NCBI GenBank assembly: GCA_017431105.1
Contig: JAFRLS010000003.1
Location: 1 to 64,000, forward strand
Length of the DNA: 64,000 nt
Source of the DNA: Candidatus Saccharimonadota bacterium
Lineage (GTDB): Bacteria; Patescibacteriota; Saccharimonadia; Saccharimonadales; Saccharimonadaceae
Direction of reading: 5' to 3'
This document shows, piece by piece, positions 1 through 64,000 of this stretch. The position numbers and the translations under genes were made by a program. Numbering within the stretch: the first letter of the stretch is position 1; every line of letters begins with the position of its first letter. Under the pieces are notes generated by a model. The model did no database searches, was not told the origin of the DNA, and saw nothing but the letters and a program-made list of their open reading frames with translations.

Positions 1-112
1 AGAGTCACCAACACCCGAAGTCCGCCTCGGCGGCCTAAGGTGGGGGAGATGATTGGGGTTAAGTCGTAACAAGGCATCGGTACGAGAACGTGTCGATGGA
101 TTACCTCCTTTC
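1..112 (+). rRNA. rrs: 16S rRNA, 3' end (partial)
   Basis: The first 112 bases are the 3' end of 16S rRNA. The conserved GTCGTAACAAGG of helices 44-45 is at 64-75 and the molecule ends in GGATTACCTCCTTTC, which carries the anti-Shine-Dalgarno CCTCC at 104-108. The gene starts upstream of the window. No 23S or tRNA follows: a terminator is found at 275-303 and the next gene is on the other strand, so this 16S gene is transcribed alone at its 3' side. Confidence 0.95.
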
Positions 113-170
113 TTGAGAAGGAATTGATGAGTCTGAAACAGCAATGTCACAGATATCTAGGTCGGTTACG

Positions 171-199
171 GTTATGATTATGCAAGCTTGAATCATAAC
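171..199 (+). other. Hairpin downstream of 16S
   Basis: A perfect 9-bp stem (GTTATGATT with AATCATAAC) closes an 11-nt loop in the 16S trailer. It may be a processing site for the 16S precursor. That role is inference; only the inverted repeat is seen. Confidence 0.5.
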
Positions 200-274
200 A
201 AACCTCTTTTAAGAGGCGTAACATTAAGCTTTACACGCTGAAAAGATGAAAATTGCACAACTAAGTTGTTAAAC

Positions 275-303
275 AAAAATCTCCCCAGAAGGGGAGATTT
301 TTT
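275..303 (+). terminator. Terminator of the 16S transcript (bidirectional)
   Basis: A 12-bp A/T-flanked stem (AAAAATCTCCCC, loop AGAA, GGGGAGATTTTT) ends in a T run. It can stop the 16S transcript and, from the other side, the DUF4234 gene whose stop is at 319. Confidence 0.9.
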
Positions 304-318
304 GCAGTACAATATTAA

Positions 319-633
319 CTATTTCTTAGCGCCATCAGCAATCTTATTCAATTCGGACTGCACGATTGCTGGCATTATGATGCCAATCAGCCAGAAAAGG
401 ATGAACCAAAGGATGCCATTATTGTCTTTCTTTACTTTGGTAGAAAAACCTTCAGCATACTTGTACAGCCAATAGATATTAGCAATTGGGATAATCAAGA
501 GCCAAGCCGTAGGGATATCTGCCCCTAAACTATTAATCTCTTCTTTTGTTTTTACTTCCCAGTAAATACTATAGATCCCAAAAGTGATGATGGACAACAG
601 ATAAACCACCACTATATCGCGCTTTTGAATCAT
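319..633 (-). CDS. DUF4234 family small membrane protein
   Basis: This 104-residue protein has the hydrophobic pattern of DUF4234 proteins: an N-terminal helix at about 7-24 with FGIYSIYW, a central helix at about 43-58 ([17 protein letters not shown]) and a third at about 73-92. Such proteins are integral membrane proteins of unknown function. The ATG at 633 has a good Shine-Dalgarno (AAGGAGAGG) and a -10 TATAAT on the minus strand at 665-670, so the mRNA has a short leader. It converges on the 16S terminator. I recognise the family by its pattern but cannot give a function. Confidence 0.75.
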
Positions 634-712
634 ATTTTACCTCTCCTTAGTATTAATTAACTTCATTATAACATAACTTAAATTAAAAATAAGCATAAAT
701 TTGTAAAAATTA

Positions 713-741
713 TTGACAAAACTAAAGTAATGTGCTATAAT
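713..741 (+). promoter_or_regulatory. Consensus sigma-70 promoter
   Basis: TTGACA at 713-718, a 17-nt spacer and TATAAT at 736-741, with an extended -10 (TG at 733-734). It drives the 820-1170 gene. The first 15 nt, TTGACAAAACTAAAG, are identical to the promoter of the KGG gene at 7414. Confidence 0.85.
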
Positions 742-819
742 CAAAATGAGTCAGCTGAGACTGGCTAGTATATCCGTTCGTGTATGCGAATGGAAATTTT
801 TACAGAGGAGGTTGTTCGT

Positions 820-1170
820 ATGAACAACAATGAAAATTCCAAGGTTAGCAGGGTGGCTTTCAGTACTTCGATCAAAGAAGGTAGCGGCCCTAGTAGGGAA
901 CTCATCGTCGAAGCGTTTCTGCACGCTAAAGACAAAGACTTCAGAATTCCCATCGAATTCTCATTTGACATCAATCCCTTAGAAGTCGATTTACGCGACC
1001 TACGGATAACTTCGATCCAACACGAAGATGGCAGCGGCTTTTGCTTCAATCTAGGTGGCACCCTGGAAATTTTTTTTCACAAAACCGATAGTTCCCATCT
1101 CGGCAAATTCAGCGCATTTTACGACGCGAAGCGCCGTAGAGGAACTTTTCAGGTTACCAGAGTGTGGTAG
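820..1170 (+). CDS. Hypothetical protein (116 aa)
   Basis: I do not recognise this protein. I place the start at ATG 820 because GAGGAGG lies 8 nt upstream; an in-frame ATG at 784 has no ribosome binding site. The protein is soluble, without a signal peptide or membrane segment, and is rich in alternating hydrophobic and polar residues that suggest beta strands (for example FRIPIEFSFDINPLEVDL and GGTLEIFF). It has its own consensus promoter at 713-741 and a terminator at 1217-1250, so it is monocistronic and probably well expressed. Codon use is more GC-rich than its surroundings. Confidence 0.7.
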   Translation: MNNNENSKVSRVAFSTSIKEGSGPSRELIVEAFLHAKDKDFRIPIEFSFDINPLEVDLRDLRITSIQHEDGSGFCFNLGGTLEIFFHKTDSSHLGKFSAFYDAKRRRGTFQVTRVW

Positions 1171-1216
1171 TTTTGCCAGAATCTGCCCCCTCTGGGGATC
1201 ATCCTCCTTTTCTTTT

Positions 1217-1250
1217 GCCCGGACCGCAAGGTCCGGGCCTTTCATTTCTT
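1217..1250 (+). terminator. Rho-independent terminator
   Basis: Perfect 9-bp stem GCCCGGACC / GGTCCGGGC with a GCAA tetraloop, followed by CTTTCATTTCTT. It ends the 820-1170 transcript. The -35 of the next gene (TTGATT, 1249) overlaps its T tract. Confidence 0.85.
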
Positions 1251-1347
1251 GATTTTTCGTAGAGAATAGTGTATAATAAGGACAGATATACTAGTGGGAG
1301 TAGAGAACGTTAACCTACACTTATACACGAAAGGAGGTGTATGTTCT

Positions 1348-1593
1348 GTGTGGAGGCCAGATTGGAGACTGATATTTCTCAACAAAAATAACGGCGATGT
1401 CTTTAGCACCAGCAATCCCGAAAAAGACCTCATGGACTTACTTATAGATAAGACTAAAACACTCGGGCATATGCTCACTTTTGATGAGGCTAGCACCATT
1501 CCAGACATGGTGGAACCGAATTCATACGCTTTTTATTTTGGTTCTTTTAGTAACGCTGCTAAGTTGGCCTGGTTTAAGGCAAAATCGCTATAG
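1348..1593 (+). CDS. Small protein with homing-endonuclease-associated-type repeat
   Basis: Start choice: GTG 1348 lies 10 nt after a strong AAAGGAGG at 1330-1337; GTG 1294 in the same frame has no ribosome binding site, and ATG 1341 gives only a 16-codon frame. The 81-residue product has a C-terminal half, about residues 28-76, that resembles the helix-turn-helix repeat found next to HNH homing endonucleases (PF18780-like): a helix, a spacer, then NSYAFYFGSFSNAAKLAW, which matches the usual pattern of Tyr, FGSF and a terminal Ala-rich helix. That repeat is thought to bind DNA. No nuclease domain is present. The -10 is TATAAT at 1272-1277 with TTGATT 17 nt upstream. Confidence 0.6.
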   Translation: MWRPDWRLIFLNKNNGDVFSTSNPEKDLMDLLIDKTKTLGHMLTFDEASTIPDMVEPNSYAFYFGSFSNAAKLAWFKAKSL

Positions 1594-1662
1594 AAGCCAC
1601 GCCAATGGCAATACGCCACCAAAGGAAGCCCAGTCCTCATCATCCTCAGACTATAGGTGTTA

Positions 1663-1692
1663 TTACCCCTGGTTTTTAACCAGGGGTAATCT
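1663..1692 (+). terminator. Terminator-like hairpin
   Basis: Perfect 12-bp stem TTACCCCTGGTT / AACCAGGGGTAA between the plus gene ending at 1593 and the minus Fic gene ending at 1745. The T run is weak (TCTATCTTA). It probably separates the two convergent units. Confidence 0.7.
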
Positions 1693-1744
1693 ATCTTATC
1701 CCCCAAATCACTAATACCTTAAATCTTACCACTATATGTCGTTT

Positions 1745-2902
1745 TTAGAGACCACTAAAATAATCGGCATACGTTTTTCCATTTGGCATTTTATACTTAT
1801 CTTCATGTTTAAAGATGTCTATCATTTTGCGTGCCTGTTGTAGCTGTATATTTTTAACAATATCACAATACTCTCTATAATCGTCGGCTTTCCACCCATA
1901 AAATGTTTCCTCTGCATTCCACTCGTCTTTCTTTTCGATATCAAAAACGGCATATTTTTCACCACGCGGGTTTTCCTTTTCTGCATAATATCTCATAATA
2001 GAGTCAAACCTATTTTTTTTCTCTAGCATCATCCCTAAAGCTAATGTGGCAATAGGTTTTTCAAAAAAAGCGTTTTGCACTACTTTCTTTTCAAAATAAT
2101 CTAGATTATTTTCCGCATCATCTGTTAAGAAAACATCTGGCATTGGGCGTTCACCATCGGGTAAATTCAAATAAACATTCATTTTTCCCATTTTATCCGG
2201 CAACTTCGACGACCGAAGTAGATCCTGTTTTACTAAATCAATTGTCATTTTTCCTACTTCTGAGGGGTATCTCAAGTTATTCTTTTCTAAGAATCTCTCA
2301 CCATTACCCACCTCATCCTGGTTATCTGTTAAGTGATGAAAATCACTACCAACTATCTGGAAATCGCGTTTACTAAATACCTCATACATTACTCTTGATG
2401 TTCTTCCATTTCCATCTTTAAAAAGATGCAGATGGTTGGTCATGTAATAAACAAGCGCCGCCCTCTTCCGATTATCATTTATATCATTTTTGATCGCATC
2501 CCAAGTTTCTTCGATAGCTGTAGCTTGCACCTCTGATGCTGGACTAAGATGGCCATGTATTTCGGCTCCACTCCAAACCCCATATCCGCGAGCTCGACGT
2601 TGGTCTCTTTTTTTACCAGTTAAGGTGCCATTTACAAAATCCAAAATTCTGACAGCATCTTTTGCATCTAGATTCGCCAAATCTTCCTCAAAATTTTTTT
2701 CATCACCTCTCGACTCTACTACCCCGATTATTTCTAGAGCTCTTTGTGTTTTTGATGTCTCCTGTGCCTGAGGCCTCTCCGTTTTCATCTTGGCCATATG
2801 AGTGGAAAAGTCATCGACTCCCTCCATCGCGCTAGACCATGACGACTCTTCCTCAGGCGGACTGTCGTTATTTGGCAAACTTTCTCTATGAAAAAGCTTC
2901 AT
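1745..2902 (-). CDS. Fic/DOC family protein (probable AMPylase)
   Basis: Fic proteins transfer AMP or another nucleotide part to a hydroxyl of a target protein. The signature HxFxxGNGR is complete at residues 159-167 (HLFKDGNGR), followed by TSR, in a 385-residue protein; His159 is the expected catalytic residue. The N-terminal 50 residues are low-complexity and acidic, the core spans about 100-230, and a C-terminal region of about 150 residues is not recognised. I see no clear (S/T)xxxE(G/N) inhibitory helix, so its control is unknown. The start ATG overlaps the stop of the MazG-like gene by 4 nt (ATGA), so the two are translationally coupled and may act together. Confidence 0.88.
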   Translation of the reverse strand: MKLFHRESLPNNDSPPEEESSWSSAMEGVDDFSTHMAKMKTERPQAQETSKTQRALEIIGVVESRGDEKNFEEDLANLDAKDAVRILDFVNGTLTGKKRDQRRARGYGVWSGAEIHGHLSPASEVQATAIEETWDAIKNDINDNRKRAALVYYMTNHLHLFKDGNGRTSRVMYEVFSKRDFQIVGSDFHHLTDNQDEVGNGERFLEKNNLRYPSEVGKMTIDLVKQDLLRSSKLPDKMGKMNVYLNLPDGERPMPDVFLTDDAENNLDYFEKKVVQNAFFEKPIATLALGMMLEKKNRFDSIMRYYAEKENPRGEKYAVFDIEKKDEWNAEETFYGWKADDYREYCDIVKNIQLQQARKMIDIFKHEDKYKMPNGKTYADYFSGL

Positions 2903-3240
2903 CTCTCATCTCCTTCACCGTGAATTTTATTGCGCTGCCAGCGACTTTCTAATTTTTCTAAATTACCCTTTGCTACCTCTGAAAAGGGTATATCTAAATA
3001 CCTTGCCACCCCTGCTAAATACCACAATACATCGCCAAGCTCTTTCGAAATCGCCAAGCGGTCCTCATCGGATATAGAGCCATCTTTATCCCTTAATATC
3101 TTTTTGATTTTATCGGCGGTTTCTCCAGCTTCACCAGTTATGCCGAGTACCTTTTCTATGAAACCAATCGCCTTTAAATCTTCGGTCTTTTCAAAAGAAT
3201 CATACTTTTTGGCCCTCTCTTGATATTCATCGAAGCCCAT
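2899..3240 (-). CDS. MazG-like nucleotide pyrophosphohydrolase
   Basis: The 113-residue all-alpha protein matches the MazG-like NTP pyrophosphatase fold. It has the metal-binding EAGE pattern (GEAGETADKIKK, about 34-46) and the second motif KELGDVLWYLAGVA (about 66-80), where EL(G)DxxxY/W carries the other acidic ligands. Such enzymes hydrolyse NTPs or damaged nucleotides to NMP and pyrophosphate. It is the first gene of a two-gene unit with fic. The start has a strong AGAGGAGG, and the 3241-3273 gap is a compact divergent promoter shared with the SpoU methylase. Confidence 0.85.
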   Translation of the reverse strand: MGFDEYQERAKKYDSFEKTEDLKAIGFIEKVLGITGEAGETADKIKKILRDKDGSISDEDRLAISKELGDVLWYLAGVARYLDIPFSEVAKGNLEKLESRWQRNKIHGEGDER

Positions 3241-3273
3241 CTTACCTCCTCTTATGATATAATTATAACACGC

Positions 3274-3795
3274 ATGGAAGATACCAGAAATTTAATTGAC
3301 GAATACAAGGGTTTATCTAACGAACAAGTTTTTGATGCACTTAGCAAAAAGCGTAACTCTTTGGAAATTGCCATTGAAAACGTCGAGCACGATTTTAATA
3401 TTGGCTCTATTGTTCGTACCGCAAACTCTTTCAATGTGAGCAAGGTGCACATTATAGGCCGCAAGAAATATAATCGTCGCGGCGCCATGTGTACAGATAA
3501 ATATTTAGAAATTATTCACCACGCTTCAATTGAGGATTTTCTTAAAAGTCAAAAAAACAGGGAACTAGTCGCCGTCGAAAACAATACACCCCGCGCTCTA
3601 CCACTACACGATAAACATTTTACGCCAAACACTACTCTTATTTTTGGTTCCGAAAATAACGGCATCACGAAAGAATTATTAGAAAAAGCAAACGATGTAC
3701 GTTTTATTGAGTCTTTTGGCTCTACTCGCTCCGTCAATGTTGGCGCCGCCGCCGCCATTGCCATGTATGAATGGGCCAGACAAAGTGTGCTATGA
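3274..3795 (+). CDS. SpoU/TrmH family RNA 2'-O-methyltransferase
   Basis: This 173-residue protein has the three SPOUT motifs: NVEHDFNIGSIVRTANSF (about 32-49), LIFGSENNGI (about 122-131) and FGSTRSVNVGAAAAIA (about 146-161). These enzymes methylate the 2'-OH of a tRNA or rRNA ribose with S-adenosylmethionine. It lacks the N-terminal extension of RlmB, and the target cannot be read from sequence. The real start is ATG 3274, not the in-frame codon at 3220. TATAAT at 3258-3263 ends 10 nt before the ATG and there is no Shine-Dalgarno, so the mRNA has almost no leader. Confidence 0.9.
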   Translation: MEDTRNLIDEYKGLSNEQVFDALSKKRNSLEIAIENVEHDFNIGSIVRTANSFNVSKVHIIGRKKYNRRGAMCTDKYLEIIHHASIEDFLKSQKNRELVAVENNTPRALPLHDKHFTPNTTLIFGSENNGITKELLEKANDVRFIESFGSTRSVNVGAAAAIAMYEWARQSVL

Positions 3796-3842
3796 TATAA
3801 ATATATAAGCGTACCTTAAAATTGTGAAAGGGGGTGTTCCGG

Positions 3843-4616
3843 TTGAATTTGGGCACTATAATCTTCTATATACTAATAGGAGCGCTTACATTAAATTCTA
3901 TATCGTACATTGCCTGCTTTAGATTATTTTATAATGGGGTGGACATTGTAACAATTCGCGAACACGATAATGGCAAAGCAGTCTATCTGATTGGGGGTTG
4001 TCTATGCCGCACAAAACGACCTTTTGAATTTATGCTCAACGCAATTCCGCCAGGTACTAATGTATATTTGATAGAATATCGCAACTCGGGGTTCAATATA
4101 GAAAAAGCCTCAAAAGCGATATCGGATCACATTTGCGCCAAAGGTTACGAGGACGTAACGTTTATAGCAATTTCTCTCGGTTATCAACTAGCAGCCAGAA
4201 CAGCCAGGCAAAGCGATAAAATTATTGCATTGAACCCATGTATAGGCAGGACATCTCTAGCATCATGGCTCAGAAAGTTTACTCCAGCCTTAGCAATCGG
4301 CTATCTAGCTACCTTCATAATAGGTTGGCTTTCCTATGCGCCTATTGTTAAAGTTGACGGGCGGCCATATTACTCGTTAAAACTACTATTCAACCAGTTT
4401 AGAATCTGTTGTAACAACAAAACCTTGTCAAAATACCCGTTCCGACCAAATGTATTAGTGTTGAGCAAATCCGATCGCATCATCGATAATGCGGTACTGA
4501 TTAAAAAATTGATTACTTCGCCGAAGATTTACTCACTTAGTACTAATCATTTCTGGATGGGAAATAACAGCCACCTCTATTATGATGCCGTCGTCGAGAA
4601 CCTTTCACGAATTTAA
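3843..4616 (+). CDS. Membrane-anchored alpha/beta-hydrolase-like protein
   Basis: An N-terminal membrane helix (about 4-25) is followed by a likely alpha/beta-hydrolase domain. The nucleophile elbow reads AISLG (in FIAISLGYQLA), a GxSxG variant with Ala for the first Gly. A later Asp (LVLSKSDRIID) and the His in STNHFWMG could complete the triad. A second hydrophobic stretch follows at about 150-170. The substrate is unknown. TTG 3843 is the best-placed start, 8 nt after AAAGGGGG; GTG 3834 in the same frame would overlap the ribosome binding site. A terminator follows directly. Confidence 0.6.
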   Translation: MNLGTIIFYILIGALTLNSISYIACFRLFYNGVDIVTIREHDNGKAVYLIGGCLCRTKRPFEFMLNAIPPGTNVYLIEYRNSGFNIEKASKAISDHICAKGYEDVTFIAISLGYQLAARTARQSDKIIALNPCIGRTSLASWLRKFTPALAIGYLATFIIGWLSYAPIVKVDGRPYYSLKLLFNQFRICCNNKTLSKYPFRPNVLVLSKSDRIIDNAVLIKKLITSPKIYSLSTNHFWMGNNSHLYYDAVVENLSRI

Positions 4617-4621
4617 ACCAT

Positions 4622-4650
4622 AAACCCCGCATTTTGCGGGGTTTATTCCT
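4622..4650 (+). terminator. Rho-independent terminator
   Basis: Perfect 9-bp stem AAACCCCGC / GCGGGGTTT with loop ATTTT, five bases after the hydrolase stop. The T tract is short. Confidence 0.8.
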
Positions 4651-4714
4651 GTCGATAAGAACTACTAAGCGTATTTTGACATTATATTAAAAAAATCATG
4701 ATACAATAATTTTT

Positions 4715-5458
4715 ATGAAAATACTGCAAATAAATGGGTGGACAGGCAGAATCAAAGACGGCCTAAGTCGTTTTATCGCTGAAGGAGAATATGATGTTGT
4801 TTGCATGCAAGAGGCGATTTGGAGTGACGACTGCAACGAATTCCTGGAGCTATACGTTGATACTGTAGACAAAATACAAAGAGAAGCTGGCTATGAAAAT
4901 GTTTCTAAAGCCTCTAATTATGGGACAAAAATACTAAGGAATAATGCTCAATTTGAAATAGGTAATGTAATTTTAAGCAAAATTCCTTTTGCGAGCGTGG
5001 AAGAAAGAAATATTTTAGGACAATATACAGTAGTTACCGACATATCAAATTATAAAAACACAAAAGACCATAGTTATACGGCGCAGAAAGCTGTATTGAG
5101 TAATGGAATAGCAGTCGTTAATTATCATGGCTATTGGCAAAAGGATCCTATCGGGAACGAGACTACGATACAATGCATGCAGAGAGTAGCAAAGTTTATT
5201 AAAGAGGATTTTCGTCCTACTGTCATGTGTGGAGACCTGAATATCGTCTGCGAATCGCCAGCTATGCATGAATTGGATTTTATGCAAGACTTGATTCAAA
5301 TAAATCAAATAAAAACAACTTTAAGGAATATTCGTTTTATAAAGGATGTGGCTTGTGACCACATCTTGATTACCAATGATTTGAGGGCCGAGCATTTTAC
5401 AACGATTAATGCGCCAATTTCGGACCACATGGCTCTAACCGTCGATATAAGCCACTAA
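4715..5458 (+). CDS. Endonuclease/exonuclease/phosphatase family protein
   Basis: The 247-residue protein has the motifs of the EEP superfamily in order: the metal ligand Glu in CMQEA (about residue 33), GNVILSK (about 88), NYHGYW (about 140), CGDLNI (about 172), CDHILI (about 216) and the C-terminal SDHMALTVDI with the catalytic Asp-His pair. It lacks a signal peptide. Members cut DNA, RNA or phosphoesters; the substrate here is unknown, and it is distinct from the exonuclease III at the window end. TACAAT at 4702-4707 lies 7 nt before the ATG with no Shine-Dalgarno, so the transcript is predicted leaderless. Confidence 0.8.
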   Translation: MKILQINGWTGRIKDGLSRFIAEGEYDVVCMQEAIWSDDCNEFLELYVDTVDKIQREAGYENVSKASNYGTKILRNNAQFEIGNVILSKIPFASVEERNILGQYTVVTDISNYKNTKDHSYTAQKAVLSNGIAVVNYHGYWQKDPIGNETTIQCMQRVAKFIKEDFRPTVMCGDLNIVCESPAMHELDFMQDLIQINQIKTTLRNIRFIKDVACDHILITNDLRAEHFTTINAPISDHMALTVDISH

Positions 5459-5491
5459 ACTGGACCCATATTCAATATATACACGATCTGA

Positions 5492-5509
5492 TGGGGGCAA
5501 ATTGGGCAG
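5492..5509 (+). repeat. 18-bp direct repeat, copy 1
   Basis: TGGGGGCAAATTGGGCAG is repeated perfectly at 6006-6023. Weaker similarity extends about 15 bases to the right of both copies. The two copies bracket the candidate RNA gene at 5580-5945. Confidence 0.8.
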
Positions 5510-5544
5510 ATATTGACACTATAATAAAAAAAAACAAAAAAGTA

Positions 5545-5573
5545 TTGACATTTTAATGTATATATGCTATAAT
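5545..5573 (+). promoter_or_regulatory. Consensus promoter of the candidate RNA
   Basis: TTGACA 5545-5550, a 17-nt spacer, TATAAT 5568-5573, with extended -10 TG at 5565-5566. No Shine-Dalgarno or sensible reading frame follows for 370 bases. Confidence 0.85.
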
Positions 5574-5579
5574 GTAACC

Positions 5580-5945
5580 ATGGCTCAAATGCCATTGCTC
5601 AAATGATGCTTCGGCGTCAGATGGGCCCTATATTCATACTCAAATGATGCCTCGGCGTCAGATGAGTATCTCCAAATGACACCTCGGTGTCAGGCGGGGT
5701 CCAACTCAAACAATTGCCTTCATATTGTCCTACGAAGGAAAAACAATTGAGAAAGATTGAGTAGAATATTCGGACACTCTCCACCTTTGCCGAAAGACTG
5801 GAGCAGTAATTTTACAAAAGGGTAAAGTAAACCAAACCCAGAGAAGTACATCAAGGCAAGGCTCTCGAAGCTAAATGGATGTGAACGTCTCAACCCCCGC
5901 AGGTTCGACCTGCAATAGCCCCCGCACCCTGCGGGGGCTTTCCCT
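5580..5945 (+). ncRNA. Candidate structured non-coding RNA (about 365 nt)
   Basis: The unit runs from a perfect promoter to a perfect 10-bp GC terminator (5917-5939) and holds no gene. Its 5' third has three tandem hairpins of one design, at 5597-5626, 5636-5669 and 5670-5699. Each has a lower stem, a small A/G-rich internal loop and a 6-bp upper stem capped by TTCG or CTCG. Stems differ by compensating changes: the upper stem is TGATGC/GCGTCA in two and TGACAC/GTGTCA in the third, and lower stems are GCTCA/TGGGC, ATACTCA/TGAGTAT and CTCC/GGGG. Near the 3' end, CCCCCGCAGG at 5894-5903 could pair with 5928-5937 and compete with the terminator stem. It lacks the RNase P core GAGGAAAGTC and tRNA-like ends of tmRNA. 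Function unknown. Confidence 0.65.
5917..5945 (+). terminator. Terminator of the candidate RNA
   Basis: Perfect stem AGCCCCCGCA / TGCGGGGGCT, loop CCC, then TTTCC. Confidence 0.9.
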
Positions 5946-6166
5946 ATATTAAGCTTTATTATCAAAAAAACGGCTTTTAAGACCGAATAATCTCATACTT
6001 TTTAGTGGGGGCAAATTGGGCAGGCATTAAAAAACTATAGAGAAGAAATAATGGATAGATTGGTGAATTTATAAACTATCAATTTATATACGTCAAGAAT
6101 TATCTTTTAGATATGCAATAATTATCTTCTTTTATCTTTCAGATCATAAACAAAGCATAGAAAGTA
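5946..6166. other. Intergenic stretch; possible short minus-strand transcript
   Basis: No reading frame. On the minus strand, TTGACG (6098-6103 region), 17 nt and TATAAA face a short hairpin with a T8 run at 5966-5990, which would give a transcript of about 100 nt containing the 18-bp repeat. The hairpin has a mismatch and the promoter is not perfect, so this is weak. Confidence 0.3.
6006..6023 (+). repeat. 18-bp direct repeat, copy 2
   Basis: Perfect second copy of TGGGGGCAAATTGGGCAG (first at 5492-5509), 514 bp apart start to start. Confidence 0.8.
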
Positions 6167-6195
6167 TTGACAAAAATAAGCATGTGTGGTATAAT
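6167..6195 (+). promoter_or_regulatory. Consensus promoter
   Basis: TTGACA 6167-6172, 17-nt spacer, TATAAT 6190-6195. It drives the gene at 6359 through a leader of about 155 nt. Confidence 0.85.
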
Positions 6196-6201
6196 ACAAA
6201 A

Positions 6202-6358
6202 ATAGGCTTTTTAAGCCTATGGAACTTTAAGAAGATGCGTTAAATTCTCCTTTAAGGAAATTTTGCGACTCGTTTTGCCTATCTATATGGTAGCCGAAAT
6301 GAGTCGCGAAAGCCGCTCAACAAATTTATTTTTAGGCGGTAATTCCGCCAAAAGAAGA
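6202..6358 (+). promoter_or_regulatory. Structured 5' leader of the 6359 gene
   Basis: The leader holds three inverted repeats in series: ATAGGCTT/AAGCCTAT (6202-6220), GCGACTC/GAGTCGC closing a 29-nt interior (6265-6307), and GGCGG/CCGCC (6335-6349). The last one sits just before the AAGAAG ribosome binding site. A leader this long and folded is unusual in this compact window and may regulate the gene. No known riboswitch class is recognised. Confidence 0.5.
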
Positions 6359-6922
6359 ATGATCATGGCAAAGATGGTAAAAATCCATAAGCAGGCTGGC
6401 ACTAGGAAAGACGCAGTAAGGATCAGCAAAGTCAGCGATATTCCGGAGTTTCTCAGAAGCTCCATCGATATTGCAGGCGATACGTTATACCTCACCTGTG
6501 TTGAAGGTAATGAAAAATGCCCCTTAGGTTCTGTCATCGGCTACGAGACTTCCGATAATACTCCGAGCGGTTATAACTGCTGGTGCATCGGAAACGCCGA
6601 GACCAACCTGATCGAAATCGACGGCGTCTTCTACAAGAAGGCTACCGTCATGCCGGCCATGGCAGTCACTGATGAATTTCCGGAATTTCTCGAAGGCGCC
6701 GATATCACTCATAATCCTGACGGATCTTGGTCTATCAAGACCGACTGGGGCGTAAGCACCGGTTTCCCTGGACAGGCATACTGGGTCAGATACGGAACCA
6801 AAGAGGATGAGACACCGGATGCCAATATCCTTACAAAGACGGAAAAGTCCTACAAGGACTACATCGTCTGTGATGGTGACGGCAACGATATCGGGTTCCT
6901 TTCCGAAATCGACCCCGCTTAA
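6359..6922 (+). CDS. Hypothetical protein (187 aa)
   Basis: I do not recognise this protein. ATG 6359 or ATG 6365 is preferred because AAGAAG precedes them and a long structured leader lies upstream; the in-frame TTG at 6263 falls inside a leader hairpin. The first 20 residues are basic (KMVKIHKQAGTRKDAVR), the rest is acidic with many Gly, Asp, Trp and aromatic residues and short motifs suggestive of beta structure (GYETSDNT, WCIGNAET). No membrane segment, signal peptide or catalytic motif is visible. Three Cys (VEGNEKCPLG, YNCWCIG) could bind a metal. Codon use is more GC-rich than the neighbours, which together with the flanking repeats hints at transfer. It has its own promoter and terminator. 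Confidence 0.65.
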   Translation: MIMAKMVKIHKQAGTRKDAVRISKVSDIPEFLRSSIDIAGDTLYLTCVEGNEKCPLGSVIGYETSDNTPSGYNCWCIGNAETNLIEIDGVFYKKATVMPAMAVTDEFPEFLEGADITHNPDGSWSIKTDWGVSTGFPGQAYWVRYGTKEDETPDANILTKTEKSYKDYIVCDGDGNDIGFLSEIDPA

Positions 6923-6933
6923 CGCATCCAGAA

Positions 6934-6987
6934 ACCCCCGACTTCCACACCACCAGTGTGGGCAGAGCCGGGGGCTCTCTTTTTTTG
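6934..6987 (+). terminator. Rho-independent terminator with long loop
   Basis: An outer stem (ACCCCCG with CGGGGGCT) encloses an inner hairpin CCACAC/GTGTGG and is followed by CTCTTTTTTT. Confidence 0.85.
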
Positions 6988-6997
6988 TAACAAAAAA

Positions 6998-7074
6998 TGG
7001 TGGGGATATGTGGACTTGAACCACAGACCTCGTCATTATCAGTGACGCGCTCTAACCAGCTGAGCTATATCCCC
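6998..7074 (-). tRNA. tRNA-Ile (GAU)
   Basis: Complete 77-nt cloverleaf on the minus strand with GGGGATA acceptor, anticodon loop CTGATAA (anticodon GAT), T arm with TTCAAGT, and an encoded CCA. It lies 13 nt downstream of tRNA-Ala, so the pair is one transcript; such a pair usually sits in the 16S-23S spacer. Confidence 0.95.
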
Positions 7075-7086
7075 ATCATGTTAAAT

Positions 7087-7163
7087 TGGTGGAGTAACAG
7101 GGACTCAAACCCTGGACCTCTGCCTTGCAAAGGCAGCGCTCTAATCAACTGAGCTATTACCCC
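7087..7163 (-). tRNA. tRNA-Ala (UGC)
   Basis: Complete 77-nt cloverleaf on the minus strand: acceptor GGGGTAA, anticodon loop TTTGCAA (anticodon TGC), T loop TTTGAGT, encoded CCA. A minus-strand promoter TTTACT-17-TAAAAT lies just upstream at about 7176-7205. Confidence 0.95.
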
Positions 7164-7210
7164 AACGCACTCATTTTACCCTAAATCCCTAAAAAAGTAA
7201 AGGGCATATA

Positions 7211-7289
7211 TAGGAAAAACCGCTTAAAGAAGCGGTTTTTCAGGTCATACATATCCTTAAGTAGCCTCGCAGTTTAATCTACTCAAGTT
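7211..7289 (-). ncRNA. Candidate small RNA (about 75 nt)
   Basis: On the minus strand, TTGACA (plus 7319-7324), 17 nt and TAAAAT (plus 7296-7301) form a near-perfect promoter. About 50 nt later a perfect 11-bp terminator stem with T5 ends the unit (7215-7240). Between them is a hairpin TTGAGTAG / CTACTTAA and no reading frame beyond four codons. This terminator has no other gene to serve on either strand. Function unknown. Confidence 0.55.
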
Positions 7290-7413
7290 AATTTCATTTT
7301 ATATCACGTAACGAATATTGTCAACAACTTTTTTCCACAATTTGTGCAGAAAATCAGAAAAAATTGTTCGGCAAAATTAAAAAAATTATGACACATTTTT
7401 AAGAAAAAGCATA
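7290..7413. other. AT-rich intergenic region
   Basis: Holds the minus-strand promoter of the candidate sRNA, a DnaA-box-like TTTTCCACA at 7331-7339 and a TTGTTCGG word at about 7362. No gene is seen. Confidence 0.5.
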
Positions 7414-7442
7414 TTGACAAAACTAAAGCGGTATGCTATAAT
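7414..7442 (+). promoter_or_regulatory. Consensus promoter of the KGG gene
   Basis: TTGACA 7414-7419, 17-nt spacer, TATAAT 7437-7442, extended -10 TG at 7434-7435. It shares TTGACAAAACTAAAG with the promoter at 713. Confidence 0.9.
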
Positions 7443-7514
7443 TAAGGTATTCACTCTTGAAATGGGTGGTGTTTTATTAATAGTTAAAAATTCGGTGGGC
7501 AGAAGGAGTTCTAG

Positions 7515-7718
7515 ATGTCTGGAACTAAAGCTGGCGGCATGAAAGCTGCTGCTACCAATAAAGCTAAATATGGTAAAGAATTTTACGCTCGTATTGGTAA
7601 AAAAGGTGGCCAAAATGGTCACACCGGCGGATTTGCTGCAAACCCTGCTTTAGCCCGTATCGCCGGCGCTAAAGGTGGTCGCATTTCTCGTCGTGGCCCA
7701 GCTAAAAAAGCTGCCTAA
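7515..7718 (+). CDS. KGG-motif small basic protein
   Basis: This 67-residue protein is Gly, Ala and Lys rich with two KGG-type motifs: GKKGGQNGHTGGFAANP (about 28-44) and GAKGGRISRRG (about 51-61). It matches the stress-induced KGG family (PF10685, as in Escherichia coli YciG), whose molecular role is unknown; the basic charge (pI clearly high) suggests nucleic-acid binding. A consensus promoter, a 65-nt leader, a good Shine-Dalgarno (AGAAGGAG) and a strong terminator point to high expression. It is monocistronic. Confidence 0.8.
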   Translation: MSGTKAGGMKAAATNKAKYGKEFYARIGKKGGQNGHTGGFAANPALARIAGAKGGRISRRGPAKKAA

Positions 7719-7720
7719 TT

Positions 7721-7753
7721 AAAAAGAACGCTCCCTAAGGGAGCGTTCTTTTT
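7721..7753 (+). terminator. Bidirectional terminator
   Basis: Stem AAAAAGAACGCTCC / GGAGCGTTCTTTTT. The minus-strand metallopeptidase gene ends inside this hairpin: its last four sense codons and stop (7735-7749) are part of the stem. Confidence 0.9.
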
Positions 7754-8154
7754 AATGAAAAATTTTCACATCTAGGGCAATGATTAACGCCATCTGGGGT
7801 TTGATAGCATGTCAAACCGCATTTTTTGCACCGTGTTTTTTTATCTAACCAGTCACGATAGGTATCAAGCTCGACTTCCACTAGGGAATCATCGAATCCT
7901 ACACCGTATTTAGGGGCAATTTCACGCACTTTTTCCCAGGCTTCGCGCTCCATCTTAAGTCGCCTAGCACCGGTATCAAAAGTTTTGTGGCCAGATAAAG
8001 CGTGACCCAATTCATGCAATAATAACAACTCGCCATTCTCTTCGTTAGACCTCATAATAATCGTCTTTGGTGGACGAAAAGAAAATCGCTTGCCTTCGCG
8101 AAAACTAAACTCTGGATAATCACTTCTTATTTTTGCTAAAAAGGTAGCATCCAT
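7735..8154 (-). CDS. Zinc metallopeptidase-like protein with C-terminal zinc ribbon
   Basis: The 139-residue protein has the HExxH zinc site in LLLHELGHALSGH (about residues 45-57), the pattern of ImmA/IrrE-like and other small gluzincin-fold peptidases, followed by a helix with a possible third ligand Glu (REAWEKVREIA, about 70-80). The C-terminus carries a four-Cys zinc ribbon, CKKC then CPRC (about 108-133). Its start lies 35 nt inside the upstream ROK gene, so the two are coupled. The substrate is unknown; ImmA-type peptidases often cleave repressors, but no HTH partner is adjacent. Its stop codon is inside the shared terminator. Confidence 0.7.
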   Translation of the reverse strand: MDATFLAKIRSDYPEFSFREGKRFSFRPPKTIIMRSNEENGELLLLHELGHALSGHKTFDTGARRLKMEREAWEKVREIAPKYGVGFDDSLVEVELDTYRDWLDKKTRCKKCGLTCYQTPDGVNHCPRCENFSLKRTLP

Positions 8155-8884
8155 AGATCACTGACTCCAACGGCCTCTTCGGACGTCTGTATTTTACCCC
8201 TAGTTCCGGCAGATATTTATAAAAACGCTTGAAAATCTTGCCCATTGGCCCACCGATAACCACTATATCCGGGTGATATTTATCTATAATATTAGGCAAT
8301 CCCAAAGCAATCCTATTAGCAACATCCATCATGATAGTTTTTTTTCTGAGATCTGTAGCCTGATCAACATGATAGTATTTTTCTAGAGCACTTGCTGCCG
8401 CGATATCTTCCCATTCGGCTTTTTTCTCATTGTAAGTATAGATTTTATGCCCAGGCTCAAATTTAGACGATTCTGGCAACAACTTGCCTTTTTCGGCAAC
8501 TCCGCCACCGATGCCGGTCGAGAAAGTCAAGAACACTACGCGGCCTGTATAAAAACTAGACTCGTATAGTGTCGCCAAATTGGCATCATTTTCAAAGTAA
8601 ATCGGACAGTCGAACAAGCTTTTTATAGGGGCAAAAAGGTCGATTTTGCCCCAATCACGATTGCCTAAAGAAACTGAACAATTTTTTTGTACAAGCCCAG
8701 GAATTGCAACTGTGATGGCCGTAATTTTATATTTCTTAAACTCGGCCAGCGCTACTTCAAGGTCCCCCAAAAACCTATTAAACTTTCTGGCAGTCTTAAA
8801 TTTAAAACGCCTGATCACTCTCCCACGCTTCGAGAATAGCGCGATTAGCGTTTTGGTACCTCCAATATCAATAGCTAAATACAT
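8120..8884 (-). CDS. ROK family sugar kinase-like protein
   Basis: ROK proteins are ASKHA-fold sugar kinases or repressors. Here the phosphate-1 loop DIGGTKT (residues 6-12), the ENDAN motif (about 98-102) with the catalytic Asp, the phosphate-2 STGIGGG (about 122-128) and the EPGH sugar motif (about 142-145) are all present. The usual zinc motif CxCGxxGC that follows the His is missing, and the protein (254 residues) is shorter than most members. No HTH is present, so it is a kinase rather than a repressor. It may phosphorylate glucose, N-acetylglucosamine or N-acetylmannosamine. TATAAT on the minus strand (plus 8891-8896) ends 6 nt before the ATG: leaderless. Confidence 0.82.
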   Translation of the reverse strand: MYLAIDIGGTKTLIALFSKRGRVIRRFKFKTARKFNRFLGDLEVALAEFKKYKITAITVAIPGLVQKNCSVSLGNRDWGKIDLFAPIKSLFDCPIYFENDANLATLYESSFYTGRVVFLTFSTGIGGGVAEKGKLLPESSKFEPGHKIYTYNEKKAEWEDIAAASALEKYYHVDQATDLRKKTIMMDVANRIALGLPNIIDKYHPDIVVIGGPMGKIFKRFYKYLPELGVKYRRPKRPLESVIYGCYLFSKNKK

Positions 8885-8910
8885 ACCTTGATTATATCAT
8901 AAAAATTTGC

Positions 8911-8990
8911 TATAATTAAACGCAGTTTTAGGCTCATTCAATAGTTTTTACCGACGAAGTCGGAGGTTATTGAATGAGTCTAAAGGAAGG
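8911..8990 (+). promoter_or_regulatory. rpsA promoter and hairpin leader
   Basis: TATAAT 8911-8916 starts a leader of about 80 nt. An 11-bp perfect stem CTCATTCAATA (8933-8943) / TATTGAATGAG (8968-8978) encloses an inner hairpin CCGAC-GAA-GTCGG (8951-8963). AAGGAAGG at 8983-8990 is the ribosome binding site. A strong folded leader is consistent with the autogenous control known for S1 in other bacteria, but the element itself is not recognised. Confidence 0.6.
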
Positions 8991-9002
8991 AAATATTAAT
9001 TT

Positions 9003-10070
9003 ATGGCAAATGCCAAAAAACTCACTATGGATGATCTATTAGCAGATAACGAAGAGATCTCCAAGAAAGTTATTGCTGGTGATACCGTCAAAGGTACGGT
9101 CATCTCAGTTAAAAAGCACGAGATTCTAGTAGATCTTGGTGCGCAGGGTGTTGGGTTGGTCCCTCGCCGCGAAGCCTCTTTCGCACGCAATCTTAACCCA
9201 GGTGACGAGGTTTCTGCCTCTGTCATCGAAGCCGAAATGGACGACGGTTACGTCTTACTTTCGCTTCGCAAAGCAGTTAAAGATAAAGGTTGGGATGAAA
9301 TCCAAGCCAAACTCGATAATGCTGAAATAGTAGAGGTCACCCCGTTTGATGCTAATCGTGGGGGCTTGCTCGTCGAATACGAAGGTATTCGTGGTTTCTT
9401 GCCAGTTTCACAGCTTTCAGCCGAACACTACCCACGCGTAGGTTCTGCCGATAAAGACGAAATCTTACAACGCCTCAACTCACTGGTTGGCAAGCAGATC
9501 AAAGTTCGTATTCTTGACGCCATCAAAAAAGAGAACAAACTTATCTTTTCAGAGAAAGAAGCCATCAAAGATGGTCTTGCTGAACGTTTTGCCGAACTGA
9601 AAGTTGGTGACGTTGTTAAAGGGGTAGTTACTGGCGTGGTAGACTTTGGTGTTTTTGTAAACGTTGATGGTATCGAAGGCTTAATCCATATCTCAGAAAT
9701 TTCTTGGGAACGTGTCAATAATCCTTCAGACTATGTCAAGGTTGGTGAAACAATCGAGGCAAAGATTATTGCCATCGATAAGGAACGCCTCTCACTTTCA
9801 ATGAAACAACTCACCGAAGATCCGTGGTTGCACGAAGTAGAAAATCTAAAAAAAGGTTCCAAAGTTGAAGGTACGGTCACTCGTATTACCCCATTTGGTG
9901 CTTTCGTTCAGATTTCACCAGCCGTAGAGGCTTTAGTGCATGTTTCTGAGCTTGGCGAAGGGTCTGATGTTGATCCAGAGAAGGTTTTCACCTTGAATGA
10001 ACGCAAGAGTTTCAAAGTTCTAGACATTGACAAAGAAGGTCGCAAGATCTCATTGTCTATTACTAAATAA
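9003..10070 (+). CDS. rpsA: 30S ribosomal protein S1
   Basis: The 355-residue protein has four S1 OB-fold repeats at about 27-93, 108-178, 197-265 and 282-352. The third (GVVDFGVFVNVDGIEGLIHI) and fourth are the most canonical. S1 binds mRNA on the small subunit and helps initiation. Escherichia coli S1 has six repeats; four is common in Gram-positive and CPR lineages. It has its own promoter, folded leader and terminator (10077-10111), so it is monocistronic. The Shine-Dalgarno to ATG spacing of 12 nt is long. Its presence is notable beside the many predicted leaderless genes, because S1 and leaderless initiation interact in other bacteria. Confidence 0.95.
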   Translation: MANAKKLTMDDLLADNEEISKKVIAGDTVKGTVISVKKHEILVDLGAQGVGLVPRREASFARNLNPGDEVSASVIEAEMDDGYVLLSLRKAVKDKGWDEIQAKLDNAEIVEVTPFDANRGGLLVEYEGIRGFLPVSQLSAEHYPRVGSADKDEILQRLNSLVGKQIKVRILDAIKKENKLIFSEKEAIKDGLAERFAELKVGDVVKGVVTGVVDFGVFVNVDGIEGLIHISEISWERVNNPSDYVKVGETIEAKIIAIDKERLSLSMKQLTEDPWLHEVENLKKGSKVEGTVTRITPFGAFVQISPAVEALVHVSELGEGSDVDPEKVFTLNERKSFKVLDIDKEGRKISLSITK

Positions 10071-10076
10071 GACTTT

Positions 10077-10111
10077 AAAAAACAGTTCCTCATAAAAAGG
10101 AGCTGTTTTTT
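10077..10111 (+). terminator. Terminator of rpsA
   Basis: A/T-flanked stem AACAGTTCCT / AGGAGCTGTT with one G-T pair, ending in TTTTTTG. Confidence 0.85.
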
Positions 10112-10112
10112 G

Positions 10113-10141
10113 TTGACTTTTTTAAGTATAAACGCTATAAT
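10113..10141 (+). promoter_or_regulatory. Promoter of the DUF5663 operon
   Basis: TTGACT 10113-10118, 17-nt spacer, TATAAT 10136-10141, directly after the rpsA terminator. Confidence 0.8.
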
Positions 10142-10176
10142 CCAAGCAAAGTGCATAAAAGAAAGGTCATACAAAA

Positions 10177-10479
10177 ATGCAAAATATCGACGATTTTATA
10201 GAAAGCCTCTTGAATGACAAGGGGATAACGGATGTGGATCCAGAAATCAAAGAAGAGCTCAAGGCCGATATGAAAAATCGGTTGCTCGACCAGATTAACC
10301 GTGCTGCCATTATGCAGCTAAGTGAAGAGAAAGCTGCCGAGTTGGCTGAATTAGTCAATAATCCAGACTTCACTAATGAACAAATGACCGAATTTTTGCA
10401 AAATTCTGGCGTTAACCTCACGGAAGTTACTCTTGATACGATGCTAAAATTCCGTGGCTTTTATTTGCAGGGAGAATAG
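10177..10479 (+). CDS. DUF5663-like small protein
   Basis: This 100-residue acidic, all-helical protein resembles DUF5663 proteins, which I know mainly from Saccharibacteria: an N-terminal FIESLLNDKGI helix, a middle KADMKNRLLDQINRAAIMQL helix and a C-terminal segment NPDFTNEQMTEFLQNSGVN. The function is not known. A second member of the same type is at 21289-21585. It is the first gene of an operon with the very large protein that starts one base after its stop. Strong promoter at 10113; the leader carries AGAAAGG. Confidence 0.65.
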   Translation: MQNIDDFIESLLNDKGITDVDPEIKEELKADMKNRLLDQINRAAIMQLSEEKAAELAELVNNPDFTNEQMTEFLQNSGVNLTEVTLDTMLKFRGFYLQGE

Positions 10480-10480
10480 A

Positions 10481-13400
10481 ATGGTTAGCGAAAAATTAAA
10501 CAGCGAAGGAAGCGGAAGCCAGGCATCCGAATGGGATAGCCTTACTATCGATTATCGCGAATTTGACCCAGATGCACAAAAAAAAAATAAGAGAAGAGCT
10601 CGCAAATGTTGATGATATGTTTGCTAGTGGCCGTATTGATGCAGAAAAAGCAAGACGTTATAAAGAAGAGATTTTAAACAACTTTAATGCTAATTTTGAG
10701 GAGGGACAAGCAGAGCAAACTGCGCCAGCGCCAGAATCACAGCCAGGAATGGCAGGACCACAGCCAGTAGCAGCAGAAGCGCCTGAATTAGCAAAAGCAA
10801 CGGACGATGGTATAGCTGGCCAAACTTTCCAGGTCGGCCCAGGGCTTTCATTAGAAGCCGAATTTAAGCGCATTACCGGCGAAGATTGGCCAGGTGTAAA
10901 ATATACTGCTGAAACTAGTGGCGCTGACGGTGACGAAACAGACGACGGCCCAATTGAAAACTGGGTGATTAAAGAACGTGCGCAAGAAGATATACCTCAA
11001 TCGGCTGAAGACAAGAGCAAAAAACCTGAATGGGACGACAGATTAACCGACGAGCAAAGACTAGATTTGCTCGAAAGAGGCATTTACGAGCCAGAAGGCC
11101 CAGAATATGAGCGTGCCTTGCGTGAGTTTGGTCTCGATCCTAGGCCCACTAAAGAAGAAGAGGCATCTGCTGCAGCCGAAGAAGAATTACAGCGCGCTTT
11201 GGAACGTATGCAAAATCGAGGTGACGACGAAGACCCATATGCTGGCGAAACTAAGAATGAAGGTGAAGATCGCGAGAAGGCCGAAAATGAACAAGCCGAA
11301 AAAGATGAGAACGAAGCCCGTGAAAAGGCTGAACACGAAGAGGCTGAAAAAGCGGCTCGTATCAAAGAGCTTGAAGAAGAAAAAGCTAAACTTGAAGAAG
11401 AAAAGGCCCTCCTAGAAAAAGGACCACTCACTGCTATTAACGCCGATTTTACTCACGATAAAAGAGAACTTGCCCATGATCTTGCAGAAAATGCGCTCAA
11501 CGAAGAAGTCGCTAAAGGCAAGCTTATCAAGAGGCTTTGGAAGGGCACTTTATTTAAGAAATACTATGAAAAGAAATATACTAGTGAATTCATGGAAGGT
11601 GAACGCACGGTTGACGTAGAAGGAGAGAAGCTCACGGTCGAAGATCTTCTTGGCCGCCGTAAAGATAGTGTAATTGAACGGTTTGTCTTGGGCGCTACCG
11701 ACGATATGCGTTACATCCATGAAAAGATTGGTAAGAAAAGAAAAGATGGTACCTACGACGGCGAGAAGCTCACTGAAGCTGACAAGGAAACCACAGAAGG
11801 TGTTAGAAGCGCCATTGAAAAATTTGCTTCCGCCAAAATACCAGAAGGTGGCAGTCTAGAAGATTTGAAACGGGACTTCGCTAACGACATAGCCAGGCTT
11901 AAAGCCGAAGCTAGAGATCAAGGTAAAGACGCAGATAATTTAATGATAGATAATTATTTAGAAGTAGCCATTCAAGCTCGTGAACGCGTTGAACATGGTA
12001 TTGCTATGGAACGTGTCATGGAAGGCTTCAAGGTTTATAATGCGGATGTTCGTGACGGCATTCGTACTGAGGCCCACCGTGATAATATTGACAAAGCCAC
12101 TGATTGGCTCGAAAAACATACTGGCGGGCTTGTCCCAGCACAAGTTATAGCTGGTGCTGTCACCATCGTTGCCGCGCTTACTCAGACAGGTGCTCGTGCC
12201 GTAGCTGGAGCAGCTGGTGGTGTATTTGTTTCGAGTGCCATTTCTGGTTTTAAGGAACGCAATCGTATTACAGAAGATCGCGCTCGCATGCTTCGCGATG
12301 CCGCCAACGGTCTTGAATATAGTGGTACGGCTACAGATGGTGAAACTCCAAAAACTCGTCGCGCTAAGAAGATAGCTAAATACGAGGCTCGTATTGGTGG
12401 AACACTGTATGATCTTCAGGAAGCTAGCGCTCTAGCTGACAATATTGAGAACGCACTCGATTCAAAACAAGAAGGAGAGGGGAAGAGTGAAGCTGTGCTC
12501 CGCGCCATCGCTGAAGCTCGTGTCCGCATTGATTTGTCTGATAGCGAACAGAAAGACCTCATTTCCTACTCATCTGCAGACAAGCGTGGCGATGAGCGCC
12601 TCAGACTGGATCGGACTGTCATTGAGGCTGAAAAGGCACTTTCCCCACAAGACAAAGAAAGGCTTGCCGCTATTGAAGCACAGATCCAAAAAGAAATTAT
12701 GGGTGATGTCGACGAAAAAGACAAAGATTTCCGGCGTAAACGTGCTGCAATGGCAGTCAAGAAGGCAGGTAAAACTCTTGCCATTGGCGCCGCTACATTT
12801 GTTGTCTCTCAAGAAGTTATGGCAGCTATGGATCCAGGCAAGATTGGTTTGCTTGAAAAAACCGGTATTATTAAAACCGATAATAGAACAGACGCTAGTG
12901 AAACACTACTTGCTGGCCTAGCCGGACCACGCGTCCGTACTGAAGTTCACACGACGACAGTTGATAATATTAGTGGTGATCGCCAGGCCGAAATCCAGGC
13001 CTACGAAAACGCTGGTTATACCAAGACTGAAACATCGCCTGCCTGGACGGAAAAAAGAGAAATCATCGCAGATATTAAACCAGCTGATTCATCTTCCAAG
13101 GTTGACGTCATATATGATGGTTGGGCTAATAATGGTACTACTATGCCAGACGGCAACGAACTAGGCATTCGTCTTGAAGGTGATCAATTTATCACTCGTA
13201 TGGGCGGCAACTCCACTATAAACGGCCGAGTCATTGATTATAATTCTATGGCTGCGGCTGGCAAAATCAAAACTTACGTTACAATCGGTGGTGCTAAATT
13301 TGAAGTAGCAACAAAACTCGATGGAGCTGGGCAAATCGTCATTGGTGGGAAAGATGGCGTTCTCACTACTACAACCGGTGAAACTATTAGGGCCCTCGGC

Positions 13401-14303
13401 GAACATGGGGAAAAGGCCTACAAATATATTGAAGTTGTCCTCGATAATGGTGTAGACGCAAATGGTGTTTCTCATATAATTCCACTTGCTACAGAACCAG
13501 GGTTAGATACCTTTAATGGTACAATACAACAAGTTACTGAAACGATAGTCGAACACCCAGCCGTCTATAGTTTTACCAAAGACGTAATTACCGAAATTCC
13601 ACGCGCTGTTACTACGGCTGGTATTGCCTTTGCTCCAGAAACCGCTCGTACTGGTCTTGGCGCTACTCGCGCTAGAGCTGAACAAGCTCCAGACAATCCA
13701 CAAGATCCAGGCACTGGTGAGCAAACTCCTAATGGTCCAACATCTCCAGACAATCCACAAGATCCAGATGCTGGCGGGCAAACATCTGATGGTGAAACAG
13801 GAACAGCTCCGTTAACCGAACAAGAACAGACAGGCGACAGCACTCCTACAAACACTACTGATACTTCCGAAAACAATCCTGTTGATGGTGCCGACGACGA
13901 GGCAGATCCGGACGAGGAGCCCATTATTAATATAGATAGCATCAATGGCCCAGAAATGTATACTGGCGAAAGGGCTAGGCGTATCATCGAGGAAGCCAAT
14001 ACCAACATCGAAACACCAGAGTCGCAACAATTTAATGACGACATGAAAAAAATAATCGAAACTAGCCGCGACCTTATTGGCGGAGAAGAAAGCGTCAAGA
14101 TGCTTACCGACACCTCGCCGATGACAATAGAAGCTCAAAAGAAATATGTCAAATGGTGGAGCGGTCTAAGTAAAGAAGCTAGGAGAGCTGTTTTAGGTAT
14201 CGTTGATCAAATAGAGAGTTCAGATTCTAAAAGAGCTATCAAATGGGGTAATAGCTTCCGCTCATGGGTTGCGCTCAACCGAGGCTTGTTAGAAGCAGAA
14301 TAA
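10481..14303 (+). CDS. Very large lineage-type membrane protein, frameshifted at an A10 run
   Basis: The natural start is ATG 10481 after GGAG, but that frame stops after 43 codons. At 10578-10587 a run of ten A shifts the frame; with nine A the reading continues from DPDAQKK into IREELANVDD and on to 14303, giving about 1270 residues. The alternative start in the long frame, TTG 10563, has no ribosome binding site. Visible parts: a Pro/Gln/Ala-rich N-terminus, an acidic Glu/Lys coiled coil (about 215-285), a hydrophobic Ala/Gly segment (about 525-560), a second one (about 730-755), a beta-rich region, a Pro/Asp/Gln linker with two copies of a DNPQDP repeat (about 1050-1085), and a helical C-terminus. 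No family is recognised. It may be an envelope or host-contact protein, but that is a guess. Confidence 0.7.
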
Positions 14304-14359
14304 TAGTTGGTATACAACCATTTTCATGATTATGGTATAATTAAGCCAAGGAGATTTTT

Positions 14360-16081
14360 GTGAAGTATACAAAAAAAGATTACAAGGAGCGTCCTTGGCT
14401 TAAATTCTATGATGAAGAAAACATACCAGGGAACATCGAGTATCCAGATTGTTCCATGGTAGATATGGTAATGCAAAGCGCCGAAAAGTGGCCAGACAAT
14501 GTTGCCTATTCGTATTACGGGCATAAGGTTACCTATAAGAATTTTGTTAAAAAAATTGAAAAAGCTGCCCGCGCGCTTAAAAACTACGGTGTTAAGGAAG
14601 GCGATCGTGTTACTATTTGTATGCCAAATACCCCAGAAGGGATTACGATGGTTTATGCTGTTAATATGGTTGGTGCTATTTGCAATATGGTTCATCCGTT
14701 GGCTTCCGAAAAAGAGCTCGAATATTACATCAAGGTCGCCGAGTCAAAATACGTCTTAGTCTTCGACGCCGTTTTTGATAAGGTCTACCGTTTGCGCGAT
14801 ACTGCTCAGCTTGAACGCATTATCGTCGTCCGCCCATCAGACGGTCTGGGATTTTTGAAACAAAAAATGTACCGCTTGCTTCATGTTAAAAAAGTTCGCC
14901 TCCCGTCTAACGATAGCCGCGTAGTATTGTGGGAAGACTTCATTGCGAACTCATATTTCTATCAAGGTAATTATCATGAGGAACGTGGTGGTGCTGACCC
15001 AGCGATTATTATGTACTCCGGCGGTACTACTGGCGCGCCAAAAGCAGTTTTGCTCTCCAATCTCAATATCAATGCCGAATCCTTATGTGATGGCACCGTA
15101 ATTCGCCAAATTGTACCAGGCGCAACCGTACTTTCGATTTTACCTCTTTTCCATTGTTTTGGTCTTGGCGTCTGTATCCATACGCCACTCTGTAAAGGTA
15201 TGGGCTGCATCTTGATCCCAGCTTTCTCGCACAAACAATTCGCCGACATTATCAGGAAAAATGAACCGAACTTCATCGTTGGTGTCCCAACTCTGTTCGA
15301 AGCCCTTGTTAACACTAAGTTAAGACACGACGATTTGAAATCCGTAACTGCAGTAATCTGTGGTGGTGACGCTCTCACTCAAACCCTACGCGATAAAGTT
15401 AATCATTATCTTAAAGCTCACGGTTCCAATGCTAAAATTCGAGTCGGCTATGGTCTTACTGAAGGTTCGGGCGCAGTTTGTCTCTCGCCAGAAAATACCT
15501 TCGCCGACAGTATTATTGGTGCACCACTACCGGATATAGATTTTAAGATTATTAAAAACGATACGTTTAAAGAGCTTCCGGCCGGTGAAGAGGGCGAAAT
15601 CTGTATTTCTGGTCCACTCGTAATGATGGGATATCTCGGAGACGATGCTGAAACCGCACAAGTTATCCGCATTCATGATGATGGTAAAATCTGGCTCCAC
15701 ACCGGAGACCTTGGTTACCTCGGAGAAGACGGCCTCATTTACTTTGCTCAGCGTTTGAAGCGTATGATTATTTCTTCAGGCTATAATATCTATCCTACCC
15801 ACCTCGAATCTATCATTAATTCCCACGAGGCCGTACTTACTTCTACGGTTATCGGTATCGACCATCCATATAAAGGCCAAGTACCAAAAGCCTTCATCGT
15901 CCTCAAACCAAACTATAAGCCAAACAAACGCCTCGAGAAAGAAATCCGCGAACTTTTGGAGCGCAATATACCAGTCTATGCTTTGCCAACCGCCTATGAA
16001 TTTCGCGACAAACTCCCCCAGACTCTAGTTGGCAAAGTTGCCTTCAAAAAACTCGAAGACGAAGAAAAAGCTAAGAAATAA
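14360..16081 (+). CDS. AMP-binding acyl-CoA synthetase (fatty-acid-CoA-ligase-like)
   Basis: The 573-residue protein belongs to the ANL superfamily. The P-loop-like motif YSGGTTGAPKAVLLS is at about 221-235, the A5 motif YGLTEGSG at about 364, the A7 HTGDLGYL at about 456 and the A8 hinge LKRMIISSGYNIYPT at about 471-485; the final catalytic Lys is in QTLVGKVAFKKL near the end. It activates a carboxylic acid as the AMP ester, then normally passes it to CoA. Which acid is used cannot be told. The start is GTG 14360 after AAGGAG with TATAAT at 14336-14341. It converges with the glycosyltransferase with no gap. Confidence 0.88.
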   Translation: MKYTKKDYKERPWLKFYDEENIPGNIEYPDCSMVDMVMQSAEKWPDNVAYSYYGHKVTYKNFVKKIEKAARALKNYGVKEGDRVTICMPNTPEGITMVYAVNMVGAICNMVHPLASEKELEYYIKVAESKYVLVFDAVFDKVYRLRDTAQLERIIVVRPSDGLGFLKQKMYRLLHVKKVRLPSNDSRVVLWEDFIANSYFYQGNYHEERGGADPAIIMYSGGTTGAPKAVLLSNLNINAESLCDGTVIRQIVPGATVLSILPLFHCFGLGVCIHTPLCKGMGCILIPAFSHKQFADIIRKNEPNFIVGVPTLFEALVNTKLRHDDLKSVTAVICGGDALTQTLRDKVNHYLKAHGSNAKIRVGYGLTEGSGAVCLSPENTFADSIIGAPLPDIDFKIIKNDTFKELPAGEEGEICISGPLVMMGYLGDDAETAQVIRIHDDGKIWLHTGDLGYLGEDGLIYFAQRLKRMIISSGYNIYPTHLESIINSHEAVLTSTVIGIDHPYKGQVPKAFIVLKPNYKPNKRLEKEIRELLERNIPVYALPTAYEFRDKLPQTLVGKVAFKKLEDEEKAKK

Positions 16082-17014
16082 TTATAAACCCCAATAATTC
16101 AGAGCTACCCGAAGCCTTAATTTGAATGGTTTTTGTTTCAAAAATTTATTATTGCGCCAATGCGGGAAATATTCTCTCATCATTTTACGCGAACGAGTTA
16201 ACCCTGATTTACCCTCTGGGAACTTTTTGAAATCTTTAGCTGAATCAATTAATAAATTCCAGATAAAAAACCACTCCAACTCATCGTGGTATTTTTTAGT
16301 CGCTTTTTTATTCTCAAACCTCTTATATAAACTAGAGAGCACAGGGAAGATATCAAAATAATGTGAATCCCAGCTAGATTTGTGCAGAACTGAATCCGGA
16401 TTTTGATAATAACAGTATAATGGTTCATCTATGGCTGCATAATTATTGGTATCAAGTATTAATGCGCTCATAAGTTCCATGTCTTCGTGAATCATACCCT
16501 CGTGAAAGGCAAAATTATTTTTAGCCCACCACGCTCGTCGGACCAAAACTTGCGTCGGGCCCATTCCATAGCGTACGAAGCGACTTTTAAAATCTTTTTC
16601 TTCTGGGGTTACGGCAGATAGATAATTGCTTTTATCATTTTCATAAATCCTTTTCACTCCCAGCATTACCATATCTGCCTTTTTAGTCTCCGCTTCTTTC
16701 ACCAGTTTAGAAATTGCATCTGGGAAGATTGTGTCATCAGCATCAATAAACCAGACATATTTACCGGTCGCAAATCTCACCCCATAGTTTCGCGCGGCAG
16801 CCGCGCCGGGGCTATTGCATTTTAACACACGAATACACGGGTTGTTTTTGGCGTAATCTTCTAATATTTCAAGCGATCCGTCCGTCGAACCATTATCTAC
16901 AAGCAGAATCTCACCTTTTAAAGCCGCATTTTTTGACGACAAAATAACCGAATCCAGACATCGTTTTAAATATTTTTTAGCGTTATACACTGGGATAATA
17001 ATTGAAATTAACAT
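16082..17014 (-). CDS. Glycosyltransferase family 2
   Basis: The 310-residue protein has the GT-A fold of GT2 enzymes: ISIIIPVYNAKKYLKRCLDS (N-terminal nucleotide-binding strand), LLVDNGSTDGS (about 36-46) and the metal-binding DxD motif in VWFIDADDTIF (about 90-100). A later MIHEDME (about 165) fits the catalytic ED. It transfers a sugar from a nucleotide donor, probably to a cell-surface glycan. No membrane helix is visible. The -10 TAGAAT (plus 17021-17026) is 6 nt before the ATG, so the mRNA is predicted leaderless. It is divergent from the export protein gene at 17055. Confidence 0.9.
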   Translation of the reverse strand: MLISIIIPVYNAKKYLKRCLDSVILSSKNAALKGEILLVDNGSTDGSLEILEDYAKNNPCIRVLKCNSPGAAAARNYGVRFATGKYVWFIDADDTIFPDAISKLVKEAETKKADMVMLGVKRIYENDKSNYLSAVTPEEKDFKSRFVRYGMGPTQVLVRRAWWAKNNFAFHEGMIHEDMELMSALILDTNNYAAIDEPLYCYYQNPDSVLHKSSWDSHYFDIFPVLSSLYKRFENKKATKKYHDELEWFFIWNLLIDSAKDFKKFPEGKSGLTRSRKMMREYFPHWRNNKFLKQKPFKLRLRVALNYWGL

Positions 17015-17054
17015 ACTTTCATTCTAGCATAAAACTGTATGTTATAATGAGCCT

Positions 17055-17540
17055 ATGCTTTGGAAAATCCTAGTCATATTGCTAATCTCCATGGTCCCAC
17101 TAATTGAACTTCGCGGTGCTATTCCGGTTGCCGTCGGCATGGATTTAGGCTTACCAGAGTGGCTAGTGCTCATAGTTGCGATTATTGGTAATATTATACC
17201 GGTTCCGATTATTTATTTCTTTGCTCGTAAGGTATTAGAGTGGGGATCCGAGAAAAAATGGAAACCATTTAAAAACTTTTGTAATTTTTGTCTCAAAAAA
17301 GGAGAGAAGACCGGCGAAAAACTCCTTGAAAAAGCCAAAGCTGGCGTCTACGTTGCACTCTTTCTATTTGTCGCTATCCCAATTCCTGGCACCGGTGCCT
17401 GGACTGGCACTCTTGCTGCATCCATCCTTAAACTAGACTTTAAAAAGACGATTATTTCAATAATTGCCGGCGTACTTGTTGCTGGCTTGGTTATGTTAGC
17501 TATTTCACTAGGACTCTTTAGAGTTATTTTTGGTAGTTAA
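17055..17540 (+). CDS. COG2426 / small multidrug export family membrane protein
   Basis: The 161-residue integral membrane protein matches the family named small multi-drug export protein (PF06695). The hallmark segments are PLIELRGAIPVAVG (about 15-28) and AIPIPGTGAWTGTLAAS (about 108-124), with helices at about 1-20, 35-58, 95-112 and 132-155 and a basic cytoplasmic loop between. The transport role in the family name is poorly tested. TATAAT at 17043-17048 lies exactly 6 nt before the ATG and there is no ribosome binding site. Confidence 0.82.
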   Translation: MLWKILVILLISMVPLIELRGAIPVAVGMDLGLPEWLVLIVAIIGNIIPVPIIYFFARKVLEWGSEKKWKPFKNFCNFCLKKGEKTGEKLLEKAKAGVYVALFLFVAIPIPGTGAWTGTLAASILKLDFKKTIISIIAGVLVAGLVMLAISLGLFRVIFGS

Positions 17541-17586
17541 AATTATTGAATTGTGTTATTATAAACATAAGAATAAAGGATTTTTT

Positions 17587-18579
17587 ATGGAAAACAATAA
17601 TCAGATACCAGCCCCAAACGTGCAGGGTCAACCAAGTCCCAACCCAAGTCCAGTTCCGCCTAATCAACTTAGCCAGACTACGCCAATTCAGCCAAACCCC
17701 AATTTGCAGCCAAGCTACTCTTCACAGCAACCTGTTGGATCAGCGCCATCGGATAACAACATGTCACCCACAGCGCCAATCAAGAAGAATAATTCCAAAA
17801 TAATCTGGATTATTGTTAGCATAATTCTTGTATTAGTAATAGTTGGAGTCATAGTGGCGGTAATTTTACTTGGCCAAAAATCAAACAACACACCAGGACA
17901 AAACAACGATGAATCCAGTATTAGTGACAAAAATGATGGCTATGATGATTATAACGACTATGACGATGACTACGATTATGATTATGATGATTATGATGCT
18001 GCAGATTATAAAATTTCATGCAGTAAACCATCTATAGGAGCAATAACTACCGCTCAAACTCCAGTCAAAATAGGGGAGTGGGCCTTGTTTTCTCGCAAAG
18101 TTGAATATGGCTACGATGGCGAACCAGACACTTGGTGTGAAATTCCGGTACGCATTACCTCGATAATACGTGGTGATGAAGCAAAAATAATCGCAGAAAG
18201 ATGGGACGCCGAAGACGAAGACTATATACTCAACGAATTGGATGATAAATTAGAATATGCAATTATAAATTACGAAATAGACTTATCGAGCCTTATCTTT
18301 TCTGGAAACAAATATTCATCTGGTGTTAATCGCTCTGTCGATGCAGAGGTAGTTGGATTGGATGGTGACACGCTCACCTACGACAATACTTTATTCTATC
18401 TAGATTTCGTCGATGCAGCCCACTCAGCCGATGAAGTAAAAAATAACAAAACATACGAATCAAAAATTATTGGTAGCCTACCAAAAAACGCCACGGAGTA
18501 TCTCATAAAAATAGAAAGTGATTATCATGGCTCTGATGATAGTGGCGCTCACCATGATGCATATTTCCGTGGCCAGTAA
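17587..18579 (+). CDS. Single-pass membrane protein with Pro-rich and Asp/Tyr-rich regions
   Basis: The real start is ATG 17587 (Shine-Dalgarno AAAGGA), not the in-frame codon at 17530. The 330-residue protein has a Pro/Asn/Gln-rich cytoplasmic N-terminus (1-65), a membrane helix at about 73-97, a linker of Asp and Tyr repeats (about 118-138) and an extracellular domain with three Cys, two of which (ISCSKPS and DTWCEIP) could form a disulfide. The outer domain has alternating strands and resembles DUF4352-type domains only in outline. Function unknown. The layout, inside tail, helix, charged spacer and outer beta domain, is that of a surface-exposed sensor or adhesin. Confidence 0.7.
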   Translation: MENNNQIPAPNVQGQPSPNPSPVPPNQLSQTTPIQPNPNLQPSYSSQQPVGSAPSDNNMSPTAPIKKNNSKIIWIIVSIILVLVIVGVIVAVILLGQKSNNTPGQNNDESSISDKNDGYDDYNDYDDDYDYDYDDYDAADYKISCSKPSIGAITTAQTPVKIGEWALFSRKVEYGYDGEPDTWCEIPVRITSIIRGDEAKIIAERWDAEDEDYILNELDDKLEYAIINYEIDLSSLIFSGNKYSSGVNRSVDAEVVGLDGDTLTYDNTLFYLDFVDAAHSADEVKNNKTYESKIIGSLPKNATEYLIKIESDYHGSDDSGAHHDAYFRGQ

Positions 18580-18782
18580 TGAAATAAGGACAAAGAAGGA
18601 AGAAGGGCTGAAAGAGTTAGAAGCTACACTTGTGATGCTCGAAGAGCAAGACGAAGACGTAGAAGGTGAATGCTTCGTATCTGTTAGAACTCGCTCATAG
18701 GCTTCCTGAACTCTTCAAGAGTTCGAGAACCGAATTAAAAACGAGATTTTAAAAATCATTTTCTCGAACTTTAAAATCCAAC
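18580..18782. other. Intergenic region with a 9-bp inverted repeat
   Basis: No supported gene. AGTTCGAGA (18720-18728) and TCTCGAACT (18762-18770) form a perfect stem around a 33-nt AT-rich loop, and GAACTCTTCAAGAGTTC is a short palindrome beside it. A 60-codon frame at 18518-18700 overlaps the preceding gene and lacks a start signal. Confidence 0.5.
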
Positions 18783-18813
18783 AAAAAACGGTGCTTCCAT
18801 CTCTGTTAGCACC
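18783..18813 (-). terminator. Terminator of tRNA-Asn
   Basis: Read on the minus strand: GGTGCT, a 12-nt loop, AGCACC, then GTTTTTTG. Confidence 0.8.
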
Positions 18814-18850
18814 ATTTGCGAGCCTTGTTAATGACTCTAAATATACAACT

Positions 18851-18925
18851 TGGCTCCCCCGGCCAGACTCGAACTGGCAACCTCGAAGTTAACAGCTTCT
18901 TGCTCCACCATTGAGCTACAGGGGA
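18851..18925 (-). tRNA. tRNA-Asn (GUU)
   Basis: Complete 75-nt cloverleaf on the minus strand: acceptor TCCCCTG paired with CGGGGGA, anticodon loop CTGTTAA (anticodon GTT), T arm GCCAG-TTCGAGT-CTGGC, G discriminator and encoded CCA. Confidence 0.95.
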
Positions 18926-19018
18926 ATACATCTATTATAGCATATTCTCTCAAAATGTGATAAAATTAAAGGAGTAATTTTGCGTATCTACGCATTTTTT
19001 AACACGGAAAGGAGAGCT

Positions 19019-20785
19019 ATGGAAGAAAAGACAATTCAGATCGCAGGATCTATTACTGTAGACGAGCTAGCTAATGCTCTCGGGCTTTCTGTGACCTCAC
19101 TTATTGGCGAGCTTTTCAAAAACGGCATTGTTGCCACTATTAATCAACGCCTTGATTATGAAACTGCCTCTATTATCATCGACGAACTTGGTCTTAAAAA
19201 CGTCAAACTAGAACGCAAGAACACCGCCACCAAGACTTCAGATATTCATCGGGAACTATCAGATAAGGCTGTCGGTCGCCCACCAGTAGTAGCTGTGATG
19301 GGCCATGTCGATCACGGTAAAACCACTCTCCTTGATACGCTTCTCCATAAGAAAACTGTTGAAGCCGAGGCTGGTGGTATCACTCAGCACATTTCGGCTT
19401 ATCAATTAAAGCATGGTGACAGAATTATTACCTTCCTTGATACGCCAGGACACGAAGCTTTTGCTGCTATCCGTCAACACGGCGCTATGCTTACTGATAT
19501 TGTAGTAATTGTAGTAGCAGCAGACGACGGTGTGAAACCGCAAACCGTCGAAGCAATTAACTTTGCTAAAACCGCCAACGCTAAAATCATCGTTGCTATC
19601 AATAAAATCGATCGCGAAGGCGCCGATATTGATCGCACGAAAGCTGATTTGTCTAATCACGGCCTCCAGCCAGAAGAATGGGGTGGCGATATTACAATGG
19701 TACCAGTGTCAGCTAAACTTGGCACTAATCTTGATCAACTTCTAGATATGATTTTGCTTACTGCCGACATCGAAGAACTTAAAGCTGATGTTGATATTCC
19801 AGCCGAAGGTCTTGTCATCGAATCCCATATGGAAACTGGTAAAGGCTCAGTCGTAAATCTACTTATTACGGGCGGGGAATTAAAGACCGGCGAATTTATC
19901 GTTGCTGGCTCTACCTATGGCAAAGTCCGCACCATGTTGGACTGGAGGGGCAAACCAAAGGGTAAGGCTACCCCATCTACTCCAGTTACTATTACTGGTT
20001 TCAAGGAATTACCAAATTTTGGTGACCGTTTCATCGAAGTAAAAGACGAAAAAACCGCCCGCAAAATGTCGCTTCTCAACGCCCAGGCTATCGCTAACGA
20101 ATCGGCCTCAGCTAATGTTACCTCATCAGATTTGTTGCGCATGATGAATGTTGCTGACAACTCTAAGATCTTCAATGTAATTATTAAGGGTGATGTACTC
20201 GGCTCGGTTACATCGGTCGTAGATTCTCTCAAAATGATCGATACTCACGGCGAAATTACTTTAAATATTGTTTCCACCGGCGTTGGCGATATCAATGAAA
20301 ATGATGTTTATATGGCTGCTGGTGGCAATACGGTAATTTATGGCTTCAACGTTTCGGTGCCAATTAATATTTCCAAGATGGCCGCTCGCGATAATGTACC
20401 AATCCGTACCTATAAAGTTATCTACGAATTATTAGATGACGCCAAACACGAGATGGAAAATCTTCTCGATGCCGAAATTATAGAAGAAGACAAGGGCGAA
20501 ATGAAAGTCCTTGGTGTCTTTCGTACTGAAAAAACCTCTATTATTGGTGGTGGCGAAGTTTTGAAGGGTGATGTCAAGCCAGCCTATCTTGCTCGCGTTG
20601 TTCGCGACAAAGAATATATTGGTGAAGTTGAAGTTACCTCAGTCCAAAAAGAGAAAATGGACGTCAAAGAGCTCGTCGCTGGCGAAACTGGTGGCCTTGC
20701 TCTTAAGACCAAACAGAGAATTGATCTCAAAATTGGTGATCGTCTCAAATTCTTCACTCGCGAAACCAAAAAACGCACACTTTAA
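19019..20785 (+). CDS. infB: Translation initiation factor IF-2
   Basis: IF-2 is the GTPase that brings fMet-tRNA to the ribosome. The 588-residue protein has a short IF2-N domain (about 6-58), the G1 loop GHVDHGKTT (95-103), G3 DTPGHEAF (about 140), G4 NKID (about 195), then domains II, III and IV ending in KIGDRLKFFTRE. The long disordered N-terminus of enterobacterial IF-2 is missing, as in other reduced genomes. The start ATG 19019 has GAAAGGAGA; the in-frame codon at 18980 is upstream of that. The CDS is GC-richer in codon choice than the membrane protein genes, in line with high expression. Confidence 0.97.
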   Translation: MEEKTIQIAGSITVDELANALGLSVTSLIGELFKNGIVATINQRLDYETASIIIDELGLKNVKLERKNTATKTSDIHRELSDKAVGRPPVVAVMGHVDHGKTTLLDTLLHKKTVEAEAGGITQHISAYQLKHGDRIITFLDTPGHEAFAAIRQHGAMLTDIVVIVVAADDGVKPQTVEAINFAKTANAKIIVAINKIDREGADIDRTKADLSNHGLQPEEWGGDITMVPVSAKLGTNLDQLLDMILLTADIEELKADVDIPAEGLVIESHMETGKGSVVNLLITGGELKTGEFIVAGSTYGKVRTMLDWRGKPKGKATPSTPVTITGFKELPNFGDRFIEVKDEKTARKMSLLNAQAIANESASANVTSSDLLRMMNVADNSKIFNVIIKGDVLGSVTSVVDSLKMIDTHGEITLNIVSTGVGDINENDVYMAAGGNTVIYGFNVSVPINISKMAARDNVPIRTYKVIYELLDDAKHEMENLLDAEIIEEDKGEMKVLGVFRTEKTSIIGGGEVLKGDVKPAYLARVVRDKEYIGEVEVTSVQKEKMDVKELVAGETGGLALKTKQRIDLKIGDRLKFFTRETKKRTL

Positions 20786-20838
20786 TTTCAGTAGTTTTAC
20801 TCCCCTTATGTTATTATAAATATAAGGAGAATCATAAA

Positions 20839-21249
20839 ATGGAGCCTGAAGATAAATTCACGCCATCAGAACAGGAACAACAAAATATTGAGGAAAAAAT
20901 CGACAGTGAGTCTGACGTCCAACATCAAACAACAGTAAACAAGAAGCAAACATTTAGTTTATTAACCCGGATTTTTGCTTTTCTTTACCTTGGTGGTATA
21001 TCCATTGGAGTTATCTTATTTGGAGCATTTTTTTTGCATGGCGATTCCGTTGGTAGTTGTAAAAATCGTTGTGAGGCCATTAGCTTATCATTTGGCCCTC
21101 TTGCTATAGCCATGGGTGTGCAACTTATTTTTATAGTATTTAAGTCGCTTATTCTTAGAAAGAAAATTAAGTTACGAGATTGGATCTTGTTTCTGATCGT
21201 TGCCATTTTAGCATTTATTTATGGGGTTATTTATTTTTTCATCCTCTAG
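20839..21249 (+). CDS. Hypothetical membrane protein (136 aa)
   Basis: I do not recognise a family. An acidic, Gln/Glu-rich N-terminus of about 45 residues precedes three membrane helices at about 51-71, 84-104 and 114-134. Two Cys (GSCKNRCEA) lie in the loop between helices 1 and 2, probably outside. The leader ATAAGGAGAATCATAAA is almost identical to that of the next gene at 21289, so the two may be co-regulated. Each has its own -10 box. Function unknown. Confidence 0.65.
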   Translation: MEPEDKFTPSEQEQQNIEEKIDSESDVQHQTTVNKKQTFSLLTRIFAFLYLGGISIGVILFGAFFLHGDSVGSCKNRCEAISLSFGPLAIAMGVQLIFIVFKSLILRKKIKLRDWILFLIVAILAFIYGVIYFFIL

Positions 21250-21288
21250 ATGACGATTGTGTTATAATAAGCATAAGGAGAATCATAA

Positions 21289-21585
21289 ATGGAATTCAAC
21301 GACAAGTTTTTACAAGAAATGGGTCTCTCTGCCATGCCGGAGCAGGAAAAGCAAGATTTTTTGAACTATGTTCAAGAAGAACTAGAAGTTCGTATCGGTG
21401 AACGTATCTCAAAGGGCCTTACTGAAGCTCAACTCAATGAGTTTGATGCTATTACCGATCAAGCCGAAGCTGCTGCCTGGCTTGAGAAAAACCGCCCAGA
21501 TTACAGAGAAATAGTTACTCGCACTATCGAAGAGATGAAAGCTGAAATCCGCGCTAACCATACAAAACTTATTGCAGGAGCTTAG
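21289..21585 (+). CDS. DUF5663-like small protein
   Basis: This 98-residue helical acidic protein resembles the one at 10177: an N-terminal FLQEMGL helix, EELEVRIGERISKGLTEAQL in the middle and FDAITDQAEAAAWLEKN at the end. The family is known mainly from Saccharibacteria and has no assigned function. TATAAT at 21263-21268 and AAGGAG before ATG 21289 give a short standard leader. Its 3' end overlaps fmt by 17 nt on the opposite strand. Confidence 0.65.
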   Translation: MEFNDKFLQEMGLSAMPEQEKQDFLNYVQEELEVRIGERISKGLTEAQLNEFDAITDQAEAAAWLEKNRPDYREIVTRTIEEMKAEIRANHTKLIAGA

Positions 21586-22360
21586 CGTAGCCGTTAATAA
21601 AGCTTTTTGCATCCATTGGCTTTTTACTCTCTGGCTGCAACTTATCAACGCTTATAATGCCCCCGTCTTTACATTCAATCGTAAGAAGCGCTGTCTCACC
21701 CATCTTTGCTATACGAGCCTCTAAAATGATGCATTTTTGATTATAGAACGTAAATCTAACTTTCGGAAAGCCCTGGAAAGCAATAATTTTGCGCAAAATT
21801 TCCTCCGCCGTCTCTGTAGTAGGATTAATTACTGCCATCTCTTTGTCTATTTTTTGGGTGAAAGTTGCCTTTGTGTCATCTTGCGGTGTCGGCACCGGTA
21901 AATTAGTCATATTCTTCACTATCCACTTCGCTCCCGCCTCGGCTAGCTCTCTGTAAATTTCAGATTTTATCAGAGGTAAATCATTGAAAGTTTCCTGATA
22001 ATAAATTGGCCCCGCATCCATACCTTTTACCAATTTCATGATAGATATCGAAAATTCCGTATCGCCGTTTAGAATAGCGGTTTCTATCGGTGAAGCACCT
22101 CTGTATAAGGGTAAGAGGGAAGGATGAATATTTAAGATCCCCTCTGGTTCAAAAATCTCTAATATATCCGACTTTATTATTACACCAAAAGAGGCCAACA
22201 CCCCATGGATTTCAGGGTGGGAGCTCTTCAATTTCTTTACTGTTTCTAAATCTACCTTATCTCTGGCGCGAAAAACCACCTCAAAGTGTTTTTCGAGCAC
22301 TTCAAGTGCTGCTTCCGCTAAAGGTCCGTTTCCAAAAAAGATAATTTTCTCTTTTTTCAT
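21569..22360 (-). CDS. fmt: Methionyl-tRNA formyltransferase
   Basis: Fmt formylates Met-tRNAfMet for initiation. The 263-residue protein has the formyl-transfer core with NIHPSLLPLYRGASPI (about 95-110), which holds the catalytic Asn and His, and MKLVKGMDAGPI (about 127-138) with the catalytic Asp. The C-terminal OB-like domain is shortened, so the protein is about 50 residues below the usual 310. The start is ATG 22360 with GGAGG; the four in-frame codons before it overlap the ribosome binding site. It is the last gene of a priA-def-fmt row, a common order in bacteria. Confidence 0.93.
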   Translation of the reverse strand: MKKEKIIFFGNGPLAEAALEVLEKHFEVVFRARDKVDLETVKKLKSSHPEIHGVLASFGVIIKSDILEIFEPEGILNIHPSLLPLYRGASPIETAILNGDTEFSISIMKLVKGMDAGPIYYQETFNDLPLIKSEIYRELAEAGAKWIVKNMTNLPVPTPQDDTKATFTQKIDKEMAVINPTTETAEEILRKIIAFQGFPKVRFTFYNQKCIILEARIAKMGETALLTIECKDGGIISVDKLQPESKKPMDAKSFINGYAKLLQ

Positions 22361-22380
22361 TTTTACCTCCAAAGTGAAAT

Positions 22381-22953
22381 CTAATCGTCAGGGAACAAAT
22401 CCTTGTTGCCCTCAATTTCTTTTTCGTAATCTACCGGCTCGAGGTCGCCCTTATCGTTCATTAGATAAAACGCATCGTTTCTGTCTTTAATACGATCAAT
22501 AAACAAAATTCCATCTAAATGGTCAATTTCGTGCAACAACGTTCTCGCTAACTCATCGGTCGCCTTGATTCTCACCTCTGTACCATCTTCGAGCCTAGCC
22601 TTCACGCGTACTTTACTAGCGCGGGGAACCATCCCGTAAATTGAGGGCACAGACAAACACCCTTCGTAATCTTCCACTATTTTACCCTCAGCCCGAATTA
22701 CCTCTGGGTTGATTAAGGCCGTAAAACTTGCGTTTTTCTTGTCCTCCATATCATCACGGATAATAATAATTCGTTTATTTACGCCCATCTGAGGCGCCGC
22801 CATCGCTGCAGATAGCTCATAAGGGTGCTCCTTCTCCCAGTCCAAGGAAAGCTCACGCATTTTAGCAATCACATCTAACACCTCTGGTGTAATGGTGCTA
22901 ACTTTCTTAGATTTCTCCCTGAGACGCGGATCCGGCGTCGTGATGATTTTCAT
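22381..22953 (-). CDS. def: Peptide deformylase
   Basis: Deformylase removes the formyl group from nascent proteins. All three motifs are present in the 190-residue protein: AMAAPQMG (motif 1, about 49-56, Ala for the usual first Gly), EGCLSVP (motif 2, about 96-102) with the metal-binding Cys, and LLHEIDHLDG (motif 3, about 139-148) with HExxH. A short C-terminal extension after about residue 160 is acidic. TATAAT on the minus strand (plus 22961-22966) is 7 nt before the ATG and there is no Shine-Dalgarno, so it can be transcribed apart from priA as a leaderless mRNA. Confidence 0.95.
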   Translation of the reverse strand: MKIITTPDPRLREKSKKVSTITPEVLDVIAKMRELSLDWEKEHPYELSAAMAAPQMGVNKRIIIIRDDMEDKKNASFTALINPEVIRAEGKIVEDYEGCLSVPSIYGMVPRASKVRVKARLEDGTEVRIKATDELARTLLHEIDHLDGILFIDRIKDRNDAFYLMNDKGDLEPVDYEKEIEGNKDLFPDD

Positions 22954-22983
22954 AAAACCAATTATAACATAAACAGATAAAAG

Positions 22984-24906
22984 TCACAATAATCCTGGTG
23001 GGTCAAACGTAATGCGGAAATTCGAATCTAACCCTTGACAAACGACAGCTAAAGCTTTACGTGATTTTGCCCGTATTATTATTTGCCAAGTATAACCGCG
23101 GCTAGTTCTTTCATGAAATGCCGGCATTGGCGGCGATATTAAAAGCCCCTCATTATTTTGCAATTGTTTTACAGCTTCACGCACTTTTCTTAGCACTGTC
23201 GCCTCTGTTTTCATAGTGATCTCACCCTTTGCTACAAACATAAACGGCGGGAAGCCAGAATGCTTTCTTTTCCCAAGCATATATTCTGCGAATCCAACAT
23301 AATCCTCATCGACAGCATAATTAATCACCGGGTGCTCTGGCCGGAAAGTCTGGATTATCACCTCTGCCTTATCGATATGACCCCTACCAACTCTCCCAAT
23401 TACCTGTGTCAGGAGCTGAAAAACTCTCTCTTCGGCTGCAAAATCTGGCAGCGATAGCCCCGCATCTGCCTGTACTACCCCTACGGTAGCCAGTTTTGGC
23501 AAATCTAGCCCCTTAGCTAGCACCTGCGTCCCTACCAAAATATCTATTTCGCCAGCCTTTACGGCGCCATACATAGCCTCCAAACTATCACCCTTCTTAT
23601 TGTCGGCATCGAACCTCTTCACTCTGGCATTAGGGAAGAGCTTTTTCAGCTCACTCTCTAATAATTTGGTACCAAAACCTTTATGGATCAACCCCGGTGT
23701 TCCACAAGTTGGACATCTTGTCGGTACTTTCTCTTTGAAACCACAAGTATGACAGATTAGTTCATAACTATCAACATGTAAGGTTAGTGGTAAAAAGCAA
23801 TTCGGACAAACTATCTCCTCGCCACAATTTTCACAGATTGTTAAAGGTGTGGAACCTCGACGATTATGAAAGATCAGAGTTTGCCTGCCAGCCTCCATAT
23901 TTGCTTTCATGGTTTCAATTAGGACATTACTAAAATAGCGATTTTTTGCGAAATTATCCCTGTTTTTAAAATCAACAATCTTAATATCAGGTTTTCTGGC
24001 CTCAGTTTTAGCTTTCTCTGTTAAAGTTACTAGGGAATCTTTACTCTTGGCTATATAATAATCGGCTATATTTGGTGTTGCCGACCCCAATAAACAATCA
24101 ACCCCTAAAGTTTTTGCCATGAAACTCGCCACCCTTATTGCCGAATATTTCGGGGTATTCTCTTGGAAATAGGTAGATTCGTGCTCCTCATCGACGATAA
24201 TTAGTCCAAGATTGGAAAGTGGCGCGAACAGGGCAGAGCGCGGGCCAACCACCACGCACGGCTCCTCTGTTTGTAATATTTTTTCAAAGATTAAATGTCT
24301 CTCCGCTTCCGTCTGTCCAGAGTGCATCAAGACAATTCGGTTGCCAAAAGTTTCCTGAAAAACCCGAACAAGTTGACTGGTTAAAGCGATTTCCGGCACC
24401 AAAAGTATTACGGATTTCTGCCGCGAAAGGGCACTGGCAGCCTCTTTGAGATAGATATTAGTTTTACCACTACCAGTTACGCCAAATAGCAATTTCGTGG
24501 CTTCTGGGGCCTGTTGAAGGCCTTGTAGGGCATTTTTCTGGGCGGCATTGAGCTGGATTAAGGGTAATTTTAAGCTCTGTTCAGTTTTCGCAACGACCCT
24601 ACGTCGATTTTTCAAAATTCCATTTGGCAGAACCATGCTTGCCACGCTCGAAAGCGGTGCCATATAATATTGGCTAATGAATTGGATAGTACTAAGCAAA
24701 TGTTTTGGCAGCGGTTTTGAATACAATATTTTAGAAATCGTTTTGGTTTTAAAACCCGGCTGCGCAACTTTTTTACTAATAATGCCAGGAGTCTTGGTTT
24801 TCCCAATCGGAATTTCCACCAAAGTGCCAGGGATTAAAAGGGAATCAGAATTATAAGTTAGTGCTTCGTCTAGCCCATTTCTCCCAGGTATTACCTCGTA
24901 AAACAT
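22984..24906 (-). CDS. priA: Primosomal protein N' (replication restart helicase PriA)
   Basis: PriA reloads the replisome at stalled forks. The 640-residue protein has an N-terminal DNA-binding domain, Walker A GVTGSGKTN (about 142-150), the DEEH box (about 238), GSATPN (motif III, about 274) and the eight-Cys zinc module from CENCGEEIVCPNC to RCPTCG (about 355-405), then helicase motifs V and VI (VGTQVLAKGLD, VIGRVGRG). The start is ATG 24906; the longer GTG frame starts inside the promoter. TATAAT (plus 24913-24918) lies 6 nt before the ATG, so the mRNA is predicted leaderless. Confidence 0.95.
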   Translation of the reverse strand: MFYEVIPGRNGLDEALTYNSDSLLIPGTLVEIPIGKTKTPGIISKKVAQPGFKTKTISKILYSKPLPKHLLSTIQFISQYYMAPLSSVASMVLPNGILKNRRRVVAKTEQSLKLPLIQLNAAQKNALQGLQQAPEATKLLFGVTGSGKTNIYLKEAASALSRQKSVILLVPEIALTSQLVRVFQETFGNRIVLMHSGQTEAERHLIFEKILQTEEPCVVVGPRSALFAPLSNLGLIIVDEEHESTYFQENTPKYSAIRVASFMAKTLGVDCLLGSATPNIADYYIAKSKDSLVTLTEKAKTEARKPDIKIVDFKNRDNFAKNRYFSNVLIETMKANMEAGRQTLIFHNRRGSTPLTICENCGEEIVCPNCFLPLTLHVDSYELICHTCGFKEKVPTRCPTCGTPGLIHKGFGTKLLESELKKLFPNARVKRFDADNKKGDSLEAMYGAVKAGEIDILVGTQVLAKGLDLPKLATVGVVQADAGLSLPDFAAEERVFQLLTQVIGRVGRGHIDKAEVIIQTFRPEHPVINYAVDEDYVGFAEYMLGKRKHSGFPPFMFVAKGEITMKTEATVLRKVREAVKQLQNNEGLLISPPMPAFHERTSRGYTWQIIIRAKSRKALAVVCQGLDSNFRITFDPPGLL

Positions 24907-24982
24907 ACCATCATTATACACTAGATTTTGTTGTATTTTTTACATTTTGTATGATATACTGGATAAAGTTAAGCGAGGTAAT

Positions 24983-25273
24983 ATGTTAGATATATTTATT
25001 ACATCCCGGGTGCGCCGTAAGATTATCGTGGTTTTTGCCAAATACCCAGATTTCAAAACCCATGTCAGAGGGTTGGCCAAGTTGATTAAAGAAGATCCAG
25101 GCAATATTCAACGTGAACTTAATCGTATGGCAGCAGGGAAGTTTCTTATCGTCACCAAGCGTGGCAAGACTAAGATTTATCAAACCAATAAGCAATTCCC
25201 GATCCTAAAAGAGCTTCAGAGTATCGTGATTAAGAGCCAAAAAGGGAATAAGCCTAGCAAGACCATTGGCTGA
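24983..25273 (+). CDS. Small winged-helix DNA-binding protein
   Basis: The 96-residue basic protein has an ArsR/MarR-like winged helix: helix 1-2 SRVRRKIIVVFAKYPDFKTHVRGLAKLI (about 7-34), a recognition helix with NIQRELNRMAAGK (about 40-52) and a wing IVTKRGKTKIYQTN (about 54-67). No Cys metal sensor is present. It starts at ATG 24983 with GCGAGGTAAT and TATACT at 24955-24960. Its stop is 2 nt before the recJ ATG, so it is translationally coupled to recJ and may regulate it or act in the same repair step. It is divergent from priA. Confidence 0.75.
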   Translation: MLDIFITSRVRRKIIVVFAKYPDFKTHVRGLAKLIKEDPGNIQRELNRMAAGKFLIVTKRGKTKIYQTNKQFPILKELQSIVIKSQKGNKPSKTIG

Positions 25274-25275
25274 AA

Positions 25276-26889
25276 ATGAATAAGTTATTTGCTCAGCTTT
25301 TAGAAAAAAGACATCTGAAGGAGGATTTTTTACATCCAAAATACGAAGATCTTGCCGCCCCATTTTTGTTACCAGACATGGATAAAGCCACCAAGAGAAT
25401 CAAACAGGCTATAGATAGTCAAGAGAAAATTCTTATTTATGGCGACTATGATGTTGATGGCGTTACAGCTAGCGCGCTCATGGAACAAGCTCTTAATTTA
25501 GCAGGGGCAAAGAATATAGATATTATGTTGCCAGATAGATTCACCGATGGCTATGGCATGAGCCCGCGCCTCATTGAGCACGCCAAGAAGACGAATATTA
25601 GTCTAGTTGTCACCGTAGATTGCGGTTCACATAATCACGAAGTCATTGATGAATTAAATACTTTAGGCATAGACACGATTGTAACCGATCATCACGAATG
25701 CGCCAACACTATTCCCGAGGCAATCGCTGTAGTAAACCCTAAACGACAAGATTGTACCGGCCCAGCTGCTCTCAGAAGTTTAGCCGGAGTAGGCGTGGCT
25801 TTTAAGCTCGCCCAGGCCTTAGTTGAACAAAAAACTATTCCTGCCGGTCAAGAAAAATGGTTTTTGGATCTTGTACTGATTGGCACCATTTGTGATAATA
25901 TGCCACTTACCGGCGAAAACCGGATTCTTGGTTATTATGGCGTAAAAGTCCTCGAAAAGACTCGCCGGCCGGGCCTTCGTGAGTTAATGCGAAGCGCCGG
26001 CGTTAAACATATTACTTCTGAATCGATTGGTTTTCAAATCGGACCACGATTGAACGCTGCTGGCCGTCTTGATACTGCCGAGCTTTCGCTGCAGCTTCTT
26101 CGTACCAGCTCTGCCACCAATGCCGCTACTTTGTCTAATAAACTAGAGGAACTCAACAAAAAACGTCGCATCGAACAACGCATTGCTACAGAAGAAATCA
26201 TCAAACGCAAAAAGCAAACAGACCCCGTAATTATTGAAACTGGCAATTGGCACGAAGGCATACTTGGTATTGTAGCAGGGCATTTGGTCGAATACTACCA
26301 TAAACCAGCCTTTGTACTCACCGAAATCGAAAATGGCATCTTTAAAGGTTCTGGCCGCAGTTTTGGCGGTTTTAATCTTGCCGAGGCGCTAAATTATGCT
26401 AAAGATTCGATTATCAACGGTGGCGGCCATGCTGGTGCTGCTGGCGTCAAGGTTGAGCAGAAAAATCTCTACGCTTTTCGAGAGAAGATTAATGAATATT
26501 ATCGCAGTCTGCATTTAGCGGATCAAGAAATCTATTTTAAAACTTCCGCTGATCTCACCACCGAAAATTTAAAAGATTTGTCGCTAGATTTTATTGAAGA
26601 ACTGAAGCTTTTAGAACCTTTTGGTGTGGGCAACGAAGAACCAATCATTTGTATTAAAAATCCCGAAATTCTTGAGATTAAACATATAGGCGACCAGGGC
26701 CAACATATCCGTATCGATATAAAAGGTAAGGATGGCAAGATTTTGAAATGTATTGCTTTTTCTGCTCCCGAAGCATGGTTCAATCTCGACAGCTACGAAC
26801 CACATGATTATATGGTAAAACCCATTGAAAACGAATGGAATGGCGTCCGCACGGTCGAAGCTCGGCTAATTGACATTACAAATACTTGA
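25276..26889 (+). CDS. recJ: Single-stranded-DNA-specific exonuclease RecJ
   Basis: RecJ degrades single-stranded DNA 5' to 3' in recombination and mismatch repair. The 537-residue protein has the DHH-family motifs: ILIYGDYDVDGVTA (about 52-65), VTVDCGS (about 113), VTDHHE (about 135-140) and the DHHA1 motif INGGGHAGAAG (about 376-386), plus a C-terminal OB-fold domain (about 440-535). The zinc-independent bacterial arrangement fits RecJ. The start follows the winged-helix gene stop by 2 nt without a strong Shine-Dalgarno, which suggests coupled translation. Confidence 0.95.
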   Translation: MNKLFAQLLEKRHLKEDFLHPKYEDLAAPFLLPDMDKATKRIKQAIDSQEKILIYGDYDVDGVTASALMEQALNLAGAKNIDIMLPDRFTDGYGMSPRLIEHAKKTNISLVVTVDCGSHNHEVIDELNTLGIDTIVTDHHECANTIPEAIAVVNPKRQDCTGPAALRSLAGVGVAFKLAQALVEQKTIPAGQEKWFLDLVLIGTICDNMPLTGENRILGYYGVKVLEKTRRPGLRELMRSAGVKHITSESIGFQIGPRLNAAGRLDTAELSLQLLRTSSATNAATLSNKLEELNKKRRIEQRIATEEIIKRKKQTDPVIIETGNWHEGILGIVAGHLVEYYHKPAFVLTEIENGIFKGSGRSFGGFNLAEALNYAKDSIINGGGHAGAAGVKVEQKNLYAFREKINEYYRSLHLADQEIYFKTSADLTTENLKDLSLDFIEELKLLEPFGVGNEEPIICIKNPEILEIKHIGDQGQHIRIDIKGKDGKILKCIAFSAPEAWFNLDSYEPHDYMVKPIENEWNGVRTVEARLIDITNT

Positions 26890-26937
26890 TGGATTAAATG
26901 GCTCATGCTAAAATAAACTTAACAAAAGAGGTCATAT

Positions 26938-28821
26938 ATGAGTCATTTTAGGGTCAATATCACACACGCAGAGCAACCTGTTGTTCCGGATACCGACGAT
27001 ACGGAGGAATCCATTGTCGCTCCGGATACTGGGGTACAGCAAATCCATGATACCAATGGAATAACCGGTATTCTGTTGCCGATTTTTATATTAGTATTCG
27101 TGTCTTTTGCATTTCTGGCGTCTTTTATATATAAGAAGATTCAGACAAAAAAGAATTTCAATCTTAGTCGACAAAAACAGCGGGCGCTTCTTGTCGTGTC
27201 TGTTTTTTGCTGTTCCAGCGTTGTTTCATTTGCCATAGCCGCCAATATCAAACCCACTAATGCTATCGACAATGATGAATTACAGGATGCAGCAAACACG
27301 CTTTCTATCACTACGGAAGACGTCAATATCGACATTGATATCGAAGACGAACCAGTCTATGCTATGGCGCCCAGTAAAGTCACAGTAGATTCTGGGACTG
27401 ACTTTGGTTACACTCTCATGGCCTATATAAACAATAATGATTTAGTTTCCGAAAATAATGACGTGATTTCCGGCTTAGATTATTCCACGACAAATAAATT
27501 GTCAAACAATACTTGGGGTATTTCCACTATTTTGCCAGATAACCAAGATTCAGAAGTTTTTCACGGTTTACCAACTACAGCTCAAGACGCCATGGTCATA
27601 AAATCCCATCCGGAAGTTGCACCCACTGAAGCCGGGGAAGAAACCACTATATACTATGGCGTCTACGCTACACCAGATTTGCCAGAAGGCACTTATCAAG
27701 GTGTGACCATTAATTATATAGCGGTGAGCGACTTTACAGACCAAGATATAGCCATTACATATCATAGCAATGGGTTGTATTTCGACGAAGAAAAAACTGA
27801 AACTGTTAATACTGTTATTTATCGTGGAGACTGCGAAGAGCCTGAAGATGAATATGATGAAGCAACTTGTTTATTTTCTGTTGCAAAGGGGCAGTATAGA
27901 GAGCCAATTGGTTATCAAGGTTCTTGGTATTTTGGAAATACTTATCCTGTTGAGAACGATGACGATGTGATAGAATTCCTGGACAATAATAGTGACTCCC
28001 CTAGCTTTCTAGGAAGAACCATAGATGTTCTTGCATCGAACGACCAAACGGTCATATTTGCTTTCATTGGAAATTTTGTTGAAGATTCAGATAATATACT
28101 AGATCAAGTCAATATATTGTCATATACGTATGATGAAGAAGTTGACCAGGATTATAGACAACCCATATTAATAGAAGGCGAATATATCAGACCAATCGAC
28201 TTCAATGGAACATGGTATTTCAATTTTGAATGGCCACTCGGTGAAGAATATATTATCGACCAGGCTATATTTATTCCGCTAGGCACACAGGTTATCTTTT
28301 CGCAGTCTTATGATGGCCCATCCTATTCACCAGTATGGATAGAGTATGAAGCAAATGCTAATGGGGATTATGTGGGGAATATGCCATATAGCCCAGAAGA
28401 ACACGAATACGACTGGATGGATGGCATGTACTGGATTAGCGACCAAGAACCTTACCGCGAGGGGTACATTTTCCTTGGCTGGGAGTATGAAGGAAGTTTA
28501 TATCAGCCCGGTGAAATGATAAATTATTACGGCGGCGATGGCGCCACAATTTATTTAACGGCACAATGGGAACAATTAACAGTAAGCATACATTATGATG
28601 GTGGCGACCCTGCAGCGGTAGATATCCCGTCATCTCAGGAGTGTGGGCAGTATTCTAGTTGTCCCCTTGATCAGACAGCACCATCACTGCATGGCTACTC
28701 GTTCCTTGGTTGGGAACATAATGGAACCCTATATCAACCAGGAGAGACCATTGACACTTTCGACTACGACATTTATCTAACGGCCCAATGGGAAGAAATC
28801 CCGTTTGAGCCAGAACCCTAA
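26938..28821 (+). CDS. Surface protein with two InlB-type (Flg_new) repeats
   Basis: The 627-residue protein has two N-terminal membrane helices (about 42-64 and 82-101), a region with the recurrent NNTWGIST and LPEGTYQGVTINY signatures shared with the proteins at 54125 and 61376 (about 195-265), several beta-rich segments and two C-terminal Listeria-Bacteroides repeats, each ending LYQPGE and LTAQWE (about 495-540 and 575-620). Such repeats occur in adhesins and internalins. It is probably shown on the surface and may contact a host cell. It is highly acidic (Asp/Glu) and low in Lys. A Shine-Dalgarno (AAAGAGG) precedes ATG 26938. No C-terminal anchor is seen; the N-terminal helices may hold it. 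Confidence 0.75.
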   Translation: MSHFRVNITHAEQPVVPDTDDTEESIVAPDTGVQQIHDTNGITGILLPIFILVFVSFAFLASFIYKKIQTKKNFNLSRQKQRALLVVSVFCCSSVVSFAIAANIKPTNAIDNDELQDAANTLSITTEDVNIDIDIEDEPVYAMAPSKVTVDSGTDFGYTLMAYINNNDLVSENNDVISGLDYSTTNKLSNNTWGISTILPDNQDSEVFHGLPTTAQDAMVIKSHPEVAPTEAGEETTIYYGVYATPDLPEGTYQGVTINYIAVSDFTDQDIAITYHSNGLYFDEEKTETVNTVIYRGDCEEPEDEYDEATCLFSVAKGQYREPIGYQGSWYFGNTYPVENDDDVIEFLDNNSDSPSFLGRTIDVLASNDQTVIFAFIGNFVEDSDNILDQVNILSYTYDEEVDQDYRQPILIEGEYIRPIDFNGTWYFNFEWPLGEEYIIDQAIFIPLGTQVIFSQSYDGPSYSPVWIEYEANANGDYVGNMPYSPEEHEYDWMDGMYWISDQEPYREGYIFLGWEYEGSLYQPGEMINYYGGDGATIYLTAQWEQLTVSIHYDGGDPAAVDIPSSQECGQYSSCPLDQTAPSLHGYSFLGWEHNGTLYQPGETIDTFDYDIYLTAQWEEIPFEPEP

Positions 28822-28854
28822 TATCGCACAGTTAGGTTATGTTATAATGTAACT

Positions 28855-29388
28855 ATGAAAAAGATCATTCTCAAATGTAAATTAGAAAATCGCAATCATT
28901 TTGAGGGCAAACTTAGCGATATTGAACTTGATTTTTCTAGCGTCTATTGGCAGCATGACCGTGTTTACGTCCCACGTGGCTATCGCCGTAATCTAAATCT
29001 CCCTCGTCTTGTTATGCGCACCGAGATGCATGCCGTAGACGAAGCCCCAAAGTACAGCCTTATTCTTCGTCGTCACATTGAAGATTCTGGCGTCGATATC
29101 GTGGAAGAGACCCCAGTTACAGATTATGCCACCACTGTAAATATTATTTTGCAACTTGGCTTCAAGCCGGCGGGCGAAGTTTCGCGTCGTCGCCAAGAGC
29201 TAGAGATGGGCGCAGGGAACATAATTTACCTCGACGAAATCGACGGCCGCGAAGGCGAACACTACGCCAAAATCGAATCGATTCTCGTAGACGGTGATTC
29301 TGTCACCGAAGTCAAATTAGATCTTGAGAAAACCTTTAAAACTTTAGGCGAATCCAACTTTATTGAATCCGCTTACTTTGAGTTATAA
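28855..29388 (+). CDS. CYTH-like domain protein
   Basis: The 177-residue protein resembles the CYTH superfamily (class IV adenylate cyclase, thiamine triphosphatase, triphosphate tunnel enzymes). The alternating charged strands that build the tunnel are visible: LRRHIEDSGVDIVEETPV, then a helix TTVNIILQLGFKP, then VSRRRQELEMG, IIYLDEIDG and HYAKIES. The N-terminal ExExK signature is altered to a Lys-Glu rich strand (IILKCKLENR), so activity may differ. Such enzymes bind triphosphates and a metal. TATAAT at 28843-28848 lies 6 nt before the ATG, with an extended -10 and no ribosome binding site. Confidence 0.7.
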   Translation: MKKIILKCKLENRNHFEGKLSDIELDFSSVYWQHDRVYVPRGYRRNLNLPRLVMRTEMHAVDEAPKYSLILRRHIEDSGVDIVEETPVTDYATTVNIILQLGFKPAGEVSRRRQELEMGAGNIIYLDEIDGREGEHYAKIESILVDGDSVTEVKLDLEKTFKTLGESNFIESAYFEL

Positions 29389-29390
29389 TT

Positions 29391-30365
29391 TTAACCTCTT
29401 GGCGGTTCGCCGTCTGGTTCACCGAGTAATTTTTTGGACTTAATCTCGTAGCGCCGCCCATTCACTGGCGATACATAATAATCTTCGTTCAAGAGATTTA
29501 CAAACATCGTCAAGTCTTTATCATCCATAATAATAATCGAACCATCGTCATCCGTCATTAATTCTAGCTGCATTTCGTCAGCATAATCAAGGAGCTTATC
29601 CTGTGGCATCTCTTCTGCGATATTCATCGCTTGTACCTTTTTCAGCATCGGTTTTTTATTAGCCAACAAAGCATCAAGAGTTAGCCCTTCAGCAAACGAT
29701 AATTTATATTTCTCGGTCAATTCTTTAGCTTTAGCCTCTGCAATCACCTGTGATTTAAAATCATATTGGAATAAATTCTCGAACTTTGCCTGATTGAACA
29801 CAATAATTGTTCCATCTACGATTGCTACCTGGTTGTCATCTGGCATCTTAAGAGCAATTTCCGCTGAGAACGGCTCAAAACTCTCTCCATTGATTTCCCA
29901 GGAAGTTGACCCCTTTAGTGCGCTTGAAGCAGGCAATAATTTGGCGATATAAAACGTCTTCATTCCTTCATCGCCAGGGTAAGTAAACTTTGCAATAATA
30001 CCTTTTACCTTTTTGAAGTCATACTCATTCTCTGAAAAATAATCGATATCCTTATATTCATTCTCAATCAAATGGATTAATGTCTCGGCTCGTCCCACTT
30101 TCGAAAGGGAAGTACGATAAATAACCTTTTCTTCACCATCCGCTTTTTCATATTCGCGGCATTCCAATCCTTTGTTGGCTTCTTCAATAATGTAATGCAC
30201 GGCCTCCTGCATGAACATCGATTTCACTGCACCAGTCAGTTTGTCTGAATACTTTATTTTGTATGGCGTATAATTTTTGTTAAATAAAAACAGTTCCGCA
30301 CTGACATTATTTTTAATTTCGTCAATTTCGTTTGCCCACAGGAAAACATCAAACGGTTCTTCCAT
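29391..30365 (-). CDS. KwaB-like (DUF4868) protein
   Basis: The 324-residue protein resembles DUF4868, the family of KwaB from the Kiwa anti-phage system. The shared features are IVDGTIIVFNQAKFENLFQY (strand then FE..F motif, about 192-211), the following helix FKSQVIAEAKAKELTEKY, the KPMLKKVQAMN helix, and the C-terminal VNLLNEDYYVSPVNGRRYE then SK pattern (about 296-320). The pairing is by eye and not certain. No KwaA-like membrane gene is adjacent. The start is ATG 30365 with GAGG and TATAAT at plus 30388-30393; longer in-frame starts lie inside the promoter and an upstream terminator. Confidence 0.55.
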   Translation of the reverse strand: MEEPFDVFLWANEIDEIKNNVSAELFLFNKNYTPYKIKYSDKLTGAVKSMFMQEAVHYIIEEANKGLECREYEKADGEEKVIYRTSLSKVGRAETLIHLIENEYKDIDYFSENEYDFKKVKGIIAKFTYPGDEGMKTFYIAKLLPASSALKGSTSWEINGESFEPFSAEIALKMPDDNQVAIVDGTIIVFNQAKFENLFQYDFKSQVIAEAKAKELTEKYKLSFAEGLTLDALLANKKPMLKKVQAMNIAEEMPQDKLLDYADEMQLELMTDDDGSIIIMDDKDLTMFVNLLNEDYYVSPVNGRRYEIKSKKLLGEPDGEPPRG

Positions 30366-30402
30366 AATTACCTCACTTATTTTCTTCATTATATCATAAG
30401 AC

Positions 30403-30433
30403 ATAAAAAAAATACCCAGACGAAGCGTCCGGG
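30403..30433 (-). terminator. Minus-strand terminator upstream of the KwaB-like gene
   Basis: On the minus strand: CCCGGACG, loop CTT, CGTCTGGG, then TATTTTTTTT. It lies just upstream of the KwaB-like gene's own promoter and would stop transcription coming from 30434-31010, where no minus-strand gene is seen. Confidence 0.8.
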
Positions 30434-31015
30434 CGTGGTGATTAAGAGAGCTCAACGTTCCCGATATGGATTTCTACTCCTCATTGATATTAACTAGAAC
30501 TATTAAAATTATCAACTACAACATGGATAATCTCAATCAAAAACAGAGACTGTTCGGTTTTTATAAAATAAAATAGAATAAAAATCAACAGGTTTTGTTC
30601 GGTAAAATAACAGAGAAGTTTTCCACACATGCGAAAAACACTAATTTAAAAAAGTCTAAAAAAGCTCTTGCTTTTTTCAAAAAAGTAGTATAAACTTGAA
30701 ACAAGTGGAAAGTCATCACAAACACCACAAATAAAAACGCACATTAAAAAGGTTTGAGATCGGCCAACTAGGAGTTTCGGCGCGCATTAAATTTAGCGAA
30801 ATGCGAAAACAAAATCGTGCGCTCTTTCCTTAAACACACCTCCCAATAAAACTCTATCGGTCGTTTATATGACCACTAACACAATAAGTCTCTCAACGGC
30901 TGCGATTACAAGATTAGCTTCGCGCTGGTACAATCGTGGTAGATTAATTGTGTAAAACAAAAATCGAACAAAAACAAAACCGCTGAAGTTTCTAGTTGAT
31001 CGATCTCAAACAATG
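30434..31015. other. AT-rich intergenic region upstream of rsmH
   Basis: No reading frame of note. It holds GTTCGGTTTTT at 30552, TTTTGTTCGG at 30593-30602, a DnaA-box-like TTTTCCACA at 30619-30627, a short hairpin AAAAAGC-TCTT-GCTTTTT at about 30656-30675, and a plus promoter TTACAA-17-TACAAT at about 30912-30940 that could serve the rsmH unit. On the minus strand a possible promoter TTGATA-17-TAATAT faces the terminator at 30403. Confidence 0.5.
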
Positions 31016-31027
31016 TATAATATAGGT

Positions 31028-31900
31028 ATGGAGAAATTACATACCCCTGTGTTACTGTCAGAAGTGCTAGCGAGTCTATCGCCAAAGCTGAAAGAGTCGT
31101 ATTTAGATCTCACAGCTGGATATGGCGGGCACGCTGAAGCGATTTTGGGTGTAACACTGAATTATAAAGATTCAGTCTTGGTTGATCGGGATGAATTCGC
31201 TGCAAGTTTCCTTAAACAAAAATTCCCACAAAATATCTCAATCATCAATGAAAATTTTTATAGCGTAGTGTTACAACTTATCGAGTGTGGAAAGACTTTT
31301 GATATAATACTGGCGGATTTTGGAGTTTCTTCGCCGCAACTAGACATGGAGGACCGGGGTTTTTCGTATAAAAATGATGGCCCACTAGATATGCGGATGG
31401 ATCGTCGAAAGAGCTTTACAGCTAGCGACATTGTAAATAAATGGAGCGAGCGTGACCTCGCCGACATCTTTGTAAAATACGGGGAAGAAAAACCCGGACG
31501 TGCCAAGATGTTAGCGCGCGAAATTGTTACCAATCGCCCTATCGCTAATACTAAAGCTCTTGCCGATATCATCGTTAGCAAATCTAGATTCAGCCACGTT
31601 CACCCAGCTACACGCATTTTCCAGGCTATCCGTATTGTTGTTAACGATGAGCTGACTGAAATCGAAAAGACCTTACCGCTCATTCCGAAGTTACTGAATA
31701 GAAATGGTCGCGCTGGTTTCATCACCTTCCATAGTCTTGAGGATCGCCTAGTCAAAGATTATTTCAAAGAGGCCACTAGCCACGGAGAAGAATCTGAGCT
31801 CACTGTCCTTAATAAGAAGCCAATCGTTGCGGACCAACATGAATTAGTTATCAACCCGCGCGCTAGGAGCGCTAAACTGCGAGTAGTAGTGCGGAATTGA
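31028..31900 (+). CDS. rsmH: 16S rRNA (cytosine(1402)-N(4))-methyltransferase
   Basis: RsmH (MraW) methylates C1402 of 16S rRNA. The 290-residue protein has HTPVLLSEVL at the start, the SAM-binding DLTAGYGGHA (about 27-36), ADFGVSSPQLD (about 96-106), RGFSY and PLDMRMD (about 110-123), and the C-terminal FHSLEDRLVKDYF (about 235-247). The true start is ATG 31028, since TATAAT at 31016-31021 lies 6 nt upstream and the in-frame ATG at 31013 is inside the promoter. It opens a division and cell-wall cluster; the usual first gene mraZ is absent here. Confidence 0.96.
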   Translation: MEKLHTPVLLSEVLASLSPKLKESYLDLTAGYGGHAEAILGVTLNYKDSVLVDRDEFAASFLKQKFPQNISIINENFYSVVLQLIECGKTFDIILADFGVSSPQLDMEDRGFSYKNDGPLDMRMDRRKSFTASDIVNKWSERDLADIFVKYGEEKPGRAKMLAREIVTNRPIANTKALADIIVSKSRFSHVHPATRIFQAIRIVVNDELTEIEKTLPLIPKLLNRNGRAGFITFHSLEDRLVKDYFKEATSHGEESELTVLNKKPIVADQHELVINPRARSAKLRVVVRN

Positions 31901-31931
31901 TAAAACAAACAATAAAAACAAAGGAGGCAAT

Positions 31932-31997
31932 ATGCCAAAACAAATCGTAGTCGCGAACAAATCTCGCGTTCAGACCGTCAAGGTCCACTTCCGCTAG
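31932..31997 (+). CDS. Small ORF of 21 codons between rsmH and ftsL
   Basis: ATG 31932 follows the best Shine-Dalgarno of the window, AAAGGAGG, with 5-nt spacing. It encodes a 21-residue basic peptide starting MPKQIVVANKSR and ending VHFR, then TAG. It does not look like an obvious leader peptide with a run of one amino acid. A GC-rich hairpin follows 10 nt after the stop. It could be a true small protein or a translated switch for the downstream genes. No family recognised. Confidence 0.55.
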   Translation: MPKQIVVANKSRVQTVKVHFR

Positions 31998-32007
31998 TCT
32001 TTATCTT

Positions 32008-32172
32008 GGTGGGGCGGTTCGCCCCGCTCCACCTAATTTTGAACTAGCGACATGGGCTTTTAGCCCGCCAAAATAGAGTTTCACCGAGAGTGTGAAGTGT
32101 ATGACCTTCCCGGAGTAGTTTTTGCGAGTCACTTATAGCTCTGCTCGCAAAAACCTCCGGACTAAGAGAAGG
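32008..32172 (+). promoter_or_regulatory. Structured region upstream of ftsL
   Basis: First, a GC-rich hairpin at 32008-32033 (GGTGG...CCACC with inner GGGGCG/CGCCCC), followed by TAATTTT, looks like a terminator or attenuator. Second, a long stem at 32105-32172: CCTTC, CCGGAG, TTTTTGCGAG on the left pair with CTCGCAAAAA, CTCCGG, GAAGG on the right around a 15-nt loop. No promoter with a good -35 is seen between them. It may control the ftsL-ftsI genes; that is inference. Confidence 0.55.
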
Positions 32173-32233
32173 AACTGCGGGGAAACTGCGAAAGAAATAA
32201 AAACAAAAATACAAAGCGAGGAATAACACCAAA

Positions 32234-32578
32234 ATGATCAGTCAAACATATGTGTCAAGGAGAGAGATTGCCCCTAGTTTTGCCAGGAATCGAAATACTG
32301 TTCGTCATACCAAAAGAAGCTTAGGCTCTATTTCTCAGATTGTCATCATTAGCATGATTACATTAGCTTTTGGTCTAATTTATGTTGCGGAAGGGACCAA
32401 GGCTACCGGTTTCGACTATGAAATTTCCGCTGTAGAATCCGAAATTACTGAAATGACTGCGCGCCGAGATGATTTGGCAGTAGAGAAAGCTCGTCTGACT
32501 TCCGTTGCTACGGCTAAAAACAGCACCGTTGCAGCTGCCATGGAAGATGCCACGGTTACTGGCTATGTCGCGGATTAA
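32234..32578 (+). CDS. ftsL: FtsL/DivIC-like division protein
   Basis: This 114-residue bitopic protein has a basic cytoplasmic N-terminus (1-32), one membrane helix (about 34-54) and a heptad coiled coil (about 62-100, ISAVESEITEMTARRDDLAVEKARL), the shape of FtsL and DivIC. These proteins sit with FtsQ and FtsW-FtsI at the septum. FtsL is not conserved in sequence, so the call rests on topology and on position between rsmH and ftsI. The last 14 nt overlap the start of ftsI. Confidence 0.75.
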   Translation: MISQTYVSRREIAPSFARNRNTVRHTKRSLGSISQIVIISMITLAFGLIYVAEGTKATGFDYEISAVESEITEMTARRDDLAVEKARLTSVATAKNSTVAAAMEDATVTGYVAD

Positions 32579-34298
32579 AATTTTAAAAAACCTTGTTTTT
32601 GTCGCATTAGCGATTATTGCTGTGCGACTATTTTTTATCCAAATTATTGAACACGACAGTTGGGTAGCTAAGGCCAACGAGCAGCATACTTTGCTAGAAA
32701 CTATCACCGCCAAACGTGGTGAAATCTATATGATGGATGGCGATACTCCCGCACCAGTCGTGCTTAACCAGACCGTTTATGCAGTAATTATAGACCCAGC
32801 CGCCACAGATAAAGAACAAATTAAGGATGCACTTAATAAATATGCTAAAGAATATATTGTCGCCGATCTTGATGAAGTTTATAGCATTGAAGGTTTGAGA
32901 TATTATATTGTAGCCAAAAACGTCCCATATTCAATTGCCACCAAAATCGCAGAGGAGGGAATCGCTAGTGTCTGGCTCAAAGAGAGCAACCAACGCGTCT
33001 ATCCAGAAGGCGAAATGGCGTCCACTTTACTTGGGTTTGTTAATACTGACGGCATCGGTCAATATGGCGTAGAAGGCTCACTTAATTACTTGCTTGCCGG
33101 TAAAGATGGTACACTAAAAACAATTGCCGACGTTAACAAGGTTGCTCTTTCGATTGGTAAAGAAAACATTAAAATCCCCGCCGAGAATGGTAAAAATGTT
33201 GTGCTCAGCGTGGATCGGGGCCTTGAACGTAGTACAGAAGAAATTATTGCAGAACATTTAGATGCCTCTGTTGCTACCAATGCAGCAGTACTTATTATGA
33301 ATCCTAATACGGGTGAAGTTCTTGCGATGACCAGTTTGCCAGGCTATTCGCCAGCCAACTACGGTTACGTTGAGGATGCCTCTGCGTATATTAATCAGGT
33401 TACTGAAGTCCCCTATGAGCCAGCTTCGATTTGTAAAAGTTTCACTTTTTCTGCCGCTATTAACGAGGGCAAAATGACTCCAGATACCACCTATTTCAAC
33501 GAACACTATACCTATGTTGATGGATGGCAAATTTGGAATGCAGAAACTCGTAGCTCGCTCTATGGTGACATTACTATGAAGCGTGCCCTCTATTGGTCTT
33601 TGAACACCGGCAGTATCTATGCACTCAAATTACTTGGCGACGACCCAAACAACATTAACCAAAAAGGTAGGGAAACGCTCTATGATTATTACCACAATAA
33701 GTTTCGCCTCGGACGAACTACCGGCATAGAACTTATAGAGGCGGAGGGTTATATAGAAGATCCTAACGAAGGTTGGGGCCGAGATTCTACCTATGCCAAT
33801 ATGACTTTCGGCCAAAATCTAGGTATTACTATGATTCAGACCGCTACAGCGTTTTCTGCCGTGGTGAACGGCGGATATTATAAAACCCCGACCATCGTGA
33901 AAGGCACTTTAGAAAACGAAGAAATAGTCCCACTAGATCGTTCAGGCTCCATTAATGACCAAATTTTGTCGTCAGACACATCATCTACGATGCGAGAACT
34001 GCTGATTTATAATCGTGAATATAAAGTGCGTAATGGCACTGATAGGGAAGGTTACGACGTGGGTGGTAAATCTGGTACAGCTCAAGTTATAACGGATGGC
34101 GCCTACGATGACACCTACTCAGAATTAGTTGGTTCTTACATTGGTTTCGTCAGCCCATCTGGCAAAATGCCACAATATGTAATTATGACTAAAATGTGGG
34201 GCAAAGGCCAAAGCGTTGGTAGTGGTGATGCCATGGCTCTCTTCGACTCATTGTCCAATTTTATCATCGATTATTACAAACTGAAACCAAATTACTAA
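32565..34298 (+). CDS. ftsI: Penicillin-binding protein, FtsI/PBP2 type
   Basis: This class B transpeptidase cross-links septal peptidoglycan. The 577-residue protein has a membrane helix (about 8-27), a dimerisation domain, and the transpeptidase motifs: SxxK in EPASICKSF (about 286-294), SxN in SLNTG (about 341-345) and KSG in GGKSGTAQ (about 502-509). The start is ATG 32565, which overlaps ftsL by 14 nt; upstream in-frame codons have no ribosome binding site. No PASTA domains are present at the C-terminus. It forms one operon with ftsL. Confidence 0.93.
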   Translation: MSRIKILKNLVFVALAIIAVRLFFIQIIEHDSWVAKANEQHTLLETITAKRGEIYMMDGDTPAPVVLNQTVYAVIIDPAATDKEQIKDALNKYAKEYIVADLDEVYSIEGLRYYIVAKNVPYSIATKIAEEGIASVWLKESNQRVYPEGEMASTLLGFVNTDGIGQYGVEGSLNYLLAGKDGTLKTIADVNKVALSIGKENIKIPAENGKNVVLSVDRGLERSTEEIIAEHLDASVATNAAVLIMNPNTGEVLAMTSLPGYSPANYGYVEDASAYINQVTEVPYEPASICKSFTFSAAINEGKMTPDTTYFNEHYTYVDGWQIWNAETRSSLYGDITMKRALYWSLNTGSIYALKLLGDDPNNINQKGRETLYDYYHNKFRLGRTTGIELIEAEGYIEDPNEGWGRDSTYANMTFGQNLGITMIQTATAFSAVVNGGYYKTPTIVKGTLENEEIVPLDRSGSINDQILSSDTSSTMRELLIYNREYKVRNGTDREGYDVGGKSGTAQVITDGAYDDTYSELVGSYIGFVSPSGKMPQYVIMTKMWGKGQSVGSGDAMALFDSLSNFIIDYYKLKPNY

Positions 34299-34324
34299 TC
34301 TAATTATGCTATAATAAGGTCTAT

Positions 34325-35353
34325 ATGATGACAAGTATTAATGATGAAATGTTCTACGGGTTGTTGCTTGCACTAGCTAGCTTTTTGTTCTCGATGTTAT
34401 TAACCCCAATTTATACTCACTTTGCTTATAAATATAGGTTCTGGAAAAAGCAGAAACAAACTACTGTCGATGGTGAAGCTTTACCCATAATGACTAAACT
34501 GCACGCCCATAAATTTAAACACACTTTTCCAACCATGGCCGGCCTGATTGGCGTAATTTCCGTTACATTAGTTACCTGGATTTTTAATCTCGATCGTGGC
34601 CAAACTTGGCTACCATTAGTAGGATTTTTAGGTGGTTCTTTTGTGGGGGTTATAGATGACGCTATCAACATTTTTGGTTCTGGCCGTGGCGCCGCTGGTT
34701 TACGTGGGCCGGTTAAGTTTTTCCTAATCACGGTAGTAGGGCTAATCCTCGGCTGGTTCTTTGCTGTCAAGCTCGACTGGACTACTATATTGGTACCATT
34801 TGTCGGCAATATCAGTATCGGCGTCGTCGGGATGATTCTTGTTTTTGCCTTTGCAGTAGTTGCAACATCTAATGCAGTGAATATCACAGATGGTCTGGAT
34901 GGTTTGTCTGGTGGCCTTACTATGTTAGCCTATGGTGCTTTTGGTGTTATCGCCCTTTTTCAAGGCAACATGCTGCTATTTGGCTTTTGTATGACGATCG
35001 TAGGCTGGTTGCTTTCTTATATTTGGTTTAATGTGCCACCAGCGCGTTTTATGATGGGAGATACGGGCTCTTTTGCGCTTGGTGCAGGCCTTGGTATTGT
35101 TGCCATGATGACCAATTCATTCTTGCTCTTACCAGTGATTGGCTTGATGCTCGTAATCGAAACTAGCTCTAGTCTCATTCAGCTTGTGAGCAAAAAATTC
35201 TTTCATAAAAAAGTTTTCATTTCAGCGCCGCTTCACCATCATTTAGAGGCAAAGGGTTGGGGTGAAGCCAAAATTGTCATGCGTTTCTGGATTATTGCCG
35301 GTGTCTGTGCTTTGATTGGAGTATTTCTTGCCGCCACCGGAGGCGCCATCTAA
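34325..35353 (+). CDS. mraY: Phospho-N-acetylmuramoyl-pentapeptide transferase
   Basis: MraY makes lipid I by moving phospho-MurNAc-pentapeptide to undecaprenyl phosphate. The 342-residue protein has about ten membrane helices and the family motifs FVGVIDDAINI (about 104-114), NAVNITDGLDGLSGG (about 182-196), FMMGDTGSFALG (about 240-251) and the APLHHHLE motif (about 302-309). The usual second Asp of the DDxxK region is present as DDAIN. It has TATAAT at 34310-34315, 9 nt before the first ATG, so its leader is very short. Its stop shares a base with the ftsW start (TAATG). Confidence 0.95.
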   Translation: MMTSINDEMFYGLLLALASFLFSMLLTPIYTHFAYKYRFWKKQKQTTVDGEALPIMTKLHAHKFKHTFPTMAGLIGVISVTLVTWIFNLDRGQTWLPLVGFLGGSFVGVIDDAINIFGSGRGAAGLRGPVKFFLITVVGLILGWFFAVKLDWTTILVPFVGNISIGVVGMILVFAFAVVATSNAVNITDGLDGLSGGLTMLAYGAFGVIALFQGNMLLFGFCMTIVGWLLSYIWFNVPPARFMMGDTGSFALGAGLGIVAMMTNSFLLLPVIGLMLVIETSSSLIQLVSKKFFHKKVFISAPLHHHLEAKGWGEAKIVMRFWIIAGVCALIGVFLAATGGAI

Positions 35354-36609
35354 TGCGAAAGCATAAATCTGATCTCGTGATACTATTTACTACTTTAGGT
35401 TTGATGGCCTTAGGCTTAATTGTGATTTATGCTATTGGTCCGATGCGTGCCAATGTTCTTAATTCTACCTACGGCTCAAATTATGGCCAAAATGATTTTT
35501 TTCTTGGTCAACTTCGCTCGGTCGTCTTAGCTTTAATAGTGTTCTTTGTCGCTTTTAAACTGATCCCATATAAATACATTAGGAAATTCGCCAAGCCAAT
35601 TATGATTGTGGCTCTCTTACTCTCTGCAATACTTTGGGTTTTGGCGCTCTCTGGCTCTTCTCTCGCCAAATGTGAGCTTGGTGAATGTCGTTGGTATAAT
35701 TTTGGCCCAGTGAGCTTTCAGCCAGCCGAATTCCTTAAGTTAGCTCTTGTAATTTATCTCGCGGACTTCCTTGCTCGTAAAAAAGAAGAGGGAAGCACTG
35801 GTAAAATCCGTGAGTTTTGGCTACCGCTTACCATAGTGTGTGGTCTGTCGCTTGTTTTAGTGGTAATCGCCCAAGGTGATTTAGGTACCGGCGTAGCTCT
35901 AATTGCGATTATTTTAGGCATGCTTTTAGTTGCTGGCGTACCTACGAAGCAATATTTTATTATGCTTGCCTTGATTCTTACGATATCAGTTGGTGCTATT
36001 GCTACATCTAGCCACCGCATGCAGCGCATTAATGCCTGGCTCGATACTTTGTCTGGCGAAGCGAGCTCAGACTCTACCTATCACATCGAAAACGCCATGC
36101 TCGCCATCGGTACGGGCGGATTTTTCGGTGTTGGAATTGGTAATTCGGTTCAAGCCACAGGCTATTTGCCAGAATCTATTAATGACTCCGTCTTTGCTAT
36201 TATGGGTGAAACCTTTGGTTTTGTTGGACTTTTCCTTATTATTGTAGTTTTCGGCACCATGCTTTTACGGATGCTGAAAGTTGCCAGTCACACCGAAAAC
36301 GCAGACGAACGCCTTCTAGTCATCGGAGTTTTTTCTTGGACCTTGGCCCAGGTAGTAGTTAACATTATGGCCATGACAGGGCTAGTACCAGTTACCGGGA
36401 TTACATTGCCACTGTTATCTTATGGCGGCACAAGCATGATCTTTATTGCTTTTGCTATTGGTCTAGTTTTACAACTTTCATGTTATACTAGTAGGGAAGG
36501 AATTAAGGATGAAAATATTGATAGTCGGCGGGGGATCCGGGGGACACATTACTCCAGCCGTCGCCGTAGTTCGCGAAATTCTGGAAATCAAACCTCGCGC
36601 CGAGGTTGA
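35353..36609 (+). CDS. ftsW: Lipid II polymerase / division protein FtsW
   Basis: FtsW is the SEDS glycosyltransferase of the septum. The 418-residue protein has ten hydrophobic helices and the SEDS motifs AQGDLGTGVAL (about 174-184), with the functional Asp, and VPVTGITLPLLSYGGTS (about 345-361). After the last helix a Ser/Arg-rich basic tail of about 40 residues runs to 36609, overlapping the first 101 nt of murG in another frame. The overlap is long for this window, so the tail may be tolerated rather than selected. Confidence 0.94.
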   Translation: MRKHKSDLVILFTTLGLMALGLIVIYAIGPMRANVLNSTYGSNYGQNDFFLGQLRSVVLALIVFFVAFKLIPYKYIRKFAKPIMIVALLLSAILWVLALSGSSLAKCELGECRWYNFGPVSFQPAEFLKLALVIYLADFLARKKEEGSTGKIREFWLPLTIVCGLSLVLVVIAQGDLGTGVALIAIILGMLLVAGVPTKQYFIMLALILTISVGAIATSSHRMQRINAWLDTLSGEASSDSTYHIENAMLAIGTGGFFGVGIGNSVQATGYLPESINDSVFAIMGETFGFVGLFLIIVVFGTMLLRMLKVASHTENADERLLVIGVFSWTLAQVVVNIMAMTGLVPVTGITLPLLSYGGTSMIFIAFAIGLVLQLSCYTSREGIKDENIDSRRGIRGTHYSSRRRSSRNSGNQTSRRG

Positions 36610-37735
36610 GTTTTGGACTGATTTTAAATATTACAAAAACGTCACCAAGCTCACCACCGAACTAGGTGTATATTGGGTAGCAGGTAGGGAACGCCACAAA
36701 GGCTCAGCTATTCGTGTCCGCCGCATCCCAGCTGGTAAATTTCATCGCTATTCTGGCTGGCATTTCAGTGACTATTTCAAACATTTTGATATTACCTTAA
36801 AAGACCTTATTTTTGGCAATATATTTGGCTTCCTGGGCTTTTTGGCCGGCCTTTTTACTAGCTTTTTCCGTCTTGTTCGCAAAGCCGATCGCCCTAATAT
36901 CATCTTCTTAAAAGGCGGTTTTGTTGGTCTGCCAGTAGGGTTAATCGCGCGTCTATTTAAAATTCCATATGTCATTCATGAATCCGATGTAGTTGCCGGG
37001 CTCGCCAACCGTATTTTAATGAAAAAAGCCAGAAAAGTTGCTTTTGGCATGCCCTTATCCGATGAAGTCTTAGAAAAACATCCGAATTATGTTTGGACCG
37101 GCATTCCGGTTAGCCCAGAATATAAGCCAGTTACCCAAACTAAAGAAATGTCGCTCAAAAAAGCCTTTTCATTTAACCCAGAAAAGCCTTTAGTCGTAAT
37201 TACGGGCGGCTCTCAGGGTTCCGAAAACCTTAATGAAGCTACTAGGATTATTCTGCCAGAATTGCTTAAGTTCGCATCTGTTGCATTGGTCGCCGGTCGC
37301 AAACATTATGAAGACATGGTAGATCTTAAGCGTTACGAAAATTGGGAAAACGCCTCTCTCGAATCGAATTTTCGAATGTGGGAATTCAACACTGCCATGA
37401 ATGAATTAATGGGCGCCGCTGACGTTGTAGTATCACGTGCCGGTGCTACAACTATTGCTGAGCTCGCAGCTCTTAAAAAAGCTACTATTCTCGTTCCGTT
37501 TGAACGTTTGCCAGGCAGTCATCAAGTACGCAATGCTGAACGTTTGCGTGATGCTAATGCCGTGGAAGTTGTTATGGACTCAGACATGACAGAAAAACCC
37601 GCCGAACTCCTTGAGTCTATTAGACATTTAGTTAAATCTCCTCGTCTCCGTGCTGATATGGCCGATAACCTTGCCAAAGAAGCTCGTTCCAATGCTGCCC
37701 ATCACCTTGCTGAAATAATTTTGGAGGAAGCTTAA
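36509..37735 (+). CDS. murG: UDP-GlcNAc:lipid I N-acetylglucosamine transferase
   Basis: MurG converts lipid I to lipid II. The 408-residue GT-B protein begins with the donor/acceptor loop LIVGGGSGGHITPAVAV (about 3-19). A GGFVGLPVG loop (about 135-143) and the UDP-binding ITGGSQGSENLNE (about 232-244), SRAGATTIAEL (about 312-322) and LPGSHQVRNAE (about 338-348) motifs follow. The start has GGAAGG and lies inside ftsW. About 50 residues longer than the Escherichia coli enzyme; the extra part is near residues 60-125, which carries a hydrophobic segment. Confidence 0.95.
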   Translation: MKILIVGGGSGGHITPAVAVVREILEIKPRAEVEFWTDFKYYKNVTKLTTELGVYWVAGRERHKGSAIRVRRIPAGKFHRYSGWHFSDYFKHFDITLKDLIFGNIFGFLGFLAGLFTSFFRLVRKADRPNIIFLKGGFVGLPVGLIARLFKIPYVIHESDVVAGLANRILMKKARKVAFGMPLSDEVLEKHPNYVWTGIPVSPEYKPVTQTKEMSLKKAFSFNPEKPLVVITGGSQGSENLNEATRIILPELLKFASVALVAGRKHYEDMVDLKRYENWENASLESNFRMWEFNTAMNELMGAADVVVSRAGATTIAELAALKKATILVPFERLPGSHQVRNAERLRDANAVEVVMDSDMTEKPAELLESIRHLVKSPRLRADMADNLAKEARSNAAHHLAEIILEEA

Positions 37736-37738
37736 AAG

Positions 37739-38299
37739 ATGAGCAAAACGTCTTTGAAGTCTGGTCGTACTATTGGTGAGCGCAGGGAACATCTCGAAAC
37801 CGCATCCGAACGCATGGCCACACACAAGAAGATCAAATTTTGGCAAAGAGTCCGTCTTATCTTTACAGCTCTGTTATTTTTAACCATCATTGCGTTGGTT
37901 ATATATATCTGTGTTTTGATTTTTCACCATGACGAAGTAGTTTCACAATCTTCTAACACCATGATAATCCCGTACTCGCCTACAATTGAAGTCATAGATG
38001 AAGACACTACTGCTGGTGGCCGTATCACTAGTCGAATGAAAGAATATATTGGTCAAGCCGAAGCCGACTTTCGAGAGCTCGGCTACCAACCAATCAAAGC
38101 AGTTATTCCAGTCGGCTCAATTCGCGAAGTGGATTTCTACTTAGATGGCTACACTGGTTTTATTAAGATGATTATTGATCGTGGCACTGGTGTATCGGTC
38201 GAAGATGCAGATAGAATGATTAGATATCTCGCAGATATCGACATCGGTGATTTTGCCTACATTGACGTTCGTATAGAGGGTAAGGCTTATTGGAAATAG
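37739..38299 (+). CDS. ftsQ: FtsQ/DivIB-like division protein
   Basis: The 186-residue bitopic protein has a basic cytoplasmic tail (1-36), one membrane helix (about 38-62) and an outer domain. The C-terminal half (IREVDFYLDGYTGFIKMIID, then ADRMIRYLADI and FAYIDVRIEGKAYWK) matches the beta domain of FtsQ/DivIB, including the terminal YIDVR strand. A POTRA domain is not clearly visible, so the protein is short. It starts 3 nt after murG and closes the cluster. FtsQ holds FtsL-FtsB and recruits the septal synthases. Confidence 0.75.
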   Translation: MSKTSLKSGRTIGERREHLETASERMATHKKIKFWQRVRLIFTALLFLTIIALVIYICVLIFHHDEVVSQSSNTMIIPYSPTIEVIDEDTTAGGRITSRMKEYIGQAEADFRELGYQPIKAVIPVGSIREVDFYLDGYTGFIKMIIDRGTGVSVEDADRMIRYLADIDIGDFAYIDVRIEGKAYWK

Positions 38300-38305
38300 G
38301 GAAGC

Positions 38306-38359
38306 GTTCGGTTTTTGTTCTCTTTCAATTCTCTTTTCTTTTGTTCGGTTTTTGTTCGG
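38306..38359 (+). repeat. GTTCGGTTTTTGTTC repeats
   Basis: GTTCGGTTTTTGTTC occurs at 38306-38320 and, as GTTCGGTTTTTGTTCGG, at 38343-38359. Related words occur at 30552, 30593 and 7362, all intergenic. The meaning is unknown; a protein-binding site is possible. Confidence 0.5.
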
Positions 38360-38533
38360 CAATAAAGTGGTTGAAAAATACCAGGGCGCGCAGATTTTTC
38401 CCGAAAAACAGGGAAAAATAGCAAATGGGGAAATAAAACAAGGGAAAAGTCAAATCCGGAAAAAATAGTAAAAAGCCAGAAACTAAGCCAAAAGTCAAGC
38501 GCCTGTGCAAAACTTTCACAAAACTTAGGATCA

Positions 38534-38704
38534 TTGCTGGTGGCTAGCTAAGCTATTTCTCAACGTTAAAATACGCGCCTAATAGTAGTTATAATTTCAG
38601 GCAGTTCTGCGCCGGTATTTCAGTACCGTACTCGAACTGTGAAATTATAATTACTATAGGGCGATTTTAAAATGTTTCAAAATAGCTTAGCTAGCCACCA
38701 GCAA
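38534..38704. repeat. 171-bp palindromic element with perfect 25-bp arms
   Basis: The arms 38534-38558 and 38680-38704 are perfect inverted copies; they begin TTGCTGGTGGCTAGCTAAGC. Inside, further imperfect pairing continues: TTAAAAT and CGC with their complements, then TAGTAGTTATAATTTCA against TGAAATTATAATTACTA, then CAGTTC/GAACTG and an apical GGTA/TACC hairpin. Almost the whole element can fold into one long hairpin or cruciform. It lies in the gap between the convergent dcw and ATPase units. No reading frame, no T tract and no clear target-site duplication are seen. Confidence 0.85.
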
Positions 38705-38931
38705 TTCTCCATTTTTGAGGGCATTATCGGCGGGTAGGTTATTTTGTCCCCCTATAGGACGTATATTTACCGTCTTTTTAACATAAGCTTAATGTCTTGA
38801 AATCTATATTGTGCGACGTTAAAGCTGTCAACAAGTTTGGAACCAGAATTCCATGCGCGTTCGTAACTTGTTTTTAGTTCTCCAACCAAAATCCACCATT
38901 TCCCCACTTTTAGCATGGCTCCATTTTGTAT
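38705..38931. other. Convergent intergenic region
   Basis: No gene seen. It contains TTTAACATAA at 38777-38786, which matches one XerD half-site, but the second half of a dif site is not recognisable. Confidence 0.4.
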
Positions 38932-41826
38932 TTAATGTTTTATTGCTAAGAATCCATCTGCCGAATTATCTTTATCTGCATAGTGATCTGGCCTATTAAC
39001 AGGGGTAGACAGGGAAATAACAGGGGTAGTCGAAGGGGTAATATTGGCTACAGACTTCTCTTGATACTCAATTTCAGGGGTCAAAGTGGCCTTGACGGCG
39101 CTTTTACCGAGGTTTTTCTTCCCTTTTTTATTCTTTTTAGCAGGGGTATTTCCCTGTTTCTTTAGCTTATTTTCGGCTGGTTTAACCTTCTCGTTTTGTT
39201 TTTCGTCTGCCAATTTTGCCAAATCTTTCAGGCCAAGTCGCTCCTTGCCTTCAGCCGCATTCGGACTCAAATTTTGTTTACGAAATTCAGCTTGTGGCGA
39301 AGCAGGTTTCTTTAAGTTCGGTTTTTGTTCGGTACGGGAAGTATCCCGGATTGGCGCGAATATTACCTTCTCTTCCTGCCGACCAGAATCCGATAATTCC
39401 CTCTTGTATTTCTCGGATTGCTCAATCGTCTCACGGATTTCAGCCTCTACATCCGCGCGTGGACGGGCATAGTGAGTACGTGAATAAGCAATAATTTCGT
39501 CGAAATTATCCTTCGGTGTATCAGGTATGGAAAGAGTGGTAGCAGAGAAGGCCGGTACCTTTTCGCCCCCAATAATCATCGAGATGATAAAGTGACGGTT
39601 GTTGAGCTGCAATAAATCTGAAGCATCAAAAGTTGGTTCAAACTGCTTTACTAACATTGGTGCGTCATCGGCAGATACGCGGAACGAAATTGTAGTACCA
39701 ACGTTACCAAACACCGCATCACGCACCGCATCGGTCATTTGAGCCACATATTGGTTCGCAACGGTGAGATTAAGGCCATATTTACGAGCTTCGGAAAGAA
39801 TCACAGCGAATGAATCGGTCGCGAAGTTTTGAAACTCATCTACATACAAATAGAACGGACGACGATCCTTAACGTCTGGGATATCAGAACGAGACATTGC
39901 GGCAAGTTGTACCTTGGTTACCAGGAAAGCACCCAAGATACCTGCATTGTCTTCACCAATTAAGCCTTTACTTAGGTTTACAACCAAAATTTTGCCTTCG
40001 TCCATGATTTTACGAATATCAAATGACGATTTTGGTTGGCCAATAATATTACGGATAATTGGGTTAGCCGTGAAAGCACCCACCTTGTTTAGCACTGGCG
40101 CAATGGACTCATTTACTTGTTTTTCATTCCATTGTCCGAACTCGTGTTTCCAGAATTGCAACACCGTCACATCGTGACAATAATCCAGGGTCTCCTTGCG
40201 GAAATCTTTATCAGTAAGCATACGAGAAATATCAAGCAAGGTAGTCTCTGGGCGATCTAGCAACGCGAGCAAAGTATAACGCAAAATATGCTCCAGTCTC
40301 GGGCCCCAAGAATCACCAAACATCCGCTTCAACACACCAATTACTTCCGAACAGATATTTGGCTTGCGACTTGGATCTGTAATTTCGAGCGGGTTAAAGG
40401 CGACCGGGTATGCTGTATCCGCTGGGTTAAAATACACAACATCTTTTATGCGCGATGTCGGGATGAACTTGAGGTTGTCAATCGCAAAATCTCCGTGTGG
40501 ATCAATAATACAATAACCTTGGTTATAAAATACGTCAGAAAGCGCCAATAATTCCAGCATCCCGCTTTTGCCAGCGCCAGTCTGGCCAATAATGTATACG
40601 TGGCGCGAACGATCGCGGCGCAGTAAACCAAATTGATGATTGATGCCACGGAAATTAGTTAAACCAAAGGCCGAAATGTTTTCATCGATGGAAGTGTCAC
40701 CAGTAAGAACTGGCAATTTTGCTGGTGGCTCTGCTGTTTTTGAGCTTGCCCAGACAATATTTGGTGTTTCTACGGAAGTGTGTGGCAAATGATAAACCGA
40801 CGCTAATTCTGAGATATTTAGAATAAAACCATGGTCCGAAAATTGGCGCATTTTATAGGCGTCCAAATCCTTTTTATTAAATGTGCCACCAACCTGTTTA
40901 AAACCATTTAAATTGGTGGAATTATATTGTTTAAAGGTGCCAACCAATGCTTGCATATTGAGTTTTGCATCGACATCGCTTTGCCCCAAATATGCCAAGC
41001 GAATCTTTACTTCGTAGCCAAGTTTAGTAGCCTTTTCTTCTGCCTTAGCTATTTGGGTCTTAGCTCGTTCAGAAAGTTCGACTTTTACTTCTGAATCGGT
41101 ACCACCTTGTGGTGGGCGGAATGGAGCTAATAAAATTTCAGATATATAAGTCCAGTCAATCAGGCCACCCATAATGAACTTTCGCCCAGATTTTATCCTG
41201 CGGACCCACTTATCTGTAGTGTTTTTATGCCAATCATCTGGGATTGGGCGTGTCAAAATTTGAATCCACATTTCTTCTGAACGGTCTGGATTGAGTTTGG
41301 CTAGCGTGCCGGTAATCCCAGCCAACGGGTCAACCTCAAAATTGTCAAAAGTTTTAATCGGCAAAGCATCGTATTCAATTAGACCAAGTTCAGTCGAGTA
41401 ACTTACGGGGTATCGATCACGAGCATCTACGTAATCTTCATTCATTTTATAAATTTGGACAGTCGGGTATTGTGAATAAATCTGCCCCTCGACGAAACTT
41501 TGCAAAACCTTCGGTACCCAAACGTAAAATCTAATCTGCCCCGCCGTAGAAACAATTTCAAACGACAAATGTTCTTGTACGCCACCAGAATTTTTTAATT
41601 CCTGTTTGTCGCGCAAAATGCCATGTAAGGAAGCGAATAACTGTTCTGCGGCTAACTCTTTTTTGTCATTAGTACGTGGGATTTCCAACATCAAAAGCAC
41701 AGAATCTACATTTAAAACTTTCAACTTGTTTAACTTCTTATAATTACGATAAGTTAAAAAAGCCAACAGCCCGACTAACGGAATCCAGAATATCGGCATT
41801 AAAATAAAATGTATGACGTTTTCCAT
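38932..41826 (-). CDS. Type IV secretion / conjugation-type ATPase (VirD4/TraD-like)
   Basis: The 964-residue protein has an N-terminal membrane helix (about 5-25), a long region of about 390 residues typical of CPR proteins of this type, then a DNA-translocase ATPase domain: Walker A IIGQTGAGKSGML (about 423), LIDPHGD-like YCIIDPHGDFA (about 447) and Walker B FYLYVDEFQNFATDSF (about 635). The C-terminus is a Lys/Pro-rich disordered tail. It probably moves DNA or protein across the membrane, or helps type IV pili and uptake; dprA in this window would fit DNA uptake, but this is inference. TAAAAT lies 6 nt before the ATG (plus 41833-41838). Confidence 0.82.
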   Translation of the reverse strand: MENVIHFILMPIFWIPLVGLLAFLTYRNYKKLNKLKVLNVDSVLLMLEIPRTNDKKELAAEQLFASLHGILRDKQELKNSGGVQEHLSFEIVSTAGQIRFYVWVPKVLQSFVEGQIYSQYPTVQIYKMNEDYVDARDRYPVSYSTELGLIEYDALPIKTFDNFEVDPLAGITGTLAKLNPDRSEEMWIQILTRPIPDDWHKNTTDKWVRRIKSGRKFIMGGLIDWTYISEILLAPFRPPQGGTDSEVKVELSERAKTQIAKAEEKATKLGYEVKIRLAYLGQSDVDAKLNMQALVGTFKQYNSTNLNGFKQVGGTFNKKDLDAYKMRQFSDHGFILNISELASVYHLPHTSVETPNIVWASSKTAEPPAKLPVLTGDTSIDENISAFGLTNFRGINHQFGLLRRDRSRHVYIIGQTGAGKSGMLELLALSDVFYNQGYCIIDPHGDFAIDNLKFIPTSRIKDVVYFNPADTAYPVAFNPLEITDPSRKPNICSEVIGVLKRMFGDSWGPRLEHILRYTLLALLDRPETTLLDISRMLTDKDFRKETLDYCHDVTVLQFWKHEFGQWNEKQVNESIAPVLNKVGAFTANPIIRNIIGQPKSSFDIRKIMDEGKILVVNLSKGLIGEDNAGILGAFLVTKVQLAAMSRSDIPDVKDRRPFYLYVDEFQNFATDSFAVILSEARKYGLNLTVANQYVAQMTDAVRDAVFGNVGTTISFRVSADDAPMLVKQFEPTFDASDLLQLNNRHFIISMIIGGEKVPAFSATTLSIPDTPKDNFDEIIAYSRTHYARPRADVEAEIRETIEQSEKYKRELSDSGRQEEKVIFAPIRDTSRTEQKPNLKKPASPQAEFRKQNLSPNAAEGKERLGLKDLAKLADEKQNEKVKPAENKLKKQGNTPAKKNKKGKKNLGKSAVKATLTPEIEYQEKSVANITPSTTPVISLSTPVNRPDHYADKDNSADGFLAIKH

Positions 41827-41844
41827 AAGAATATTTTACCACAC

Positions 41845-42873
41845 TTATGCCAAAGTATAAGAGTTCTTATCAACTTTCTTAAATAATTTCTTATTTTGTA
41901 GATTCAAAAGAATAGTAGTTTCTTTAACTTTGCGCGTACGTAAAACTTGCTTCACAATCTCTTCTCTAGTCATCGGTTCTTTGGCTTTTTCGAGAATAGA
42001 AGTGATGATTTCAGAGATAGTTCCCTTCTTGTATCCCCAACTACTCAGCGCATAAATACCGCGGCCAATTAATACAAACCTAGGATCTTTGATTAATTCA
42101 TTATGAATTGCTTGAATAGTTACATTGCGGCGCTTAAAGTTAGAATCCGCAATTTCTTTAGCAATTTCCGAAAAATGCATCGGCTCTTTTTTCGATTCCA
42201 AAATCACAAAAATCTTGTCGCGAATATTTTTTGGATTTACAGTTGGCCATTTTGCCAAACCCCACAAGCCATTTAGGGTTGCTAACAGCTTAGAAATTGA
42301 CGCAATAGCTTTTATATGGTCAGGATGCTCATAATTTAACTTACTGTCAAGTTCATCGATGGTCATCGGTGTTTTATTCTCGCGAATTAATTTCACGATT
42401 TCATCGACTTTACCGCGGATTATCTTCTCATCACCATATTCAGCAATTCCAACAGCTGCATTGTATTTATCGTTCTCCTCTATCACAGTTAAACTTTTTG
42501 AAAAAGTAGCGATAAAATAAATGCCGGTTCTTTCGGAAGCGGTAGCATCTTTATTATAGACTTTATTAGCGAGGTCAGATAATTTAGCAATTCGCCCCAT
42601 TTCGGTTAGGTTGCGGATTAAAATCTTTTCGGCGGCGGCGAGTTCAGGGATTTGGTTCTCCTCTGCGGAAATTTGGAGACGTATAAGAATGGCCTTTTCA
42701 AGTTGCCTCACGCGTTCACGTGTAATTGACAACATTTCGCCAATTTGTTCAAGAGTTTCTTTGTTGCCAGTGAGCCCGAAACGTCGTGAAATAATTTCTT
42801 TTTCGCGATCTTGTTCAATGATATTTAGGCTACCGGAGATTGCATTTTTGAGGATTTCCGCATTTTGGTCCAT
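41845..42873 (-). CDS. Sigma-region-4 fused to winged-helix (HARE-type) repeats
   Basis: Residues about 18-66 match sigma-70 region 4: REKEIISRRFGLTG then LEQIGEMLSITRERVRQLEKA, the helix-turn-helix that reads the -35. Sigma region 2 is absent, so it is not a full sigma factor. Three winged-helix units follow: about 130-195, about 203-275 (IRDKIFVILESKKEPMHFSEIAKEI and RFVLIGRGIYALSSWGY, like the HARE-HTH of the RNA polymerase delta subunit) and about 280-342. It may modulate RNA polymerase at promoters. It has TTGACA-17-TATTAT (plus 42921-42949), a leader with AAAGGAAA, and precedes the ATPase gene by 18 nt. Confidence 0.75.
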   Translation of the reverse strand: MDQNAEILKNAISGSLNIIEQDREKEIISRRFGLTGNKETLEQIGEMLSITRERVRQLEKAILIRLQISAEENQIPELAAAEKILIRNLTEMGRIAKLSDLANKVYNKDATASERTGIYFIATFSKSLTVIEENDKYNAAVGIAEYGDEKIIRGKVDEIVKLIRENKTPMTIDELDSKLNYEHPDHIKAIASISKLLATLNGLWGLAKWPTVNPKNIRDKIFVILESKKEPMHFSEIAKEIADSNFKRRNVTIQAIHNELIKDPRFVLIGRGIYALSSWGYKKGTISEIITSILEKAKEPMTREEIVKQVLRTRKVKETTILLNLQNKKLFKKVDKNSYTLA

Positions 42874-43059
42874 CAGAATTTTCCTTTATTCCATCCCTGT
42901 TAATATTGTTAATTATGCTTATAATATCATAGTTTTAATAACTTGTCAACTACGATTTTATTTACTTTGCAATACTATTGTAGCACATTTTTTACAATTG
43001 CAAAAGAAAATGTAAAAACATAAACATAATAGCAATGTATTGAATGTTATAATATAGTT

Positions 43060-44295
43060 ATGACATTCGCTAGTGTTATTCTCAGTATTGTTTTAGTCTT
43101 ATTTGGTTTTGCTGGCGGCGGCGGTTCATCCTCTGGCGGTGGTGGTTCATCTTCTGGTGGTTCCAGCAGTTATAGTAGTTCAAGTAGCAACTCTGACGGT
43201 GATGGTGAATTTGACCCAGTTGAATTTATAGTCTTCTTAATCATTATTATAGCTTTTATCATTTGGTCTAATAAAAATGCAAAACGTCTGAACGCTAGGC
43301 GCGCCAACAAAAACAATTCTACCCCTCCAGAAAAATGGATTCATTTGGAGGCTAAACGGATTTTCGAGTCCTATCAAGCCGATTGGACTGCTCTGGATGG
43401 CGCCAAGATTGCTACATATACTACTAATCACTATCATGAGCATGCCGAACTAATGCTGGATTTATTTAGAAAGCTTCATCGCTATAATAAGGTTAGCAAA
43501 TTAAAAGTTCATTACGTTATCCTGAATCAACCGGTAAATGATCAAACTCAACTCCCAGCTAAACTCACTGCAACCTTTATCTTTGGAGGACTAGATCAGG
43601 TTATTGATACTTCGAACAATAAGATGCTCTATAGCGCCAATGTCCCTAGCGCAGAAGAAACTTGGACCTTTATTTATGATGGTACTACACTTAAACTTGA
43701 CGGCATCTCACAGCCAACCGAGTCCGCTCCACATCTCATCCGTTCACTTGCTGCTTTTGCCGACGAAAATCATCTTTTCTATAGTCCAGACTGGGGTCGC
43801 TATGCCTTACCAAGCCGTGGTTTGATCTTTGGCGGCAATAGCATGAAAATTTCGGATATTAACAACCACATTATTGGCAAATGGGGTAACAATCTAATTC
43901 AACTCTATACTTATGCCGAAACTCCGGGTAATCCATCCTCATATTATCTCGTTGGCCAAATTAACGTACCCAAAGAATATTTCGGTGTAATAGTGGAGTC
44001 TAAAAAGTATAAAACCACTAAACGTCCAGATAAGTCTTACGAAAAATTCGAACTAGAATGGCCAGATTTCAATAATCGTTATAACGTCTATGCTGCCAAA
44101 CGCGATGCCCTGCCAGCCTTTGAACTTCTTAACCCGAAATTTATGGAATACCTCTATGACAAAAAGCTTAACTATAATATCGAAGTCGTCGATAATGTAA
44201 TCTATATCTTCGCCAACGTCCGCAATGCTACAGAGGAAAATTACGCTGAATTATTAGATATTTTAAATTACGCGTACAAGGAATTAGAACGATAA
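43060..44295 (+). CDS. Tim44-like/DUF3137-like membrane protein
   Basis: The 411-residue protein has an N-terminal hydrophobic segment (1-18), a Gly/Ser linker (19-50), a membrane helix (about 55-75) and a Tim44-like domain (about 92-225: KRIFESYQADWTALDGAKIATY, helix, then the strand-rich part with FGGLDQVIDT and EETWTFIYDG). The C-terminal part (about 240-405, ending with NYAELLDILNYAYKELE) resembles DUF3137. Function unknown; Tim44-like domains bind lipid or protein at membranes. TATAAT at 43048-43053 is 6 nt before the ATG: leaderless. Confidence 0.65.
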   Translation: MTFASVILSIVLVLFGFAGGGGSSSGGGGSSSGGSSSYSSSSSNSDGDGEFDPVEFIVFLIIIIAFIIWSNKNAKRLNARRANKNNSTPPEKWIHLEAKRIFESYQADWTALDGAKIATYTTNHYHEHAELMLDLFRKLHRYNKVSKLKVHYVILNQPVNDQTQLPAKLTATFIFGGLDQVIDTSNNKMLYSANVPSAEETWTFIYDGTTLKLDGISQPTESAPHLIRSLAAFADENHLFYSPDWGRYALPSRGLIFGGNSMKISDINNHIIGKWGNNLIQLYTYAETPGNPSSYYLVGQINVPKEYFGVIVESKKYKTTKRPDKSYEKFELEWPDFNNRYNVYAAKRDALPAFELLNPKFMEYLYDKKLNYNIEVVDNVIYIFANVRNATEENYAELLDILNYAYKELER

Positions 44296-44296
44296 C

Positions 44297-44325
44297 TGGA
44301 CAAAAATAATAAAGTATGCTATAAT
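44297..44325 (+). promoter_or_regulatory. Plus-strand promoter reading antisense into topA
   Basis: TGGACA 44297-44302, 17-nt spacer, extended -10 with TATAAT 44320-44325. Eight bases later ATG 44334 opens a 27-codon frame that is antisense to the end of topA. Confidence 0.55.
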
Positions 44326-44336
44326 AAAAGTATATG

Positions 44337-46607
44337 CTACTTTTTAGTAGCTTTTTTGGTCTTACGCCCACCTCTGGTACCACGTCGAGTTTTGGTAGTT
44401 TTTGGTTTGTTTTTTAACATTTCCTCAGCTTGCGTTAAAGTAATTGTCTTTGGGTCAATATCTTTCGGAATTTTAGCGTTATTTCTACGTCCTGGCCCCT
44501 TCACATATGGCCCATATGCACCATTAATAATCTGGATTTCACCCCAATCCGCAATCATTGAGTCAACCTTTTTCTGATACAAAGACAAAGCCTCTTTTAA
44601 AGTTACGGTATAAGGATCGAAATCTTTCATCGGAATATTATATTTGCCAGCCTTAAGATATGGCCCGAATGGCCCATTGGCCGCTACTAGCTCTGTTCCA
44701 TCAGTTGCCTTACCCAAAACTCGTGGTAATGCTGGTAACGCTAACTGCTTCAATGCTTGGTCTAGGCTCACTGTCTTCACGGACTTTCGCTTTGGCAACG
44801 GCGCAAATCTTGGCTTTTCGCCACCGGATTTTTCGTTGTCACCTAACTGAATAAAGCCACCATTTTTCCCTACTTTGGCATAAATTGGTTTGCCGGTCTC
44901 CGGATCGTGCCCAAGCAACCTGGCATTATTATATCTTTCTACCCCTTGCGCCACCAATACGGTATCTCTAAATGGCCCGTAAAAATCTTTTAACATCTTT
45001 ACACGAGCCAATTTTGCTTCGGCCACCAAGTCTAAATCTTTTTCGATATTAGCTGTAAATTTATAATCTACAATATTTTTAAAGTTATCGGTCAAAAAAC
45101 CAGCCACTAGCTCACCGATCGGCGTCGGTACTAACTTACCCTTGTTTGCGCCAAACTTTTCTTTCACGGTAGTTTGCGAAACTTTGCCATTTTTCGCAAC
45201 AATTTCGACAATATCACGCTCTTCCCCTTCGGAATCACCCTTCAAAACGTAGCCGCGCGTCTGAATTGCCGTCATAATAGACGCATAAGTCGACGGGCGT
45301 CCAATACCAAGCTCCTCTAGCTTTTTTACCAGAGAGCCTTCGGTATATCTTGTTGGCGGCTTAGCGTAAGTTTGTCGTGCCACGATTTCTTTACAGTCAA
45401 CCTTATCACCTTTTTGAAGCTTTGGTAACTCTGCGTCTTTAGATTTCCCATATACCTTAAGGAAACCATCAAACATCACTACCTCACCCTTGGCTACAAA
45501 ATCATTGCTAAGATTAATGACAGTTTTAGCAATTTTGGCGTCAGCCATTTGGGTAGCTACAGTGCGAGCCCAGATTAATTGGTATAACTTTTGCTCATAT
45601 GTGTTTTTACCAGCACTCGAATTCGCGATATTAGTTGGACGAATCGCTTCGTGCGCCTCCTGTGCACCTGCAGTTTTAGTCTTAAAATTGCGAGTTTTCA
45701 GATATTTTTCGCCAAAGCTAGTCTTAACGTAATTAGCGATGCTACTGAGGGCCTGTTTTGACAAATTCAATGAGTCTGTACGATGGTAAGTGATTAAGCC
45801 GGCCTGGTATAACCCCTGTGCGGCGTTCATCGTGGTACGCGCCGAAAACCCGAGCTTAGCGTTGGCCTCAATTTGCAAACTAGCAGTCGTAAAAGGCACC
45901 GGGCTAGATTTAGTCCCCTCGGATTCTTCTGCTGACTCAACTTTATAATCATCCTTCGAAAATTGCTCAACTAATTTCTTGGCAGACTCTTCATCTGCGG
46001 GTGCTTTACCGGTATAGCTAGCCGTAAAATCATTAAACTTCCCAGTAATATTGAAGGTAAATTTAGAATCAAACTTCTCGATTTCCTTTTCGCGTTCAAC
46101 TACAAGGCGTAGCGCCGGACTTTGCACGCGTCCAGCCGAAATCGCCCCTGGCACTTTTTTCCTTACCATATCAGAAAGATCATACCCCACTAACATATCC
46201 AGAGTCTGCCGCGCCTGTTGCGAAGCCACCATATCCATATCCACTGTACGCGGGTTTTTAATTGCCGCATCCAGGGCCGGCTTAGTAATCTCATGAAAAG
46301 TGATTCTCGCGGTGTTTTTTGGCAATTTCAACACTTCACAAAGATGCCAAGAAATCGATTCTCCTTCGCGGTCTTCATCGGTTGCGAGCCAGACTTTGTC
46401 GGCTGCCGCCACTGCTTTTTTTAGCTCAGTAATAATAGGCTTATGGTCCGGATCGATTTCATAAGTCACATCAAAAGTCTCTTTATCAACCTTCGTATCT
46501 TTTCTAATGTGCCCTACGCTTGCTAACACCTTAAAATCCGAGCCGAGATATTTCTCGATCGTATGTGCTTTCGCCGGGCTCTCTACTATTACCAAATTTT
46601 TAGACAT
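44337..46607 (-). CDS. topA: DNA topoisomerase I
   Basis: This type IA topoisomerase relaxes negative supercoils. The 756-residue protein starts with the toprim LVIVESPAKAHTIEKYLG, has the acidic ATDEDREGESISWHL (about 76-90), the catalytic Tyr in GLITYHRTDSLNLS (about 285) and GIGRPSTYASIM. The C-terminus has no Cys zinc fingers; instead it has two or three Topo C-terminal repeats (GPFGPYLKAGKYNIP, GAYGPYVKGPGRR) and a Lys/Arg tail (TKTRRGTRGGRKTKKATKK), a layout known from actinobacteria. TATTAT lies 6 nt before the ATG (plus 46614-46619), with no Shine-Dalgarno. Confidence 0.96.
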   Translation of the reverse strand: MSKNLVIVESPAKAHTIEKYLGSDFKVLASVGHIRKDTKVDKETFDVTYEIDPDHKPIITELKKAVAAADKVWLATDEDREGESISWHLCEVLKLPKNTARITFHEITKPALDAAIKNPRTVDMDMVASQQARQTLDMLVGYDLSDMVRKKVPGAISAGRVQSPALRLVVEREKEIEKFDSKFTFNITGKFNDFTASYTGKAPADEESAKKLVEQFSKDDYKVESAEESEGTKSSPVPFTTASLQIEANAKLGFSARTTMNAAQGLYQAGLITYHRTDSLNLSKQALSSIANYVKTSFGEKYLKTRNFKTKTAGAQEAHEAIRPTNIANSSAGKNTYEQKLYQLIWARTVATQMADAKIAKTVINLSNDFVAKGEVVMFDGFLKVYGKSKDAELPKLQKGDKVDCKEIVARQTYAKPPTRYTEGSLVKKLEELGIGRPSTYASIMTAIQTRGYVLKGDSEGEERDIVEIVAKNGKVSQTTVKEKFGANKGKLVPTPIGELVAGFLTDNFKNIVDYKFTANIEKDLDLVAEAKLARVKMLKDFYGPFRDTVLVAQGVERYNNARLLGHDPETGKPIYAKVGKNGGFIQLGDNEKSGGEKPRFAPLPKRKSVKTVSLDQALKQLALPALPRVLGKATDGTELVAANGPFGPYLKAGKYNIPMKDFDPYTVTLKEALSLYQKKVDSMIADWGEIQIINGAYGPYVKGPGRRNNAKIPKDIDPKTITLTQAEEMLKNKPKTTKTRRGTRGGRKTKKATKK

Positions 46608-46686
46608 AATATTATAATATCACACTACCGCAAGCATAAACATAAATCCTTAGCACTTCTTATTCATTTGCTAGATAAGGAACATC

Positions 46687-46997
46687 AAAAAAGCCTCAGG
46701 TAAGGGTGGGCATCACCTGAGGCTATTTTGGCCCTCTAACGCTTCTCTGTTTTATACCGGGGAGACCCCGGAGCGTAACCCACCTCACACAAATTGGGGC
46801 CCGCCGGTTAGAGGGATTGCTATGCCTTCGAAGATTCCCCTTCGAAGTGGAGGTAATACTTATAACTTTAAACCATTAAGAGAAATTTAAAGCCTGAAAG
46901 GGTTTCAAAAGCACGCAATCTCTGCTACACTACAAGTAGTATAGCTGAAATTATAACTTATTTAGGTGCGGTGTAGAACACTTTTTGTGCCCTAACT
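46687..46997 (-). ncRNA. Candidate structured non-coding RNA (about 310 nt)
   Basis: On the minus strand a perfect promoter, TTGACA (plus 47027-47032)-17-TATAAT (plus 47004-47009), leads to a 10-bp terminator AGCCTCAGGT/ACCTGAGGCT (46692-46724) with a T run. No reading frame fills the unit. Seen stems, in 5' to 3' order of the RNA: a 10-bp hairpin GCTATACTAC/GTAGTGTAGC, a long-range GATTGC/GCAATC pair, a CTTCGAAG-containing hairpin and a 9-bp stem CCCTCTAAC/GTTAGAGGG that encloses CCGGGG/CCCCGG. The complexity suggests a folded RNA of about 300 nt. It lacks the RNase P GAGGAAAGTC core, tmRNA ends and the SRP core. The identity is unknown. Confidence 0.65.
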
Positions 46998-47003
46998 GCT
47001 ATC

Positions 47004-47032
47004 ATTATATCACACAGGAGAAAATATGTCAA
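47004..47032 (-). promoter_or_regulatory. Consensus promoter of the candidate RNA, overlapping dprA start
   Basis: TTGACA (47027-47032) and TATAAT (47004-47009) on the minus strand with 17-nt spacing. The -35 falls within the first codons of dprA. Confidence 0.85.
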
Positions 47033-48006
47033 CACTTTTTTCACACTTTTTTACAAAAATCAACCAAATCTCACCCCTAGAGCACGATTTTACAGAGGTG
47101 TTAGACTCTATTGCGCTTAAGCCTAAAATATTGTATTTTTATGGAAAAATGCCAGAAAATGTGCTAAAAAATGGCAAAAAAATACGCCCGAAAACTGTTG
47201 CTATTGTGGGTTCGCGCCACAATACTAAATATGGTGAAGAAGTAGCCTATAAAATGGCCTACGAGCTCGCAAAACAGGGCATAATTATTGTCTCTGGTCT
47301 AGCCTACGGTATAGACTCTATCGCACATCGCGGGTGTCTCGACGCCGGAGGTATAACAGTGGCCGTGCTTGGTACACCAATTGATCAAATTTACCCCAGA
47401 AACCACACCAAGCTTGCGGCAGAGATTATCGAGAAAAATGGCGCTATTATTGGTGAATATGCCCCCAGTAATCAACAAGATGTAGTTTTGGCGCCAGGTG
47501 AATATATCACAGATCAAGGGCGGCGCCAAAGAGACCAAAAATTAACTTTTCTCTATCGCAACCGCCTAATTTCTGGCCTAGCGGACATCGTAGTGGTAGT
47601 AGAGGCGGCTGAACGCTCGGGTTCTTTAAATACCGCTACTCATGCCCTAGAACAGGGGCGAGACGTTTTCGCGGTGCCCGGCAACATTACGAGCCCTTAT
47701 TCGCGGGGCTGTAATAAGCTTATCTCTCAAGGCGCGTTTCCCTATACTTGCCCAGATGATATTTTACGGATACTTTCCCCTGAAGATTTTATCAGGAGAC
47801 AAAAACAACTTAATAAAGTCAAGCTTATCGGCGACAACGATGTCGAGACAGCGATTTTGCAGGCCTTAGGTAGTGGCCTTCGTTGTAACGACGAAATTAT
47901 GGGTGCTACACATTTGCCGCCAGAGGTATTTAACCAATCTATAGCTATATTAGAAATCCAAAACCGTATTCGTTCACTCACAGGTGGCGGGTGGGCGCTA
48001 AACTAG
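47026..48006 (+). CDS. dprA: DNA processing protein DprA
   Basis: DprA binds incoming single-stranded DNA and loads RecA in natural transformation. The 326-residue protein has the Rossmann-like domain with VAIVGSRHNTKYGEE (about 57-71), VSGLAYGIDSIAH (about 88-100), and the GSLNTATHALEQGRDVFAVPG segment (about 202-222), then a C-terminal winged helix (about 265-325). The ATG is 7 nt after CAGGAG. The start overlaps a minus-strand promoter. With the conjugation-type ATPase at 38932, it supports DNA uptake. It converges with pth: the stop codons overlap by 3 nt. Confidence 0.95.
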   Translation: MSTLFSHFFTKINQISPLEHDFTEVLDSIALKPKILYFYGKMPENVLKNGKKIRPKTVAIVGSRHNTKYGEEVAYKMAYELAKQGIIIVSGLAYGIDSIAHRGCLDAGGITVAVLGTPIDQIYPRNHTKLAAEIIEKNGAIIGEYAPSNQQDVVLAPGEYITDQGRRQRDQKLTFLYRNRLISGLADIVVVVEAAERSGSLNTATHALEQGRDVFAVPGNITSPYSRGCNKLISQGAFPYTCPDDILRILSPEDFIRRQKQLNKVKLIGDNDVETAILQALGSGLRCNDEIMGATHLPPEVFNQSIAILEIQNRIRSLTGGGWALN

Positions 48007-48521
48007 ATAGAATCTTTAATCTGTTCACTGATTTTCTGTAAAATCTCCGGTAATTTCTCTTTCTCTTCTGCCGTAAATTTCGATAATACAAAGTCTACAT
48101 CCCCCATCTTTTTGCGAAGCTCATCGTTACTGGTGCCGAGTCTAAGTCGCGGATATTCTGAAGTTCCAAGATATTTATCGATGGATTTTAGTCCATTATT
48201 CCCTGCCGCCTGACCAGATGAGCGACCTCTGATTTTACCAAACTCTAGATCAAAATTATCACAAATCACCAAGATATCCGCAGCTTCAATCTTATAAAAT
48301 CGCATAAATTCCGCCACCACCTGCCCAGATTCATTATAAAATTCCTGTGGCTTAATAAATAAAGTATCGCCGTCTCTCCCCCACACGGCCCCAAATTTTG
48401 GCTTACTTTCCCACGAGAGTCCATGCATTTTAAAATAAAAATCTAGCGCCAAAAACCCGAAGTTATGCCGCGTGAAATTGTACTGGTTTCCTGGGTTCCC
48501 CAACCCGACAACTAATTTCAT
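48003..48521 (-). CDS. pth: Peptidyl-tRNA hydrolase
   Basis: Pth frees tRNA from stalled peptidyl-tRNA. The 172-residue protein has LVVGLGNPGNQYNFTRHNFGF (about 3-23), which holds the catalytic His20, KPQEFYNESGQ (about 61-71) and ILVICDNFDLEFGKIRGRSSG (about 86-106), with a near-standard fold length. The start is ATG 48521; TATAAT (plus 48528-48533) is 6 nt before it, so the longer reading at 48581 is inside the phoH terminator. Confidence 0.95.
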   Translation of the reverse strand: MKLVVGLGNPGNQYNFTRHNFGFLALDFYFKMHGLSWESKPKFGAVWGRDGDTLFIKPQEFYNESGQVVAEFMRFYKIEAADILVICDNFDLEFGKIRGRSSGQAAGNNGLKSIDKYLGTSEYPRLRLGTSNDELRKKMGDVDFVLSKFTAEEKEKLPEILQKISEQIKDSI

Positions 48522-48537
48522 AAACATATTATACCAT

Positions 48538-48568
48538 AAAAAATACCCCGTAGCTAGGCTACGGGGTT
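48538..48568 (-). terminator. Terminator of phoH
   Basis: On the minus strand: ACCCCGTAGC, loop CTA, GCTACGGGGT, then ATTTTTT. It is followed directly by the leaderless pth promoter. Confidence 0.9.
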
Positions 48569-48592
48569 GGGAGGATTTCACAGAATTTTACC

Positions 48593-50212
48593 TTATTTAG
48601 GGGTATTTTCTGTTGTTACATGTTGGCGCTTGGCTACCTCTTTGACGAGCGGGTGACGGATTACTTCATCTTCAGTGAAGCAAACCTGTGCCACCAGTGG
48701 GCTACCAAGCAGCGTGGTCTTAGCATAGACCAAACCATTGTTATCGCGGTCCAAATACGGGGAGTGAATCTGGTCGAGATCACCGGTAATGATAATTTTA
48801 CCATCCGCACCAAGCCGTTTGATTAACGTATCCATTTGCGATACGTTTTGGTCTTGGGCTTCGTCGTAAATTGCGAGCTCGTAAGAAAAATCTCGTCCTC
48901 TCGCCGACTCGATAGGGATATTTGAGAACCAATTATCCCAGATCAAATCAACGCGATCTTTTAGTTTCGTCTTGATCGAGCGTTTTTCTTGCGAGCACTC
49001 ATCGTCGTTATCGCAGCACGCTTTTTTGGCATTTTTACCAGTGCCAAACTTTCGCAAGGTTTCAATTTCCTTGCGGAATTTCGAATCCTCACTGATTAAG
49101 TAATTCCTTAAAGCATTCTTGATGGGTTGCACATCTGGATCCATTTTTTCATCCAAGTCTCCAGGTAGAGCCCCAATACTACTGCGACATTCACACGGCA
49201 CAATCGTGACGCCGATAAATTGCCCCTCCTTGCAGGCATTATAGCCAAATACGGTTGCCATGTAGGTTTTGCCAGAGCCAGCTGGCCCAGTACAAACTAC
49301 GGCGGCAAACTGCGGATCGGCCAAAGCCTCAGCATAGATAGCTTGTCCAGCATTGCGTGGACGGATTGGGAAGCTGCTCACATACCGGAGTGGCATGATG
49401 ACATCTTCCTTTGCATCGTAACGCCCAATGTGGCTAAAATACGGATCGTCATCGATGCCGTAATCAGCCGGGTAATCCTCTGGATTTTCCAATTTCATTA
49501 CGATGAATTCATTGGCGACCAGTTTTGGCGTTTCTGGTGGCATCAATGCTTCAAACATCTCACGAATCACGTATCTCGTATTCCAAAATTCATAAAAAAG
49601 TTCTTTTGGCACTACGATTTCACGTCTTCCGGTGTATGGAGCATGATGCTTGTAGCCGTAGCGACTGGTTAGGATACCTCTTTCGCGCGCTCTAATTGCC
49701 AGGCCATTGTCATTGGTCAGCAACGTTACGCCCTTAAAAAGAGATGTGCTAATTTCGCCATTAACATCCGTACCATCTACAGCATACCCTTTCATGATGC
49801 AGTTCGCCGCTAGCGTTGCTAGGATGATTTGCCCGTCCATATCATCTCTTGCTGGATCAAACGCTAAAGATTGATGGAAGTTCTTGTGGACCGGTAAAAT
49901 GGAAATCTTTTGCTCGCCATTTAGCGTACTAATTGCGGCCTGAAGGTTATAAACACTATTTATTGAATGTAAATCGCCTTCAAATAAATTTCGGAGCCTT
50001 CTTAGCACGACTCTAGCAGATTTACCACGCTCGGTTGCCTCTTTTTTAAATTTGGACAACTCGCGTATTACTGCCGTCGGGATGATTATATGCGCTTTCT
50101 CGAGGTCAACTGTGGGCTCTACCGGTCTTTTCCCATCCTCCCCAGGGATAACATCGGTGTAGTCCACGAGTATATTCGTGTCCAGCACATAAACCGGCTG
50201 CTTTGCTCGCAT
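48593..50212 (-). CDS. PIN-PhoH protein (PhoH2-like)
   Basis: The 539-residue protein has an N-terminal PIN nuclease domain (about 8-190, VYVLDTNILVDYTD with conserved Asp, then DGQIILATLA and LLTNDNGLAIRAR) and a C-terminal PhoH helicase-like ATPase domain (about 290-520) with Walker A CTGPAGSGKTYMATV (about 308-322) and Walker B YDEAQ (about 454). In PhoH2 proteins the pair acts as an RNA helicase with RNA cleavage. A short insert with CCDNDDEC (about 400) may bind a metal. SD AAGGAGG precedes ATG 50212. It ends in the terminator before pth. Confidence 0.88.
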   Translation of the reverse strand: MRAKQPVYVLDTNILVDYTDVIPGEDGKRPVEPTVDLEKAHIIIPTAVIRELSKFKKEATERGKSARVVLRRLRNLFEGDLHSINSVYNLQAAISTLNGEQKISILPVHKNFHQSLAFDPARDDMDGQIILATLAANCIMKGYAVDGTDVNGEISTSLFKGVTLLTNDNGLAIRARERGILTSRYGYKHHAPYTGRREIVVPKELFYEFWNTRYVIREMFEALMPPETPKLVANEFIVMKLENPEDYPADYGIDDDPYFSHIGRYDAKEDVIMPLRYVSSFPIRPRNAGQAIYAEALADPQFAAVVCTGPAGSGKTYMATVFGYNACKEGQFIGVTIVPCECRSSIGALPGDLDEKMDPDVQPIKNALRNYLISEDSKFRKEIETLRKFGTGKNAKKACCDNDDECSQEKRSIKTKLKDRVDLIWDNWFSNIPIESARGRDFSYELAIYDEAQDQNVSQMDTLIKRLGADGKIIITGDLDQIHSPYLDRDNNGLVYAKTTLLGSPLVAQVCFTEDEVIRHPLVKEVAKRQHVTTENTPK

Positions 50213-50320
50213 GGTCTTTCCTCCTTCTTAAAGAACTTAAAGTGCAAAAATGGGAGACATCAAATTGTGCTCCCACCTACTTCTAGTTTATCATTATTTT
50301 TTAAATTTTTGTGTAAGATT

Positions 50321-51661
50321 TTAATCTTTTTTGTCGCTTCGGTATGAAAACATAATCGGTGTGCCCATAAACGGATATTTTTCGCGGATTTTACGTTCCA
50401 AATAACGCTTCCAGGACCAATGCAAAAGCCCTAAATCATGGCCATGCACCACAAACCAAGGTGGACAAGTGTCGGTCTGTACGATGTATTTTGGCTTCGT
50501 ATGGGTATTTTTGAGCCCTGCTGGCGCATGTGAAATAATGGCCTCGTTTAATATTCTATTTAAATCTGAAGTCTTAATCTCGAGGTGGCGATTCTGTTCA
50601 ATCTCAAGTGCAAGCTCAAAGAGCTGAGTTACATTTAGCCCAGTTTTTGAGCTAGTAAGTAACACTGGCGCATAAGGTATAAAATCATAATCTTTCTCTA
50701 GCGAGTCAATCAAAAAGTCTGCCGCCGTGCGGTTACCAACGTTTTCTTCACCAAAATAATTGGTTGGCTCAGCATTTTCAAGCGTATCTGCCTTGGTGAC
50801 GACCATAATAATTCCCTTACCAGCTTCGACAATCTGCCCAGCTAGAGCCTGATCGAGTTTAGAATGTGGCTCAGTAGCATCTACCAAGATAGCACAGATA
50901 TCGGCTTCTTCAATCGCGGCTAATGTGCGAATCACAGAGAATTTCTCAATTCCCACTTCACGCTTGCCTGGTTTACGTAGGCCCGCAGTGTCCAAAATTT
51001 CAATCTCTTGCCCTTTATATTTGATTTGTACGCGGTTAATATCACGTGTAGTTCCCTGGCGCGAACTCACGATTGCCTGCTGTTTTTTAGCTAGCGAATT
51101 AAATAGGCTAGATTTCCCCACGTTTGGCCGGCCAATTAAAGCAATCTTTAGGTTATTTTCGGTTTTTTCTAACTGTTTTTTTTCTGGCAAAACGTCTAAT
51201 AATTGTTTTATTCCGGCCCCAGTTGTGGCGGAAACATAAAAAGTATCCTCTGGTGCAATTCCGAGCGCCCGGAATTCAGTTAGTGGCAAAGATTCAGCTA
51301 GATCACACTTATTCAGCACTAAAAACACCTTTTTCTTCGAACGCAAAGCGTCTTTGGCGATTTTTGCATCCCGATGGTTAAAATACTTCGTTGAATCTAA
51401 AGTTACCAAAACTACATCGGCCATATCAATCGCATCTTGAATTTGCTCTTGAATCGAAGCTTCAAAATCATCGGACGGATCTTTCAAGCCGGCCGTATCC
51501 ACCAAAATAAAGCGGTCGTCGATGCGTGCAACTACATTATCACGTGTAGTGCCCTCTTCGCGCGCCACAATTGCGATATTTTTGTGTGCCATCCGGTTTA
51601 AGATGCTCGACTTCCCCGCATTAGTTTGGCCAATTAGTGCTACGATTGGTAACTGTTTCAT
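50321..51661 (-). CDS. der: Ribosome-associated GTPase Der (EngA)
   Basis: Der is a GTPase with two G domains needed for 50S assembly. The 446-residue protein has first G1 GQTNAGKSS (about 11-19) and DTAGL (about 56), second G1 GRPNVGKSS (about 177-185), NKCD and TKAD motifs, and a KH-like C-terminal domain (about 355-446). The first G1 has Gln for the usual Arg/Gly. TATAAT (plus 51668-51673) is 6 nt before the ATG, extended by TGA. Its neighbour on the other strand is the hexapeptide protein. Confidence 0.95.
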   Translation of the reverse strand: MKQLPIVALIGQTNAGKSSILNRMAHKNIAIVAREEGTTRDNVVARIDDRFILVDTAGLKDPSDDFEASIQEQIQDAIDMADVVLVTLDSTKYFNHRDAKIAKDALRSKKKVFLVLNKCDLAESLPLTEFRALGIAPEDTFYVSATTGAGIKQLLDVLPEKKQLEKTENNLKIALIGRPNVGKSSLFNSLAKKQQAIVSSRQGTTRDINRVQIKYKGQEIEILDTAGLRKPGKREVGIEKFSVIRTLAAIEEADICAILVDATEPHSKLDQALAGQIVEAGKGIIMVVTKADTLENAEPTNYFGEENVGNRTAADFLIDSLEKDYDFIPYAPVLLTSSKTGLNVTQLFELALEIEQNRHLEIKTSDLNRILNEAIISHAPAGLKNTHTKPKYIVQTDTCPPWFVVHGHDLGLLHWSWKRYLERKIREKYPFMGTPIMFSYRSDKKD

Positions 51662-51714
51662 CTCTTAATTATATCACACTTACGTTAAAAAGTCAAAGAT
51701 AACCCCTAACGTCA

Positions 51715-51742
51715 TTGACAAAAAGCACAAATATGATATAAA
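51715..51742 (+). promoter_or_regulatory. Promoter of the hexapeptide-repeat gene
   Basis: TTGACA 51715-51720, a 16-nt spacer and TATAAA 51737-51742. The gene starts at 51783 after GGGGGAAAAGAG. Confidence 0.75.
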
Positions 51743-51782
51743 GAGAATACGTACTTTAAAAAATCTTTATGGGGGAAAAGAG

Positions 51783-52565
51783 ATGGATAAGAAATACGGA
51801 ATAATGGTTAGCGAAAAAACGATGGTTATTAACGGAAAAATCAAGTTGCATCGCATTCGTGCCCTGCGTGACATTGAACGCTATAATGTAAAAGCTGGCG
51901 ATTTCGGGGGTTTCATCGAAAAGGAAGAAAACCTTTCCCAATATGGTGACGCTTGGGTTTCTGACAACGCTACAGTTTACAATGATGCCAGGGTTCTTGA
52001 CAACGCGTGGGTCGGTGATAACGCTAAAGTCCGTGGCAACGCCATGATTCATGACGAAGCTCGTGTTTCTGGTTACGCTTGTGTCTGTGGGCATGCTCAG
52101 GTCCATAACGAAGCTCAGGTTTCTGATAATGCCTGGGTTTATGGCTGTGCCTGGGTCTATAATAGTGCTAAAATTTATGGTGAAGCTGTTGTCCATGAGC
52201 ATGCTCAGGTTTTTAATCATGCTGAAATCTTCGGCCATGCTAGTGTAGACGGTGGCGCTCAAATTTCTGGCAGTGCAAAAATCATTGAATACGCTTGGGT
52301 TTTTTCTCGCGCTAGGATTTCCGATCAAGCTTGGGTTGGCGAACACGCCCTAGTATTCGACGATGCTCAGGTTTCTGAATATGCTCAAGTGCGCGGCCAC
52401 GCCTATATCTTTGGTGACGCTAAAATTTCCGGCCACGCCTGTATTTACGGCGATGCCAAAGTTCATGGCGGCGCTTTGGTCTACGGTAGCGCTCACATAT
52501 ATGGCTGCGCTGAAGTCTATGGCAACGACCAGATTAATAAAGGTAGCATTATAATCCGTAAATAA
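51783..52565 (+). CDS. Hexapeptide-repeat beta-helix protein (YdcK-like)
   Basis: The 260-residue protein has a short N-terminal part (LHRIRALRDIERYNVKAGDFGGFIEKEENLSQYG, about 22-56) followed by about 30 six-residue repeats of the type (A/V)xVxx-A, such as DNATVYNDARVLDNAWVGDNA. This left-handed beta-helix pattern with the GDFGGFIEKEENLS entry matches YdcK-like proteins, which also occur in phages and gut bacteria. The activity is unproven; the fold is shared by acyltransferases. It stands alone with its own promoter and terminator, so it may be an acquired gene. Confidence 0.75.
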   Translation: MDKKYGIMVSEKTMVINGKIKLHRIRALRDIERYNVKAGDFGGFIEKEENLSQYGDAWVSDNATVYNDARVLDNAWVGDNAKVRGNAMIHDEARVSGYACVCGHAQVHNEAQVSDNAWVYGCAWVYNSAKIYGEAVVHEHAQVFNHAEIFGHASVDGGAQISGSAKIIEYAWVFSRARISDQAWVGEHALVFDDAQVSEYAQVRGHAYIFGDAKISGHACIYGDAKVHGGALVYGSAHIYGCAEVYGNDQINKGSIIIRK

Positions 52566-52569
52566 GTCC

Positions 52570-52602
52570 AAAAACCCACGGGAACAAGCCCGTGGGTTTT
52601 TC
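52570..52602 (+). terminator. Rho-independent terminator
   Basis: AAAAACCCACGGG, loop AACAAG, CCCGTGGGTTTTT. Confidence 0.92.
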
Positions 52603-52611
52603 ATGTGTCAA

Positions 52612-52711
52612 TAATAATGTGGTGATTCCGGCGGGAGTTAGCCTCCGCTTCGCTCCGGCTATTCGCCTTCGGCGAGCGAACCCTACGGGTTCTCCTCCCT
52701 CAAGAAATACC
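52612..52711. other. GC-rich spacer with several short inverted repeats
   Basis: GC-rich sequence, unlike the surroundings. GTGATTCCGGCGGGAGT resembles the 3' part of the nearby tRNA-Glu (GTGACTCCTGCGGGAGT), with two mismatches. CGCTTCGCTCCGG, GCCTTCGGCG and CCTACGGG words can form small hairpins. It may be a decayed tRNA fragment or structured trailer. Confidence 0.4.
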
Positions 52712-52740
52712 AGAAAAACAAATAAGGCCCTTTGGGCCTT
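52712..52740 (-). terminator. Terminator of tRNA-Glu
   Basis: On the minus strand: AAGGCCC, loop AAA, GGGCCTT, then ATTTGTTTTT. Confidence 0.8.
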
Positions 52741-52751
52741 CTTTATTTTTC

Positions 52752-52828
52752 TGGTGACTCCTGCGGGAGTCGAACCCGCGATTTTCTGGATGAGAACCAG
52801 ACGTCCTAGACCACTAGACGAAGGAGCC
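52752..52828 (-). tRNA. tRNA-Glu (CUC)
   Basis: Complete 77-nt cloverleaf on the minus strand: acceptor GGCTCCT, anticodon loop TTCTCAT (anticodon CTC), T arm CGCGGG-TTCGACT-CCCGC, encoded CCA. The CTC anticodon reads GAG. gltX, its synthetase, lies about 2 kb away. Confidence 0.95.
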
Positions 52829-52855
52829 AATAGTGTTATTTTAACACAAATCTCT

Positions 52856-54061
52856 CTAGTATTCAACCCCGCCGTAATCCGGCACCGCTTCTACAAAAGT
52901 TTGGCCCGGCGCTAATTTGATTTCATTGCCGGTCTCGTCAAAGAACTTAATTTGGTCCTCCCAAGTACTCTTATTCCAGGTACCATGAACCACGTTTCCA
53001 TTCTGAAATACATAAGCCTCTCCCGAGCCAATCGCCGCAATATCCTCGTGATAGCCATCCTCAGCTTTCCACTCCTCCACCAACATCACTACCACCACGG
53101 CCGGCGACAATTGCGTCAAAGAGCAAACCTCTTCCGGTGTTGGCTCACCCAAATCTTCTGCCGGGCATTGGTAAACCTCATGCGCATCACCATTTTCATA
53201 CCAGCGATCGTAAGAATTACTTTGCTGGTTATATTGATAGTTTACATTAAAAGTCGGCGAACCACCAAAGTAAACATTAATATCCGTAGCCGCAAAACTC
53301 ATCGCAGAGGTACTCTCGGTTGTGGGCTTAGTAATTATTAATCTATTGGTGGCATTATCGTCAATACGAGATTTTTTAGACTCTTCCGGTGTCATTCTGT
53401 TGAATCCTTTAATATTAGAGCTTCCAAACTCCCAGTCTTCACTAACTTGAGCAAGATATTGTGAGGTAGTGAACAAATTATTCCACAACCTACCATAACC
53501 ACCACGATACATATAAGTGTAATTCTCTGTTAAGTCCTTATATCCACCGCTACGTACGGCTGCTATTGCGTCGTCCGATCCACCAGCATGCACAATCGCG
53601 CAATCAAAGGGTGTATCCCATTGCAAGTAATAAATCCTTAGTGAACGAATTGGTCCAATCACGGCAGAAGTTGGCTTTTGGTAGATGGCAGCAAAACGCG
53701 TGATACCGACTTCGGCGATTGCTTCAAATACCACACCGGCCTCCGTGAGACCAACCTGTGGACGAGCTCCATCGGTGCCGTTCGGGGTTTGAATGCAGTA
53801 AGCCGGAGCTGTTTTGTCGGCCTCGCTAGCGATTTCTAAGCCGGTCAAATTGCTATAGATTTTAGTTACAGAAGTTGTTGACGGAATAGTTGGAAATTCT
53901 AAATCCGGTAAAATTTCTTTCGGGGCCAATAATGCTACTAGCAAACAAGCAACGCCGCCAAGCACTCCGACAATTCCAATAATCAAAAAAACAAGCCATG
54001 ATTTCGGTGTCTTATTTAACTGGTTTTGTGTTGCTAAGGGTTCTTGATTTTCTGCTTCCAT
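52856..54061 (-). CDS. DUF3048 family envelope protein
   Basis: The 401-residue protein has one membrane helix (about 22-46) and an outer DUF3048 domain of the YerB type: AYCIQTPNGTDGARPQVGLTEAGVVFE (about 87-113), EVGITRFAAIYQ (about 116-127), IGPIRSLRIYYL (about 134-145) and the C-terminal half with YVFQNGNVVHGTWNK and EIKLAPGQTFVEAVP (about 350-395). The family is common in Gram-positive bacteria and CPR and its function is unknown. The start context is not clear: TTATT lies close to the ATG, and no Shine-Dalgarno is visible. Confidence 0.82.
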   Translation of the reverse strand: MEAENQEPLATQNQLNKTPKSWLVFLIIGIVGVLGGVACLLVALLAPKEILPDLEFPTIPSTTSVTKIYSNLTGLEIASEADKTAPAYCIQTPNGTDGARPQVGLTEAGVVFEAIAEVGITRFAAIYQKPTSAVIGPIRSLRIYYLQWDTPFDCAIVHAGGSDDAIAAVRSGGYKDLTENYTYMYRGGYGRLWNNLFTTSQYLAQVSEDWEFGSSNIKGFNRMTPEESKKSRIDDNATNRLIITKPTTESTSAMSFAATDINVYFGGSPTFNVNYQYNQQSNSYDRWYENGDAHEVYQCPAEDLGEPTPEEVCSLTQLSPAVVVVMLVEEWKAEDGYHEDIAAIGSGEAYVFQNGNVVHGTWNKSTWEDQIKFFDETGNEIKLAPGQTFVEAVPDYGGVEY

Positions 54062-54124
54062 AATAATACCATTTATTTATAATTATTTTAGCATAAAAAC
54101 TAACGATCGTGTTATAATATACTT

Positions 54125-55078
54125 ATGATTAATAGGTACATACACAAAATTGGTGTATTAGTTGTCTTGGTTCTTGCGTTTTTTAACACCCATGCAGTTT
54201 TCGCTTGCACTGCGCCAAGCGATGGCACTTGTTCTGATGTTGGACTTGGTTTTGATATAAAAGAAGTGCTGACAGTTTCTATTGGGGCGCCAGACGAGGG
54301 CGCTACTGGTGATGCAAATCAATTTTTGCGAAATATATACCAGGTTTCCGTTGATACCAACAACGCCAAAGGCTCTGTAGCTACTATGACCACTAAGGCC
54401 TCTAATGCCAATCTCGTTAACAATGCATCCTCTAGCGCTTACCTCCCAACACTTTCGACGTCGTACACTAGGCCTAATTTCCCCGCTAACTATTGGGGTT
54501 ATTCTATGGAAGATGTTATGTCATCCAGCTGTAGCGACTGCGATTATTATAAGATTGCTGCTAATGGCGAAACGCCAAATACCATACAGGACGCTTCTGT
54601 CACTGGGCCAAATTATGCAGCCAGTTGGTCGCGAAAAATTGCCTTCGGGGCTAAGTTTGATAGCAGCAAACCTGCCGGAACCTACTCTGCTATAGTTGTC
54701 TTTACTGTAGTTACTGGTAGTGTCGACTCATTCTCACCCAGTAATCCTACAGTTGGACCAGCAGATAATCCAAACCCATCTTACGATTCTAGCGACAACG
54801 TTACGGTCTATACTTCCACTACTCACTCTGGAAGTGGCACTTCTGCTAGAACAACTATTACTTCTGATATCAGTAGAGGCGATCATCGCTCCGACTACGT
54901 TGCGCCACAAGGTGTTACTACTACGGTTTCCACAAATATTAGTGAGGGCACACCACTTGCTACTGGCTTAGCCGTTACTGCTACTGTCGCTGCCACCACC
55001 GGCATCATCTTCTTTATTGTTGCCAAGCGTCGTAAAGATGATGATGAAGAAGAGGAAGAAGAGATAGATATTAATTAA
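54125..55078 (+). CDS. Secreted surface protein with C-terminal anchor-like signal
   Basis: The 317-residue protein has a signal peptide (about 1-27, ending HAVFA before CTAPSD), a domain with NYWGYSM (about 122) and KPAGTYSAIVVFTVV (about 180-194), a Ser/Thr/Pro-rich stalk (about 200-275), a hydrophobic helix (about 281-302) and a tail KRRKDDDEEE. The PLATG just before the helix, the helix and KRRK make a cell-wall sorting signal, though not the usual LPxTG. A sortase is encoded at 58792. TATAAT at 54113-54118 is 6 nt before the ATG. The stop overlaps the gltX end by 4 nt. Confidence 0.7.
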   Translation: MINRYIHKIGVLVVLVLAFFNTHAVFACTAPSDGTCSDVGLGFDIKEVLTVSIGAPDEGATGDANQFLRNIYQVSVDTNNAKGSVATMTTKASNANLVNNASSSAYLPTLSTSYTRPNFPANYWGYSMEDVMSSSCSDCDYYKIAANGETPNTIQDASVTGPNYAASWSRKIAFGAKFDSSKPAGTYSAIVVFTVVTGSVDSFSPSNPTVGPADNPNPSYDSSDNVTVYTSTTHSGSGTSARTTITSDISRGDHRSDYVAPQGVTTTVSTNISEGTPLATGLAVTATVAATTGIIFFIVAKRRKDDDEEEEEEIDIN

Positions 55079-56517
55079 ATGCTTCTTGCTACAGCGTTGA
55101 GCCTAGCAAGAGAAGTTTCGCGCCCCAAAACTTCGAGGGTAAGATTGAGGGCTGGGCTAAACGGCGCAAACGAAAGAGCGATTCTAATCAAACTGAACAG
55201 TTCGGCCGGCTTTTTGCCAGACTCCGCTAGCAGACCATTCAACGTTTCTTGTAGATACTCTGCGTCCCATTCTTTAAGCCCCGCTAGTGCATCGATTGAT
55301 TTTTTTAGCAGCTCTTCAACTTCGGCTTCAGACATCTTCTTTAGGAACTTATTGTTTTTTATTATATCCGTATCGATTTTAGGATCTTCAAAGAAATAAT
55401 TAGTCATATCTTTTAAGTCAGACAATGTTTTGAGACGATCATAGATAATAGAAAGTACTTTTATGCGATATTCTTCGGGGTAGTTACTAGCAGATTCTGG
55501 CCAAAAATTAATAGTCCTATCATACAAAGCTCTTGCTCCCTGTTCATTAAAAATCCGGCGGATCCATTGTCCATTCATCCAAAATAATTTATTTTCATCA
55601 TAACGCGCACCAGAGTTTTGGATACGGTCTATAGAAAATTTCTCAATTAGTTCTTCTTTTGTGTAAATTTCTTGCTCGGTGCCATCATTCCAGCCGAGAG
55701 AAGCAAGATAATTTAGTATTGCTTCTGGCAAAATACCATCATCGCGGTATTCGGTTACAGACTTGGCTCCATCTCGTTTGCCGAGTTTTTTATTGCCTAT
55801 GGGCGCTAAAATATGTGGTAGTGATACCAGCTTTGGGCGCTCCAAGCCGAACGCTTCATATAAAGCTAAGTAATTTGGCGTGCTAGAAAGATATTCTACG
55901 CCACGCATTACGTGAGTAACCCCCATTTCGGCATCATCTACGATGTGAGCAAAATTATAAGTTGGGTAACCATCACGTTTTATGAGAATAATATCATCAA
56001 GTACTTCCGGGCCAGTATGCATATCGCCCATTACTTCATCGTGCCAGCTATATTCTTTGGGTTCAGCTTTAAAACGAATAGGTATTCCAGGCTCCCAAGT
56101 TGGTGTATTTTCTGGCCTAAAATTACGATACAGAAACGGGACCTTTTTCTCATTACACTCTTTGCGATATTCATCGATTTTTTCTGGTGGAGTCGGGTCT
56201 GCATAGGCTCGACCACTATCGAGCAACTTTTGTACCCACTCCATATAGATACTTAAGCGTTCAGTTTGGAAATATGGCTCATTTGGGCCACCCACCAGCG
56301 GGCCCTCATCCCAGTCAAGCCCAAGCCACTTCAAGGTATCCTCTATTAATTCGGTTGCACCCTCAACATAACGCTCTCTGTCTGTGTCTTCGATTCTTAA
56401 AATAATTTTACCATTAGTTTGTCTTGCGACAAGATAAGGGTAAATTGCCGACCGCACATTACCAATATGGATGTAGCCCGTCGGGCTTGGTGCAAAACGA
56501 GTGATAGCTTTTTCCAT
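55075..56517 (-). CDS. gltX: Glutamyl-tRNA synthetase
   Basis: This class I synthetase of 480 residues has the HIGH-type motif PTGYIHIGNVRSA (about 10-22), the GoGluRS RIEDTD (about 40-45), and the KMSKS-type KKLGKRDGA (about 232-240). The C-terminal domain (about 320-480) is present. There is no sign of a GatCAB-linked non-discriminating feature that can be read by eye. The true start is ATG 56517; TATAAT (plus 56525-56530) is 7 nt before it. The longer in-frame codons lie in the promoter. Confidence 0.95.
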   Translation of the reverse strand: MEKAITRFAPSPTGYIHIGNVRSAIYPYLVARQTNGKIILRIEDTDRERYVEGATELIEDTLKWLGLDWDEGPLVGGPNEPYFQTERLSIYMEWVQKLLDSGRAYADPTPPEKIDEYRKECNEKKVPFLYRNFRPENTPTWEPGIPIRFKAEPKEYSWHDEVMGDMHTGPEVLDDIILIKRDGYPTYNFAHIVDDAEMGVTHVMRGVEYLSSTPNYLALYEAFGLERPKLVSLPHILAPIGNKKLGKRDGAKSVTEYRDDGILPEAILNYLASLGWNDGTEQEIYTKEELIEKFSIDRIQNSGARYDENKLFWMNGQWIRRIFNEQGARALYDRTINFWPESASNYPEEYRIKVLSIIYDRLKTLSDLKDMTNYFFEDPKIDTDIIKNNKFLKKMSEAEVEELLKKSIDALAGLKEWDAEYLQETLNGLLAESGKKPAELFSLIRIALSFAPFSPALNLTLEVLGRETSLARLNAVARSI

Positions 56518-56536
56518 AAAGCATATTATATCACTT

Positions 56537-57328
56537 TTAGAGCGACACAGCAATTGAACGAATCTGTTTTTTAGTAAGTGAACCGGAAGTTACATTAAGT
56601 TTATAAACAACACCACCATTTACCCAGGCCGCGTTAATGTTATCGATATAAATAGTCAAACCCTGTTCGCGCATTGTTGTAAAATCTTTGTCGAAATTTT
56701 CGCGCACAAAATTATTGAGTAATGTGTTGGAGTCCCAAGATGATTTTTCTTCAACCAAAGAGAAAGCGTCACCAGTGGAGGGATTCTTGAAGTTTAGAGT
56801 GATTTTGCCATTTTCAGACGTAATGTCAGATAAGCTAAAATCTCGTGGCACATAAGAGGGGTAAGATGCCTCAATACCAGTTTGCATCGCTGCGACTTTC
56901 AATGAGATATCAGGCGCATTCAAATTAACAAAGTAAACTATGGCAAAAACTGCCACCGCCGCACAAGCCAACGCCAACATCACCCGTTTGAATCCAAATT
57001 GTACGCGAGGAGACTTTTTGGCTTGCTTCTTTGAACTATTTTTTACCGCAGAAGCCAGAGCCTTTTCGATAGCAGTTTCTTTCAATTGTTTTGCTGTTGG
57101 GCGAGTCGTCTTCATAGATATATCGACAATTTTTTGTTGTTGTGTGCGTACGCCCACCGGAGTGATATCAGGCTGTTTTGGCTGGGGCCTTTTTATTATA
57201 GTATCACCATTTTTCTTTATCATACGACTATTGCTTGGCCGCGCTACCCTTCGACGATCAATCGTAGTAGAAAGCCTTGGTCCGCGATGGACCACAGACG
57301 TACTTTGACTTTGATCGGAACTTGACAT
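56537..57328 (-). CDS. Membrane protein with DUF4367-like outer domain
   Basis: The 263-residue protein has a basic, disordered cytoplasmic N-terminus (1-112, rich in Arg, Lys, Pro, Thr), one membrane helix (about 114-135) and an outer domain (about 145-263) with SYPSYVPRDFSLSDIT, then alternating strands. PxxVPxxF and the paired strands resemble DUF4367-type sensor domains. There are no enzyme motifs. Its start ATG follows GCGAGGT and the -10 (TAATAT) is about 25 nt upstream. The 57329-57419 gap is a divergent promoter with the 57420 gene. Confidence 0.65.
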   Translation of the reverse strand: MSSSDQSQSTSVVHRGPRLSTTIDRRRVARPSNSRMIKKNGDTIIKRPQPKQPDITPVGVRTQQQKIVDISMKTTRPTAKQLKETAIEKALASAVKNSSKKQAKKSPRVQFGFKRVMLALACAAVAVFAIVYFVNLNAPDISLKVAAMQTGIEASYPSYVPRDFSLSDITSENGKITLNFKNPSTGDAFSLVEEKSSWDSNTLLNNFVRENFDKDFTTMREQGLTIYIDNINAAWVNGGVVYKLNVTSGSLTKKQIRSIAVSL

Positions 57329-57419
57329 ATATACCTCGCTTAATTCTTATATTAATCATACAAAATGTCTTACTAAAACGCAAGAGCTAAAATTTAAATA
57401 AATATGTTATAATATAAGT

Positions 57420-58805
57420 ATGGATTTAGAAAAACGCGCGCGACGTCAAGGTCTTCGCGTTATTGTTTCAGAAACTATCATGGTACTAGCTGTGGCTGCT
57501 ATGGTTATAGTTTTAGCTTTAGTGGTTTCTGGTTATTGGATTAATGCTAACTTCGAAGTTGAGCGCCAAGGTATGTTACAGGTTCATTCTGTCCCTACTG
57601 GTGCTAGCGTTGAAGTTGATGGCGATGCACCTTGGTTTCAGCGTACTAACACTAGTAAGATTTTGACAAGTGGTGAGCACAAGATTACACTCACAAAAGA
57701 CGGATATGATTCCTGGTCAAAAACCATAAATATTAGTGAAGGCCTGCTATATCGCCTGCATTATCCACGCTTATTTTTGCGAGAACGTGATAGAGAAGAA
57801 ATTTATGACGCCACTCTTAGCGCATCCGCAACTGTTTCGCCGAATCGTAGGCTAATTTTATTGCTCAACAATACGACTACCTGGACATTACTTAACATTG
57901 ATAGCGACAATCCAAAGCCAACCACAATTAATATAGCAAACCTTTTCTCTAGTACTAGTTTAGCCGATGGAGCCACCAACGGTCTTTTTGTCGGTGATAT
58001 TATTTCGGCAGAATGGGATCAAGCTAATGAGCACATATTGTTTAAAGTCAAGAATAATACCAGCACAGAATGGGTGCTTCTAGATGTAAAAAACCCAATT
58101 AATAGCGTAAATATCACGCGTGAATTTGCTGCAGATTTTGATAATATTAAAATTTTTGATAATTCTGCTGACAATTTACTAAGTTTGCGCAACGGGAATT
58201 TACATAAAATTAATATTCCTTCTCGCCAGATTTCGGCTATTTTAGTAGAGGGTGTGCAGAGCTATGATTTTTATGAATCAGAATTAGTATTTTCTTCAGA
58301 AGAAAGTATTAGTAGCTTGAAATTAGGTGATAATACCCCAGTAATACTCAAAAAAATTGAGTCACCTGCCCGAGTATTAGTTAGTAAATTTTATGAGACC
58401 AATTACATATTTATTGTAGAGGGCAACACTCTAAGTGTTTATCAAAAGGAAAACCTTGAAGAAGTTTTAACTGCTACGCTTAGGTTTATTCCAGACAAAA
58501 TTAAGGTTGGATATGGAGGAGAGTTTATCGTAATGAATTCCGGCTCTAATTTTAGTACTTTAGATATGGAATCAATGACGATTCACAATTGGGATACCGG
58601 GTCGACCAATTATGGCTGGATCGATAACTACATGGCTTATTCAGTTGATAACGGTGTCCTCTCCGTTTATGACTTTGATGGATTAAACCATCGCGAACTC
58701 GCCAACAACGTTTCTAGTCATTTCCCAGTAACCATTACAAGCGATAAATGGCTTTATTATTTTAGCGACGGCAAACTATTACGTGAATGGCTTATTGCCC
58801 GGTAA
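57420..58805 (+). CDS. PEGA-domain membrane protein
   Basis: The 461-residue protein has a basic N-terminus, a membrane helix (about 18-42) and a PEGA domain (about 50-110: GMLQVHSVPTGASVEVDGD, then HKITLTKDGYDSWSKTINI). The rest (about 115-460) has repeated strand blocks that look like a beta-propeller, with no catalytic motif. PEGA domains occur in surface layer and envelope proteins and may bind the wall. TATAAT at 57408-57413 is exactly 6 nt before ATG 57420. It ends 14 nt inside the sortase gene on the other strand. Confidence 0.75.
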   Translation: MDLEKRARRQGLRVIVSETIMVLAVAAMVIVLALVVSGYWINANFEVERQGMLQVHSVPTGASVEVDGDAPWFQRTNTSKILTSGEHKITLTKDGYDSWSKTINISEGLLYRLHYPRLFLRERDREEIYDATLSASATVSPNRRLILLLNNTTTWTLLNIDSDNPKPTTINIANLFSSTSLADGATNGLFVGDIISAEWDQANEHILFKVKNNTSTEWVLLDVKNPINSVNITREFAADFDNIKIFDNSADNLLSLRNGNLHKINIPSRQISAILVEGVQSYDFYESELVFSSEESISSLKLGDNTPVILKKIESPARVLVSKFYETNYIFIVEGNTLSVYQKENLEEVLTATLRFIPDKIKVGYGGEFIVMNSGSNFSTLDMESMTIHNWDTGSTNYGWIDNYMAYSVDNGVLSVYDFDGLNHRELANNVSSHFPVTITSDKWLYYFSDGKLLREWLIAR

Positions 58806-59982
58806 GAAAGTTCCAAATTCCTTCGAAGAATGACGGCTCGTTGCTTGGCAATTCGATTTCACCCACATCAATATTTGGGCCATTGTTGTCCGATGTAGTA
58901 GCGCCTTCGTAATTTGGTGATATTTGTTCGCCAGTAATCAATAAGCGGTAGCGCGACGTGCCTAGTGGCGTACAAGTCACAAGCGTAATTAAAGGCTTGT
59001 CCGTGTCTACTATTAAGGCTGCCACGTTGCTTGGTTCCACTATTTCTTTTTTTACTACGCGATAGGTATAACGCGTTGATTCGTAATTCACATAAATCAA
59101 ATCCCCGTCTTCTAGACGCTCCAGGCCGGAGAAAATGTATTTATAAGGATTCGAACTATAAATGTCGCCAGCTGAATGCCCCGTGATTATAAAATTTCCA
59201 ATTTGTCCTGGATAGGCACTGGCGCCAGCTATACGATAATGCGCTACGCCATTATTCATTGCGGACATCACGTCAGATAACTCAACATTAAATCGAATTG
59301 GCACATCGATATTTAGCTTTGGGATAATTAATCGTGGGTCTGAAGAGATTACTTGCGTGATAGTTGGATCCAGGGCATCAATTTCTGAAGCTGGGGCATC
59401 CCCGGGTGAAACATAGGCCATGATTGGTGCAAAAATCAACCTATTGTACTGCAAGAATAATATTAATAAAGCCACAGCCAGGCCTGCGATTAGAGGTATA
59501 AATCTACGGAAACGGCGCGATCTTTTGGCTTTATCAGCTGCTCTTTCACGAATCTTGCGGCGCAAACGACTACGCGTATCACTAGAATCCTGTAAATTAT
59601 CTTGGTTTAAAGAAAGCCCAGGTTTTCTATTGCCTTTTCCGTTCGCGTGCGTCAAAGCATAAAGAATATCATCTTCTTCGGCCTGCTCACGCGCATCTTT
59701 CAAGCGCTCTTTGGCTACATAATTTCGCGCTGCATTAGAATAGTATTCGCTGTAATATTTCTGGTAATAATCTTGCCAAGCGGTATGATATTTTTTCCAT
59801 GACTCGGAATTAATTTTTGGCGTCACCGGCTGATCTTTTAAATGTAGGCCAGATGTATCCGAGCTCGTAGATTTTTTATTAGCCACAGAAGTATAGGCCG
59901 CTAATACTTTTTTTCTAGCGAGTTGCGCTGCCGCTTGTCGGCTAAGGTCGCTCGAAGACTGCCCACCTTCATCTGGATTCAT
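58792..59982 (-). CDS. Sortase (class D/E-like)
   Basis: Sortases attach surface proteins to the wall or to each other. The 396-residue protein has a long, charged cytoplasmic N-terminus (1-155, with coiled-coil Tyr/Lys segments), a membrane helix (about 161-179) and a C-terminal sortase domain: the catalytic His in IITGHSAG (about 269), the Cys in LITLVTCTP (about 337) and the Arg in GTSRYRLLI (about 344). The long cytoplasmic tail is unusual. A candidate substrate is the 54125 protein. TATAAT (plus 59989-59994) is 6 nt before ATG 59982. Confidence 0.88.
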   Translation of the reverse strand: MNPDEGGQSSSDLSRQAAAQLARKKVLAAYTSVANKKSTSSDTSGLHLKDQPVTPKINSESWKKYHTAWQDYYQKYYSEYYSNAARNYVAKERLKDAREQAEEDDILYALTHANGKGNRKPGLSLNQDNLQDSSDTRSRLRRKIRERAADKAKRSRRFRRFIPLIAGLAVALLILFLQYNRLIFAPIMAYVSPGDAPASEIDALDPTITQVISSDPRLIIPKLNIDVPIRFNVELSDVMSAMNNGVAHYRIAGASAYPGQIGNFIITGHSAGDIYSSNPYKYIFSGLERLEDGDLIYVNYESTRYTYRVVKKEIVEPSNVAALIVDTDKPLITLVTCTPLGTSRYRLLITGEQISPNYEGATTSDNNGPNIDVGEIELPSNEPSFFEGIWNFLTGQ

Positions 59983-60030
59983 AATGAAATTATAGCATAA
60001 AGTGGTAAAATATGGTAGAATCAAGAAAGA

Positions 60031-60117
60031 GGGCGAGTGGCGGAACTGGTAGACGCGCTAGACTCAAAATCTGGTGACCGCAAGGTCGTAAGGGTTCGAT
60101 TCCCTTCCCGCCCACCA
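60031..60117 (+). tRNA. tRNA-Leu (CAA)
   Basis: Complete 87-nt class II cloverleaf with a variable arm: acceptor GGGCGAG against CCCGCCC (one A-C mismatch), anticodon loop CTCAAAA (anticodon CAA), T loop TTCGATT, encoded CCA. The -10 is TAGAAT at 60015-60020. It reads UUG. Confidence 0.95.
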
Positions 60118-60122
60118 AAATT

Positions 60123-61349
60123 ATGAAAATTGCTTTCTTTTCGGATTGTTATTTGGATCTCACTGGCGGTATTGTTACTGCCATCAATCTTGAAAAAACT
60201 GAACTCGAACGCCGTGGTCACACGGTTTACGTTTTTTCTAGCTCTTATCCACATAGTGAGGAAGAAATTAAAAAATTAGCCAGAGAACATATTTATCCGG
60301 TACCGAGTTGCAAGGTCTTTGGTCGTAAGCTCACACCAATCGCACGTCGCCCAGGTGTGGTTGAAAAATGGTTGCGAAAAAATCATCCAGAACTTCAGGG
60401 TTTTGACATTTTTTATGTTCACTATGAGGCGGGTTGCTCAATTGCTGGGCTTCGTCTCGCCAAGGCTTTCAAAATTCCAAGCATCCAAGTTATGCACGGT
60501 CGCGAAGACATGGGCGAAGCCACTTTAATCCCCTTTGGTTTACGCACCATGGTGGCTGTATTGTTAAACTGGTTTCACTCATGGTATTTGCCCCATTCAG
60601 TCAAAGTTAAGCGCGATAATTATCTAGCTACTACTATTGCTAAGGCTAAAATGTGGACCTTGATGGCAAATCACGCTAATTTTGCCGACCTCGTGGTTAC
60701 TCCATCTGAACATTTCCGTAAAAAACTGATTCACTATGGTGTTAAACGCCAAATTATCGCTTTGCACCATGGGCTTAGTGATGACAGTTTTAAAAAACAT
60801 CCAAACCCAAAAAGCCTACACAGTGGTGAAACGTTAGAAATTATTTGGCATTCACGAGTTTCAAGCGAAAAACGCATCATTCCGTTTTTACAAGCTCTTG
60901 CAATAGTTAAAAATGGCTACCATCTATCCGTTTATGGTGACGGTGTAGATTTTAACAAAGCACGACGTTTTGCGAAAAAACATCACCTCAATGTTACGTT
61001 TTTTGGTAACACTAATTTTCAAACCATCAAAAAAAATCTTGCTAAATCACATCTAGATGTCTTGGTGTCATATAATTATGACACTTTCGGTATAACGCTG
61101 ATTGAGGCCGAAGCCGATGCTGTACCAGTATTTCTTGTAGACCCAGATCTTACTGAAGTATTAGTGTCAGGCGAATACATACTAGCTTCTGGCCCAGAGC
61201 CACAACAAATGGCCGATGCAATTACAAAAATCATCGAAAAGCCAGAGATTATTGAAAAAATTAGTCAAAAAATGCTTTCACATTACGGCGAGTCTACAAC
61301 TTCTCGTAAAATCGGTGAGTTTGAAAAGATCGCAAAAACGCTATTGTAA
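60123..61349 (+). CDS. Glycosyltransferase family 4 (GT-B)
   Basis: The 408-residue protein has the GT-B N-terminal domain (MKIAFFSDCYLDLTGGIVTA, then VMHGREDMG), the hinge and a UDP/GDP-sugar-binding C-terminal domain with WHSRVSSEKR (about 243), VSYNYDTFGITLIEAEADAVPV (about 318-340), which has the E(x7)E catalytic pair. It likely adds a hexose to a lipid or glycan; it may use phosphatidylinositol or diacylglycerol as the acceptor. Its ATG is only 6 nt after tRNA-Leu, with no ribosome binding site, so it is probably made from the tRNA-mRNA transcript and becomes leaderless after tRNA processing. Confidence 0.88.
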   Translation: MKIAFFSDCYLDLTGGIVTAINLEKTELERRGHTVYVFSSSYPHSEEEIKKLAREHIYPVPSCKVFGRKLTPIARRPGVVEKWLRKNHPELQGFDIFYVHYEAGCSIAGLRLAKAFKIPSIQVMHGREDMGEATLIPFGLRTMVAVLLNWFHSWYLPHSVKVKRDNYLATTIAKAKMWTLMANHANFADLVVTPSEHFRKKLIHYGVKRQIIALHHGLSDDSFKKHPNPKSLHSGETLEIIWHSRVSSEKRIIPFLQALAIVKNGYHLSVYGDGVDFNKARRFAKKHHLNVTFFGNTNFQTIKKNLAKSHLDVLVSYNYDTFGITLIEAEADAVPVFLVDPDLTEVLVSGEYILASGPEPQQMADAITKIIEKPEIIEKISQKMLSHYGESTTSRKIGEFEKIAKTLL

Positions 61350-61375
61350 AAAACTTTTTATGGTATAATAAACTT

Positions 61376-61972
61376 ATGCATAAAATAAAGAAGGCCGTGC
61401 TGGGAGTGTCTGTAATTGTTGTGTTTTTATGCTTATTTACTTGGAGCTGTATTTCTGATACTTTAGCCGCTAGATCCGGCACGCAAACAACTTCATTCTC
61501 AGCTAATCTTCAGCCATCTATGTCCGTCTCTATATCATCGGCTACGGTATCCCTAAGTATTCGCCCGTCTAGTGGTGGAAGTACTGGCTATTCAGGATTT
61601 ACCGTTTCCTCTACTTCTAATGCTGCATATAATTTTTTCATTAATTTCACTTCTACCGACCTCACCTCTGCGGATGGTCATATTGTCCCCACGATTACAG
61701 GGACAAACCCAAGTGGCTATCAGCTTAGCAATATTGATGTTAACCACTGGGGGGTTTCTTGTAGTGCGGACAGCAATTACTATTGCAAAGAGATCAACAA
61801 TTTCCTACCCGCCGCTGTCTCTCCAGCCCAGATTTTTCACAGTATTGGTAACCCGGGTGTTACAACAACGATTACGTTTAGAATCGGCGCAAAACTGGAT
61901 CTCAATACTCCACCCGGTGAATATATAACTACTATGAATCTTTTTGCGCTTAGTGATATGAGCGGAAGCTAA
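61376..61972 (+). CDS. Secreted protein of the WG/GTY surface family
   Basis: The 198-residue protein has a signal peptide or N-terminal helix (about 8-28, ending DTLAARS) and a beta-rich outer domain. It shares with the 26938 and 54125 proteins the VNHWGVSC motif (about 121), a TITFRIGAKLDLNTPPGEY stretch (about 163-183) and the closing hydrophobic strand. Two Cys (VSCSADSNYYCK) may form a disulfide. No anchor is seen. Function unknown; secreted or surface-bound. TATAAT at 61364-61369 is 6 nt before the ATG. Confidence 0.7.
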   Translation: MHKIKKAVLGVSVIVVFLCLFTWSCISDTLAARSGTQTTSFSANLQPSMSVSISSATVSLSIRPSSGGSTGYSGFTVSSTSNAAYNFFINFTSTDLTSADGHIVPTITGTNPSGYQLSNIDVNHWGVSCSADSNYYCKEINNFLPAAVSPAQIFHSIGNPGVTTTITFRIGAKLDLNTPPGEYITTMNLFALSDMSGS

Positions 61973-61973
61973 C

Positions 61974-62609
61974 ATGAAAGAATATTTTGCCGACCTATTG
62001 ACTTTGATTCGTTTTATTATATCTATCGTTTTGATTGTCTTGGCAGTTTTTAATAGTCAAGCCGATATCGGTACTGGGTTTTTGCTATTTGCCATCGCTG
62101 AACTTACAGACGCTTTTGATGGTACATGCGCCGCTAGATGGCCGTTTCCTAAAAATAAGACACCAAAATATCGCAAATATGCGGCACAGTATGATATGTA
62201 TGCCGATGCCCTTACAGCTATAGCAGCAATCCTTTTCTTCATTTTACGCGTTAATCTTGTAGCGGGGCTAATAATCACCATTAGCTACGGCATAATAGCT
62301 CTCGCTGTTGAGGCAATTGTCTACGGCCGATTGTTTGGTCATCCGGACAATTGCACACCGAATTCTCTTGCTAAACGTAATTTTAAACTCGCTAAAAAAA
62401 TTATTCTCGCTCGTCGCATGCTTTACATTGCGCTTATCGCATTAGTTACGTTTTGGTTACTTTACGCTTCCAATTGGCTACTTACTGTCAAAATCGCCAT
62501 CACGGTTGTCGTGCTGATAATCGGTGTTTTTCTTTGGATATTCTTATCGCAACGTCGTCATAATATTTCCCGCGACGCTGTTCATATCGAGAAAGAATTA
62601 AGCAAATAA
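61974..62609 (+). CDS. CDP-alcohol phosphatidyltransferase
   Basis: The 211-residue integral membrane protein has the CDP-alcohol transferase signature in variant form: D-A-F-D-G-T-C-A-A-R (about 46-55) with one extra residue before the Arg, and D-M-Y-A-D (about 76-80) with Ala for the usual Gly before it. Four to five helices follow. Such enzymes make phosphatidylglycerol phosphate or similar lipids from CDP-diacylglycerol. The ATG is 2 nt after the preceding stop; the two genes are one unit. It overlaps the minus gene at 62598 by 12 nt. Confidence 0.8.
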   Translation: MKEYFADLLTLIRFIISIVLIVLAVFNSQADIGTGFLLFAIAELTDAFDGTCAARWPFPKNKTPKYRKYAAQYDMYADALTAIAAILFFILRVNLVAGLIITISYGIIALAVEAIVYGRLFGHPDNCTPNSLAKRNFKLAKKIILARRMLYIALIALVTFWLLYASNWLLTVKIAITVVVLIIGVFLWIFLSQRRHNISRDAVHIEKELSK

Positions 62610-63377
62610 CGCCGTCGTCGTGGTTACTAGGAAATTATCTGGGTTATAGAGATTAAGTGCGACAATTTTAGCTGCCAATTCTCCATTCCAGATTGTAATT
62701 GGTGAATAGCCGGATTTCTCTAAAGGCACCACGTTCACATTACCATTTTTAGCAACCAAAATCTGCCCACTATGGAACGTAATAATCGATATTGGATAAC
62801 TTAAAGTAAATTTATGTAAAGCCTCAGCTACCTGCACTAGAGATTGCGACAGTAGTAAAACTTTTGGATAGTACACCGCACGGAATAACTTTTGTAGCTG
62901 TGCCATCGAAGCAAATATAATTAACTTTTCATTCATCAAAGTTTTTTCCGTAACTTCTGTCGCCAACAAATCTGCGCTATCGCGAGTAATTAACAGGGGT
63001 TTTTCGGAATTTTGGCACGCGCTCCTTACAGCCTTAGCTGTGATAGAATTTTTAGACAAATCACCAATCATTAAGCTAAAATCCGTCGCATTGATGGCTT
63101 CAGTTAAACTTTTGTCATCCGCAAACGAACCGGAATCAGTTGATGGTAAAAATATTAGTCCATCAAATGGTGGCAATGTGGTTCTTAGGGCGTCCGGCAA
63201 GATCAAATTCACAGTTTTAATTGGGTACTTAGCTGCGAATATTTCGGCTGCACTTACCGGAGTACGAAAACTCTGTGAATTCCCGCCTACTATACCAACT
63301 GCACCCTGCTTTTGCTCTGGAATATTCCAGTATAGGTCCTGGCAAGGGTTCTCTTCAATCTTATGCAAATAATCCAT
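62598..63377 (-). CDS. Possible degenerate YjeF-C/Nnr2-like (ribokinase-fold) protein
   Basis: The 259-residue protein has a GAVGIVGGNSQSFRTPVSAAEIFA stretch (about 26-49), a LMIGDLSKNSITAKAV helix and an LLITRDSADLL strand (about 125-135), in the order found in NAD(P)H-hydrate dehydratases of the ribokinase fold. The GTGD catalytic motif is not visible, so it may be inactive or of another type. It starts at ATG 63377, whose first base is the last base of the xth stop (TGATG), so it is translationally coupled to exonuclease III. The call is tentative. Confidence 0.4.
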   Translation of the reverse strand: MDYLHKIEENPCQDLYWNIPEQKQGAVGIVGGNSQSFRTPVSAAEIFAAKYPIKTVNLILPDALRTTLPPFDGLIFLPSTDSGSFADDKSLTEAINATDFSLMIGDLSKNSITAKAVRSACQNSEKPLLITRDSADLLATEVTEKTLMNEKLIIFASMAQLQKLFRAVYYPKVLLLSQSLVQVAEALHKFTLSYPISIITFHSGQILVAKNGNVNVVPLEKSGYSPITIWNGELAAKIVALNLYNPDNFLVTTTTALFA

Positions 63378-64000
63378 CAAAACTCCAATTCAATACTGAC
63401 CGGGCAATGATCTGACCCCATCACGTCTTCGTAAATTTCTGCCGATTTTAGTTTTTTTTCTAACAATTTTGAGATAAAGAAATAATCGATTCGCCAACCA
63501 ACGTTATTTTCCCTAGCGTGACCCCAATGACTCCACCAAGTATAACGTACGGAATTTGGATTTAAAAAACGAAAGGTGTCTATAAAACCAGCTTTAATTA
63601 AATTCGTAATTCCCTGGCGTTCTTCATCAGTAAATCCAGCCGAATGATGATTGGTTTTTGGCCGCGCAATATCAATTTCTTCATGTGCGGCATTAAAATC
63701 ACCACAAATCACTACTGGCTTTTTTTCCTCTAATTGTTTTAGATACTCCAAGACCGCTGGATCCCACATTTTTTCTCGTAAATTTAATCTCTCTAGTGCA
63801 TTCTTAGAATTTGGCGTATAGATATTTACTAAATAAAAATTTTCGAATTCTGCAGTCAAAACACGACCTTCGGTTAATGGGTCTCCAAATTGATCGGCAA
63901 AATCTTGTCCGGTAGGTAATATATTGTTTACAGAAATTGGTTTAATTTTTGTGAAAATTGCAGTACCAGAATATCCCGGACGTTCTGCTGAATTCCATAA
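63377..64000 (-). CDS. xth: Exodeoxyribonuclease III (5' part beyond window)
   Basis: The gene enters the window at its right edge and reads on to the TGA at 63377-63379. In-frame codons run without a break to 64000, so the gene starts outside. The visible 207 residues contain AERPGYSGTAIFTK (about 5-18), LVNIYTPNS, the catalytic Asp/Asn in ICGDFNAAH, the TWWSHWGHAR and WRIDYFF motifs, and the C-terminal MGSDHCPVSIELEF. This fits the AP endonuclease/3' exonuclease of base excision repair. The TTG-based start at 63859 is not a real start. Confidence 0.93.
   Translation of the reverse strand, partial: LWNSAERPGYSGTAIFTKIKPISVNNILPTGQDFADQFGDPLTEGRVLTAEFENFYLVNIYTPNSKNALERLNLREKMWDPAVLEYLKQLEEKKPVVICGDFNAAHEEIDIARPKTNHHSAGFTDEERQGITNLIKAGFIDTFRFLNPNSVRYTWWSHWGHARENNVGWRIDYFFISKLLEKKLKSAEIYEDVMGSDHCPVSIELEF

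Follow-up and report, generated by a model that had tools for sequence, protein, structure and literature searches.

Repeated hairpins serve as protein-binding sites in small RNAs of the Csr/Rsm type, such as CsrB and RsmZ. The raiA motif, or ModT (RF03072), is found in bacteria as a structured RNA some 200 nt or longer, whose fold comprises several stems and two pseudoknots; it is possibly associated with protein, and its conservation extends over more than 2,500 species of Bacillota and Actinomycetota (PMC11706538). Tandem stem-loops of the stem-array type, the TIGR arrays that go with Tas proteins, have been reported in CPR bacteria (PMC12045711).

We analyzed one locus in a 64,000-nt stretch of a Saccharibacteria genome (G000), here called the window. 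Positions 5579-5945 of the window very probably form a gene in its own right, whose product is a structured non-coding RNA about 300-370 nt long that belongs to a genuine, stand-alone RNA family; its transcription is predicted. The RNA would be read from its own promoter and end at its own terminator. In these signals and in its several stems it resembles ModT, although the two pseudoknots of ModT have counterparts here that are only proposed. Unlike ModT, it is patchily distributed and occurs as tandem units in one genus, and RF03072 was not among its matches up to an E value of 5. The Csr/Rsm RNAs offer an analogy of working principle only, through their repeated hairpins; repeated GGA-loop hairpins are absent here, the conserved feature being an internal loop, and most units carry a single hairpin. 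TIGR arrays differ in that most carriers of the present RNA have a single hairpin per unit, and the Nop-domain protein (PF01798) was absent from all five carrier genomes (G000, G036, G010, G359, and G538) while archaeal controls were detected.

An earlier note on this DNA had described a perfect promoter and a perfect terminator bounding a region with no reading frame. The promoter matches the consensus at every position (Table 1), and the plus strand of 5579-5945 contains no open reading frame of at least 60 aa; an 81-aa frame on the minus strand was judged incidental. The terminator had been overstated in part: its stem is indeed perfect, but the tail after it is TTTCCCT with no long U run, and hence it was not listed by the terminator scan. 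U runs are longer in G036, G359, and G538 than in the window copy. For the full 367 nt, the folding energy is -127.7 kcal/mol (z -5.5), and none of 100 shuffles was equally stable.

Table 1. Features of the RNA locus and its flanks, in window coordinates
Feature	Position	Strand	Details
Direct repeat TGGGGGCAAATTGGGCAG, upstream bracketing copy	5492-5514	+	
Promoter TTGACA-17-TATAAT, TG before -10	5545-5573	+	12/12 consensus matches, sigma-70-type
14-nt direct repeat CCATNGCTCAAATG, twice	5578-5605	+	partial extra copies of the H1 5′ strand
Hairpin H1 copy 1, UUCG loop	5597-5626	+	-15.4 kcal/mol, z -4.2
Hairpin H1 copy 2, CUCG loop	5636-5669	+	-17.4 kcal/mol, z -6.0; most like the single H1 in G036
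Hairpin H1 copy 3	5670-5699	+	-14.4 kcal/mol, z -2.5; compensatory upper-stem changes; adjoins core
Core long hairpin, conserved loop UAUUGUCCUA	5704-5762	+	
P1 of core long hairpin	5704-5709/5757-5762	+	ACUCAA/UUGAGU here, GCUUAG/CUAAGC in G036
P2 of core long hairpin	5711-5716/5744-5749	+	
P3 of core long hairpin	5717-5721/5734-5738	+	
Possible pseudoknot PK1	5726-5776	+	complementary strands: loop UGUCC 5726-5730 with GGACA 5772-5776
Hairpin H4, conserved GCCGA loop region	5780-5802	+	read by eye
Small variable hairpin	5811-5826	+	
AAGGC domain	5841-5891	+	by eye; GAGA/UCUC and ACAUC/GAUGU stems, AAGGCA...AAAUG internal loop, variable hairpin inside
3′ hairpin GCAGG-UUCGA-CCUGC	5899-5913	+	read by eye; GCGAGC/GCUCGC in G036
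Terminator-like stem-loop, weak U tract	5917-5945	+	perfect 10-bp stem at 5917-5939
Direct repeat TGGGGGCAAATTGGGCAG, downstream bracketing copy	6006-6028	+	with the upstream copy, the only ones within 64 kb at ≤3 mismatches (0.06 expected)

The same note had singled out three tandem hairpins of one shape whose bases change in a paired way, and this observation was confirmed. Each copy of the hairpin, H1, has a lower stem of 4-7 bp, an internal loop of the AA(A)/GA(U) type, a 6-bp upper stem, and a UUCG or CUCG loop, with GGC on one side of the internal loop in the third copy. In the upper stem, UGAUGC/GCGUCA is replaced by UGACAC/GUGUCA, and the lower stem varies among the copies as well with its pairing kept. 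As a defining arrangement, however, the triple hairpin did not hold up: each unit that we found begins with H1, but this hairpin is present once in all of the others and three times only in the window copy. The 5′ end of the latter looks like a local expansion because a further partial repeat lies at 5578-5605. We rejected the idea that H1 is a box C/D or k-turn element, since its internal loop is symmetric and UGAUG varies in the homologues.

The conserved entity is instead a unit of roughly 300 nt. Its 5′ part consists of the 5′ hairpin, a long hairpin with an invariant UUGUCCU loop, and a downstream GGACA able to pair with that loop; its 3′ part consists of a GCCGA hairpin, an AAGGC...AAAYG domain, and a 3′ hairpin, after which a terminator closes the transcript. 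The core downstream of H1, which was absent from the earlier description, is the best conserved portion. P1 of its long hairpin is fully compensated in three lineages (ACUCAA/UUGAGU, GCUUAG/CUAAGC, and CUCUUGGUG/CAUCAAGAG) and is not evident in the sister-genus units. The UGUCC of the loop is complementary to the downstream GGACA, and neither varies among the units, which suggests a pseudoknot, PK1; the invariance of both strands in seven of seven units means that they carry no covariation information. A second pseudoknot, PK2 (loop GTAGGG with CCCTAC and equivalents), would form 6 of 6 pairs in each lineage and 4-6 of 6 in cross-pairings, but it is plausible only, because 27-65% of shuffles also yield a 6/6 partner within that stretch. 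The homologues' hairpin proposed to take part in it (GGGGC-loop-GCUCC) is missing from the window copy, which may be partly degenerate given this loss and its weak U tract.

Homologues were sought with BLAST and then with successive covariance models of two, five, and seven sequences that we built from Saccharibacteria relatives, a check that the earlier note had put forward. BLAST alone gave one convincing relative, G036, and the two-sequence model revealed a tandem pair of units in G359, a member of the same family but of another genus. When 84,980 species genomes were scanned with a pattern, a further contig, from rumen-type Saccharibacteria (L163), emerged that is very likely the same record as G538; of the 46 pattern matches in the genome collection, good model scores were confined to those from Saccharibacteria. 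The five-sequence model then found G538 and a diverged homologue in G010, and since the G010 match (E 7e-6) was made before that genome entered any model, it is an independent confirmation. With the seven-sequence model, the RNA was carried by 3 of 174 genomes of the genus (G000, G010, and G036) and 2 of 45 of the sister genus (G359 and G538), while 380 genomes of the phylum held nothing convincing beyond the window, the match in G847 being weak. Other weak matches, in G299, G402, G058, and G476, were discarded as resembling coding DNA and lacking the motifs. The carriers so far are five genomes of four distinct lineages, all Saccharibacteria, and full-length identity between lineages is 50-63%.

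The stems are kept across these relatives. In an alignment that was fitted to the model, so that pair counts lean toward it, and that comprises seven units of which four are close relatives, 93.7% of the cells for the 25 base pairs of H1, P2, and P3 were paired and 10 of the 25 pairs had changed on both sides; 0 of 500 shuffles reached these values. The covariation score was 0.379 vs 0.198 for shuffled alignments (0/500), and sliding the partner by 1-3 columns lowered pairing to 30-43%. Both G010 and the changes among the window's three hairpins agree with this result. In four other genomes the folds persist in relatives whose sequences have changed, so that comparison indicates that the shape is under selection, in line with the earlier claim of a selected structured RNA and now with covariation in independent homologues.

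A promoter-like region, TATTGAC...TGTGCTATAAT (TATTGAC...TGTGC(TATAAT)), precedes every homologue, with a degenerate -10 in G010, and each predicted transcript would start at or beside H1, or in the window beside the partial copies at 5578-5605. G359 and G538 each hold two complete units of ~300 nt, head to tail, with one promoter and one terminator. An insertion, TATTAGTATATTT, is common to the first units of both genomes and absent from the second units; thus, the duplication predates their split, and both units have been retained since. The earlier note had suggested that the RNA is perhaps a multi-copy protein-binding platform; repetition is found in two forms, of hairpins in the window and of whole units in the sister genus. 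Only the two sister-genus genomes, which share the downstream neighbor, have neighboring proteins in common at equivalent positions, and no protein partner or common neighbor gene was found in the carriers.

By the test of Rfam 15, the RNA family is new. The search, which the earlier note had also named as a check, gave no match at or above a family's gathering threshold for the window RNA or its homologues and only rRNA and tRNA elsewhere in the window; a permissive scan of 5400-6100 returned only weak, unrelated matches. The statement that the RNA does not match RNase P, tmRNA, SRP, or 6S RNA is borne out. RNase P RNA (RF00010) is found on two other contigs of the bin (C41 and C9), and ARAGORN reported no tmRNA in the window, where a sub-threshold mt-tmRNA match lies upstream of the RNA only. 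As a kind, orphan structured bacterial RNAs have precedents, e.g. raiA/ModT (PMC11706538). We found no paper on a comparable structured RNA family of Saccharibacteria in the open-access literature.

Several further observations concern the genomes themselves. The two RNase P RNA genes (G000:C41:13871-14214 and G000:C9:1030-1385) in one small genome, with an estimated contamination of 7.7%, indicate that the bin is probably mixed. Positions 1-111 of the window are the 3′ end of 16S rRNA, and since no 23S match follows within 64 kb, the rRNA genes of this genome seem unlinked. Downstream of a second perfect consensus promoter, at 6167, lies a leader whose hairpins are very stable (6200-6356, z -5.4) and which has no Rfam match; it precedes the gene for a 188-aa protein (6356-6922) with no Pfam or PADLOC match. 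A search of 80 genomes recovered this protein in only three: G000, G010 (58% identity), and, as a fragment, G045. In G010, its homologue is flanked by two copies of another RNA-like intergenic element (L238, G010:C20, minus strand 6390-6690 and 5075-5390), which are 80% identical over aligned columns and nearly identical in their last ~200 nt. The element has a stem-rich conserved part and a terminator-like end; it has no Rfam gathering match, and a hairpin between the copies gave weak microRNA-like matches.

As an overall explanation, we favor a stand-alone structured RNA family that acts in trans with a protein, with a probability of roughly 0.5. We infer an accessory, trans-acting structured RNA that is probably protein associated, because the fold rather than the linear sequence is kept, duplicated hairpins or units raise the number of copies of one folded site, and no neighboring gene is constant. 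Such an RNA would act as an RNA-protein particle or a protein-binding RNA. H1 with its conserved AA/RA internal loop would be a putative, repeatable binding site; the core downstream would hold a conserved shape, its invariant UUGUCCU loop probably pairing with the downstream GGACA; and a multi-stem 3′ domain with its AAGGC/AAAYG internal loop would complete the molecule. For the protein-partner mechanism taken by itself, whose basis is the repetition and the conserved internal loop, we consider the odds about even.

The same RNA could instead be a trans-acting antisense sRNA whose unpaired UUGUCCU and GCCGA loops pair with mRNAs while the hairpins only stabilize it, a role that would suit its independent promoter and terminator, its narrow and patchy distribution, and its strongly conserved loops. 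We consider this unlikely: the UUGUCCU loop has its complement inside the RNA in all units, and the whole multi-domain fold is kept at 50-63% identity, whereas antisense sRNAs usually show less conservation. Far more improbable is a cis-regulatory leader, either riboswitch or attenuator, of the downstream gene. A terminator-like stem does end the RNA, and 5894-5903 can pair alternatively with 5928-5937; however, the conserved, co-directional downstream gene that marks such leaders was not found, as this gene differs between lineages, is convergent in G359 and G538, and in the window has its own perfect promoter at 6167. Because the neighbors differ and the next gene is convergent in two genomes, we read the locus as a stand-alone RNA gene. 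We give just as little weight to a diverged form of a known RNA (RNase P, tmRNA, SRP, 6S, a TIGR stem array, or a type III antitoxin RNA). The size range fits, CPR bacteria are reported to have TIGR stem arrays (PMC12045711), and tandem hairpins recall type III antitoxin repeats, but no homologue has an Rfam match, RNase P is located elsewhere, and the five carriers lack a Nop-domain protein; most units have a single H1 and are thus not guide or antitoxin arrays.

The flanks of the gene raise the question of mobility. The repeats that bracket it in the window are identical over 18 nt (72% over 46 nt), and bracketing repeats of the same kind occur in G036 and of a different kind in G538, with none seen at the G359 or G010 loci. 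Since the window-type repeat is also found without the RNA in G006, it belongs to the intergenic repeats of the genus, and it may aid recombination. Further copies of this repeat lie in L026 (3019, 4050, and 4677) and L240 (5043 and 5368), between neighboring genes, with a layout (AAAAAATCGGC...GCCGA...ATAATCTGGTGGGG...AATTG...TATTAACA) reminiscent of cassette boundaries. A PbeA-like defense helicase (L026 4883-7542, E 3e-186), with a small gene before it, lies just downstream of the RNA gene in G036. The RNA could be cargo or a working component of an element that moves or recombines, serving that element and owing its patchiness to movement; its rarity in both genera, the direct repeats in three carriers, the differing neighbors, and the position of the G036 copy upstream of a defense gene would all fit. 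We nevertheless think this improbable, to much the same degree as the antisense role. The carriers have no recombinase or other neighbor in common, the genus repeat exists without the RNA, the sister-genus genomes share their downstream neighbor, no match was found in the phage or plasmid records searched, and the pattern matches in IMG/VR were chance. Matches to stricter patterns in viral contigs were rejected as coding DNA or as having no covariance-model match.

Within the favored reading of a trans-acting, protein-associated RNA, we tentatively raise the possibility that the RNA is pseudoknotted and forms a categorically new bacterial class. It would be an accessory RNA-protein particle in Saccharibacteria, with its binding-site dose tuned by duplication of the 5′ hairpin, as in the window, or of the whole 300-nt unit, as in the sister genus. 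The analysis also provides a covariance model for metagenome searches. Saccharibacteria, which live on other bacteria, have very small genomes, and a multi-domain RNA that is conserved in a few of them, repeated in two ways, and absent elsewhere presents a concrete, testable RNA gene.
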